From: Vicinamibacteria bacterium
GTDB taxonomy: Bacteria; Acidobacteriota; Vicinamibacteria; Fen-336
Reading direction: 5' to 3'
NCBI GenBank assembly: GCA_035570235.1
Contig: DATMML010000011.1
Coordinates: 1-42,507 of the forward strand
Length of the DNA stretch: 42,507 bases
Position 1 is the first letter of the stretch. The number at the start of each line of letters is the position of its first letter. Under the pieces are notes generated by a model. It was not told the origin of the DNA and ran no database searches. It was given only the letters and a program-made list of their open reading frames with translations. Of the stretch, positions 1 through 42,507 are shown in pieces. Made by a program: the position numbers and the translations under genes.

Positions 1-1254
1 CATGAGGAACGCGTTGGCCGCCCCCCCGCCATCCACCCGGAGCTCCCGGATGGGGATCCCGGACTCGACGTTCATGACGTCGATCACGTCGCGGGTCTGG
101 TAGGCAATGCTCTCCAGGGTGGCGCGAATGAGGTGGCGGCGTCCCGCGCCCCGAGTGAGGCCCACGATGGCCCCCCGCGCGCCCATATCCCAATAGGGAG
201 CACCGAGGCCGGCGAAGGCGGGGACGATGTAGACCCCTCCCGTGTCCTTTAGCCCGGCCGCGATGGCCTCGGTTTCCGCGGCGTTGTGGATGAGGCCGAG
301 TTCGTCGCGCAGCCACTGCACCGCTGCTCCCGCGATGAAGATGGACCCCTCCAGGGCGTAGACGGGACTCCCGGTGGCGTCGCAGCAAAGGGTGGCGAGA
401 AGGCCCCCGGTGCTCTTCACCCGCTTCCGGCCCATGTTCATCATCACGAAACAGCCGGTGCCGTAGGTGTTCTTGGCAAGACCGGGCTCCCAGCATCCCT
501 GCCCGAAAAGGGCGGCCTGCTGGTCGCCGGCGATCCCGGAAACGGGGACCCCTGCGGGCAGGCCGGACTTGGGCGCGGTCTCCCCGAAGAACCCGCTGCT
601 CGGCCGCACCTCGGGAAGCATGGCGGGGGGGATGTCGAGGATCTGGAGGAGGCGGGGATCCCACCGCCGCTCGTGGATGTCGAAGATCAGCGTCCGCGAG
701 GCATTGGTGGGATCGGTGGCGTGGACGGCGCCGTCGGTGAGCCGAAAGAGCAGCCAGGTGTCGATGGTCCCAAAGAGCACGTCTCCAGCCGCGGCGCCCG
801 CCCGAAGCTCGGGGTAGCGGTCCAGAATCCAGCGAATCTTCGTCCCTGAGAAGTAGGGGTCGAGGACGAGGCCGGTACGCTCGCGGAAGGTAGGCTCATG
901 GCCGTCCCTCCGCAGGCGCTCGCAAATCTCCGCGGTCTGGCGGCTCTGCCAGACGATCGCGGGATGAACCGGCCGACCGGTTTTCCGCTCCCACACCACC
1001 GTGGTCTCGCGCTGGTTGGTGACGCCGATGGCCCTGAGCTCTCCCGGTCCCACCCCGGCCGCGTCCAGAGCCTCCTTCATGACCCGGCGGCTGACTTGCC
1101 AAATCTCCTCCGGGTCGTGCTCCACCCAACCCGGCTGGGGGTAGAACTGCTTGAACTCGGAGTAAGCGCGGCCCAACACCTGGCCGTCGTGCGAGAAAGC
1201 GAGGGCGGTGCTCCCGGTCGTGCCCTGATCGAGGGCGAGGACGGCGGCGGGCAT
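1..1254 (-). CDS. glpK: glycerol kinase, C-terminus cut by window edge
   Basis: The protein phosphorylates glycerol with ATP to glycerol-3-phosphate in the cytoplasm, feeding glycerol catabolism and phospholipid synthesis. 418 codons are visible with no stop before base 1; family members are about 500 residues, so some 80 C-terminal residues lie outside the window. FGGY-kinase landmarks are clear: the N-terminal phosphate-binding motif [40 protein letters not shown] and [12 protein letters not shown] at the edge. The ATG at 1254 has AGGAG seven bases upstream. The gene stands alone, divergent from the acyltransferase at 1455. Identification is firm from conserved motifs; other FGGY kinases such as xylulokinase fit less well because [10 protein letters not shown] and NQRETT are typical of GlpK. 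Confidence 0.95.
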
Positions 1255-1278
1255 GGGGGCGGCTCCTTTCGAGTCCTT

Positions 1279-1284
1279 ATTGTA
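1279..1284 (-). promoter_or_regulatory. putative -10 element of glpK
   Basis: TACAAT on the minus strand lies about 25 bases upstream of the glpK start, leaving a short leader that contains the AGGAG site. No good -35 hexamer is found at 16-18 bases, so this is only a weak call. Confidence 0.3.
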
Positions 1285-1454
1285 GCGGGGAGGCCCGTGG
1301 AAGCGATGGCCGGGCACGGCCTCGTGATAATCTCGAACGCCCGGCGCCGGGTGAACCTTCCCCGACCGAGCCGGAGGATCGCACGGTGGGCCTTGAGATT
1401 TCTGGTTCGCGGGCCGCGACGGGTCGTCCCGCGCCTTCTGGCTTGGCGAGGGTG

Positions 1455-2243
1455 ATGCGGGCGCTCCGCAGCAGCGCGTTCCTCGCTGTCTACGCCATCC
1501 ACATGCTCCTCACGTTCGGCGCCGTCCAGCGTTTTCTCGTCTGGCCCCTGGCCCTCCTATGGCCTGCGCGTCGCCGGAATATCGTGGGCTGGTGGTTCCG
1601 CCTCCAAGCGCACTTGACCCTGGCCATGGCGCGGGTGCTCGCCAACGTGCGGATCACGATCCAGGGGGCGATTGAGCCGGGGACCTGTGTGGTGGTCATG
1701 AACCACCAGTCCGTTCTCGACATTCCCATCGCCTATGCCCTGGTGCGGGGGCCCTACCCGCTCATCCCCACCCGCGCCCGGTACCGGTACGGCATGCCCG
1801 CGGTGTCACCCCTAATCCGGCTGGGCCGGCTTCCCCTGGTCCGGCAGGAGCCGGGGTCGGCGCGGGCGGATGTCAAGAGCATGCAGGCCGCGGCCGAGCA
1901 GGTGGCGCGGGAGGAGCACTCCCTGCTGATCTTCGCGGAGGGGCATCGCACCCGGGACGGCGAGATCGGTCCATTCATGCGGACGGGCCTGAAGGTCGTC
2001 CTGGCCCGCGCCCGGCGTCCCGTCTACTGCATCGTGGAAGACGGGCTCTGGCACGTGCGCACGTTCGCCGATGTCTGCCTGCGCTTCGCGGACAGCTCGG
2101 CGGAGGTGGTGGTCCTGGGTCCGTTCGAGGCGCCCGCGGGGAAGGACATCGAGGGCTTTATCGAATCCCTCCGCGAGCGGATGGTGACCGCCCTCCGGGA
2201 GATACGGGCCCGCCGGCAGGGGAGGGAAGGAACGGCCGCCTGA
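1455..2243 (+). CDS. PlsC-like 1-acyl-sn-glycerol-3-phosphate acyltransferase
   Basis: Predicted lysophosphatidic acid acyltransferase, which adds the second acyl chain to make phosphatidic acid at the inner membrane. The 262-residue product has a hydrophobic N-terminus, the catalytic HX4D box as NHQSVLD (about residue 84), and a substrate block [10 protein letters not shown] where most members have FPEGTRS, so Pro and Thr of that motif are changed to Ala and His. Basic residues are common at the C-terminus. The reading frame is open back to a GTG at 1386, but the ATG at 1455 follows GCGAGGG and begins with a basic residue before the membrane segment, so it is preferred. It ends convergently with the QueA-like gene. 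PlsC-fold enzymes differ in acyl and acceptor specificity, so the exact substrate is uncertain. Confidence 0.85.
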
Positions 2244-2247
2244 CGGC

Positions 2248-2268
2248 GGGGACCGGCCCCGGATCCCC
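2248..2268. terminator. GC-rich hairpin between convergent genes
   Basis: GGGGA-CCGG-CC-CCGG-A-TCCCC can fold into a stem of nine pairs with one bulged base. It occupies the 33-base gap between the convergent stops of the PlsC-like and QueA-like genes, so it could end transcripts from both sides. There is no T tract, so it is not a classic intrinsic terminator. Confidence 0.35.
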
Positions 2269-2276
2269 TCCCCGGG

Positions 2277-3305
2277 TCAATCCGGGAGGATCAGGCTCGA
2301 GTCGCCGAATTCGTGACCGACATACCCCGCCGCTTCCATGTGGCGGTAGGCCCGCTCGAGCAGTTCCGTGGGCGCAAAGGCGGTGAGAAGCGCGAAGTGG
2401 CTGGTGCCTGGCTCGTGGATCCCGGTCAAGAGTCCATCCACGACGCGAGGACGATGAGCGGCCCCGATCCGGAGGGTCGTGACGCCCCTACCGGGATCCA
2501 GCCGGCCCGCTCCTACCGCCGCCGCTCCTTCGAGGGCCCGGACCACGGTGGTCCCCACCGCCACCACACGACGACCCCGGGCCTTCGCGAGTTCCACCGC
2601 CTCCACGGTTTCCGGGGGGACCTCGTAGGGCTCCGGGAGGGGCAGCTGGGCGTCCAGGGTGGGGTCTCCGGTCGAAGAGAGGCCGGCGGCGTGGGTGAGC
2701 GTCGCCAGGTCGACCCCCGACCGCCGGAGGCGGAGCAGCAGGCCCAGGGTGAGGGGGTGCCCCGCCGAGGGCAGCTCCGCCGACCAGGGGCGCGAGGCGT
2801 ATGCGGTCTGGACGTGGGCGAGGGCCAGCGGGCGCTCGATATAGGAGTACTGCACCGGCCGGCCCTGGCGGTAGAGCGCATTCCATAGGGCCTCTCCGTC
2901 CTGATCGAAGCGGAGTCTCACGAGGCGGGCGGAGAGGGGGGAGATGCTGGTCAGCGTCGCCATGAGATCGGGGCCGAAGGTCAGCCGTTCGCGCTCCCGC
3001 AGGGGAGGGGGCGGCGGGCGGTCCTCGGTGCGCAGCCGCCAGTCCCCGGCTCCGAAAAGCACGGCCGTGAAGTCCCCTCCGGGAACGCTGCCCACGAGCC
3101 GCACCTCCAGGGGCTCTCCGGTGGACGTGCGCCCACCCAACGACGCAGGCAAGGTGGCGGCGTCATTGACCACGATGAGGTCTCCGGCGCGCAGGAGGCG
3201 AGGCAAATCAACCACCCGAGCGTCCGAGAGCGTGTTGCGACCGGGATCGATCCGCAGCAGCCGCGCCGTCTCGGGCTCGGCGCGGGGCCAGGTCGCGGGC
3301 GTCAT
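2277..3305 (-). CDS. QueA-like S-adenosylmethionine:tRNA ribosyltransferase-isomerase
   Basis: 342 residues of the QueA family, whose characterised members transfer the ribosyl moiety of SAM to preQ1 in tRNA during queuosine synthesis. Recognisable blocks are GDLIVVNDAATLPASL near residue 41 (canonical QueA has VNDT(K/R)V(I/L)PARL), the SAGHPLTLGLL stretch, GTTVVRALE and DGLLTGIHEPGTSHFALL, followed by a terminal YxxxxxxxYxxHEFGDSSLIL. The lack of the usual K/R of the VNDTKV box and the short N-terminus suggest a divergent QueA-like subgroup rather than the classical enzyme. The ATG overlaps the stop of the upstream SDR gene (ATGA), so the two are translationally coupled. No tgt or other queuosine gene is present in the window. 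Whether it acts on tRNA is uncertain. Confidence 0.85.
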   Translation of the reverse strand: MTPATWPRAEPETARLLRIDPGRNTLSDARVVDLPRLLRAGDLIVVNDAATLPASLGGRTSTGEPLEVRLVGSVPGGDFTAVLFGAGDWRLRTEDRPPPPPLRERERLTFGPDLMATLTSISPLSARLVRLRFDQDGEALWNALYRQGRPVQYSYIERPLALAHVQTAYASRPWSAELPSAGHPLTLGLLLRLRRSGVDLATLTHAAGLSSTGDPTLDAQLPLPEPYEVPPETVEAVELAKARGRRVVAVGTTVVRALEGAAAVGAGRLDPGRGVTTLRIGAAHRPRVVDGLLTGIHEPGTSHFALLTAFAPTELLERAYRHMEAAGYVGHEFGDSSLILPD

Positions 3306-4051
3306 GCCCCCGCTGCCTCAAGGGGGGGATGCGGAGCCCAGGACATCACCTCGATACGCGCCCCCTCGGCCAGACTCTCCGCGTGTTCTATGAGGGCGAG
3401 AATGCGCTCCGCGACGCGGGCGGGGTCCCGGAGCGACCCGGGATCCTCATCGGGAACGGCGTCGGCGTGCATCCGGGTGTTCATCTCCCCGGGGTCTACG
3501 GCGAGGAACCGCACCCCCGTCCCCCGGAGCTCCGCGGCCGCGATCCTCGCCAAGTGATCGAGGGCGGCCTTGGAAATGCCGTAGGCGCCCCAGCGCGGAT
3601 AACCCACGACGGCCGCGTCGGAGCTGATGTGTAGGACGAGCCCGCGCCCGCGCAAGAGCATCGATCCGGCCACGGCCTTCGTCAGTCGGAAAGGGCCGAC
3701 AAGGTTGGTTTCGAGAACCCGCTGCAGTTCCTCGGCCTCCGTCTCCAGGAGCAGTCGTAGGGGCAGCCGCCCCAGGGTGCTTGCGTTGTGAACGAGAAGG
3801 TCGATGGGCCCGACCAGGGCCGCGGCAGCCCCCACCAAGGGGGGGATCGCCTCGGCCTGGGAGACGTCGGCCACCAGGGCATGGGCTTCTCCTCCGGAGG
3901 CTCGGATCTCCGCCACCACCCCCTCGAGGTCTGCGCGACCCCGGGCCACGAGCACGACCCGGGCGCCCTTCCGGGCCAAGGCCCGGCCGAGGGCGGCCCC
4001 CAGGCCCCGGCTCCCCCCGGTTATGAGCACCGACCGTCCCCTTAGATCCAT
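3302..4051 (-). CDS. short-chain dehydrogenase/reductase (SDR)
   Basis: Classical NAD(P)-dependent SDR of 249 residues. The cofactor motif TGGSRGLG is at residues 11-18, the HNAS block at about 88, the active-site Asn in ETNLVGP (116), Ser144 in HISSDAA, and the YxxxK pair Tyr157/Lys161 (YGISK), so the catalytic tetrad is complete. ALVADVSQ is the usual adenine-ring Asp element. The frame is open upstream to 4111, but the ATG at 4051 has GGGAGG at proper spacing and directly precedes the first beta strand, so it is the start. It is the first gene of an operon with the QueA-like gene and diverges from the XRE-cupin regulator, which may control it. The substrate cannot be read from sequence. 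Confidence 0.9.
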   Translation of the reverse strand: MDLRGRSVLITGGSRGLGAALGRALARKGARVVLVARGRADLEGVVAEIRASGGEAHALVADVSQAEAIPPLVGAAAALVGPIDLLVHNASTLGRLPLRLLLETEAEELQRVLETNLVGPFRLTKAVAGSMLLRGRGLVLHISSDAAVVGYPRWGAYGISKAALDHLARIAAAELRGTGVRFLAVDPGEMNTRMHADAVPDEDPGSLRDPARVAERILALIEHAESLAEGARIEVMSWAPHPPLEAAGA

Positions 4052-4103
4052 GGCCTGCCTCCCGCCTTCAAAGGTATGTCGCCCCCGCCAGAGGGCGAGC
4101 GTT

Positions 4104-4133
4104 CTTGCCAATAGATTGGCAGGGGGCTATCCT
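4104..4133 (+). promoter_or_regulatory. sigma-70-like promoter with palindromic operator, leaderless start
   Basis: TTGCCA (4105-4110), a 17-base spacer and TATCCT (4128-4133) form a good housekeeping promoter. A perfect dyad, TGCCAAT-AG-ATTGGCA (4106-4121), covers the -35 hexamer and half the spacer. The expected transcription start is about 4140, next to the ATG at 4141, so the mRNA of the XRE-cupin gene would be leaderless. The dyad also lies in the only intergenic space shared with the divergent SDR gene. It is AT-rich against a GC-rich background. Operator use by the adjacent helix-turn-helix protein is inferred. Confidence 0.65.
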
Positions 4134-4140
4134 GCTGGCC

Positions 4141-4695
4141 ATGGCGGGGGAGATCTCCGGACGCTTGGCCAGGAACATCAAACAGCTCCGGGAGGCCCGC
4201 GGCCTCACCCAGGTACAAATGGCGAAAGTCTGCGGGATACCCAGAGCCACCTGGGGTCACTTGGAGTCGGGGGCAGCCAATCCAACCCTTTTAGTGCTAC
4301 ACAAGGTTGCCCTCGCGCTCCAGGTGCCGCTCGAGGAGTTGACCGCCGCCCCCCGGGCCTCGGGCCGCCGGTACCCGAAAGAGGCCCTCCCGACGCGCAA
4401 GCAGGGGGACGGGGTGGTCCGCAGTCTGCTTCCGGACCCTATCCCGGCCATGCTGATCGACCGCATGGAGATCCCGCCTCAGGGACGGATCCCGGGCGTT
4501 CCGCACATGCCGGGCACGCGTGAGTATCTGACCTGCGAAGCCGGGCAGATCGTGCTCGCGGTGGCGGGAGAGCAGTGGACGCTCGGCCCCGGTGATGTCG
4601 TGGTCTTCCGGGGTGACCAGCGCCACTCCTACCGGAACGGTGGGACGCGGTCGGCGATCGGCTATTCGGTGGTGCTCCTGGCCCCGGTGGGCTGA
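4141..4695 (+). CDS. XRE-family regulator with C-terminal cupin domain
   Basis: 184-residue transcription factor. Residues 10-65 form a Cro/CI-type helix-turn-helix (LARNIKQLREARGLTQ, MAKVCGIPRATWGHLESG), and residues 100-180 form a small cupin barrel ending in GPGDVVVFRGDQRHSYRN. Proteins of this architecture usually repress a neighbouring metabolic operon and sense a small ligand in the cupin; the divergent SDR/QueA-like operon is the natural target. Translation could begin at a TTG at 4105, but that would place the promoter and operator inside the gene. The ATG at 4141 sits where transcription should start and precedes the HTH by a normal distance. There is no Shine-Dalgarno at good spacing, which fits leaderless translation. 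Confidence 0.85.
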   Translation: MAGEISGRLARNIKQLREARGLTQVQMAKVCGIPRATWGHLESGAANPTLLVLHKVALALQVPLEELTAAPRASGRRYPKEALPTRKQGDGVVRSLLPDPIPAMLIDRMEIPPQGRIPGVPHMPGTREYLTCEAGQIVLAVAGEQWTLGPGDVVVFRGDQRHSYRNGGTRSAIGYSVVLLAPVG

Positions 4696-4779
4696 CCAGG
4701 AGAAGCCTCGCCCGCGGACGACGGCTCCCCCCGGGGTAGGCGATGGAGGGCTCCCGCAATCCCCAGCGCGGTTGCGGCT

Positions 4780-5334
4780 CTAGGCCTCGGCGGTCAGGGG
4801 TTTCGCGCCGGCGGGAATCAGGTTGTCCGGGAAGGGTGCGTCGAGGAAGCGGAGGCCTAGGCGCAAGACCGCCTCCGCGGTGGCGCCCTTGGTGGCGGTT
4901 ACGTACATGACTTCCGCCCGCGTTCTGAAGCCGCCCTCCGCCTCGAACACCACCACCTCGCCCTTTTCGACCGCCATGTGACTCAGCACCAAGGCTCCGC
5001 CCCGGGCGATCACCTCCGTAGCCGTGTCCTCCGCCTGGGCAGTCGGGTTCTTCCAGAAGGGCATCCGGCCCAATCGAACCGGGATAGTCGCCTCGAACCG
5101 TTGGAACTCACGCCGCTCGCCCCCCTCGACCCGCGCCTTGGCCTCTGCGTAGTCTTCGGCGGTGGCGGGCTTGCCCAGGCTCTTCCACTCCCCGAGGCTG
5201 ACCACAAGGCCCTGGTCCGGGCCATTTCCAGAACCCGCGCAGGGCGAGGCGGGAACCTCTCCCAAGACGACCCAAGCGCCGCCCCGGCAGGAGCAGCTCG
5301 TCGAGTGCAGCCCGACTCTCATCTCATGTTCCAC
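4780..5334 (-). CDS. PilZ-like domain protein
   Basis: 184 residues. The C-terminal two thirds look like a PilZ fold, the common c-di-GMP receptor: an RxxxR-type start (RREFQRFEATIPVRL, about residues 73-87), a central turn (TEVIARGGALVLS) where active receptors have D/NxSxxG, a GEVVVFE strand and a last strand LGLRFLD. The second motif is degenerate, so nucleotide binding is doubtful. The N-terminal 60 residues carry Cys-Ser-Cys and no known domain. The GTG at 5334 has AGGAG ten bases upstream; an ATG four codons on (5322) is the alternative. It lies 43 bases after the DUF4388-REC-GAF gene, so the pair is probably one operon, in keeping with the c-di-GMP enzymes at 24107 and 30546. Confidence 0.65.
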   Translation of the reverse strand: MEHEMRVGLHSTSCSCRGGAWVVLGEVPASPCAGSGNGPDQGLVVSLGEWKSLGKPATAEDYAEAKARVEGGERREFQRFEATIPVRLGRMPFWKNPTAQAEDTATEVIARGGALVLSHMAVEKGEVVVFEAEGGFRTRAEVMYVTATKGATAEAVLRLGLRFLDAPFPDNLIPAGAKPLTAEA

Positions 5335-5377
5335 CTAAAGGTCACTCCTCTTAGGGCCGGGGGCCGAGCGTCTTCCC

Positions 5378-6979
5378 TCACGTGAGGGGGGCGCGGGCCC
5401 AGGCTCCGGTCTCCGGGTGCGTCCGACGGCGGAAGGAGGCGTTCTCCAGCGCCACCCCCGCTTGATTAATGAACACCTCCAGGGTCTCCAGTCGGCGGAA
5501 GTCCGCCCCGGTGGCGGGGTTGTCGCCGAGGAGCAACGCGATCGTCTCCCGCTGGGCGACGAGGGGGAGCAGGGCCACGGCCTGGGAACGGACTCGACCG
5601 AGGGTGGAACCGAGGCGGGCCCAATCATCCTTCGAAAGCGGTCCCCGGTAGGGCCGGGCGCTCGCCACCACCTCCTCGAACACCGATGGCTCGGCCAGGG
5701 GGAGGGCCAGATCGCGCGCCTTCAGGCCGACTTCATCGCCCTCGGGCCCAAAGCCTCCCAGCCCCCGCAACTCTCCGTCTTTCACCACGAAGAGGACGGC
5801 GCGCTCGAAGAACTCTCGAGCCGCCTTCACGACCAGTAAAGAGACTTGGTGAGCGTCCTGAGGACGGCTGAGCTCGTCAAGCCAGCGACGGAGCGAGGTG
5901 ACCTCGTCCCAGGATTCGACGCTTCGAGGGAGCTGGACAAAGGGTGAGGACCGAGCGGCGGGGGCCGCCTCCGCGGCTCCCTCCAACCGGGCCAGGATCT
6001 CCAGTAGGCGGTCGCCGAATGCCCGGAGGTCTGCCTCGAACTGGGCGGGGTCGAGGCGGGACAACACGGGCTTGAAGACCCAGCGGGACACGCCCACTCT
6101 CCGGGCGCGAGCGTGGAGCGTACGGGTCATACGGTCCGTCATCAAGAGCACGGGCGGATGCATACCCGCCTTCTGAAGGCGTTCCACGACCTCCAAGCCG
6201 CCGTTGAACGAGGAGCCATCCGAGGTGGGCATCCCCCGGTCGGCAACAAGGGTGAAGGGCAGCCCGACATCTCCCAGGCCCTTGGCCTTCTTCACCGCCG
6301 CCGAGGGCTGGCCGACCTCCACGACCTGGTAGTCGGCGTCGATGAGCCGCTGGGCCAGGCTCTCGCGAAGGTCGTCCTCGTCCTCCAGGAGCAGCACGAT
6401 GCGGTGACGATCGGAAGCGGGGGGATCCGCAACGGTCTCGGGGGGTGATGCGAGAGCGGGAGGCTTCTCCTCCGGGAGAGCGGGTGCCGACGGCTTCGTC
6501 TCCGCGGAGCCGGCATCGCTCGGCTCTGCCATGGGCTCGGCAAAGCCGGATTCCACCAAAGCCACGGAGTCCCGCCGGTCTTCATCCATGGTCCGGGCCA
6601 GCTCCAACAGCAACTCCTCGGGCTTGATGCCCTGGCGCAGCGTCAGGGAGGAGATGTCGTGGGACCCGACCGCCACCGGCGGTTCCGCCATGAGGTGGAA
6701 GCAGAAGGCCCCCTCCCGGAGGCGGATGAGTTGCTCCAGCGCTACCTCGACCCGCTGCCGGATGAGCGTCCCGCGCTTCTCTTCCGAAAGCTCAGCCACG
6801 CGGGGGTCGTTCGGGAGGCTGTCGGGAGTGGTGGCGGAGACAACGAGGCCCTCGCGAAAGACAAGCGCGGCCTCGCCACCCGAGGTCTGGACGGTCAGGT
6901 ATCCGGTCTTCTGGCTGAAAGCGATGATCTGAAGGATGTCGAGGAGGGGCATGTCCTCCAGGTTGCCGTTCAGGCTCAC
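5378..6979 (-). CDS. DUF4388 (PatA-like) - receiver - GAF signalling protein
   Basis: 533-residue cytoplasmic signalling protein. Residues 1-130 match the DUF4388/PatA N-terminal type (VSLNGNLEDMPLLDILQII, KTGYLTVQ, LVFREGLVVSA). A Pro/Ala/Glu linker spans about 145-190. A receiver domain at 193-325 keeps the acidic cluster LEDEDD, phospho-acceptor Asp247 (ADRGMP), Thr/Asp of LLMTDR and Lys303 (FKP). A GAF-like domain fills about 360-515. The open frame runs up to 7273, but the GTG at 6979 with TGGAG five bases before it begins exactly at the conserved domain, so upstream codons are taken as noncoding. The receiver could accept phosphate from one of the kinases here. A sigma-54-like promoter lies just upstream. 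Output is unknown: there is no DNA-binding or enzymatic domain. Confidence 0.8.
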   Translation of the reverse strand: MSLNGNLEDMPLLDILQIIAFSQKTGYLTVQTSGGEAALVFREGLVVSATTPDSLPNDPRVAELSEEKRGTLIRQRVEVALEQLIRLREGAFCFHLMAEPPVAVGSHDISSLTLRQGIKPEELLLELARTMDEDRRDSVALVESGFAEPMAEPSDAGSAETKPSAPALPEEKPPALASPPETVADPPASDRHRIVLLLEDEDDLRESLAQRLIDADYQVVEVGQPSAAVKKAKGLGDVGLPFTLVADRGMPTSDGSSFNGGLEVVERLQKAGMHPPVLLMTDRMTRTLHARARRVGVSRWVFKPVLSRLDPAQFEADLRAFGDRLLEILARLEGAAEAAPAARSSPFVQLPRSVESWDEVTSLRRWLDELSRPQDAHQVSLLVVKAAREFFERAVLFVVKDGELRGLGGFGPEGDEVGLKARDLALPLAEPSVFEEVVASARPYRGPLSKDDWARLGSTLGRVRSQAVALLPLVAQRETIALLLGDNPATGADFRRLETLEVFINQAGVALENASFRRRTHPETGAWARAPLT

Positions 6980-7801
6980 GGTAACTCCACGCGTCCCGAT
7001 TCCACCGGGGGCAGCATGTGCAAGGCCTGGGCCACGAGGGGAGCGGGGAGCCGCCATCGCGCTAACCCGCAGAAGGAGATAGGGTTGCGTGGGCAGGGGT
7101 AAGGGAGGACGCGAAAGCGGGGATCCGGGATGTCGCACGGCCGTCTTGATTCCAGGATGAAGCCGGTCGGGAGCCGTATGGAGGAGGCATCCGCCGAGCA
7201 CCGGCGCTTCCGGCGGCGGGGGAGTCGGCTGCGAATCGTTCTCGCGGAGCGGGCTTCCTAGCTCCGTCGGCATCCACTAACTGTTTCTGCTACTCTCGTC
7301 GAGACCCGTAGTGACGCTTCGGAATTCGGGTGAGGGGCGGAGGGGCTTGGTGGAGCGGGCCCGCCCGGGACCGGCACTCTGGCCGCCAAGGGAAGGCGAG
7401 GCCGACATCGGGCCCGGCCCTGGGGTACGGGAAACACCGAGAGTGACTCCCATCCCTCAAGTGCTCCTCCGCAGGTAGTGGCGTGGTGCGGCGACCCACC
7501 GGCTTGGTTTCTGGAAGCGGTTACGATCGATGAGGCAAATCGGAGCACGATCTCCGGGGCCGCGGCCGAGGCGAGGCCGGCTCCGCGCTCGTGACCACGC
7601 GTGCCGGAGAGGGTCCCGGCTGCAGACGGGTCCCAGCTTCCCGCGGCAGGGCGGGGTGGGCAATGCCCCCCCCCGTTTCTTGGCCACCACCGGCGCTGGC
7701 CCTGCCGTCGGGGCCGCACCCGGCGAGCGGGGGACGCGTCCGTCCCGCCCGGGATCCCAGATCGAACGATTCTCTGCCCGACGCCTGGCAAGGCGACGAC
7801 C
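6980..7801. other. 822-base intergenic region between divergent signalling genes
   Basis: No convincing gene on either strand; the open frames here have low-complexity Arg/Pro/Gly-rich products typical of GC-rich noncoding DNA. The left part holds the sigma-54-like promoter and upstream element for the minus-strand DUF4388 gene. I found no convincing promoter for the histidine kinase starting near 7802. Confidence 0.55.
7018..7034 (-). promoter_or_regulatory. putative sigma-54 promoter of the DUF4388/PilZ operon
   Basis: On the minus strand TGGCCCAGGCCTTGCAC has GG and GC separated by exactly ten bases and a perfect TTGCA -12 block. The -24 block is TGGCCC against the TGGCAC consensus. Transcription would start near 7009, giving a 30-base leader that contains the TGGAG ribosome site of the gene at 6979. 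TCCGGGA at 7124-7130 is centred near -118. It is the weakest of the four sigma-54 candidates. Confidence 0.45.
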
Positions 7802-10800
7802 TTGAGCGACGGCGTGGGGGGTCGGACTCCCCTCGTGCGCGCGGCGATGGTCGCCGCGTTCACTTTTGCCGCGATGCTCTCTTTCGAGACCGCGAAGGAA
7901 TCGCTCGCCCCCTACGCGTTCAGCCGCTGGCAGTCCCACTGGGTGACAATCGCTTTCGCCACCCTGGTCGGGGGCTTGGTCTCCTTGGTCGCGTTTCGTG
8001 CCTACGAGCGCGAGGCGCGGGCGCGGCGCGAGGCCCAAGCGGAGCGGGAGGCCGTCGTCCGGAGGCTTGAGTCGACCCTCCGCGAGAGGGAGGACCTGGC
8101 GTCCTCGCTGCGGGAGAGCGAGCATCGATATCGGACCTTCCAAGCTCTCAGCAGCGAGGGCATAGCCCGTCTCGACCTGGACGAACCTCTGGCCGTCGAG
8201 CGGCCAGAGGCGGAACAACTGGATCACATCTTGCGGACGGCCCGGCTGGCGGAGTGCAACGAGGCGTTCGTGAGGATGCTGCGCCGACCCGCCGGCGAAC
8301 GGCTCGAGGGCCTGAGGCTGGCCGAACTAGCCGCGGTGTCGGAGCTGAGGGAAGGGCTGCGGGGGTTTGTGCGGGGGGGATACCGGCTGGTGGAGAGCGA
8401 AGCGCCCCGGATCCGGCCGGATGGGGTCACCGTCTGGGCGAGGGCAAGCGCGACCGGCATCGTCGAAGACGGACACCTAAGAGCGATCTGGGTCACGCAG
8501 CAGGATGTCACGGGCCGGAAGCAGGCGGAGGAGGACCTGCGCACTCGGGACCGGATTCTGGAGGCGGTGGCCTTCTGCTCGGCTCGTTTCCTGCAAGCGG
8601 GCCGGTGGGAGGACTCGGTGCCGGAGGCGCTGGCCCGGCTTGGCGAGGCCGTCAGTAGCAGCCGTGCCTACATTCTCAAGAACCACGAAGCTCCGGATGG
8701 GGAGCTTCGGGCCAGCCTCTGGCAAGAGTGGGCCGCGCCTGGCATCGCTCCTTACGCCCTCGAGAGCATCCCCTGGCGACGGGGGGGATTGGCGCGGTGG
8801 GAGGCTCTGCTCTCCGAGGGGCAAGCCGTGGTGGGGGTGGTCCGGGAGCTGCCCGAGGGCAGCAGCCCCCTCTTGAAGAACTCTGATATTCGCTCCGTCC
8901 TCCTGGTGCCGTTCTTCGTGGAGGGCCGGTGGTGGGGTTGCTTGGGCTTTGCCGAATCCCGCCACGAGCGCCACTGGTCCCCTACCGAGGTCGAGACCCT
9001 TCGGACCGCCGCCCTCATCCTGGGGGCATCGCTGGACCGGGAGAGCGGGGAGCGGGCCTTGCGGGAGAGCGAAGAAAGATTCGCACGGCTGGCGGCCGCG
9101 TCTTTTGAGGGGATCGCCATCACCGAGGAGGGGGTCTTCGTCGACGCGAACGACCAGCTCGCGACCATGCTGGGCTGCGAGCTGAGCGCCTTGATCGGGC
9201 AGAGCCCGCTGGAGTTCGTGGCGCCCGAGCACCGGGAGCTCGTTACCTCCCGCCTCCGCAACAGCTCCGACGAGCCTTACTCCCATCTGGCGCGCCGGCG
9301 GGATGGCTCGATATTCCCCGTCGAAATACGCGCTAAGCCCGTGCCCTACAAGGGGCGGACCGCCCGCGTCACCGCCCTGCGCGAGATCACGGAAAAAGTG
9401 GCCGCGGAGCACGCCCTGCGCGCGTCGGAGAAGAAGTACCGAGACATTGTCGATTTCTCTCCGATCGGAATATACCAGGCGCGGCCAGACGGGACGGTCA
9501 TCACCGCCAACCTGGCCTTCGCTCAACTCCTTGGTTGCGAAAGGGTCGAAGATGTCCTCGGCCTGAACCTCATCCGGGAGGTCTACTTCGACCCCGAGGA
9601 GCGGGCCCGCCTGATCGCCGCCTACGAAGAGCTTGGCCAGGGATCTCACGTCGGGGTGCTGCTCAAGCGGAGGGACGGCACACCTTTTTGGGCCGAGATG
9701 TCGGCCCACGCGGTGAAGGACCCGGCGGGTCAAACCCTTTACTTCGAGAGCTTCGTGCAGGACATCAGCGCGCGCAAATCCGCGGAGGAGGCCCTGGGCG
9801 CCTCCGAAGAGCGGTATCGGCTTCTGTTTGAGGGCAATCCGCTCCCCATGCTGGTGTCGGACTTGGCGACGCTGCGCTTCCTGGCCGTGAACGAGGCGGC
9901 GGTGCGGCAATATGGCTACTCCCGCGAGGAACTCCTCGGGCTCTCGGTTCCGGACCTGGCTGTGCCCGGGGATCCCGATCTCGAGCGGTACCTTTCCACC
10001 CGCTTCGATCCTCGGCCCGACCTCCTCCACCTGGGATTGCGCCAACAGCGCCGCAAGGATGGCGCCCTTATCGACATCGACCTGACCAGCCTGGCCATCG
10101 CCTTTGGGGGAAGGGCCGCTCGCCTCGCCCTGGCCCGGGATGTCACCGCCGAGCGAAAGGCCAACGCCGAGCGGGAGGGGTTGCGCGCCGCCCTGGAGCG
10201 CGCGGGCACGGAATGGCAGCGGAGTGTGGACGCGGTGGACACGGCTGTGCTCGTCCTGGACCGGGATGGGCGCATGGCCCGCCTCAATCGGGCCGCTCGC
10301 GAGCTCCTGGGAAAGGAATACCAAGAGGTGCTGGGCCACCGCATCGATGAGGTGGGGCGAGAGGAACCCTGGCTCAGCGCGGCCGAGGTGGTCCGAGTCT
10401 CCCGGCGGACGGGCTCCCGGGAATCGATGGCCGCCCAGAATGCGAAGGGCACCCGTACTTGGGACCTGAGCGCCTACCGCTCGCCCGCGGGAACGGCGGT
10501 GGAGGAGCGGACGATCCTCACCGTACGGGACATCACGAGCTTCGTAGCCCTGCAGGAAAAGCTCCGGCGCAGCGAGACTATGGCCGCCATGGGTACCCTC
10601 GTGGCGGGGGTGGCCCACGAGGTCCGCAATCCGCTTTTCAGCATCTCCGCCACCCTGGACACCTTCGACGCGGAGTTCGGGACGAGCGAGGAGCACACCG
10701 AATTCTCGGGCCTCTTGCGTTCCCAGGTGACCCGCCTCACCCATCTGATGAGGGACCTGTTGGATTACGGCAAGCCGCCCGCGCTCCGGGTGTCGCCGGC

Positions 10801-11260
10801 CCGAGCCCAGGATGTCATCCACCGCGGGCTCCGTTCCTGCGCGCCCCTGGCCCGCGAGCGCGGGGTGAGGGTCTCGGAAGAGGCCGCGCCCGACCTGCCC
10901 GTCCTCTCCCTGGACGTCGGTCGGATGGAGCAGGTCTTCGAGAATCTAATCAAGAACGCTATCCAGCATTCGCCCGCGGGCGCAACCGTTCGCGCCGCGG
11001 CTCGCCGGGGGGGGGAGGAGCCGAATCTCAACGTCGTGTGCACGGTAGAGGACGAAGGGCCGGGTTTTCCCGAAGAGGACATCCCGCGGATCTTCCAGCC
11101 CTTTTTCAGTCGGCGGAGGGGCGGGACAGGCCTCGGGCTATCGATCGTTCAGCGGATCGTCGAGGCGCACGGTGGTAGCATCGTCGCCGCGAATCGAGCC
11201 GGGGGAGGCGCAGTGTTCGCGGTCACCCTGCCCACGATGGGGCAGGCCCCGCGAGGGTGA
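7802..11260 (+). CDS. membrane-bound multi-PAS/GAF sensor histidine kinase
   Basis: About 1152 residues. Two membrane helices (about 12-28 and 47-67) enclose a very short outside loop, so sensing is mostly cytoplasmic: PAS (110-245), GAF (250-415), then four more PAS domains to about 915. The HisKA H-box is GVAHEVRNPL with His939, and the ATPase has an N-box (ENLIKNAIQHSP), DEGPGFP and GGTGLGLSIV, so the kinase looks active. The frame is open back to 7601; TTG at 7802 is chosen because it lies just before the first membrane helix with AAGG upstream, with GTG 7814 and ATG 7847 as alternatives. The stop is three bases before the NtrC-type regulator, its likely partner. The kinase core and one PAS unit are clearly paralogous to the kinase at 27662. 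Confidence 0.88.
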   Translation: MSDGVGGRTPLVRAAMVAAFTFAAMLSFETAKESLAPYAFSRWQSHWVTIAFATLVGGLVSLVAFRAYEREARARREAQAEREAVVRRLESTLREREDLASSLRESEHRYRTFQALSSEGIARLDLDEPLAVERPEAEQLDHILRTARLAECNEAFVRMLRRPAGERLEGLRLAELAAVSELREGLRGFVRGGYRLVESEAPRIRPDGVTVWARASATGIVEDGHLRAIWVTQQDVTGRKQAEEDLRTRDRILEAVAFCSARFLQAGRWEDSVPEALARLGEAVSSSRAYILKNHEAPDGELRASLWQEWAAPGIAPYALESIPWRRGGLARWEALLSEGQAVVGVVRELPEGSSPLLKNSDIRSVLLVPFFVEGRWWGCLGFAESRHERHWSPTEVETLRTAALILGASLDRESGERALRESEERFARLAAASFEGIAITEEGVFVDANDQLATMLGCELSALIGQSPLEFVAPEHRELVTSRLRNSSDEPYSHLARRRDGSIFPVEIRAKPVPYKGRTARVTALREITEKVAAEHALRASEKKYRDIVDFSPIGIYQARPDGTVITANLAFAQLLGCERVEDVLGLNLIREVYFDPEERARLIAAYEELGQGSHVGVLLKRRDGTPFWAEMSAHAVKDPAGQTLYFESFVQDISARKSAEEALGASEERYRLLFEGNPLPMLVSDLATLRFLAVNEAAVRQYGYSREELLGLSVPDLAVPGDPDLERYLSTRFDPRPDLLHLGLRQQRRKDGALIDIDLTSLAIAFGGRAARLALARDVTAERKANAEREGLRAALERAGTEWQRSVDAVDTAVLVLDRDGRMARLNRAARELLGKEYQEVLGHRIDEVGREEPWLSAAEVVRVSRRTGSRESMAAQNAKGTRTWDLSAYRSPAGTAVEERTILTVRDITSFVALQEKLRRSETMAAMGTLVAGVAHEVRNPLFSISATLDTFDAEFGTSEEHTEFSGLLRSQVTRLTHLMRDLLDYGKPPALRVSPARAQDVIHRGLRSCAPLARERGVRVSEEAAPDLPVLSLDVGRMEQVFENLIKNAIQHSPAGATVRAAARRGGEEPNLNVVCTVEDEGPGFPEEDIPRIFQPFFSRRRGGTGLGLSIVQRIVEAHGGSIVAANRAGGGAVFAVTLPTMGQAPRG

Positions 11261-11263
11261 AGC

Positions 11264-12619
11264 ATGTCCGAGAAGCGCAGCATCCTCGTCGTGGACGATG
11301 ATCAGGACGTGCGGGTTCCGCTGCGCCGCTTTCTGGCCGGGAAGGGCTTCGAAGTGGAGGAGGCGGAGAGCCTGGTTGCCGCGCAGGAAGCGTTCAAGCG
11401 ACAGCGCCCGGATCTGGTGGTCATGGATTTCTCCCTGCCCGACGGGGATGGGTTGGCGCTTCTCCGGAGCTTGAAGTCGCTGGACGTGGCCATTCCCGTC
11501 GTCATGCTGACCGGACACGGCACCATCGACCTCGCGGTGGCGGCCATCAAGGAAGGGGCGGAGCAGTTCTTCACCAAGCCCGTCGAGCTGCCCGCCCTCT
11601 TGGTCGTCATCGAGCGGGCGCTCGAGAATCAGCGCATGCGCCAGGCCTCCCTGGTAGGGAAGTCCTCGCAGGCCCGGCGGGCCGTAGACCCATTTCTGGG
11701 GGAGAGCCCCGCCATCGGCCAGCTTGCCGCGCAGGCCCGCCGGGTGGCGGCCTCCTCGATCCCCGTCCTGATCCAAGGAGAGACGGGGACCGGCAAGGGC
11801 GTGCTTGCCCGTTGGCTCCACGAGAACGGTCCCCGGAACGAGGAGGCCTTTGTCGATCTCAATTGCGCGGGCCTGTCGCGGGACCTGCTGGAGACCGAGC
11901 TGTTCGGCCACGAGAAGGGGGCATTCACGGGGGCGGTGACCGCCAAACCCGGCCTGATGGAGATGGCGCACCGGGGAACCCTCTTCCTGGATGAGATTGG
12001 CGACGTCGATCTCCAGGTGCAGCCCAAGCTTCTGAAGGTCATGGAGGAACTCCGCTTCCGCAGGCTGGGCGATGTGCGGGACCGGCAAGTGGATGTGCGC
12101 CTCGTGGCGGCCACCCATCGGGACCTGGTGCGGCTGGTTCAAGAGGAGAAGTTCCGGGAAGACCTGTTCTACCGAATCAACACCGTCTCCCTCGTGGTGC
12201 CCCCCCTGCGTGAGAGGGGTCGCGATGTCGTCCTTCTCGCCCGTAGCTTCATGGCGCGCATCGGTAGCGAGCTTGGTCGACCCGGGGTGCGGCTCTCGGA
12301 AGGGGCGGAGAGCGCCCTCGGTTCGCGCTCCTGGCCCGGCAATATCCGGCAGCTCCGCAACGTGCTCGAACAGGCGGTTCTGTTGAGCGAGCGCACGGTG
12401 TTGGAAGCGGAAGACCTACGGGATACGTCGGTGCCGGCCGTGCCCAGCGCGCGCCCGCGCGCGAGCCTGGTGGAGGCGGAGCGCCAACACATCGAAGCCA
12501 TGCTGCGGGAAGAGAAGTGGAGCGTGCCTCGCACCGCCACCACGCTGGGCCTGTCCCGGAGCGCTCTCTACGAAAAGATTAGGAAGCACGGGATCCGCCT
12601 ACCCAGTTCCGGCCGCTAG
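11264..12619 (+). CDS. NtrC-family sigma-54-dependent response regulator
   Basis: 451 residues in the canonical order receiver - AAA+ - Fis-type helix-turn-helix. The receiver has DDD at 11-13, phospho-acceptor Asp55 (VVMDFSLPD) and Lys105 (TKP). The AAA+ domain has Walker A GETGTGKG (172-179), the sigma-54 contact loop GAFTGA (219-224), Walker B GTLFLDEIG and the arginine-finger region, all intact. The C-terminal helix-turn-helix is VPRTATTLGLSRSALYEKIRKHGI-like, near residues 420-445. The ATG lies three bases after the kinase stop with GAGGG six bases upstream, so the two form a two-component operon. The window contains sigma-54 promoters with shared upstream elements, making them probable targets. 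The family is certain; the targets are inferred. Confidence 0.95.
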   Translation: MSEKRSILVVDDDQDVRVPLRRFLAGKGFEVEEAESLVAAQEAFKRQRPDLVVMDFSLPDGDGLALLRSLKSLDVAIPVVMLTGHGTIDLAVAAIKEGAEQFFTKPVELPALLVVIERALENQRMRQASLVGKSSQARRAVDPFLGESPAIGQLAAQARRVAASSIPVLIQGETGTGKGVLARWLHENGPRNEEAFVDLNCAGLSRDLLETELFGHEKGAFTGAVTAKPGLMEMAHRGTLFLDEIGDVDLQVQPKLLKVMEELRFRRLGDVRDRQVDVRLVAATHRDLVRLVQEEKFREDLFYRINTVSLVVPPLRERGRDVVLLARSFMARIGSELGRPGVRLSEGAESALGSRSWPGNIRQLRNVLEQAVLLSERTVLEAEDLRDTSVPAVPSARPRASLVEAERQHIEAMLREEKWSVPRTATTLGLSRSALYEKIRKHGIRLPSSGR

Positions 12620-12640
12620 AAGGGCCGGAGCCGACGCCCC

Positions 12641-12654
12641 GGGGGCGCGCCCCC
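12641..12654. terminator. GC palindrome after the NtrC-type gene
   Basis: GGGGGCGCGCCCCC is a perfect 14-base palindrome 22 bases after the stop of the regulator gene. It could help end the kinase/regulator transcript, but it lacks a T tract and has no real loop, so the call is weak. Confidence 0.25.
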
Positions 12655-12692
12655 TCCCTCCTGCATAAACGATAGCGCCTGACTCGAGCCCC

Positions 12693-12729
12693 GTCCCGGA
12701 TTCGAGACGGGAAGGTCCGGGATCCCGGA
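12693..12729. promoter_or_regulatory. putative enhancer (UAS) of the che operon
   Basis: TCCCGGA occurs at 12694-12700 and as both halves of the perfect palindrome TCCGGGATCCCGGA (12716-12729). A second dyad, CCCGTC...GACGGG, overlaps the first copy. The palindrome is centred about 121 bases before the predicted sigma-54 start at 12843, a normal distance for an NtrC-type activator. Binding by the product of the preceding gene is inferred. Confidence 0.5.
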
Positions 12730-12815
12730 GCCTCTGTCGCTTGGGGTCTCCGTCTCCCCAGAAGAAGTATCGCGCCCGGCAGAGCTTAGCCGGAACCGAG
12801 GGCGCCGCCGAGCAC

Positions 12816-12832
12816 TTGGCAAGAGTGTTGCT
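12816..12832 (+). promoter_or_regulatory. sigma-54 promoter of the chemosensory operon
   Basis: TTGGCAAGAGTGTTGCT matches the -24/-12 consensus YTGGCACGRNNNTTGCW at every defined position except one (C to A in the -24 block). GG (12818-12819) and GC (12830-12831) are ten bases apart as required. Transcription should start near 12843, leaving a leader of about 97 bases before cheY. The sequence is nearly the same as those at 24000 and 30096. Confidence 0.85.
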
Positions 12833-12939
12833 CAGTGACTCCCTGCCGGCGGTGGCCGCAGACCAAACCGGAGTGAATTGACGGCGTGGCGGCGGGAAGA
12901 CAGCAGTCCTGCCCGCCGATGGAGCTCAGGGAGAAACAG

Positions 12940-13311
12940 ATGGCACGCAAGAAGATCTTGCTCGTCGATGATTCGAAGACGGCCCTCCTGATGGAACAGA
13001 TGATCTTGAGGAATGGCCCCTACCAGCTCGTGATCGCGGGGGATGGGGCGGAGGGGGTAGCCAAGGCCGTCTCCGAACTCCCCGATCTCATCCTGATGGA
13101 CGTCGTGATGCCTCACATGACCGGGTTGGATGCCCTCAAGGAACTCCGCCGGCGCGAGGCCACCAAGGAGATACCCGTGATCATGGTCACCACGCGTGGG
13201 GAGGGCGAGAACGTCGAGGCCGGCTTCGCCTCCGGCTGCAACGACTACTTGACCAAGCCCATTGATTCCGTCGCGCTCCTCGCAAAGGTTCGCGACTATC
13301 TGGGGGAGTGA
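12940..13311 (+). CDS. cheY: CheY-type single-domain response regulator
   Basis: 123 residues, all receiver. It begins ARKKILLVDDSKTALLMEQM and has phospho-acceptor Asp54 (LILMDVVMP), Thr83/84 (MVTTRG) and Lys105 (LTKPID), so it should accept phosphate from CheA. The ATG at 12940 has AGGGAG six bases upstream; the in-frame ATG-like codons further up lack one. It is the first gene downstream of the sigma-54 promoter and opens the che operon; its stop overlaps a possible GTG of the following frame and lies eight bases before the GAF gene ATG. The output could be a motor or another effector; no flagellar genes are in view. Confidence 0.92.
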   Translation: MARKKILLVDDSKTALLMEQMILRNGPYQLVIAGDGAEGVAKAVSELPDLILMDVVMPHMTGLDALKELRRREATKEIPVIMVTTRGEGENVEAGFASGCNDYLTKPIDSVALLAKVRDYLGE

Positions 13312-13319
13312 GGTTCGGG

Positions 13320-14189
13320 ATGAAGAACGAAGGGCAAGAACACGGCGAATACGTGCGGCGGGTACAGGGCGAAACCCAGCGATACGCCCAGACCCTGCTC
13401 GCCGAGAACGAGCACCTCCGGCGTCGGGTGGCCGCCGTGGAGAGCGAACGGGCCGCCCTGGCGGGCAAGGCCAGCCAACTCGAGGCCGTTCTCGCGCGAA
13501 ACGAGGCTCTGCAGGAAGAGAGCAGCTGGGTCGCCGCCGAACAGCGCCGCCTTCGGGGTCAAATCGCCGATCTCCGCCAGCAGATCGATGGCCATGAGAC
13601 CGCGCGGCGGGACCTGGAGAGCCGCCTCAAGCTGGTGGAGGACGAGAACCAGCGCTTCTCCCAGGAGTACCTGGCGGTCGAACAGCAGAACTCCAATCTC
13701 GCGAACCTCTACGTTGCCAGCTACCAGCTGCACGGCACTCTGGACCGACGGGTGGTCTTGTCGACCATACAGGAGATCGTAGCCAACCTGGTCGGTTCCG
13801 AGGAGATGGCTCTCTTCGAGCTGGATTCCATGGGCTCAACGCTCTCGCTGATTGCCTCCTTCGGCATTGCCCCCGGTCCCTTCCAACGGGTTTCGGTCGG
13901 GCAAGGGCTGATCGGCCGGGCGGTCCGGAAGGGCACCGTCCACGTCGTGGAACGCGAAGGGCGGGAGGGGGCTTCCTCCGAGGAGGCGCACTTGAGCGCC
14001 TGCATCCCGCTGAAACTCGACGGGCGGGTGATGGGGGCCCTGGCTCTGTTCCGACTGTTGCCGCACAAGGACGGGTTCCAACCCCTGGATAACGAGCTCT
14101 TCGACCTCCTGGCGACGCAAGCGGCGGTCGCCCTCTATTGCACGTCTCTGACCGCCGGGGCGCCCGTCTCGTCGGCTTCGGCTCCGTAA
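13320..14189 (+). CDS. coiled-coil/GAF domain protein in che operon
   Basis: 289 residues with no membrane segment. Residues 10-125 are a long coiled coil rich in Glu, Arg, Gln and Leu (LLAENEHLRRRVAAVESERA, LESRLKLVEDENQRF). Residues 130-275 are a GAF domain (TLDRRVVLSTIQEIVANLVG, VGQGLIGRAV, ACIPLKLDGRVMGALALF). It sits between cheY and cheD: the ATG follows GAGG, and its TAA shares bases with the cheD ATG (TAATG), so translation is coupled. Such proteins accompany some chemosensory clusters; a role as a scaffold or soluble ligand sensor acting on CheA/CheY is conceivable but not shown. I know no standard gene name. Confidence 0.82.
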   Translation: MKNEGQEHGEYVRRVQGETQRYAQTLLAENEHLRRRVAAVESERAALAGKASQLEAVLARNEALQEESSWVAAEQRRLRGQIADLRQQIDGHETARRDLESRLKLVEDENQRFSQEYLAVEQQNSNLANLYVASYQLHGTLDRRVVLSTIQEIVANLVGSEEMALFELDSMGSTLSLIASFGIAPGPFQRVSVGQGLIGRAVRKGTVHVVEREGREGASSEEAHLSACIPLKLDGRVMGALALFRLLPHKDGFQPLDNELFDLLATQAAVALYCTSLTAGAPVSSASAP

Positions 14190-14695
14190 TGTCCGCGGGA
14201 GTGTCGGGAGTTGGTAGTGAGGAAGCCCCCGGCGGGGAGAGCGCGCTTCCCAGCGTGTACCTCCACCCGGGGCAGCTCTTTGCCTCCGCCGAACCGGCGT
14301 CGGTCACGACCGTTCTCGGCTCCTGTGTCTCGGTCTGCCTCTGGGACCGGGACCGGGGCATCGGGGGCCTCAACCACTTCGTGCTGCCCATCTGGGCCGG
14401 AAACGGCACCTCCTCAACCCGGTTCGGCAATGTCGCCATGGAGGTCCTTCTGGCCCGGCTGGTCAGCTTGGGCGCCCGGCCCCGGAACGTGGAAGCCAAG
14501 GTCTTCGGGGGGGCTTGCATGATTCAGGCGTTCCGACGCCGGGAACACCATCTGGGAGGGCAAAACGTCGACCGGGCGGTGGCCTTCCTTCAGGAGAAGG
14601 GAGTGCCCATCTCCAGTCAGGACACCGGGGGCCATCGCGGCCGAAAGCTGATCTTCCACACCGCCACCGGGGCGGCGTGGCTGAAAGAGCTGTGA
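14189..14695 (+). CDS. cheD: CheD, chemoreceptor glutamine deamidase
   Basis: 168 residues. CheD deamidates specific glutamines in chemoreceptor helices, adjusting adaptation together with CheR and CheB. Active-site landmarks are present: catalytic Cys46 in TTVLGSCVSVCLWD, His63 in GGLNHFVLP, and the TRFG block near 77-80 followed by NVAMEVLL; AKVFGGACM is also typical. The ATG overlaps the stop of the coiled-coil/GAF gene (TAATG). Upstream codons back to 14138 are open but lie inside that gene. Both chemoreceptors encoded downstream are natural substrates. No cheC is present in the window to regulate it. Confidence 0.93.
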   Translation: MSAGVSGVGSEEAPGGESALPSVYLHPGQLFASAEPASVTTVLGSCVSVCLWDRDRGIGGLNHFVLPIWAGNGTSSTRFGNVAMEVLLARLVSLGARPRNVEAKVFGGACMIQAFRRREHHLGGQNVDRAVAFLQEKGVPISSQDTGGHRGRKLIFHTATGAAWLKEL

Positions 14696-14701
14696 AGGCA
14701 C

Positions 14702-16387
14702 ATGGATTTTGACATCGATCGCGACGCCGTTCTCCAGACTTTCCTGAGCGAGTCCGAAGAGGGACTGGCCATGATGGAGGAGGCCCTGGTCGGCCTAGAG
14801 TCACGTCCGGAAGACGGAGAGCTCTTGGCCGCGGTCTTCCGGGTGGCCCACACCTTGAAAGGGAACGCGTCGTCCCTCGGATTCGAAGGCCTGGTGCGCC
14901 TCTCCCACACCCTGGAGGACTTGCTGGACCGCGTGCGCAACCGCGCCATTCCGGTGACGGGGGACTTGGTCACGCTCTTGCTGGATGCCGTCGATGCCCT
15001 CCGCGACCTAGTCCCTGCCGCCGTCAACGGCGGCGAGGCCCTGACCGTGGTTCATGAGGCGCTTCTGCGGGAGCTCTCGCGCCGGGCGGGGGGGGTGGAC
15101 GATCCACCGCCAAGCACGGGGTCCGGGGGAGCCCCCCGCGGGGAAGAGCCCGCCACCCCCGAGCCCGCGCGTCCCGCGGAGCATCGCAGCCTCCGCGTGG
15201 ACATCAACCGCCTTGACCGGATGCTCGACCTGACGGGCGAGATCGCGATCGCTCGCGGTCGCCTTCGGCGGATGCTCGAGCAGCACGGGGCCCCGGCCCC
15301 GGTCCTGGAGGCGCAGGGGGAGGTCGACCGTCTCTCCCTCGATCTTCAGGAGCTGGTCATGAAGGTTCGGCTCGTGCCCCTCCGGGGGACGTTCCGAGCG
15401 TTCGTGCGGACGGTCCGCGACCTGGCCGCTCGCCAGGGCAAACAGGCCCGCCTGATCCTCGAGGGCGAGGACGTGGAGGTGGACACGAGCGTCATTGCGC
15501 AGGTGCGCGACCCCCTCACCCACATGATCCGCAATGCGCTCGACCACGGCATCGAAGCGCCGGAGGTGCGCCGGACGGTGGGCAAGGATCCCTGCGGGAC
15601 CCTCGCCCTGCGCGCACGCCACGAGGGGGCCACGATCGTCATCGAAATCGCGGACGACGGCGCCGGCCTCAACCGCGAGCGGATCCTTGAGCGCGCCCGG
15701 GAGCGGGGCATCGACGCCGAGCACAAGGAGGAAGAGGAGATCCAGCGGTTGGTCTTCGAGCCCGGCTTCTCCACCGCGGAGACGGTGACGGAGCTGTCGG
15801 GACGCGGCATCGGCCTCGACGTGGTACGACGCAATGTGATGGCCCTGCGCGGGAAGGTCGGGATCCGCAGCCAGGAGGGCATCGGCACCACCATCACCCT
15901 GCGTCTTCCCCTCACTCTCGCCATCATCGACGGATTCATCGTGGGGGTGGGAGACGAGGCGTACGTGATTCCCCTGGAGGCCGTGGTCGAGTGCCTGGAG
16001 CTCCCGAAGGAGGCCTCGAGCGACACGAGGGAGGGCGGGGTCATCAACCTGCGCGGTGCGGCCCTGCCCTATCTCCGGCTCCGCCGGCTATTCGGTCTCG
16101 GCGCTCGGCCCGGGCAGAGGGAGCACGTGGTCGTGGTACGGCCGGACGCGGGACGGCAGGTCGGCCTCGTCGTGGACCACCTCGAAGGCGGGTTCCAAAC
16201 CGTCATCAAACCCCTGGGGCGGCTCTTCCAAGGGCTCTCCGGAGTCGCCGGCTCCGCCATCCTCGGCACGGGGCGGGTGGCGATGATCCTGGACGTGCCT
16301 TCTCTATTGGCGGAGGCCCTTCGGGGGCAAGAGGCGGCGAAACACGAGCAGTGGTCCGCTCCGAAAGCGGAGAGTCAGGGAGCTTGA
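14702..16387 (+). CDS. cheA: CheA-type chemosensory histidine kinase
   Basis: 561 residues, shorter than E. coli CheA because there is no P2 CheY-docking domain. Order: HPt/P1 (1-115) with phospho-His50 in [14 protein letters not shown]; a Pro/Gly-rich linker (125-160); P3 dimerisation (162-225); P4 ATPase (226-405) with N-box [18 protein letters not shown] and the G-box [10 protein letters not shown]5 CheW-like domain (410-540) with [18 protein letters not shown]. All catalytic elements are intact. It takes its input from the two MCPs through CheW and can phosphorylate CheY (12940), CheB (22144) and perhaps the stand-alone receivers further down. It follows cheD by six bases. Confidence 0.95.
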
Positions 16388-16413
16388 GGCCAGCAATGGC
16401 AAGGAGAACATTT

Positions 16414-18192
16414 ATGGTGAAGAACCTTCGGATTGGCAAGCGGTTGGGCCTGGGGTTTGGCCTGATCCTGGTCCTCATCGGAGGAGTGGCCACCGCCGGG
16501 TACTGGGGGCTGGAGCGGGTGGCAGGCCTTGCCCACGAGATCCTCAGGGTCAGCGCCCCACTCGTCGAGCACTCAGAGCGCGCGCGCGCGACCACCCTGG
16601 GCCTGCGGCGCTTCGAAAAGGACTATTTCCTCAACATCGGCTCGCCGGACAAGGAAGCCGAATATGTGGCCAAGTGGAAGGACCAGAAGAAGCGCCTGGA
16701 TGAGCGTTTGGACGAGCTAGAAAAGCTCGCCCAGAGCGAGACCGATCGGGAGACCGTCCGCAGCATGCGGAAAGACGCAAATTCTTATGAGGATGGCTTT
16801 CAGAGAGTGCTGACGGGCATTCGCGAGGGGGCGGTGAAGACGCCTCAGGAGGCAAACGCGGCCATCTTGCCATTCAAGGATCCGATCCACGGCTTGGAGG
16901 ACGCGGCTTACGAGTTCGCCATCAAGCACTCCAAGGCGATGGAGTCCGTCGAGCCCATGCTGGCGGAAGCCGTGCGGCGCACCAACGCGATCGTGTTCGG
17001 CGTGATCCTGGCGGCTCTGGCTCTGGCCGGCGCGGCGGGGGTCGTCATCACACGGAGCATCACCGCGCCCCTGGCCCAGGCCGTGAAGGTGGCGGAGCGG
17101 GTGGGGGCGGGTGAGGTCGACGTCCTAATCGAAGTCGATTCCCAAGACGAAACCGGGCTCCTCCTCAAGTCCTTGCAGGGCATGGTGGCCTCCCTCAAGC
17201 GGATGGCAGGAGCGGCGGCGGCGGTCGCGGGCGGAGACCTCACGATCAGATTGAACCCCCAGTCCGAGCGCGACGCACTCGGCAACGCGCTCTCGGAGAT
17301 GGTGGGCCGCCTCACCCAGACGATCGGTGAAGTGAAAGCGGGTGCGACCGCGCTGTCGGCGGCTTCGGCCCAGGTCGCGGCCACGTCGCAGAGCCTCTCC
17401 GCGGGGACGAGCGAGCAGGCGGCTTCGGTCGAAGAGACCACCGCCAGCCTGGAGGAGATGTCTGCTTCCATCACCCAGAATGCGGAAAACAGCCGCCAAA
17501 CGGAGCAGCTGGCGATCAAGGGTTCGAAGGACACCGAGGAGGGGGGCCGGTCGGTGAAGGAGACCGTGGTGGCGATGCGAAGCATTGCTGAGAAAGTGTC
17601 GATCATCGAGGAGATCGCCTACCAGACGAACCTCCTGGCTCTCAACGCGGCCATCGAGGCGGCGAGAGCGGGGGAGCACGGCCGGGGTTTTGCCGTAGTC
17701 GCCACAGAAGTGCGGAAGCTTGCGGAGCGAAGCCAGACCGCGGCTAAGGAGATTAGTGGTTTGGCCGCGTCAAGCGTAACCGTGGCCGAGCGGTCTGGGC
17801 AACTCTTGGGAGACCTCGTACCCAGTATCCGGAAGACGGCTGACTTGGTGCAAGAGGTGACAGCCGCCTCGGCCGAGCAAGCCTCGGGGGTCGCCCAGAT
17901 CAACCGGGCCATGACCCAGGTGGACCAAGTGACCCAGCGCAACGCCGCCGCGACCGAGGAGCTCGCCTCGACCGCGGAGGAGATGGCGGCTCAGTCGGAG
18001 GCTCTGCAGCAGCTCGTCTCCTACTTCAAGGTTACGGCCCTGGAGGGCGGTCCGGACCAGGTGACCACCCTGTCGCGGAGCACCACCGCCCGTGCCGTCC
18101 CGCGCAAGAGCAACGGCGAGGCGCGAGCCATGCCCGAGAGCCCAGCCTGGCACCGCACGGCCGGCGCCGACGCGGACTTCAAGCGGTTCTAG
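16414..18192 (+). CDS. methyl-accepting chemotaxis protein with HBM-like sensor
   Basis: 592 residues. Membrane helices lie at about 11-31 and 190-212 and enclose a roughly 155-residue helical sensor whose [12 protein letters not shown] motif is typical of HBM (helical bimodular) domains. HAMP follows, then the signalling hairpin with tip [20 protein letters not shown]. Compared with E. coli Tar, the C-terminal arm between AAKEI and the E(V/I)xxAS element is seven residues (one heptad) shorter, suggesting the 34H length class. The protein ends in ADFKRF after a flexible tail, like the second MCP (GFVRF), a possible tether for CheR/CheB. The ATG at 16414 has AGGAG eight bases upstream; ATG 16396 is in frame but lacks a ribosome site. 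cheW follows after nine bases. Confidence 0.93.
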
Positions 18193-18201
18193 GAGGTGTC
18201 C

Positions 18202-18783
18202 ATGGCAAGCCAACCGACCGTGGCCGAGCAGGCCCAGTATCTCGGCTTCCAAATAGCCGGGGAGGAATACGCGATCGGCATTCTCCGAGTGCGGGAGATC
18301 TTGGAGTACGACACCCTCACCAAGGTGCCGACCACCCCCCCGAGCATCCGGGGGGTCATCAACCTGCGCGGGAGCGTGGTGCCGGTGGTGGATCTGGCGG
18401 TGAAGTTCGGGCTCTCGGAGAGCGTGATCAGTAAGCGGACGTGCATCGTGGTGGTGGAAGTGAACCTGGATGGTGAACGGGCGGTGATGGGTGTTCTGGC
18501 CGACGCCGTCAGCCAGGTCATCGATCTGCCGGCAAGCGAGGTCGAGCCACCCCCGCCGTTCGGGACCCGGGTACGGGTCGACTGCCTGATCGGAATGGGA
18601 AGGGCAGGCCGGAAATTCGTCCTCCTACTCGACATCGACAAGTTGCTGTCACTGGACGAGCTGGAGATGACACGCCAAGAAGCGGGCCCGACCGCCGCCG
18701 TCCCTCCCGAGGCACGAAGGGACGGGGAGCCGAGCCCCGCCGAGCGGGACCAGCCCGTCCCTCCAACAGAGATGGGGTCTTGA
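18202..18783 (+). CDS. cheW: CheW coupling protein
   Basis: 193 residues. CheW links receptors to the CheA P5 domain in the signalling array. The double SH3-like fold is evident: YLGFQIAGEEYAIGILRVREIL, VPTTPPSIRGVINLRGSVVPVVDL, MGVLADAVSQVIDL and FVLLLDIDKLL. A Pro/Glu-rich tail of about 30 residues follows the domain. The ATG at 18202 is preceded by a strong AGGAGG; a GTG two codons upstream is not preferred. It lies directly behind the HBM-type MCP gene in the same operon. It is the only CheW in the window. Confidence 0.96.
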   Translation: MASQPTVAEQAQYLGFQIAGEEYAIGILRVREILEYDTLTKVPTTPPSIRGVINLRGSVVPVVDLAVKFGLSESVISKRTCIVVVEVNLDGERAVMGVLADAVSQVIDLPASEVEPPPPFGTRVRVDCLIGMGRAGRKFVLLLDIDKLLSLDELEMTRQEAGPTAAVPPEARRDGEPSPAERDQPVPPTEMGS

Positions 18784-18898
18784 GCGGTCGCTCCATCGCC
18801 GGGCGGCCGGCGAAAGGCGGGCAGGCCCTGTTAACCGAGCCTCGTGACGCGCCGCCGCGCGAGGCCACGCTCTACGGAGAGCAGGAAGAGAAAAGCGC

Positions 18899-19360
18899 AT
18901 GCGAATGATGTCAGTCGGGGTTCTGGCGTTGATGGTGGGTTCGAGCGGGCTCGTTCAGGCCGCCAAAGAAGAGTTCGGCACCGCCCGGGAAGCGGAGGCC
19001 ATGGTGGACAGGGGAGTCGCCCGCATTAAGGCCGTGGGCTCAGAGCGGGCCTACGCCGACTTCACGGACAAGGCCCCTGGATTTGTCGACCGTGACCTCT
19101 ACGTCGTGGTCTACGACCTCGAGGGCCGCGTATTGGCCCACGGACAAAACCCAAAGATGGTGGGCAAGGATCTGATCGACCTCCGTGACGCGGACGGAAA
19201 GGCCTGGGTCAAGGAGAGGGTCGAGCTGGCCCGCGGCAAGGGAAAGTTCTGGCACGACTACAAGTTCACGGATCCCCTGACGAAGAAGGTGCTGCCGAAA
19301 TCCACCTATTGCGAGCGGGTCGAGTCGACGGCCGTCTGCGTGGGGATTTACAAGCGGTAG
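18899..19360 (+). CDS. secreted single-Cache-domain protein
   Basis: 153 residues with a short signal peptide (about 1-22, ending SGLVQA-A) and then a compact single Cache domain of the sCache_2 type: REAEAMVDRGVARIKAVG, AYADFTDKAPGFVDRDLYVVVYDLEGRVLAHG, NPKMVGKDLIDLRDADGKAWVKE, FWHDYKF. Cys residues near positions 139 and 147 could form a disulfide. There is no membrane anchor or signalling domain, so it should be a free periplasmic ligand-binding protein. It ends nine bases before the second MCP gene, whose own sensor is a helical bundle, which suggests they act as partners. The 115-base gap after cheW shows no clear promoter. Confidence 0.85.
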   Translation: MRMMSVGVLALMVGSSGLVQAAKEEFGTAREAEAMVDRGVARIKAVGSERAYADFTDKAPGFVDRDLYVVVYDLEGRVLAHGQNPKMVGKDLIDLRDADGKAWVKERVELARGKGKFWHDYKFTDPLTKKVLPKSTYCERVESTAVCVGIYKR

Positions 19361-19369
19361 GGTCCGGTC

Positions 19370-21058
19370 GTGTCCGCGCTTCGGCCGCAAATCACGGAAA
19401 GGCAGGATGTCTTGAAGCTTTATCAGCGCATTCTCTTAGCCCCCGGGCTAGCCCTTTTTTTCTTGCTCCTGTTCGGGGCGGTGGTCTACCGGGCCTTGAG
19501 CACCGACCAGGTCGCGATGAGGGAGATTTTCAGCACCCGCTTCGGGATCTTCCAGAAAGCAGATCAAGCTTTGGCGGACATCGACGCAGTTCATGCTGCC
19601 GTGTACCGTCTCGTGACCTGGATCGGAAACTACGACCCGGCCAAGATTGCGCATAAGTCCGCCGAGTTGATGACCCAGATCGACGGTGCCACCGCCATCG
19701 CGAAGGGGCTGGCGGGCGAGGCTCGGCTGAGCGATGAAGAGAAGGGGCACCTGGAGGCGATCCTGGGTCAGCTCGCCAACTACCGGAAGCACGTGGCGAC
19801 TGCCGTCGACCTTGCGAGCGTCGATGTGAACACGGGCTTGGCCGCCCTGCAGACGGCGGACATGACGTACCAAGAGCTGCGCGGCAGCCTGGATGGGCTC
19901 ATCGACGTCGAGAAAAAGCTCGCCCAACGGCGATACGACGAGGCGTTGGCCACCTACCAGGGCGCCCTTCTTCTCGCCAGCGTCGTCTTTTCACTGGCGA
20001 TCGCGGGCGCGGGCATCGCCGGCGGCCTCGTCACTCGCTCCGTCACCCGGCAGTTGGGCGGGGAGCCGGAATATGCCTCGGAGGTGGCGCGGCGGGTGGC
20101 GGAGGGAGAGCTCACGCTGGCCATCGCCACTCGAGCAGAGGACCGCTCGAGCCTGCTCTTCGCCATGAAGACGATGGTGGAGCGCCTAGCCCAGGTCGTA
20201 GGGGACGTACGCGCCTCGGCGACGGGCCTCTCCGGGGCCTCGGACCAGGTGAGCGCCACCGCCCAGGCTCTTTCCGAGGGGACTTCTGAGCAGGCGGCCT
20301 CCGTGGAGGAGACGACATCGTCCCTAGAGGAGATGAGCGCTTCCATCACGCAAAACGCGGAGAACAGCCGTCAGATGGAGAAGATGGCCTCCCAGGGGGC
20401 GCGAGACGCGGCGGAGAGCGGAGAAGCGGTGTCCCAGACGGTGGGGGCCATGAAGTCGATCGCGACCAAGATCTCGATCGTGGGCGAGATCGCTTACCAG
20501 ACCAATCTTCTTGCTCTCAACGCCGCGATCGAGGCCGCGCGGGCGGGTGAGCACGGGAGGGGCTTTGCGGTGGTGGCCACCGAGGTCAGGAAGCTGGCGG
20601 AGAGGAGCCAAATCGCGGCCAAGGAGATCTCGGGGCTGGCCGATTCGAGCGTGGAGCTGGCGGAGCGAACGGGCCAGTTGCTCACGGATCTGGTCCCCTC
20701 GATCCGCAAGACCGCGGACCTGGTCCAGGAAGTAACGGCGGCTTCCATGGAGCAGTCGTCGGGGATAGGCCAGCTCAACAAGGCCATGGTCCAGGTGGAC
20801 CAGGTTACGCAGCGGAACGCCTCCGCGGCGGAGGAGCTGAGCTCCACCGCGGCGGAGATGGCCTCCCAGGGCGCCGCTCTCGAGGAGCGGGTGTCCTACT
20901 TCCGCCTGCCCCAAGAGATCATGAATGCCGTCCCCGTCATCAGCCCGCGGCCTCCAATGCCGGCCAAACCATCGTCGTCCCTGCTACCGGGGTCGGGCGG
21001 GGGCAACGGGCGGGGTGCGGTGCCGGAGCGAGCGGAGAAGGGCTTCGTTCGCTTCTGA
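19370..21058 (+). CDS. methyl-accepting chemotaxis protein with 4-helix-bundle sensor
   Basis: 562 residues. Membrane helices at about 22-42 and 202-226 flank a 4HB_MCP-type helical sensor ([40 protein letters not shown]). HAMP contains [19 protein letters not shown]. The signalling domain is nearly identical to that of the MCP at 16414, with the same tip ([20 protein letters not shown]) and the same one-heptad shortening of the C-terminal arm. A Pro/Gly/Ser-rich tail ends in EKGFVRF. The GTG start at 19370 lies nine bases after the Cache gene stop and has only a GGGT-like ribosome site, so translation is probably coupled to the Cache gene. Confidence 0.93.
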
Positions 21059-21259
21059 GTAGGGGGTTTCGGCCGAGCTATGGAGCAACCGGCAGCCGCG
21101 TCCCCGCCCGCCCCCGAGAGGCGTGGGGGCAAGGGGGTCAGGTCCGAGACAACACCTCGTCGGGGTCATGAGACCGGGGTCATCGCCGACATGGGGTTAG
21201 AGAGTGGGGAGTAAGGACAGGGAACCGGGGACGAGGTCCGCGATGGAGATGATGCGACG

Positions 21260-22147
21260 ATGGTGAGCGAAGGAACCCCGACCGCCCTCCGCGGTCTGCG
21301 GCACGGTCCCGCGTCCTTGTCGGAGCGCCACTTCGGACTCTTCCGGGCCCTCATCCACCGGGAGGCGGGCATCCATCTCTCTCGCGCCAAAAAAGCCCTG
21401 GTCGAGGGACGGCTGGCGCGGCGGCTCCGCGAGCTCGGGCTCGACTATGGGGCCTACTACCGGCTCGTGGAGTCCGACGAGGGGGAGCGGGTGCGCATGC
21501 TGGACTGCATCTGCACCAACGAAACCCACTTCTTCCGCGAACCAAAGCAGTTTGCCTTCCTGGAGAGTCGGGTATTTCCGGAGTGGGTCGCGCGAGGCGA
21601 GGGCGGAAAGATGCCGAGGCGGGCGCGCGTTTGGAGTGCGGGTTGCTCGACGGGCGAGGAGCCCTATTCCCTGGCCATGTCCTTCCTGGCCCGCTTCCCT
21701 CCCTCCTCGGGATGGGAGATCGACATCCTGGCCACGGATCTCTCCACGCGTGCCCTGGAGAAGGCCCGGTCCGCGGTCTGGCCGCTGGCCAAGGCCAAAG
21801 AGATCCTGCCTCCATACCTCAAGACCTTCATGCTGAAGGGCACGGGCCCGCAAGCGGGAAACATGAAGGCGGGTCCAGAAATACGTTCCCGCGTGCGTTT
21901 CCAGCGACTCAACCTGAATGCGGAGCCCTTCCCACTCGCGGACCGTTTTGACCTCATCCTCTGTCGGAACGTTCTCATTTATTTCGACGCCCTCGCCAAG
22001 GCGCGGGTCATGAACAGGCTGATCGACCGCCTGGACCCCCAGGGTTACTTATTTCTGGGACATGCGGAGACGGTGGCGGGCCTGAACGCCCGCATGCGCA
22101 GCGCGGGTCCGACGGTGTACGTTCCCGCGGGCGGGCCTCAGGCATGA
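21260..22147 (+). CDS. cheR: CheR, chemoreceptor methyltransferase
   Basis: 295 residues. CheR methylates glutamates in MCP cytoplasmic helices using SAM. The N-terminal helical domain (about 18-85) leads to TNETHFFREPKQF, and the SAM-binding site is VWSAGCSTGEEPYSLAM (about 124-140). DILATDLSTRALEKA and the FDLILCRNVLIYF strand complete the Rossmann-like fold, and GYLFLGHAET is at the end. There is no TPR or docking domain, so it probably acts by direct binding. A gap of 201 bases separates it from the second MCP and shows no gene and no clear promoter, so the operon may continue through it. Its stop overlaps the cheB start. Confidence 0.95.
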   Translation: MVSEGTPTALRGLRHGPASLSERHFGLFRALIHREAGIHLSRAKKALVEGRLARRLRELGLDYGAYYRLVESDEGERVRMLDCICTNETHFFREPKQFAFLESRVFPEWVARGEGGKMPRRARVWSAGCSTGEEPYSLAMSFLARFPPSSGWEIDILATDLSTRALEKARSAVWPLAKAKEILPPYLKTFMLKGTGPQAGNMKAGPEIRSRVRFQRLNLNAEPFPLADRFDLILCRNVLIYFDALAKARVMNRLIDRLDPQGYLFLGHAETVAGLNARMRSAGPTVYVPAGGPQA

Positions 22148-23256
22148 GGACCCTGCGTGATCCGGAGCGCCTGGAGGTGCTGGTGGTCGACGACTCCGCG
22201 GTCGTCCGACAGGTGACGACCGCGATCCTGCAGAGAGTGGGATTCAACGTGGCGGTAGCTTCGGACCCGTTGATCGCGATGCAGAAGATGGCTCAGTCGC
22301 GTCCGTCCGTGATCCTTCTCGACCTGGAAATGCCCCGGATGGACGGCCTGTCGTTCCTGCGCAAGATCATGACCGAGGATCCCATCCCCGTTGTCGTCTG
22401 CTCCGGTCTCGCGGGGGCGGGCACCCAAGGTGCGCTTCAGGCGATGGAAGAGGGTGCGGTGGCGGTGGTAGCCAAGCCCCGACTGGGGATCCGCGAGTTC
22501 CTCCAAGACTCCGCCATCGCCCTCGAAGAGGCCTTGCGGGGGGCAGCGGCCGCCCGCCTCCGGCCGCGCACCCACTCCGCCGCCTCGTCTGGCCACCGGG
22601 GAGAGGCCGGCTTGGCGGTTGCCGGACCCCGCCTCCGGGTGACGACCGACCGCGTGCTCGCCATTGGAGCCTCGACGGGCGGGACTGAGGCCCTGCGCGT
22701 CATTCTGGAGAGCCTGTCTCCGGACTGCCCCGGGCTGGTCATCGTCCAGCACATGCCCGAGATCTTCACGAAGGCCTTCGCAGACCGGCTAAACCAGACC
22801 TGCCGCATCGAGGTGAAAGAGGCGGCCCACGGCGATCGCGTGGTGGAGGGCCGTGCACTGATCGCCCCCGGCAATCGCCACACCATCGTGGTCCGCGACG
22901 GGGCTCACTACGCGGTGCAAGTCACGGACGGTCCCCTGGTTTCCCGCCACCGACCGAGCGTCGATGTGTTGTTCCGGTCGGTGGCCGCCGCCGCCGGGCC
23001 CAACGCGGTGGGGGTGATCCTGACCGGGATGGGGGCCGACGGGGCGGACGGCCTGCTGGCCATGAAGCGAGCCGGTGGCTCCACCATCGCTCAGGACGAA
23101 GCAAGCTGTGTGGTCTTCGGTATGCCCAGGGAGGCCATCGTGAGGGGGGCGGTGGACGATGTGGTCCCCCTGCCGCTGATCCCTGCGTCCATGCTGGCGA
23201 AGGCGGGCTCGCAGGGGCCGGGCGAGAGGAGGCGGGACCAAGGCAGTTGCGCGTGA
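22144..23256 (+). CDS. cheB: CheB, receptor methylesterase/glutamine deamidase response regulator
   Basis: 370 residues. The receiver (about 10-125) has DD16/17, phospho-acceptor Asp60 (LLDLEMPRMDG) and Lys111 (AKP). After a variable linker, the C-terminal esterase carries the Ser/His/Asp triad: Ser177 (IGASTGG), His203 (VQHMPEIF) and Asp299 (TGMGADGADGL). Phosphorylation by CheA should activate demethylation of the MCPs. The ATG shares bases with the cheR stop (ATGA). It is the last gene of the che operon; a tight GC hairpin lies across the stop codon, then a decayed tnpB. Confidence 0.96.
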   Translation: MRTLRDPERLEVLVVDDSAVVRQVTTAILQRVGFNVAVASDPLIAMQKMAQSRPSVILLDLEMPRMDGLSFLRKIMTEDPIPVVVCSGLAGAGTQGALQAMEEGAVAVVAKPRLGIREFLQDSAIALEEALRGAAAARLRPRTHSAASSGHRGEAGLAVAGPRLRVTTDRVLAIGASTGGTEALRVILESLSPDCPGLVIVQHMPEIFTKAFADRLNQTCRIEVKEAAHGDRVVEGRALIAPGNRHTIVVRDGAHYAVQVTDGPLVSRHRPSVDVLFRSVAAAAGPNAVGVILTGMGADGADGLLAMKRAGGSTIAQDEASCVVFGMPREAIVRGAVDDVVPLPLIPASMLAKAGSQGPGERRRDQGSCA

Positions 23257-23264
23257 GCACGCGC
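23249..23264. terminator. hairpin across the cheB stop codon
   Basis: GCGCGTG-AG-CACGCGC is a perfect seven-pair inverted repeat with the TGA stop inside its loop side. It marks the end of the che operon and may slow or end transcription, but no T tract follows. Confidence 0.3.
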
Positions 23265-23403
23265 CTCGGGTCGCGCCCGGCCGTGCCCTCGGACCTCTCC
23301 TGACCACCTCTCGCGTGATGCTTCGGAGTTGGGGAGGGACCCGCCGGGCCGGGTTGGGTCAGCAGAGGCCCGGTGCGCCCTCTAGTGAAGGCTGAGCACG
23401 ACA

Positions 23404-23745
23404 GTGGCGATTTGCGCCTACTAGTTCCGGGCGTACCCGACGCCGCGGCAGCAGAGCCGCGTGGCCCGGGAGTTCGGGGCTGCGCGCTGGGTTTATAACC
23501 GGGGCCTGGAAACAGTCTCCCCGGCCTGGCGTGAGCGGCAGGAGAGGATCACCTGCGTCGATTTCTCGCGCCAAGTGACCAAGCTGAAGCAGGCCGAGGT
23601 GCCCTGGCTGAAGGAAGTCTCGAGCTATGTGCTCACCCAGTCGCTTCGGGATCTGGAGCGGGCCCTTAAAGCATCTACTCCAAGCGGGCTCGCTACCCAC
23701 GCTTCAAGAAACAGCGCGCAGTTCGTTACCAGCTTGATGCGCGAC
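23404..23745 (+). pseudogene. decayed tnpB (IS200/IS605-family OrfB) fragment
   Basis: Remnant of a TnpB-type RNA-guided nuclease gene. The frame from 23404 reads VAICAY-stop-FRAYPTPRQQSRVAREFGAARWVYNRGLE, the usual N-terminus with the Lys/Arg of AYKFRAYPT replaced by TAG (23422-23424). It continues through SYVLTQSLRDLERALKA, then changes frame near 23672 to IYSKRARYPRFKKQRAVRYQLDAR, consistent with loss of one base. Similarity stops at about 23745, so the RuvC-like catalytic domain and zinc finger are gone. Stop, frameshift and truncation mean it is dead. No tnpA or clear transposon ends are seen. It lies between the che operon and the sigma-54 promoter of the GGDEF-EAL gene. Confidence 0.8.
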
Positions 23746-23886
23746 TCGTCGCCGTGGCTGCAACGCCCCCCCGTAGCCGCGAGCATGCCCATTCACGTTC
23801 CCGGGCGAAACGCCCTTCCGCCGGGCCTATAGCCCGAAGCTCAGGCTGGGCACCGCCGCTCCCGCGTCCCCCCGGAGCCGTCCTGA

Positions 23887-23917
23887 GTCCCGGAACTCGT
23901 GATCCCGTTTCCCGGAC
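23887..23917. promoter_or_regulatory. putative enhancer (UAS) of the GGDEF-EAL gene
   Basis: TCCCGGA occurs twice as direct repeats (23888-23894 and 23910-23916), 22 bases apart or two helical turns. The outer ends GTCC...GGAC form an imperfect dyad. The element is centred near -124 from the predicted start at 24026, matching the position of the similar element before the che operon. Recognition by the NtrC-type protein is inferred. Confidence 0.45.
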
Positions 23918-23998
23918 ACGCCCCGCAGTCGGCTGTCTCCGCGGGCGGCAAGGTCCGTCCTATCAACGCTGGCCACGCTCCACCGCGCTCAGGAAGGC

Positions 23999-24015
23999 TT
24001 GGCAAGGGGGTTGCA
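23999..24015 (+). promoter_or_regulatory. sigma-54 promoter of the GGDEF-EAL gene
   Basis: TTGGCAAGGGGGTTGCA fits the -24/-12 consensus with one change (C to A in the -24 block), the same change as in the che promoter. GG (24001-24002) and GC (24013-24014) are ten bases apart. Start of transcription is expected near 24026, about 80 bases before the gene. Confidence 0.85.
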
Positions 24016-24106
24016 GAACGACTACCGACGCGACCCAGTCCGTAGGCGTTTCTAGAGGGGCGTTGAGCTGGGCGTCGTGGAGGGGGTAGCAGTGGGGCGT
24101 GGGGTT

Positions 24107-27013
24107 ATGCAGATGGCGGGCGAGGGGCCGACGAATGGGAAGCAGGCCGGGCCGGGGTGGCTGCGAGCGGTCACGAAAGAGCGTGTCGAGGAGGGGTTGC
24201 CGCTGACGGGTCCGATCTTCTTAGCGTCTCTGGTCCGGGAACTGGCACGGGTTCTGGACGTGCCCTACGTGTTCGTGGCAGAGGCTACGGGTGCCGGTGG
24301 GCTGGCCCGCACCCTCGCGCTTTGCGCGCACGGGCAGATCGCCCCCAACGTCGAGTACCCGCTGCAGCAGATGCCCTGCCGGGAGGTAGCGGCGGGAGGC
24401 ACCGTCTGCTACCCACGGGGAGTGCGTCTGCATTTCACACCCGGGCCCATCGTCGGGGAGTCAGACCTGGAGAGCTACCTGGGTGTGTCCTTGCGGGGAG
24501 AGGGACGCCCGGCTTGGATCGCGCTCATGGATACCAAGCCCCTGGCGGACCCGGGCCGGGCAGAAAAAATGCTGTTGAGCCACGCCGACCGCGCAAGAGC
24601 CGAGCTGCACCAGCTCCGTGCCGAGGAGGCCTTGCGGGAGACCCGCGGGAGGCTGGAGGTTCTGGCGGAGATGCGCAGCGGCGAGCTGCGCGCCGCCAAC
24701 CAACGCCTGGAACTCGAGACCGCGCAGCGCGGGCGCGCTGAGGACGCCCTGCGCGTCTCGGAGGAGAAGTTCTCGAAGACCTTCCGGTCGAGCCCGGGCT
24801 GCGTGACCATCAGTACGTTCGGCGAGGGGCGCTTCCTGGAGATCAACGAGACCTTCCTCCGCGTCGCTGGATTCGCGCGCGAGGAGGTGGTGGGCCGGAC
24901 GGGGCTGGAGCTGGCCCTGTGGGCGGAGCCGATGGAATGGGAGCGGCTCCGGCGACTCCTGCAGGTGGAGGGCACGCTCCGAAATAAGGAGTACGTCCTC
25001 CGCACCAAAGGTGGCGAGCGGCGGGTCATGCTGACCTCAGCGGAGACCATTGATCTGGGGGGCGAGGCCTGCGTGCTCGCGGTAGAGATCGACATTACAG
25101 AGCGGAAGCGAGCGGAGGCCGCGCTGCGTGCGAGCGAGGAGCGCTATGCCCTGGCTGCACGCGGGGCCAACGATGGGCTCTGGGACTGGGACCTGATCGG
25201 GGGCGGGGTCTACTTCTCCCCCCGCTGGAAGGAAATGCTCGGGCAAGGGGAGGTGGAGGTTACCACTCACCCGAGCGAGTGGTTCCGCCGCACCCACCCC
25301 GAGGATCGGGACCGGCTGAGCATGGAGATCGTCTCCCACCTGGAGGGCATGAGCGCCCACTTCGAGAGCGAGCACCGGGTTCTGCACCAGGACGGTACCT
25401 ACCGCTGGATGCTCTGCCGGGGGCTGGCCGTGCGCGATGAGTTCGGGCGGGCGACCCGCCTGGCGGGCTCGCTGACCGACATTACCCGACACAAAGCCAT
25501 GGAGGAGCAGCTCATCCACGATGCCTTCCACGACCTCCTGACCGGCCTTCCCAACCGCGCCCTCTTCATGGACCGGCTCGACCGCGTATTGGAGCGGGCC
25601 AAGCGGCACGCAAAGGACGGCTTCGCAGTGCTCTTCCTGGATCTGGACCGCTTCAAGGTGGTCAACGACAGCCTGGGCCACACGGTGGGGGACGAACTCC
25701 TGGTCGGGATTGCGCGCCGGCTCTCGGCCACCCTTCGGCCCGAGGACACCGTAGCCCGCCTGGGGGGCGATGAGTTCGCGGTCTTGCTGGAGGACGTCGG
25801 GGGAGTCAGCGACGCTACCCGCGTGGCGGGCCGGATCGGAGAGGAACTGCGGCGCTCCTTCAGCGCGGGCCAGCAGGAAGTCTTCACGACCGCGAGCATG
25901 GGAATCGCGGTGAGCGCGACCGGCTACGATCGGCCCGAGGATGTGCTGCGGGACGCCGACACCGCCCTCTACCGGGCCAAGGCCCAGGGCCGGGCTCGCT
26001 ACGAGGTCTTTGATCGGACTATGCACCTGCGCGCGGTGGCTCGGCTCCAGATCGAGACGGACCTCCGGCGGGCGGTGGAGCGGGGGGAGTTCGCCCTGTG
26101 CTACCAGCCGATCATTTCTCTGCCCGCGGGGGATCTGGCTGGCTTCGAGGCCCTCTTGCGCTGGAACCACCCCACGCGGGGCCGCGTGCCGCCCGTGGAG
26201 TTCATTGCCGTGGCCGAGGAGACAGGGCTGATCGTTCCCCTCGGGAACTGGGTGCTGCGGGAGGCGTGCCGGCAGGGCCGGGTATGGCAGGACCGGCTGG
26301 GCCCGGGCCGCGCCCTCTCCATCAGCGTAAACCTGTCCGCCCGCCAACTGGCCCAGAGCGACCTGGTGGAACAGGTGCGCGATGTGCTCGCGGAGACGGG
26401 CTTGAAAGGCGATCGCCTTCGCCTGGAGATCACGGAGACGGTGATCATGGAGAACGCCGAGGCCGCGGCGGCCATGCTGACTCGCCTGAAGGAGCTCGGG
26501 GTCCGGGTGTCGGTCGACGACTTCGGGATGGGCTACTCCTGTCTCAGCCTCCTTCACCGCTTCCCCATCGATACCTTGAAGATTGACCGCTCGTTCGTGG
26601 GCTTGATGGGGCCCAAGGGGGAAGGGGGTGCGACCGTGCGTACCATCGTGGCCCTCGCCCACAACCTGAGCATGGACGTGATCGCGGAGGGCGTGGAGAC
26701 GCAGGCGCAGCTCTCCTCGCTTCGGGAGCTGGACTGCGGCTATGCGCAAGGGTATCTGATCTCGGAGCCGCTCGACCCAGAGAGAGCGGAAGCGCTCTTG
26801 GGGAAGGTGGAGGCGGGGATCGGGCTCCTCGGCGCGAGCCCGAACGAGCCCAGCCCCGCGGGGCTCATCCCCATTTGCGCCTGGTGCAAGAAAGTGCGCG
26901 ATGAGCGCGGCGAATGGCGCGACGCGGCTCTCCCCGTGCTGGGCGCCGAGAACCTGACCCATGGGATCTGCCCGGAGTGCCTCCGGAAGCAAGCCCCGCC
27001 CGGCCCCGAGTAG
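24107..27013 (+). CDS. GAF-PAS-PAS-GGDEF-EAL protein with zinc-ribbon-like tail
   Basis: About 968 residues without membrane segments, so a soluble c-di-GMP enzyme. An N-terminal GAF domain (20-190; CREVAAGGTVCYPRGV, ESYLGVSL) is followed by a short coiled coil, two PAS domains (220-470), GGDEF (motif at 553-557) and EAL (EALLRW, Glu681). The EAL domain keeps NLSARQ, EITE, DDFG, KIDRSFV and EGVET, so both cyclase and phosphodiesterase may be active. The last 45 residues carry CxxC (924/927) and CPEC (955/958) in the context ICAWCKK...HGICPEC, which looks metal-binding. Starts GTG 24077, ATG 24107 and ATG 24113 are possible with no strong ribosome site; the promoter lies at 24000. Net activity cannot be predicted. 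Confidence 0.9.
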   Translation: MQMAGEGPTNGKQAGPGWLRAVTKERVEEGLPLTGPIFLASLVRELARVLDVPYVFVAEATGAGGLARTLALCAHGQIAPNVEYPLQQMPCREVAAGGTVCYPRGVRLHFTPGPIVGESDLESYLGVSLRGEGRPAWIALMDTKPLADPGRAEKMLLSHADRARAELHQLRAEEALRETRGRLEVLAEMRSGELRAANQRLELETAQRGRAEDALRVSEEKFSKTFRSSPGCVTISTFGEGRFLEINETFLRVAGFAREEVVGRTGLELALWAEPMEWERLRRLLQVEGTLRNKEYVLRTKGGERRVMLTSAETIDLGGEACVLAVEIDITERKRAEAALRASEERYALAARGANDGLWDWDLIGGGVYFSPRWKEMLGQGEVEVTTHPSEWFRRTHPEDRDRLSMEIVSHLEGMSAHFESEHRVLHQDGTYRWMLCRGLAVRDEFGRATRLAGSLTDITRHKAMEEQLIHDAFHDLLTGLPNRALFMDRLDRVLERAKRHAKDGFAVLFLDLDRFKVVNDSLGHTVGDELLVGIARRLSATLRPEDTVARLGGDEFAVLLEDVGGVSDATRVAGRIGEELRRSFSAGQQEVFTTASMGIAVSATGYDRPEDVLRDADTALYRAKAQGRARYEVFDRTMHLRAVARLQIETDLRRAVERGEFALCYQPIISLPAGDLAGFEALLRWNHPTRGRVPPVEFIAVAEETGLIVPLGNWVLREACRQGRVWQDRLGPGRALSISVNLSARQLAQSDLVEQVRDVLAETGLKGDRLRLEITETVIMENAEAAAAMLTRLKELGVRVSVDDFGMGYSCLSLLHRFPIDTLKIDRSFVGLMGPKGEGGATVRTIVALAHNLSMDVIAEGVETQAQLSSLRELDCGYAQGYLISEPLDPERAEALLGKVEAGIGLLGASPNEPSPAGLIPICAWCKKVRDERGEWRDAALPVLGAENLTHGICPECLRKQAPPGPE

Positions 27014-27272
27014 CGCCGCGGATGCCTCCAACGCATCATCCACTCGCTCTTCTCACGGGGCCGCCCGCAAACGGGCGCCGAGCATTTCCACCGGGAGCTG
27101 GATTGAGGGTCGCCCCGTCGCGGAACCGCAGAGTCCTTCGGCGCGAGCGGGCGGCCGGAGAAAACGCAGTTCGGGTCATCTGCCCGCGCATGACCATCGT
27201 GAGTCCCGGACCGCTCGGCGGCCTCGGGCGACGGCCGCCAAGCAACGCAAATCCATTGCAGAGCGAGGCCGC
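27014..27272. other. 259-base intergenic region
   Basis: No gene, sigma-54 motif or clear -35/-10 pair was found between the GGDEF-EAL gene and the response regulator. An open frame crosses it on the plus strand, but its product is low-complexity Arg/Ser/Pro sequence fused in frame to the receiver domain and is not believable. Confidence 0.4.
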
Positions 27273-27665
27273 ATGAGCTCAGCGAGTGCGAAGAAGCGAA
27301 TTCTCCTGTTGGACGACGAACGCGCCATCCTGGTGCCAATCGCCAGGTACTTCCAGAACCTCGGCTGCTGCGTGGAGATCGCGGAGGCGGCGGAGGAGGC
27401 GATCGCCCTCATCCGTGAACGCGGTTATGACCTGGCCATGCTCGACATCCGACTGAGCCGGCTCGGGGGAGTAGAGGGTCTCGAGGTTCTGCGGGAACTG
27501 CGGAAGAGTGACCGGCGCACGCGCGTGATCATGCTCAGCGCCTACGTGTCTCCGGAGGTCGAGGAGGAGGCCTTCCGGGTGGGGGCGGACGCGGTCCTTC
27601 GGAAGCCCCAGCCGCTGGGCGACCTTGCGAAGCTCGCTTTTGGCCTGATGGGGGAGGCGTCGTGA
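27273..27665 (+). CDS. single-domain response regulator, partner of downstream kinase
   Basis: 130 residues, receiver only: KRILLLDDERAIL with DD14/15, phospho-acceptor Asp58 (LAMLDIRLSR), Ser89 (MLSAYV) and Lys111 (LRKPQPL). The segment EVEEEAFRVGADAVLRKPQPL is nearly repeated in the response regulator at 30124, so the two are paralogues. The ATG at 27273 has CGAGG just upstream; the frame is open much further up, but without receiver sequence. Its TGA overlaps the GTG of the histidine kinase, so the pair is translationally coupled. With no output domain it must act by protein contact or phosphotransfer. Confidence 0.88.
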   Translation: MSSASAKKRILLLDDERAILVPIARYFQNLGCCVEIAEAAEEAIALIRERGYDLAMLDIRLSRLGGVEGLEVLRELRKSDRRTRVIMLSAYVSPEVEEEAFRVGADAVLRKPQPLGDLAKLAFGLMGEAS

Positions 27666-29992
27666 GCCGGGCGGCGCGCGTCGGCCGCCTGTCCGGGCCC
27701 CCCGGGGAGGGGATAGCGGAGTCCTTCTGGGGGGCGTTCCGATCCTCGCCCGACGCCTGCGCCCTTTCCACGCTCGAGGAAGGACGCTATGTGGAGGTGA
27801 ACGACGGCTTCACGCGCCTCCTGGGCTTTGCGCGGGAAGAACTTCTGGGCCGGCCCGCCGTGGAAACCGTCTGGCCCAGCCCGGGCGACCGGGAGGCATT
27901 CCTGCGCACCCTCGAGGGGGGCACCGCGTTCCGGGAGCGTGAGGTAGAGCTCCGGACGAAATCAGGCGAAAGGCGGACGTTCTCGATCTCCGCGGAGGCC
28001 GTCGACGTCCGAGGGCGCCGGCACCTAATGACGATTTCCCGGGACGTTACGGATCAAAAGCTGATGACGGAGGCTCTGCGCGCGAGCGAGGAGCGGTATC
28101 GCAACTTTCTCGCCCTGAGCACGGACGCCATCGGCCGCATCGAGCTCAGCGAGGGACTCGCGGTAGACCTCCCAGAGGAGGAGCAGCTCGCGCATATCTG
28201 GCGCCACGCCTATGTGGCGGAGTGCAACGACGCCATGGCGAGAGGCAGCGGCTTGGCGTCGGCCGCGGATGTCCTGGGGCGGAGGCTGGCCGAGGTCCTC
28301 CCCGACAGCCCGGAGGAGCGCAACGGGCTCCTCCGCTTCATCCGCTCCGGCCACCGCCTCATCGACGACGAGCTGTGCCGCGTGGGCCGGGATGGCCAAG
28401 CGCGCTGGCTCCGGCGGAACGTCCTGGGGGTGATGAGCGGGGCCCAACTCATTCGGGCCTGGGTCGTGACCCGCGACGAGACGGCGCGGAAAAGAGCGGA
28501 GGTGGCGGTCGATGAGCAGAGGGCTTTCCTTCGCCAGGTCCTCGACTCAAACCCACACCTGATCTTCGCTCGGGACGGCCACAATCGCATCACCCTTGCC
28601 AACCGCGCGACGGCGGAGCTGTACGGAACGACGGTGGAGGCTCTCACCGGGGAGCAGGGCGCGGGGGCCGCCCCTCCCCCAGGAGTGGTCGAGAGCTTCA
28701 ACCTCGGTGAGGTCGAGACGCTCGTCTCGGGCGGGGAGCGGGCATTCCGGACTGCGGTCAGGGACGCCGCAGGCGGGCTCCGGCGGTTTGACGTCGTCGA
28801 GCGCCCGCTCCTAGACCCGCAAGGCGCGGCCCACCAGGTCATCAGCGTAGCCACGGATGTGACGGCCCGCCTGCGCGCGGACGAGGAGCGGAACCGACTC
28901 CAGACCGCCCTCGAGCACGCGGCCCGGGAGTGGAGGGAGACCTTCGACGCTATCGACGTCGGCATCCTGGTGACTAATGACTCGGGCCGCGTCGTGCGCG
29001 TCAACCGCGAGGCGGCCGCCCTGGCCGAAGGCTGCCGGGAGTACGAATCATTGCTCCATCGCCGCTTGGAGGCGATCGGAGCCCAGGAACCGTGGCGCAC
29101 GGCGGAGCAGGTGAGAGAAGCGGCTGCGAGGCAGACAATGCACATTGCGCGGCAGATCCGGGACGAGGCTACCGCGCGTGCCTGGTACATCACGGCCAGC
29201 CCAATGAAGCGGGGGGCGGGGGCTGCGCCCTGGGTCATCGTCACCCTGCGGGACATCACCGCGGAGACGGAAGTGGAGCAGCAGCTCCGGCGCTCTCGGC
29301 AAATGGAGGCCATGGGCGCCCTCGTCGCGGGTGTGGCCCACGAGGTGAGGACGCCCCTCTTCAGCATCTCCGCCACCCTCGAGGCATTCGAGAGCGAGTT
29401 CGGGGTCCGGCCCGAGCAAGAGGAGTACGCCGTGCTTCTGCGCTCGCAGGTGCGACGCCTCACGCAACTCATGAGCGATTTGCTCGACTACGGCAAGCCT
29501 CCCGTACTCAGCCTTTCCCCGGGGGGAATCGATGAGGTCGTCCGCCGTGCGCTTCAAGCCTGCCGGGGCTTGGCGAAGCAGTCCAAGGTCTCGCTGACGC
29601 TCGCGCTTGAGGAGAATCTTCCCCCCGTGCGACGCGACCCGGGCCGGCTGGAGCAGGTCTTCCAAAACCTGATCGCCAACGCGATCCAGCATTCTCCACC
29701 CGGCGCAGCCGTGGGGATCGGGGTCGGTCGCGCTCCCCAAGGCCGGGGGGGGGTCTGCTGCACGGTGGAGGACCGAGGCAGCGGGGTTCCCAACGCCGAC
29801 CGGCGAAGGATCTTCGAGCCCTTCGTCAGCGGTCGCAAGGGCGGGACGGGTCTGGGGCTCTCCATCGTGCAGCGCATCGTGGACGGACACGGAGGGACGG
29901 TCACGGCCGGCAGCCGGCCTGATGGGGGGGCGGTCTTCACGGTCGTTCTTCCCGCCGGGGAAGAGGATGCGCAGGCAGGAGCGCGGTGCTGA
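27662..29992 (+). CDS. soluble multi-PAS histidine kinase
   Basis: 776 residues, no membrane segments. Four PAS-like units precede the kinase core: about 20-130 (EGRYVEVNDGFTRLLGFAREELLG), 140-275, 285-405 and 420-540. HisKA has GVAHEVRTPLFSISATL with His560; the ATPase domain has FQNLIANAIQHSPPG, EDRGSGVP and GGTGLGLSIVQRI, so it should be active. The kinase core and the AECN-containing PAS unit closely match the membrane kinase at 7802, showing a duplication; this copy lost or never had the membrane anchor, GAF and some PAS domains. The GTG start overlaps the stop of its response regulator. The signal is unknown. Confidence 0.9.
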   Translation: MSRAARVGRLSGPPGEGIAESFWGAFRSSPDACALSTLEEGRYVEVNDGFTRLLGFAREELLGRPAVETVWPSPGDREAFLRTLEGGTAFREREVELRTKSGERRTFSISAEAVDVRGRRHLMTISRDVTDQKLMTEALRASEERYRNFLALSTDAIGRIELSEGLAVDLPEEEQLAHIWRHAYVAECNDAMARGSGLASAADVLGRRLAEVLPDSPEERNGLLRFIRSGHRLIDDELCRVGRDGQARWLRRNVLGVMSGAQLIRAWVVTRDETARKRAEVAVDEQRAFLRQVLDSNPHLIFARDGHNRITLANRATAELYGTTVEALTGEQGAGAAPPPGVVESFNLGEVETLVSGGERAFRTAVRDAAGGLRRFDVVERPLLDPQGAAHQVISVATDVTARLRADEERNRLQTALEHAAREWRETFDAIDVGILVTNDSGRVVRVNREAAALAEGCREYESLLHRRLEAIGAQEPWRTAEQVREAAARQTMHIARQIRDEATARAWYITASPMKRGAGAAPWVIVTLRDITAETEVEQQLRRSRQMEAMGALVAGVAHEVRTPLFSISATLEAFESEFGVRPEQEEYAVLLRSQVRRLTQLMSDLLDYGKPPVLSLSPGGIDEVVRRALQACRGLAKQSKVSLTLALEENLPPVRRDPGRLEQVFQNLIANAIQHSPPGAAVGIGVGRAPQGRGGVCCTVEDRGSGVPNADRRRIFEPFVSGRKGGTGLGLSIVQRIVDGHGGTVTAGSRPDGGAVFTVVLPAGEEDAQAGARC

Positions 29993-29997
29993 GGACA

Positions 29998-30033
29998 GTC
30001 CGGCCACACGGACGACCGTCCGACTTTCGGGAC
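29998..30033. promoter_or_regulatory. putative enhancer (UAS) of the RR-EAL operon
   Basis: Two adjacent dyads, GTCCG-N6-CGGAC (29998-30013) and GTCCG-N5-CGGGAC (30018-30033), are centred near -116 and -97 from the predicted start at 30122. They share GTCC/GGAC ends with the elements before the other sigma-54 promoters but lack a full TCCCGGA, so this is the least certain of the set. Confidence 0.4.
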
Positions 30034-30094
30034 GCTACTCCCTTCCCGGCCTCGCCTCCACCCAGTGCGGACGCGGACTTTGAACGTGGGAGGA

Positions 30095-30111
30095 TTGGCA
30101 AGGAAGTTGCC
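30095..30111 (+). promoter_or_regulatory. sigma-54 promoter of the RR-EAL operon
   Basis: TTGGCAAGGAAGTTGCC has GG (30097-30098) and GC (30109-30110) ten bases apart and again has A for C in the -24 block. Predicted transcription start is about 30122, only two bases before the ATG of the response regulator, so the message would be nearly leaderless. Confidence 0.8.
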
Positions 30112-30123
30112 ATAGGGTTTGGA

Positions 30124-30549
30124 ATGTCAGCAAGCCACAAGAACGTATGGACGAGTCGTGCGCAGATAACACTCTCCCAGAGCCGCATCCTGATGGTGGA
30201 TGACGAGATCGACATCCTTAAACCGGTGATCTCCTACTTCCGGGTGCTCGGGTGCCAGGTCGTGGGTGCGCGGGAGCCGGAAGAGGCGCAGGCCCTGCTC
30301 GAGCACGAAGCTTTCGACCTGATCATCCTGGATCTAGGGCTCACGCGCTTTGGAACGGACGGGCTTGAGGTGGTGAGGGGCATCCGGGAACAAGACCAGC
30401 GGACGCCGATCATTGTCCTGAGCGCGCATGTGGCCGCGGAAGTCGAGGAAGAAGCGCTTCGGGCGGGCGCGGACTACGTCCTGCCGAAGCCACAGCCCCT
30501 CGCGGATCTCGCCCAGGTGGTCATCGGGCTGATCGGTGGCCGGTCATGA
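30124..30549 (+). CDS. single-domain response regulator coupled to EAL phosphodiesterase
   Basis: 141 residues: a 20-residue N-terminal extension and then a receiver with MVDDEID, phospho-acceptor Asp70 (LIILDLGLTRFG), Ser100 (VLSAHV) and Lys122 (PKPQPL). It is a paralogue of the regulator at 27273 (shared EVEEEA...RAGADYVLPKPQPL). The ATG at 30124 is the only in-frame start before the first beta strand, although the open frame extends upstream through the promoter. Its TGA overlaps the ATG of the EAL gene. It probably gates the phosphodiesterase after phosphorylation, possibly by the kinase at 27662 or CheA; this is inference. Confidence 0.87.
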   Translation: MSASHKNVWTSRAQITLSQSRILMVDDEIDILKPVISYFRVLGCQVVGAREPEEAQALLEHEAFDLIILDLGLTRFGTDGLEVVRGIREQDQRTPIIVLSAHVAAEVEEEALRAGADYVLPKPQPLADLAQVVIGLIGGRS

Positions 30550-31364
30550 GCGACCAGACCCTGCTCGAACAGATCCTGGATCCGGGGGCGCTCTCGGCGT
30601 GCTTCCAGCCCGTTGTCGAGAGCAACGGGTCGGGTTATCGCACCCACTACCTCGAGTGCCTGGTCCGGGGCCCCAAAGGAACGGCGGCAGAGCGCCCGGA
30701 CGTGCTCTTCAGCTATGTGCGCCGGAAGCATGGGGAGGTTGCCGTGGACCGCGCCTGCATCCGAACGATCCTGAGCGTTGCCGAGGCCTTCCCCGGTGAC
30801 GGGAGCCTGGGCATCAACGTGCACTCCGTAACCCTCGCGGTGGACCCCGACTTTCTCGTCTTCTTGAAAGAGGAGGCCGGCCGCCACGGCATCGACCTCG
30901 CGCGGATCATCATCGAGATCGTGGAGCACGGCGTCCCCCGGAACGGGACGGCCTTCGGGGAGGCCCTGGCCGGCCTCCGGCGCCTAGGGGTGCGGGTGGC
31001 GCTGGACGACATCGGACTCGGGCATTCGAACTATAAGATGATCCTCGACAGCCGTCCCGACTACTTCAAGATCGATCGGTACTTCGTGCAAGGAGCCGGA
31101 TCCGACTTCTACCGGCAGGCCGTCCTCAAGTCCGTTGCCGAGCTTGCCCGTCCGTTCGGAGCGCGCGTGGTGGTGGAGGGCGTAGAGAACGAGGCGGACC
31201 TGGCGGCGGCGCGGTCGGCGGGAGCCACCCTCTTTCAGGGATTCGCGTTCAGCCGAGCGCTGCCGGGTTCGGCCTACCTGGGCGCTACCCCCCCCCTCGG
31301 ATCGACTCGCCCCGGGATCGAGGAGCAGCCGGTCTCCCGCCGACCTCAGGGAGATGGCTCTTAG
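30546..31364 (+). CDS. stand-alone EAL-domain c-di-GMP phosphodiesterase
   Basis: 272 residues consisting of one EAL domain plus a Pro/Arg-rich tail. The signature is ECL (37-39) instead of EAL, but the metal and catalytic positions remain: Glu37, Asn91, Glu124 (IIIEIVEHG), Asp154-Asp155 (LDDIGLG), Lys175 (FKIDRYF), Glu211/Glu214 (VEGVENE) and Gln231 (LFQGF). It should hydrolyse c-di-GMP unless loop 6, here DDIGLGHSN rather than DDFGTGYSS, impairs dimer activation. The start overlaps the stop of the response regulator (ATGA). Its TAG overlaps the TAA of the convergent barrel gene, so there is no room for a terminator. Confidence 0.88.
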   Translation: MSDQTLLEQILDPGALSACFQPVVESNGSGYRTHYLECLVRGPKGTAAERPDVLFSYVRRKHGEVAVDRACIRTILSVAEAFPGDGSLGINVHSVTLAVDPDFLVFLKEEAGRHGIDLARIIIEIVEHGVPRNGTAFGEALAGLRRLGVRVALDDIGLGHSNYKMILDSRPDYFKIDRYFVQGAGSDFYRQAVLKSVAELARPFGARVVVEGVENEADLAAARSAGATLFQGFAFSRALPGSAYLGATPPLGSTRPGIEEQPVSRRPQGDGS

Positions 31365-32098
31365 AAGAGAAAACGGATTCCTGCTCCTATCTGGAAGCCT
31401 CCGGCGTCGAGCTCGAGGGTGTTGCCGGGGGAGGGGTGGAGCCGTGCTTTGGCGCGGCTGAAGCGCCCCTGGGCGCCCAGGGCGATGTGCTCGCTCAGCC
31501 GGCCGTCCAGGCTGGCCCCGAGGTTGAAACCGAAGGGGTTGTCCAGGAAGGCGGCGGAGGGGGCGGAGACCGCGGTCACCGTGTCGTAGGGGTAGGTCTG
31601 GGTGTACTCGATGTGGTCGATCAGGTCGGCGCGCACCTTGATTAGGCTGACTCCGGCGAAGAGCGAGGCCTCGAGGTGCCTTCCGGCGGCAGGGACGAAG
31701 ACGAGGTCGAGGTGGCCGGCCGTCTCGGAGTAGGACAGCCCATTCCTGGTGCCGCTGGCCAAGCGGGGCCGGCCGAAGTAGAGGGGGTGGGGCAGGACGG
31801 CGCTGAAAGCCACGCTCTCGCTGCGCTTCAGGTAGCCGAGGGCAACCGCGAGACCGAAGTGCCGGCCTAGCATTTGGCGGACCGCCCCCTCGAACCCCGG
31901 CCCGGGGTCGGCCTGGTAGCCGGCGTCAAACCGTCCCGCCTCCGCGAACTGGGTGAAGCTCCGGGATTCACGGAAGGACGAGGAGCCCAGCCCGTATAGA
32001 CCGCTCAGGCTCAGCGCGGTCCGGCTCTCCGCCCCCGCCAGCCCGGGCAGGAGGCCCAGGATCAGAAGCCCAGCCGCGGCCGCCAATCGGCTCGGCAA
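31361..32098 (-). CDS. outer-membrane beta-barrel-like protein
   Basis: 245 residues with a signal peptide (PSRLAAAAGLLILGLLPGLAGA, about residues 2-23) and then alternating polar/hydrophobic strands: RTALSLSGLYGLGSSSF, FGLAVALGYLKRSESVAF, GHLDLVFVPA, LEASLFAGVSLIKVRA, FGFNLGASLDGRLSEHIALG, and a final FQIGAGIRFLF. Ending on Phe after a GxGIRFLF strand is the normal terminal signature of outer-membrane barrels. The TTG at 32098 has GAGAGGA upstream and directly precedes the signal peptide; a longer open frame reaching 33241 is out of frame with the protease and not coding. It lies 20 bases after the M4 protease gene, in one operon. No specific function is recognised. Confidence 0.75.
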   Translation of the reverse strand: MPSRLAAAAGLLILGLLPGLAGAESRTALSLSGLYGLGSSSFRESRSFTQFAEAGRFDAGYQADPGPGFEGAVRQMLGRHFGLAVALGYLKRSESVAFSAVLPHPLYFGRPRLASGTRNGLSYSETAGHLDLVFVPAAGRHLEASLFAGVSLIKVRADLIDHIEYTQTYPYDTVTAVSAPSAAFLDNPFGFNLGASLDGRLSEHIALGAQGRFSRAKARLHPSPGNTLELDAGGFQIGAGIRFLF

Positions 32099-32118
32099 TG
32101 GGGTGTCCTCTCGGAAGC

Positions 32119-33711
32119 TCAGTTGACCCCTACCGCCGTCCAGGCCAGGGCCACCTGGAGGGCCTCCGGGCTCGCGGGGCCGTAGAGGTCCGCGGCAGCT
32201 TGCAGGGTCGCGGCGCGCGCATCCGCGAAGGTAGCAGTGGGCGTGAGGTAGGCCGTAAAGCCACGGTAAAAGATCTTCTCCGCCTTCTCGCGATTGGGAC
32301 TCCCCAGGCCGCCCACCCCCATCCCCGAGGTGCGGTTCACGCCCCCCTCGATCAGGAGGTAGAAGGCCTGGTTGATGACGCCGTTGTTGTGGTGAGCCCC
32401 GCCCGAGTCGTTGGGGCCGTGGTAGAGCCGGGAGTAGTGGTCGGCGTCGCAACCGGTCTGGGGGTTGCAGAACTGCGAAGGGTTCTCCATCGAGCGCACC
32501 GCCGTCCGGGGAGGATCGAAATCGAAGGCCAAGTCCTCGCCCAGGAAGTAGTCCGCCAGGAGGCGTCCATTCCCCGGCCGCTGCTGGAAGAACTCGACCG
32601 AGGTGCCCATGATGTCGGAGAAGGCCTCGTTGAGGGCGGCTGTCTCTCCCACGTAAATGGCGGCCCAGGTGTACTGCGTGACGCCGTGGGTCATCTCGTG
32701 GGCCACCACGTCCAGGGCTCCCGAGAAAACCCCGTACGTCCCGTTTCCGTCTCCGTAGAACATGCTGTTGGTGAAGGGGTCCCAGAAGGAGTTGGCGAAG
32801 TCGGAGGCCGGGGAGAGCAGGTGGGTGATGCTGCGCATGGGGAGGTCCTGTCCGTCGATACCCCGCCGGCCGTGGCGCTTGAAGTAGTAGTCGTACGTCC
32901 AGCCCGCATAGGTGTGGGCATCCACCACGCCCCCGTCCGTCCACGTATTGTTCGTGCTGGTGGCAACGAAGGCGGGATCGATGACGGCCGTGGTGAGGAA
33001 CAGATCGGCGGCGAGAAAGTTGAACTTCAGATCGTAGGTCGTCAAGGCCGGTGGGCGCAGCTGGTCGACGGCCCGGAAGGAGCCGCCCACCGCGTCCGCC
33101 GAGACCTTCTTCTTGTCGCCCCACACTCCCGTGCCCAAGCCCACCGCGGAAACGGTGGGCAGGTCGTCGTAGCGCCAGGCCACCTGCCCGGTATGGGCGT
33201 CGACAAAATAGCGATCGAGGTGGTGGTCGAACCGCACCCACAGCGTCCAGGCGAGGGCGGTGTGGCTGATGAGGGGGAGGAGCACCAGTTCGGGTTCGCC
33301 CACGGCCCGCGCGCCCTGTCCCCGATCGACCTCCGCCACGCGCACCGCCTGGTTCGGGGTGACCGCGGGCACGGTATCCACGGCGATCCCTTCCTGCAGG
33401 CGGCCGAAGACGGAGAGGGTTTCCCCTTGTTCGTCCACCTGCCGGACGAGCTGGGCGCCGAAGACGCGCACCCCCCCGATGCGCTGTTCGTACCGCCGGT
33501 GTTGCCGATTCGGAAAATCCGCGTCCGGCTGGACCGAGGCCAGGCGGAGGGCATCCTGTGCCTGGAGAGCGTCGATCCGGGCGCCCCAGATCCGCGCCTC
33601 GGGTCCGGTAACTGCGGCCACCCGCGATTCGTGGTGAAGGAGATCGTCGGGGGCGCTGGTGCCGCCCGCGAGGGACAAAATGAAGAGAAGGGGGGCGAAA
33701 CGCAAAGACAT
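32119..33711 (-). CDS. secreted M4 (thermolysin-family) metalloprotease
   Basis: 530 residues. A signal peptide (about 1-20, LRFAPLLFILSLAGGTSA) is followed by an FTP/propeptide region (to about 180: YEQRIGGVRVFGAQLVRQVD, FVDAHTGQVAWRYDDLP) and the catalytic domain. Zinc site HEMTH is at 338-342 and the third ligand Glu362 is in NEAFSDIMG; the later HxNNGVINQAFY block carries the transition-state His region. All active-site elements are present, so an active extracellular zinc endopeptidase is likely. The ATG at 33711 has GGAGG five bases upstream, and a consensus-like promoter sits just before it. It heads an operon with the beta-barrel gene and diverges from the ABC permeases. Confidence 0.92.
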   Translation of the reverse strand: MSLRFAPLLFILSLAGGTSAPDDLLHHESRVAAVTGPEARIWGARIDALQAQDALRLASVQPDADFPNRQHRRYEQRIGGVRVFGAQLVRQVDEQGETLSVFGRLQEGIAVDTVPAVTPNQAVRVAEVDRGQGARAVGEPELVLLPLISHTALAWTLWVRFDHHLDRYFVDAHTGQVAWRYDDLPTVSAVGLGTGVWGDKKKVSADAVGGSFRAVDQLRPPALTTYDLKFNFLAADLFLTTAVIDPAFVATSTNNTWTDGGVVDAHTYAGWTYDYYFKRHGRRGIDGQDLPMRSITHLLSPASDFANSFWDPFTNSMFYGDGNGTYGVFSGALDVVAHEMTHGVTQYTWAAIYVGETAALNEAFSDIMGTSVEFFQQRPGNGRLLADYFLGEDLAFDFDPPRTAVRSMENPSQFCNPQTGCDADHYSRLYHGPNDSGGAHHNNGVINQAFYLLIEGGVNRTSGMGVGGLGSPNREKAEKIFYRGFTAYLTPTATFADARAATLQAAADLYGPASPEALQVALAWTAVGVN

Positions 33712-33747
33712 GATGGCCTCCGGCCCGCCGGCCGCGATCCCGCCCGG

Positions 33748-33776
33748 ACTATAGGGGTCGCCACCCAAGGGGTCAA
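33748..33776 (-). promoter_or_regulatory. strong sigma-70-type promoter of the M4 protease operon
   Basis: On the minus strand TTGACC (33771-33776), a 17-base spacer and TATAGT (33748-33753) give five of six matches to each consensus hexamer. Transcription should begin near 33741, about 30 bases before the protease ATG, with the GGAGG site inside this short leader. Confidence 0.8.
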
Positions 33777-33966
33777 GCACGCCGCGCGAGGTCCTCGCGG
33801 CGGGAGCCTCGGTGGGACGCCCCTGGCCCCCGACAGCCGCCGGCGCCAGTTGGGGCCGAAGCCCGGCTCTCGCGGGGAAGCGCCTCAAGATGTGGAACAA
33901 CAACCCGACGCCGCGATCAAAGGAATGATCTTCCGGCCCGCGCTCGCGTTCAGGAAATGCTGCTCC

Positions 33967-33995
33967 TTGCTCGGCGGCAAACCCGCCGCTATACT
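33967..33995 (+). promoter_or_regulatory. sigma-70-type promoter with dyad in spacer, upstream of ABC permeases
   Basis: TTGCTC (33967-33972), 17 bases, TATACT (33990-33995). The spacer contains a perfect dyad CGGCGG-CAAAC-CCGCCG (33972-33988), a likely repressor site. Start of transcription would be about 34002, giving a leader of about 260 bases before the first permease, unusually long and without a recognisable gene. Confidence 0.6.
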
Positions 33996-34260
33996 CTCTG
34001 CATCAAGACCGATGTCCCCGCGTTGTCGAGGTTGGTAGGGCGCGCGCGAACGCTGCCTTTCAAAGGAGCGAGGCGCACGGGGTTCTTTGGCCCTGGCCTT
34101 CCTTCCCGCGCCGCGGGAGACCCGGACTAGAGGATGAGCGGCGGCCCTTGCGGTGGGCGAGCCTCACCGGCGCCCGCTCCGAAGTTCGGATAGGGAGGCC
34201 CGGGAGAGCGCTCGCCACGCAGGCGGGCGCAGACGTCCGGAGAGCGGGAGACAAGAGACC

Positions 34261-35445
34261 ATGCGGTTCCTCCGCTACATAGCCAGGCACCTGAGGCACA
34301 GCTGGATTCGCACTGGAAGCACGGTGCTGGCGATGTCGGTGTGCATCTTTCTCTTTTGCACCCTCGAGACGCTGGTCGCCGCCATCAGTTGGAACCTAAA
34401 GAGCGCAAGCGCCTCCCGGCTGATCAGCCGGCATTCGGTGGGCCTTACCTTCAACCTCCCGCGCGCCTACAAGAGCCGGATCTCTGGTGTTCCCGGGGTG
34501 AAGGGCGTGGCTGGCTACAATTGGTTCGGCGGGTTCTTAGGCACGCCGCCTGACCCCAAGAAGTTCTTCCCCAACTTCGCGATCGAGGGGGAGGACTTCC
34601 TGGCCATGGACCCCGAGTACATCCTCACCCCCGAGGAGAAGCAGGCCTTCTTGAGCGATCGCCGGGGCTGCATCGTCGGGCCCGACACGGCCGAGAAGTT
34701 CGGCTGGAAGGTAGGGGACGTGATCCAGCTGACGAGCGTGATTCCCCCCTACCAGGTGGGCAAGCCGTTCGAGTTCGTGATCCGGGCGATCTTTCGCGTC
34801 GACAACGCCCGGTATCCGGGCACGAATGCGGGCGTGATGTTCTTTAACTACGAGTACCTCGACGAGGCAACCCGGGGCAAGGCCGGGATCAGCATGTACA
34901 AAATCCTCATCGAGACACCCGAGAAGGCGGGGGCCGTCTCCAAAGCGATCGATAGCCTGTTCGAGAACGCAGATCCTCCAACCCGCACCGAGACCGAGGC
35001 CGCCTTTCGCGCGGGGTTCATCGCGATGGCCGGCAACCTGGCCTTGCTCCTCCGGGCCATCGGCCTGGCGGTGAGCTTCACGATCCTGCTCGTGACCGCC
35101 AATACCATGAGCATGGCCGTGCGGGACCGCCGGACGGAGATCGCGGTTCTCAAGACCCTCGGGTTTCCGAGTCGGCTCGTGATGGGGCTCATCATGATAG
35201 AGGCCCTTTTGCTGGCCACCCTGGGCGGAGGCCTCGGCCTTTTGCTGAGCCGGCTCGCCATCCACGCGCTGCCCAAGCTCCCGTTCGTGGGTGACGCGGT
35301 GGCGGGGTTCCCGAACCTTGGGTTGTCCCCGACCGTGGGTGGCCTCGGGATCGGCATCGCCCTCCTTCTCGGGCTCCTGGCCGGCCTCGTGCCCGCGGTG
35401 GGCGCCTATCGCTCACGGATCGCCGATTCATTGAAGGGGATCTAG
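34261..35445 (+). CDS. ABC transporter permease, MacB/FtsX type (first of pair)
   Basis: 394 residues. One N-terminal membrane helix (about 17-40), a large periplasmic MacB-PCD-like domain (about 45-255) and three C-terminal helices (about 265-290, 315-345, 360-385) form the FtsX fold; VTANTMSMAVRDRRTEIAVLKTLGF is the coupling-helix region typical of the family. Such permeases work with a cytoplasmic ATPase of the LolD/MacB type as mechanotransmitters or exporters of lipids, peptides or drugs. The ATG follows GGGAGACAAGAGACC. The second permease begins one base after its stop. No ATPase gene is visible in the window, which is unusual for the family. Confidence 0.9.
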   Translation: MRFLRYIARHLRHSWIRTGSTVLAMSVCIFLFCTLETLVAAISWNLKSASASRLISRHSVGLTFNLPRAYKSRISGVPGVKGVAGYNWFGGFLGTPPDPKKFFPNFAIEGEDFLAMDPEYILTPEEKQAFLSDRRGCIVGPDTAEKFGWKVGDVIQLTSVIPPYQVGKPFEFVIRAIFRVDNARYPGTNAGVMFFNYEYLDEATRGKAGISMYKILIETPEKAGAVSKAIDSLFENADPPTRTETEAAFRAGFIAMAGNLALLLRAIGLAVSFTILLVTANTMSMAVRDRRTEIAVLKTLGFPSRLVMGLIMIEALLLATLGGGLGLLLSRLAIHALPKLPFVGDAVAGFPNLGLSPTVGGLGIGIALLLGLLAGLVPAVGAYRSRIADSLKGI

Positions 35446-35446
35446 C

Positions 35447-36610
35447 GTGGCTCTCCCCGTTTCTTACAACGTCAGGAACCTGCGCGTGCGGTGGCGTACG
35501 AATCTGCTCGCCATCGCAGGGATCGCCCTGGTGGTGGCGGTGTTTGTCGTACTGCACGCGGTTTCGGCGGGGTTCCGGCTCGCCTTGAGGGCCACGGGGC
35601 GCTCCGACAATGCCATCGTGGTGCAGAAGGGAGCGACATCCGAGCTCACGTCGGGCTTCACCAGGGAGGATGCGGAGCGGATCCTGGTGGACAGCCGAGT
35701 GGCCCGCGGGAGCGATGGCGTGCCTCTGGCTTCTCCCGAGATCGTGGTGATCGCGAACCTCGCGCGGGTGGCCGATGGGAGCCTGACCAACGTCCTCTTC
35801 CGGGGGGTCACGACGCGCGCTTTCGACGTTCGGGGGGGAATCCGACTGACCTCGGGAAGGAAGTTCAAGCCCGGGCTCTACGAGCTCGTGGCCGGGGACA
35901 AGGCCCAGGCCCGCTACGGGCTGGGCCAGGGGAGCACGGTCAAGATCCAGAGGCACGATTGGACGGTGGTGGGCGTCTTCGCCTCCGAGGGCAGCGGTTT
36001 CGAGAGCGAGCTCTGGGGGGATGTGGACGTCATGGCCGGAGAGTTCCATCGCGAAGGCGGGTATCAGAGCCTCGTGCTTCGTCTCAAGGAGGCGACGAGC
36101 CTGCCCTCCCTAATGAAGGACATCGCGGACAACCCCGGAGTCCAGCTGGAGGCGAAGGAGGAGCGCCGGTTCTACGAGGACGAGGCGGGGCCGACGGCTA
36201 AGGCGATCATGGGTCTGGCCGTCTTTGTCGCGCTCATCATGGGCGTGGGCGCCGTCTTCGGGGCCATGAATACCATGTACGCGGTCGTGGCCTCGCGTAC
36301 GCGCGAGATCGGGACCCTGCGCGCGCTGGGCTTCTCGCGGCGCGCGATCCTCCTGGCATTCGTCACCGAGTCCGCGTTTCTCGCGTTCGTAGGGGGCTGT
36401 CTGGGTTGCGTGCTGGCCCTTCCCGCCGACGGCCTGGCCACCGCCACCGGCGGGCCGAACTTCTCCGAGCTTGCCTTCGCTTTCCGGATTACCGCCGGAG
36501 CCGTCTCGTCTGGGCTCATTTTCGCGGTGGTCATGGGAATCTGCGGCGGGCTGCTGCCTTCGGTACGGGCGGCGCGGCTCCCGATCATCAATGCCCTTCG
36601 CGAGGCCTGA
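35447..36610 (+). CDS. ABC transporter permease, MacB/FtsX type (second of pair)
   Basis: 387 residues with the same plan as the preceding gene: N-terminal helix (NLLAIAGIALVVAVFVVLHAV), periplasmic domain (about 45-250), then three helices including MGLAVFVALIMGVGAVFGAMNTMYAVVASRTREIGTLRALGFSR, the conserved coupling segment, here split for reading as MGLAVFVALIMG and MNTMYAVVASRTREIG. GTG start one base after the previous TAG indicates translational coupling, and the two probably form a heterodimer. The substrate cannot be deduced. The cognate ATPase and any periplasmic adaptor must be encoded elsewhere. Confidence 0.9.
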   Translation: MALPVSYNVRNLRVRWRTNLLAIAGIALVVAVFVVLHAVSAGFRLALRATGRSDNAIVVQKGATSELTSGFTREDAERILVDSRVARGSDGVPLASPEIVVIANLARVADGSLTNVLFRGVTTRAFDVRGGIRLTSGRKFKPGLYELVAGDKAQARYGLGQGSTVKIQRHDWTVVGVFASEGSGFESELWGDVDVMAGEFHREGGYQSLVLRLKEATSLPSLMKDIADNPGVQLEAKEERRFYEDEAGPTAKAIMGLAVFVALIMGVGAVFGAMNTMYAVVASRTREIGTLRALGFSRRAILLAFVTESAFLAFVGGCLGCVLALPADGLATATGGPNFSELAFAFRITAGAVSSGLIFAVVMGICGGLLPSVRAARLPIINALREA

Positions 36611-36701
36611 CTTCCTCTCCGGCCTGCGATCGGGTTTTTCTCGCCTTGAACGCTCAGGCGGCCGGCTCGCGCCCGGGCCATGCAACCCCCCAGAGGTCGC
36701 T

Positions 36702-36707
36702 TAGAAT
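36702..36707 (+). promoter_or_regulatory. putative -10 element upstream of DUF1080-like gene
   Basis: TAGAAT lies 31 bases before the ATG at 36738, which would leave a leader of about 24 bases with a GGGGGTGGG ribosome site. There is no good -35 hexamer at normal spacing, so the call is weak. Confidence 0.3.
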
Positions 36708-36737
36708 AGACGCTCGAAACGACCGACGGGGGTGGGC

Positions 36738-37427
36738 ATGTGGCTAGCGGCGGCCATCTGGTCCGGGCTCTGGTTGGCGGGCGGGGGTTCCTCGGCCGGG
36801 CCGCTGCGGGCGGTGCCGCGTGAGCAGCTCTGCATCACCAACGGCGTCATCACCACCAACGCGGAGGGGGCCCTTGTCGTCGACTCCGCGGAGATGAGGG
36901 CGGTGGTCGCGTCCGGGGCGGCGCGGACGGTAGAGGCACGCTTGCGCTACTTGGGCCCCACGAAGGAGGTCAAGAGACTGGCGTCCGGCGAGCTACGCCG
37001 CCAATTCGGATTCAAGTTGCGCGCCGCCAACACCTGCAACCTGGTCTACGTGATGTGGCATATCGAACCGGACACCAGGATTGCGGCTTCGGTCAAGAGC
37101 AATCCCGGCATGACGACGCACGCGCAGTGCGATGCGCACGGCTATCGCAATCTCAAGCCGTCGCAGCAATCCCCGGTCCCCGTCCTCCGCCCCCACGAAT
37201 GGCACCGGTTGCGGGCAAGCCTGGCCGGGGAGAGCCTGACTGTGTGGGTTGATGGGACCACGGTTTGGCAAGGGAACATCGGGGCGGAGGGCCTGCCCTT
37301 TGATGGCCCGGTCGGGATGCGCTCCGACAACGGCCGCTTCGAGGTCGAACTGTTTCAGTCGGCGCCGGAGGGCGGGAGCTTCCATCCCGTCAACCCCTGC
37401 CAAGCCGATCCCGGGGAGAGTGAGTGA
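36738..37427 (+). CDS. secreted DUF1080/LamG-like beta-sandwich protein
   Basis: 229 residues. A signal peptide or anchor at 1-25 (MWLAAAIWSGLWLAGGGSSAG) is followed by one beta-sandwich domain: AARTVEARLRYLGP, RRQFGFKLRAANTCNLVYVMWHIEP, EWHRLRASLAGESLTVWVDGTTVWQG, FDGPVGMRSDNGRFEVELF. The pattern of a short W-H-x-L-R strand, a VWVDG strand and a GPVGMRSDN turn is that of DUF1080/concanavalin-like lectin domains, often carbohydrate-binding or glycosidase-related. The ATG at 36738 sits after GGGGGTGGG. A catalytic role is not evident. It ends 131 bases before the S9 peptidase start. Confidence 0.65.
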   Translation: MWLAAAIWSGLWLAGGGSSAGPLRAVPREQLCITNGVITTNAEGALVVDSAEMRAVVASGAARTVEARLRYLGPTKEVKRLASGELRRQFGFKLRAANTCNLVYVMWHIEPDTRIAASVKSNPGMTTHAQCDAHGYRNLKPSQQSPVPVLRPHEWHRLRASLAGESLTVWVDGTTVWQGNIGAEGLPFDGPVGMRSDNGRFEVELFQSAPEGGSFHPVNPCQADPGESE

Positions 37428-37558
37428 AGGGGCGACGGGCGATGGCTTCGCGCCGGGGATCGGCGAGCGGGCAGGAGAGACCTCCGGGACGCCATTGCCT
37501 CCCCTGGCCCGGTTCGGCCGTTCTCAAGTCAGGGAGGCCTTCCCCGGGGGGAGGGCGT

Positions 37559-39520
37559 ATGGGCTCTAGGGCACGCTCGGGCCTCGGTGCGTTTGTCCTC
37601 CTTCTTGGACTCTTGCCACCGGCCGTACGTGCCGGGGAGCGGCCCAGCCTCGACTCCGTAGGAGACGCGCTCGGCCGCGTCCGGATGCTCCGTCAGACCG
37701 CCCTCTCGCCCGACGGGGAGTGGGTGGCCTGGGTCGAGGGCATGGAGGGGGAGGGCCTCGAGGGCCCTTCCACGATCCACCTCGGCCCGCGCGGAGGTGG
37801 CCCCATCCGCGCGATCAGCGTGGCCACGGATGGCCGGCCCCACCACGAACGCGGTGTCCGCTTCTCGCCTGACTCCCGCACCCTCGTCTTCCTCTCCGAC
37901 GCCGAGCACGCCGGCCAGCTACAGCTCTACCTGGTTCCCGTAGCCGGCGGCCAGGGCCGGGCGCTCAGCCACGTATCGGGCCAGCTTGCCGATCCTTCGT
38001 GGTCACCGGACGGCCGGCGCCTGGCCGTCCTCTACGTCGCGGGCTCGACCCAACCCCGCGGCGCGCGGGTCCCCTACAAGCCGGACGCGGGGGTGGTTGA
38101 GGAGAAGGTGGAGGAGCAGCGCATCGCCATCGTCGACGTCGATACGGGCGCCCTGCGCGAGGTGAGTCCTCCCGACCTGTACGTCTATGACTACGACTGG
38201 TCGCCGGACGGAGGCCGGCTGGTCGCGGAAGCCGCGCGTGGGTCGGGCACCAACAACTACTGGACGGCCGAGCTTTTCTTGATCGAGGCAGACTCCGGGC
38301 AGACGAGGTCGATCTGGAAGCCGCCCTTGCAGATCGCCGTTCCCCGCTTCTCTCCCGACGGCAGCTCCGTGGTCGTCATCCACGGGCCGATGAGCGACGA
38401 GGGCGTGAACGGTGGGGATGTGTTCTCGGTGCCGGTGGGGGGCGGGGAACCCAAGAACCTCACCCCGGACCTGGCGGCCTCGGCGACCTGGCTCGGTTGC
38501 CTCCCGGGGGGCGAGATCCTTTTCACCGCGCAGGCGGACGGCGGCTTCGCGGTCGGCCGCGTCCGCCCCGGGCAGGCGGCCACGCTCGTGTGGCAGGGCC
38601 CCGAGGTCCTCTCGAGCCCGAGCTTGGACCGCGGGGGACGCATGGCTGTCGTCCGCCAGTCGTTCACGTTTCCGCCCGAGGTGTGGGCGGGGGAGACCGG
38701 GCGCTGGAAGCCCGTCACGCACGTTAACGGAGGCGCGAGGCCGCTGTGGGGTGAGGCAAAGAGCCTGCATTGGGAGTCCGATGGCTTCCGTGTCCAAGGT
38801 TGGCTCATCGCGCCCCCTGAGGTCGAGCCGGGCCGAAGCTACCCGATGGTGGTCTCCGTGCACGGGGGCCCGTCGGCGTCGGCGACCCCGTCGTGGCCGG
38901 TCCGGTGGACGGGGGTGCTTCCCGCCCAGGGCTACTACGTGTTCCTACCCAACCCCCGGGGCAGCTACGGCCAGGGCGAGGCCTTCACACGGGCCAACGT
39001 CAAAGACTTCGGTCACGGGGACCTGCGCGACGTGCTGCGGGGCGTGGACGCCGCGCTCCAGGCGGCCCCCATCGACGCGGGGCGGCTGGGCCTCATCGGC
39101 TGGAGCTACGGCGGTTACATGGCGATGTGGGCGGTGACGCAAACCGACCGGTTCAAGGCCGCGGTGGCGGGGGCGGGTATTGCGAATTGGCAGAGCTACT
39201 ACGGGCAGAACCGGATCGATCGCTGGATGATCCCCTTCTTCGGGGCTTCTGTCTACGACGATCCCGCCGTGTACGCCCGCTCGTCGCCGATCACCTTCAT
39301 CAAGAACGCGCGCACGCCCACGCTCGTCTTGCACGGCGACCGCGACTCGGAGGTGCCGACGCCCCAGGGCTACGAGTTCTGGCACGCGCTGAAGACGCTC
39401 GGGGTGCCGACCCAGCTCGTGATCTTCGAGAACGAGGGCCACGCGATCTCGAGCCCGGAGCACAAGAGGGATCTCCTAACCCGGGTCGTGGCCTGGTTCG
39501 ACCACTACCTCGGGCCTTGA
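37559..39520 (+). CDS. secreted S9-family prolyl oligopeptidase/acylaminoacyl peptidase
   Basis: 653 residues. Signal peptide about 1-30 (LGAFVLLLGLLPPAVRA), a TolB/WD40-like beta-propeller (about 40-390; repeated SPDG turns such as ALSPDGEWVAW, SWSPDGRRLAV, RFSPDGSSVVV), then an alpha/beta-hydrolase domain. The catalytic triad is Ser516 (GWSYGGYMAMW), Asp596 (HGDRDSEVP) and His628 (NEGHAISS). The architecture and the HGGP oxyanion segment (VSVHGGPSA) point to S9C-type peptidases, which cleave short or N-blocked peptides. The ATG at 37559 has GGAGGG just upstream; codons back to 37424 are open but precede the signal peptide. With the M4 protease it suggests growth on peptides. Confidence 0.92.
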   Translation: MGSRARSGLGAFVLLLGLLPPAVRAGERPSLDSVGDALGRVRMLRQTALSPDGEWVAWVEGMEGEGLEGPSTIHLGPRGGGPIRAISVATDGRPHHERGVRFSPDSRTLVFLSDAEHAGQLQLYLVPVAGGQGRALSHVSGQLADPSWSPDGRRLAVLYVAGSTQPRGARVPYKPDAGVVEEKVEEQRIAIVDVDTGALREVSPPDLYVYDYDWSPDGGRLVAEAARGSGTNNYWTAELFLIEADSGQTRSIWKPPLQIAVPRFSPDGSSVVVIHGPMSDEGVNGGDVFSVPVGGGEPKNLTPDLAASATWLGCLPGGEILFTAQADGGFAVGRVRPGQAATLVWQGPEVLSSPSLDRGGRMAVVRQSFTFPPEVWAGETGRWKPVTHVNGGARPLWGEAKSLHWESDGFRVQGWLIAPPEVEPGRSYPMVVSVHGGPSASATPSWPVRWTGVLPAQGYYVFLPNPRGSYGQGEAFTRANVKDFGHGDLRDVLRGVDAALQAAPIDAGRLGLIGWSYGGYMAMWAVTQTDRFKAAVAGAGIANWQSYYGQNRIDRWMIPFFGASVYDDPAVYARSSPITFIKNARTPTLVLHGDRDSEVPTPQGYEFWHALKTLGVPTQLVIFENEGHAISSPEHKRDLLTRVVAWFDHYLGP

Positions 39521-39664
39521 GGCTCAACCGTCGGGGCCCCAAGCCCTGGAAATGAGGAAAGAATCAGGGCCCGCACGTCGTCGAGAGGTTTCCTTCGAAG
39601 CGGACGTTCTGCGATGAGAAGTTAGGGGTTAGGGGCTCGGCTTGCTCCGCAGGCTCCGAAGAGC

Positions 39665-39695
39665 CCTCCACCCTTGGTGGGTGGAGGTCGCTTTT
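39665..39695 (+). terminator. intrinsic terminator after the S9 peptidase gene
   Basis: CCTCCACCC-TTGGT-GGGTGGAGG is a perfect nine-pair stem with a five-base loop, followed by TCGCTTTT. It lies about 145 bases after the peptidase stop. It could also serve the minus-strand lipoprotein gene from the other side, but the T run is on the plus strand. Confidence 0.65.
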
Positions 39696-39749
39696 GGGGA
39701 TCACCGAGCGGACCGGGGCCGGAGGTCCCGTGCCGCCCGTGGAGCCTGG

Positions 39750-40403
39750 TCAGTTTTTGCTCGGGGCCACGTAGTCCAGCGTCACTGATCGATATCCGAG
39801 ATCCGCGGCTTCGGTGCAGCCGAGGGTGATCGTCGCTTCCGGCTGCTTCCAGACGATCTGCTCGGTCTTGACGTTGGTTTGCAAGTTGTTCCGATCGGAG
39901 GGGGCGGAATGCTTCTCGGTCAGGACCTTCTCCAGGTCGCTGCACGTCGTGAACCCCGCCTTGACCGCGGACAAGCGAACGCGGTCAAGCGCGTTTGACT
40001 CGAAGCCTAACAGGACCCGGAAGGTCATGCCGTTGATCTCGTAGGCGGGGATCGCTACGTCGGTCGCGCCCCCTGTCGGTGGGCCGAAATTCGCGGGCTG
40101 GGCCAGCCGCTGTGCTTCGGAAGGAAATGCCGCGAGCACTTCCGCCTTTGTCATGCCCCAGCGGGCCCCTCTCCACGCTGATGGAGGGGGCGGGACAGTG
40201 GTAGTCGTGGTGGTGGTGGCAATGGGTGCGGTGCTGGGCAAAGCCGGCTGCGTGGCGGCCGGCTTTGCCGTCTGCTCCTTGGGTCCACAGGCGGCGAGGA
40301 CTACCGCGATGAGGACACTGGAAGAGATCGGGCAAAGGCGGCGGCCTCTAGGCCCGGGCGCCAAATGGGGAACGATCCTGGGGGGATTCGAACCATATTC
40401 CAT
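39750..40403 (-). CDS. putative lipoprotein of unknown function
   Basis: 217 residues. A lipobox (LIAVVLAAC-G) places the lipidated cysteine at 39 from the ATG. A disordered linker of Ala/Pro and seven Thr (encoded by a GTG/GTC repeat on the plus strand) leads to a domain with WRGARWGMTKAEVLAAFP, a short motif found in several periplasmic proteins that model an input/threshold, then AVKAGFTTCSDLEKVLTEKH and RSVTLDYVAPSKN. The ATG at 40403 has GGAGG seven bases upstream, but its first codons lie in a copy of a tRNA 3' end; a TTG at 40364 would give a more normal signal peptide and may be the original start. No family name is offered. Confidence 0.7.
   Translation of the reverse strand: MEYGSNPPRIVPHLAPGPRGRRLCPISSSVLIAVVLAACGPKEQTAKPAATQPALPSTAPIATTTTTTTVPPPPSAWRGARWGMTKAEVLAAFPSEAQRLAQPANFGPPTGGATDVAIPAYEINGMTFRVLLGFESNALDRVRLSAVKAGFTTCSDLEKVLTEKHSAPSDRNNLQTNVKTEQIVWKQPEATITLGCTEAADLGYRSVTLDYVAPSKN
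40373..40394. repeat. left copy of tRNA-Glu 3'-end repeat (possible att site)
   Basis: These 22 bases match 42358-42379, the 3' end of tRNA-Glu including the T loop, acceptor strand and discriminator, in the same orientation at 20 of 22 positions. No cloverleaf can be built on the 5' side, so this is only a tRNA tail, as expected for the far end of an element that integrated into the tRNA gene. No integrase gene is left between the copies. Confidence 0.6.
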
Positions 40404-40979
40404 TGTTCACCCTCCGGGGTCTGTACGGGCGGCATAGTCGTTCACGCGCGCTTTCGTTGCCCTGGCAGAGCCCATAGCCGACCCGTGAAGGGCATCTTGC
40501 CGTACATTATCCACCCGCTACCGTCACTCGCCTGCGTTTTTACAAAACTCGTCGTCGGCCAGGACTCGATCAGAGCGTTCAGACCCTCGTAGCTGGCAAC
40601 CAGATCGCCGAGTGATCGGAGAGGAAACGGCACGAGCTTCAAGAATAAAGACTCAGGTGCGAGGTCAACAGAATTGGGGCCGTCGGCGACCTAACGCATT
40701 CGACCAATGTCACGCTGCCCCAGCACCTCCGGTTGGCAGTTCCGGACGCCTGCGAGGATGAATCGCCTCTACCCTCAATGGATTCTGAGGTGAGGTCGGA
40801 AGGAATTAACCCTGGTCACCGATGATGAGTTCGGCGCGGATTTCGTCCGGTGGCAAGAAGAACTCGGAGTCACCAACACGTCGTTGACGTGAACGCCGGG
40901 CAGGGTCGCCAAAGCCGACGGTATTCTTGGCACGTCTGCGCGATGAGCGCGGTGGCGAACTCTCTCCTGGTCTTTGGTA
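40404..40979. other. 576-base region of atypical composition, mostly gene remnants
   Basis: Visibly less GC-rich than the flanks. It contains a doubtful 66-codon frame (listed separately) and an open stretch on the plus strand at 40801-40890 reading LVTDDEFGADFVRWQEELGV and ending in TGA, which resembles a coding fragment with no start. I recognise neither. It forms part of the segment bounded by the tRNA-end repeats. Confidence 0.45.
40442..40642 (-). CDS. small hypothetical protein (doubtful)
   Basis: 66 codons from a TTG with no ribosome site; a GTG lies three codons later. The product (LVPFPLRSLGDLVASYEGLN, GSGWIMYGKMPFTG) is not low-complexity, unlike most shadow frames in this window, so it may be a gene or a fragment of one. 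No domain is recognised. It lies inside the atypical segment next to the dioxygenase gene. Confidence 0.25.
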   Translation of the reverse strand: MKLVPFPLRSLGDLVASYEGLNALIESWPTTSFVKTQASDGSGWIMYGKMPFTGRLWALPGQRKRA

Positions 40980-42020
40980 TTAGAGTGCCCGCGCCGATCC
41001 AGCAGCCACCGTGCGCCGAGCCCGGCGCTCGCTGAGGAAGCCCTTCAGACCCGCGAGGACCGTCGCGAAGCCCAGTGGCGTGAAGCTCCTGCGGAAGAAA
41101 CGCAGGAGGATCTGCTCGTGCGCCTTCTGCTGAAGCAGATAGCGGAAGAACCGCTTGCGCCCCAAAGGCGCCGAGTCGGGAAGGTTTGCGATGGTGTGTT
41201 GCAGCTCTGCGAAGGGCACCCCATTCTTGCCTGCGGTGTCGAACGCTTCGAACATCCGCCGGTAGGTGCGCTCGTTGTTCATCATCATCAACGCCTTAAC
41301 CAGGCCCCCGTCCGCCAGGCGGGAGCGGCGAACCTGCGTCTCCGAGCTAGCGGCTCGGAACGACAGGGAAACCCGCTCGGTCTCGATATCTTGAGTCCGG
41401 TGGATCATGTCACCCCGCAGCAAGAGGAGGTCACCAGCGTCCAGCTCCGGTGCGTGCGCGAGCTGCTCGAGGTCCTTGTGCATCACGTGCTCCAAGCCAG
41501 TGTCGTCGAGGTAGACAAGCGTCCGGTCCCGGCTGGGGAAGAAGCGTGCCGCACCGCCGCGGACGAGCGTGCGGAAGGTTCCCGGACTCTCCTTCTCGAG
41601 CACATCGAAGGGGATGATGCACAGATTGGACTTGTCCCTCCTTGGCTTGTTGATGGGGATGTAGAAGTTCAGGTAGTCATAGTGGTTCTGGGTCTCAAAG
41701 AAACTCTCGTGGTCCTGGTGCCAAAAGGGCTTGAACCCGGGCCAGGCGAAGCGAGCGGTAGCGAAGTACACCGCGCCTAGGGGAAGGTCCACGTGCAGGC
41801 TTGTGCCCTGTGTGACGAGGGCGAGGACTTCTTGCACGCGTTCCCGGACGATCTGGTGGGCCTTCCCCGAGGCGCCGGACAGCTTCAGATTGCGATTGTC
41901 CGCGTTCACGGGCTGGCTCGCGAAGTCCTCTCGGCAGACCTGCAGCTCCGCTGGGGGCAGAAACGAGGGAATGAGGACGAAACCCCGAGTCTCAAGGTCC
42001 TTGAAATCGGATGCTCTCAT
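40980..42020 (-). CDS. phytanoyl-CoA dioxygenase-like Fe(II)/2-oxoglutarate oxygenase
   Basis: 346 residues. Residues 5-225 form a PhyH-type double-stranded beta helix: FVLIPSFLPPAEL at the start, the metal pair His101/Asp103 (FWHQDHESF), the distal His207 (GDMIHRTQD) and a 2-oxoglutarate-binding Arg (RVSLSFR). The enzyme would hydroxylate an unknown small molecule using O2 and 2-oxoglutarate. About 120 C-terminal residues, rich in Phe/Arg/Leu, have no recognised domain and end in a basic tail. The ATG at 42020 follows GCGGAGG; earlier codons in frame are not conserved-looking. Codon use is less GC-biased than its neighbours, and it lies between tRNA-end repeats, so recent acquisition is likely. 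Confidence 0.8.
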   Translation of the reverse strand: MRASDFKDLETRGFVLIPSFLPPAELQVCREDFASQPVNADNRNLKLSGASGKAHQIVRERVQEVLALVTQGTSLHVDLPLGAVYFATARFAWPGFKPFWHQDHESFFETQNHYDYLNFYIPINKPRRDKSNLCIIPFDVLEKESPGTFRTLVRGGAARFFPSRDRTLVYLDDTGLEHVMHKDLEQLAHAPELDAGDLLLLRGDMIHRTQDIETERVSLSFRAASSETQVRRSRLADGGLVKALMMMNNERTYRRMFEAFDTAGKNGVPFAELQHTIANLPDSAPLGRKRFFRYLLQQKAHEQILLRFFRRSFTPLGFATVLAGLKGFLSERRARRTVAAGSARAL

Positions 42021-42070
42021 GAAGCCTCCGCAATACCCCGAGTCACCGTCGCGGAGAGGGAGGCTCTGAC

Positions 42071-42098
42071 GGCCGCTTCTTAGGGCTAAGGGGCGGCC
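42071..42098. repeat. 28-base near-perfect inverted repeat upstream of dioxygenase
   Basis: GGCCGC-TT-CTTAG-GG-CTAAG-GG-GCGGCC folds into a 13-pair stem (two T:G wobbles on this strand) with a two-base loop. It lies about 50 bases upstream of the dioxygenase start and about 260 bases past the tRNA-Glu 3' end on the same strand. It could be an operator, a terminator for the tRNA transcript or a mobile-element end. Apart from it, 42021-42354 shows nothing I can name. Confidence 0.5.
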
Positions 42099-42354
42099 AG
42101 AACTGTAGCCCACGGGACAGGTCGGCTGCAAGCTCACGGCGACCAGGGAGGAGCGGGCCGAGATGGGGCTGGAGATGGCGCGGCTGCGGAACTGAAGGGT
42201 GCGCCTCCCTCCATGCCGGCGGAGAATGGCAGGACCCGGAGCATGGCCAACGGCCACTTAACAAACGGCGTCGCCTGGGTTGGCAGAGCAACTGAGCCTA
42301 CCAGTTGCGATTCCTTTTCCTTCCATGGGTTAGTGGCGCGGGGCCAGTTGGGCG

Positions 42355-42431
42355 TGGCGACCCTGGAGGGATTCGAACCCTCGATCTCCACCTTGAAAGG
42401 GTGGCGTGCTGGGCCTCTGCACCACAGGGTC
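42355..42431 (-). tRNA. tRNA-Glu, anticodon TTC, CCA encoded
   Basis: A full cloverleaf folds on the minus strand: acceptor GACCCTG/CAGGGTC, D stem GTGC/GCAC, anticodon stem CCACC/GGTGG with loop CTTTCAA (anticodon TTC), variable AGATC, T stem GAGGG/CCCTC with loop TTCGAAT, discriminator G, then CCA. The GTGCAG...CCAGCACGCCNCCCTTTCA context is typical of tRNA-Glu. Its 3' end is duplicated at 40373-40394. Confidence 0.93.
42358..42379. repeat. right copy of tRNA-Glu 3'-end repeat (possible att site)
   Basis: The last 22 bases of the tRNA body up to the discriminator base. Together with 40373-40394 it bounds 1,963 bases of different composition. The intact tRNA at this end and the truncated tail at the other are the usual result of integration at a tRNA 3' end. 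Confidence 0.6.
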
Positions 42432-42441
42432 AGCGACCTTC

Positions 42442-42470
42442 ACATTACGCTGGAGCGCCGGCCGGATCAA
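42442..42470 (-). promoter_or_regulatory. putative promoter of tRNA-Glu
   Basis: On the minus strand TTGATC (42465-42470), a 17-base spacer and TAATGT (42442-42447) place the start of transcription near 42435, just before the mature tRNA 5' end. The -10 hexamer is only a partial match. Confidence 0.45.
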
Positions 42471-42507
42471 CCCTCTGGTTTTCCTTTGGAAGAGTGCCCT
42501 CCTTATA

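Follow-up and report, generated by a model that had tools for sequence, protein, structure and literature searches.

A free periplasmic Cache protein encoded beside a four-helix-bundle chemoreceptor is a candidate detached ligand-binding subunit

Introduction

Among extracellular sensor domains Cache is the largest family, and its members are thought to occur almost only as covalently joined parts of receptors, and many chemoreceptors with a four-helix-bundle (4HB) sensor have no known ligand. Soluble periplasmic binding proteins act together with transmembrane receptors in the pairs MBP–Tar, RBP/GBP–Trg, dipeptide-binding protein–Tap and LuxP–LuxQ; in the first three of these the sensor of the receptor is a four-helix bundle. 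In the DNA analysed here, a stretch of 42,507 nucleotides from a Vicinamibacteria bacterium (contig DATMML010000011.1; hereafter the window), a che operon holds a small gene for a Cache-only protein directly before a methyl-accepting chemotaxis protein (MCP) with a helical sensor. A preliminary description of this region proposed that the small protein binds a ligand and docks on the receptor. We wanted to establish whether the two genes belong together and, if so, what a Cache domain might do for a receptor of which it is not a part.

Results

Gene content of the che operon

The chemotaxis genes of the window form one gene run in the order CheA–MCPa–CheW–[Cache–MCPb]–CheR–CheB, with the following features:

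14702..16387, + strand: CheA (Pfam)
16396..18192, + strand: MCPa, a 4HB and HAMP chemoreceptor (listed open reading frame 15991-18192, probable start 16396 or 16414; Pfam)
18196..18783, + strand: CheW (Pfam)
18899..19360, + strand: free periplasmic single-Cache protein (sCache_2) of 153 amino acids (open reading frame with ATG start, Pfam, AlphaFold)
18899..18961, + strand: part coding for the signal peptide, with predicted cleavage between VQA and AKEEF (sequence, hydrophobicity, A-x-A pattern)
19370..21058, + strand: MCPb, a chemoreceptor of 562 amino acids arranged as TM1, 4HB sensor, TM2 and signalling domain (open reading frame, Pfam, model)
19487..19945, + strand: 4HB sensor of MCPb, a member of the Cache-associated subfamily described below (motifs YRL.TW and YRK...A.D.A..D...G...QTAD; sensor alignment, profile)
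20145..21055, + strand: signalling part of MCPb, its core 80% identical to MCPa (sequence comparison)
21260..22147, + strand: CheR (Pfam)
22144..23256, + strand: CheB (Pfam)

There is no ABC transporter gene beside the pair, the immediate neighbours being only CheA, MCP, CheW, CheR and CheB. The whole genome encodes four MCP signalling domains in all. Just 3' of CheB a short open reading frame (23461-23832) resembles by eye the N-terminus of an IS605-type TnpB and is a possible transposon remnant; further along, the reverse strand carries a gene for a secreted thermolysin-like (M4) metalloprotease (32119-33903; HEMTHGV motif, by eye).

The Cache protein and its receptor

The 153 amino acid protein consists of a signal peptide (residues 1 to about 21) and a mature Cache domain (residues 22–153), and it matches the Pfam family sCache_2 (PF17200) at 1.2e-12, with 48.5 bits against a cut-off of 25. 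The core of the signal peptide reaches a Kyte-Doolittle value of 1.89 and the mature part a maximum of 0.82, giving no hydrophobic stretch and no anchor after cleavage; an A-x-A-like cleavage site and the same hydrophobicity picture were found in 36/36 paired homologues tested. The protein is thus predicted from its sequence to be soluble, exported and anchor-free, as expected of the soluble partner in a binding-protein-dependent chemoreceptor system. AlphaFold modelled the mature protein as a single Cache fold (pLDDT 95.3, pTM 0.88), the best PDB structure matches of which were the sCache domains of receptors (Adeh_3718, VP0183 and PscD; Z approximately 16). In this model Cys138 and Cys147 (residues 117 and 126 of the mature protein) fall on strands 110–120 and 123–130 at facing positions of the last beta hairpin, which makes a disulfide between them likely, whether structural or redox-active. 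A heme Cache (sCache_heme, DUF3365) was also considered and rejected, as a CXXCH motif is absent from 18899-19357 and PF11845 was not among the Pfam matches.

MCPb begins 9 nt after the Cache reading frame, at a GTG codon with AGGG approximately 8 nt 5' of it. It has two transmembrane helices and matches both MCPsignal (4.8e-37) and 4HB_MCP_1 (3e-7; 30.6 bits, cut-off 27), as 4HB-type methyl-accepting chemotaxis proteins do; Pfam returned no HAMP match in MCPb. The sensor was modelled with high confidence as four long helices, and a phmmer search of the PDB with it gave no meaningful match. Both proteins had therefore been read correctly in the preliminary description, the one as a signal peptide plus one Cache domain lacking an anchor (Pfam, hydrophobicity, AlphaFold), the other as a chemoreceptor with a 4HB sensor nine bases downstream (reading frames, 4HB_MCP_1, four-helix model); its remark that the ribosome site of the receptor is weak was a fair one.

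Free Cache genes beside MCPs in other genomes

Relatives of the window Cache were sought across 84,980 species, giving 26 loci; nearly all of those at least 50% identical to the window protein had a same-strand MCP directly downstream; the records concerned carry the labels Beta-, Gamma- and Alphaproteobacteria, Nitrospirae and Deltaproteobacteria. With whole-genome flanks added, the number of distinct free Cache genes rose to 113; few family members turned up when a whole class was sampled evenly (369 genomes, the class of G156), and surveys at the level of family and order were used instead. The sample was collected by resemblance to the window protein and contains many related loci, so that linkage counts are not independent events. 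In it, the free Caches with a cysteine pair in the last hairpin (YC...C.G.Y) were followed directly by an MCP gene at 30/37 informative loci, versus an adjacent MCP on either side for 14/70 cysteine-less free Caches (Fisher, 9e-10). Gaps between Cys-type Cache and MCP ranged from -38 to 133 nt, one over-called start excepted. The seven Cys-type Caches with no adjacent MCP were those of L024, L040, L164, L195, L197 and L228, and of L198, where an MCP lies 1.2 kb away. Three loci (L034, L035 and L038) have their Cache gene within a complete che operon, as does the window. The co-location of Cache and MCP is far beyond chance.

Two simpler statements about this family proved false. Not all free Caches pair with MCPs, as the cysteine-less ones mostly have no MCP neighbour, and those of the Oxalobacteraceae are found mostly in unrelated contexts; nor is the cysteine pair needed for pairing, as MCP-paired Caches lacking cysteines occur in Nitrospirota and in a betaproteobacterial group with several such members. 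At the two Nitrospirota loci the paired MCP carries a different helical sensor.

A sensor subfamily that rarely occurs without a free Cache neighbour

The 4HB sensors of the paired MCPs can be aligned to each other and share the motifs YRL..W and Y.K...A.D.A..D...G...Q.AD. A profile built from them (A2) was run on 37 genomes and on 200 genomes of one betaproteobacterial family; in the 200 it identified 32 receptors at E<=1e-10, one of them truncated by a contig end. A free Cache gene was present within 1.3 kb, upstream or downstream, for 28/31 of the receptors with readable flanks, and for 18/21 when the members used in building the profile (10/32) were excluded. The three positive receptors with no nearby Cache were G555:5050781, G555:4937069 (disrupted) and G677:C12:205907. 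Only 1/6 of the matches between 1e-10 and 1e-5 stood beside a Cache, and the link therefore belongs to the close sensor subfamily.

Eight of the 200 genomes, with 207 MCPs between them, were used for a direct comparison. A free Cache lay beside 10/12 sensor-positive MCPs versus 0/195 others (Fisher, 2e-15), the latter count being derived from the flanks of the free Cache genes in these genomes with Cache matches at E<=1e-30 only; with the training members removed the figures were 5/7 and 0 (Fisher, 8e-9). The link was kept at four loci where the order is reversed and the Cache is 3' of the MCP (L176, L292, L294 and L295). At L201:3486-7450 a free Cache lies directly 5' of a HAMP-PAS-GAF-HisKA kinase that bears the same 4HB sensor, and the association thus follows the sensor rather than the MCP output. 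Receptors with this type of sensor seldom lack a free Cache neighbour, a stronger result than the co-occurrence of the gene pair for which the preliminary description had suggested looking.

Origin of the pair in the lineage of the window

Among 149 genomes of its class, a Cys-type free Cache was found only in the genome of the window. Relatives of the same family harbour CheA-MCPa-CheW-CheR-CheB (G005, L321) or CheW-CheR (G004, L320), and in both CheW and CheR are approximately 10 nt apart with neither a Cache nor a second MCP between them. The signalling core of MCPb is 80% identical to that of MCPa and approximately 33% identical to those of Cache-paired MCPs elsewhere, while the identity of its sensor reaches 37% with Cache-paired sensors and is 15% with the sensor of MCPa. 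On these sequence comparisons, the simplest reading would be that a copy of the local MCP acquired, from a foreign source, both a new sensor and the Cache gene belonging to it. Given the adjacency of CheW and CheR in the relatives, and an MCPa-like signalling core joined to a sensor of the Cache-paired type, Cache and sensor therefore appear to behave as one module, gained or lost jointly in this lineage. A mirror-tree comparison of Cache and sensor distances, beyond that of the signalling domain, gave a weak positive correlation (partial r 0.25; reached by 13/2000 permutations).

In the same genome (L002) a second free Cache gene of the Cys type survives as a remnant at C83:98559-98633, encoding the last 25 residues with 76% identity; transposase-like open reading frames were recognized by eye approximately 0.7 kb from it.

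The ligand pocket

In the structure of PscD, propionate is hydrogen-bonded by Tyr90, His103, Tyr143 and Lys156 and sandwiched by Trp92 and Trp145 (PMC5062169). The four hydrogen-bonding residues have counterparts in the window Cache at Tyr68, His81, Tyr121 and Lys134, and this Tyr/His/Tyr/Lys set, a mark of the sCache_2 domains of the PscD/McpP type that bind short-chain carboxylates, was invariant in 40/40 paired free Caches examined. The aromatic sandwich is not retained; the window protein has Val70 at the position of Trp92 and Phe123 at that of Trp145. More widely, the Trp92 position is Val, Thr or Met in Cys-type paired Caches and Phe in most others, and the Trp145 position is Phe. Histidine at the contact position, as present in the window Cache, marks the pyruvate-binding rather than the L-lactate form (PMC12415202). 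Because the carboxylate-binding residue set is invariant, the predicted ligand is a small carboxylate, which the window Cache would probably hold in a pocket altered on one side.

Discussion

A model for the Cache–MCPb pair and its alternatives

We propose that the Cache protein is the soluble periplasmic ligand-binding subunit of the MCPb encoded downstream of it. A small carboxylate would bind the Cache pocket in the periplasm; the Cache protein would then dock on the MCP dimer at its periplasmic four-helix bundle, and the docked Cache would alter kinase activity, in one direction or the other, via the CheW and CheA of the same operon. We regard this as reasonably likely overall: the ligand would probably be a carboxylate, and the contact would be made with the helical sensor of MCPb. 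The preliminary description had put forward a detached, ligand-binding Cache docking on the MCP, and this is supported in part, by the pairing, by the module-like gain of the two genes and by the conserved carboxylate-contacting residues; the docking step itself is inferred.

The same pairing could arise if the 4HB sensor read the ligand directly and the Cache acted in the pathway without docking, buffering, scavenging or competing for that ligand and so shaping sensitivity. 4HB sensors such as those of Tar and MCP2201 (PMC10735184) bind small ligands directly, and gene pairing alone is compatible with such a role. However, one sensor subfamily has been tracked by the Cache across MCP and histidine kinase outputs, which points to surface contact, and the Cache pocket is fully conserved; we therefore consider the non-docking role quite improbable. 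We also judge it improbable that the Cache is a co-transcribed passenger with a separate periplasmic role that merely shares the operon. Free Caches are a broad family with up to 17 members per genome, the cysteine-less ones of the Oxalobacteraceae lie mostly outside any chemotaxis-related context and three sensor-positive receptors have no Cache nearby, all of which would suit a passenger; against this stand the contrast between sensor-positive and other MCPs in the eight genomes (10/12 versus 0/195), the persistence of the link where the gene order is reversed and from one phylum to another, and the joint gain or loss of the pair in the lineage of the window.

Two further readings concern the chemistry and the expression of the pair. 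Were Cys138 and Cys147 a periplasmic thiol/disulfide sensor signalling through the MCP, it would be fitting that both cysteines are present, at facing hairpin positions, in 30/30 MCP-paired Cys-type Caches and that this type is the one most often linked to MCPs; it is simpler, though, to take the disulfide as structural, the carboxylate pocket is conserved, and the paired Caches of Nitrospirota and several of those of betaproteobacteria do without the cysteines, and we think a redox sensor very unlikely. Hardly credible is the production of a single Cache–MCP polypeptide by read-through. In the window the two reading frames are in frame with a TAG as the only stop between them, but gaps in other pairs are in frame in 16 of approximately 39 cases, about chance level, the stops vary (TAA, TAG and TGA) with extra stops at some loci, and a fusion would place the Cache at the cytoplasmic end of TM1; on the evidence of the out-of-frame pairs and the varying stop codons this reading was rejected. 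As a docking test, the read-through chain was also modelled with AlphaFold (pTM 0.53, linker pLDDT <50); the model gave no confident placement of the Cache, in a prediction that included neither an MCP dimer nor a membrane and had the Cache tied to the cytoplasmic end of TM1.

Relation to known systems

Our favoured reading, a Cache subunit docking on MCPb, resembles the MBP–Tar kind of system in combining a soluble periplasmic ligand-binder, predicted from sequence, with a transmembrane four-helix-bundle receptor. It differs in that the binder is a Cache and does not have the periplasmic-binding-protein fold, in that the operon of the window contains no ABC transporter gene, and in that the Cache is encoded next to the receptor, whose sensor appears dedicated to it. 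By analogy, the window system most likely works like MBP–Tar without being a member of that family. Adjacent genes for binding protein and receptor are also a feature of the sensor kinases AgtS and AruS of P. aeruginosa, which are activated by a solute-binding protein (SBP) encoded beside them (PMC11113362); those systems join an SBP fold to a histidine kinase, whereas the window joins a Cache to an MCP.

The window Cache shares its fold (Z approximately 16), its sCache_2 sequence family and the four carboxylate-contacting residues with PscD (5g4y), Adeh_3718 (4k08) and VP0183 (2qhk/4exo). In those proteins the domain is a covalent part of the receptor between TM1 and TM2, whereas the window Cache is a separate secreted protein and, unlike the receptor-embedded domains, ends two residues past the last strand. 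Stand-alone Cache domains are considered atypical, with more than 90% being fused, and those of the stand-alone sCache_heme type (DUF3365/Tll0287) have been assigned redox roles (PMC12889525, 2026 preprint). The preliminary description was thus right that Caches are normally built into receptors, but free Caches are commoner than it assumed and many have no MCP neighbour. Both sCache_heme and the window Cache are free-standing and extracytoplasmic; the window protein lacks CXXCH, and the role given to sCache_heme is redox rather than that of a receptor subunit. A search of the open-access literature turned up no case of a chemoreceptor working with a free or soluble Cache, and the role we propose here, in which the free Cache is probably the receptor's detachable "nose", has not been reported there for Cache domains.

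Whether the pair represents an undescribed receptor class is, in our judgement, evenly balanced; in such a class a dedicated subfamily of helical-bundle sensors would have the detached Cache as its exchangeable subunit for ligand binding, and the two-gene module would serve different outputs (chemoreceptors and a sensor histidine kinase) and would have moved between phyla as a unit. If the model holds, ligand screens on isolated 4HB domains would miss the signal, the binding domain being the product of a neighbouring small Cache-only gene. The pair, with a soluble protein of approximately 130 residues and a sensor of 150 residues, offers a small testable system for the study of helical-bundle receptors driven by binding proteins.

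Other arrangements of the Cache family

Several other arrangements were encountered in the surveys. At L034:4548-5508 a tandem of two free Cache genes lies 5' of the MCP in a complete che operon, and at L197:3498-7158 a Cys-type free Cache with no MCP neighbour is preceded by CheW-like genes and by a CheA-like kinase that has a receiver. The genomes of a Pseudoduganella (G166) and a Rugamonas (G168) each contain 17 Cache-family matches, most of them free proteins of a single domain whose gene neighbourhoods are not related to chemotaxis. In L087:121-1884 and other frames of 530–600 amino acids the same Cache family is fused to the C-terminus of an MCP, 3' of the signalling domain; such Caches are predicted to be cytoplasmic, which is unusual for a Cache. 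Finally, frames of approximately 290–370 amino acids (for example at L299 and L300) encode proteins of about 300 amino acids with two tandem Cache units and no receptor part, and these two-Cache proteins are common in one betaproteobacterial family.
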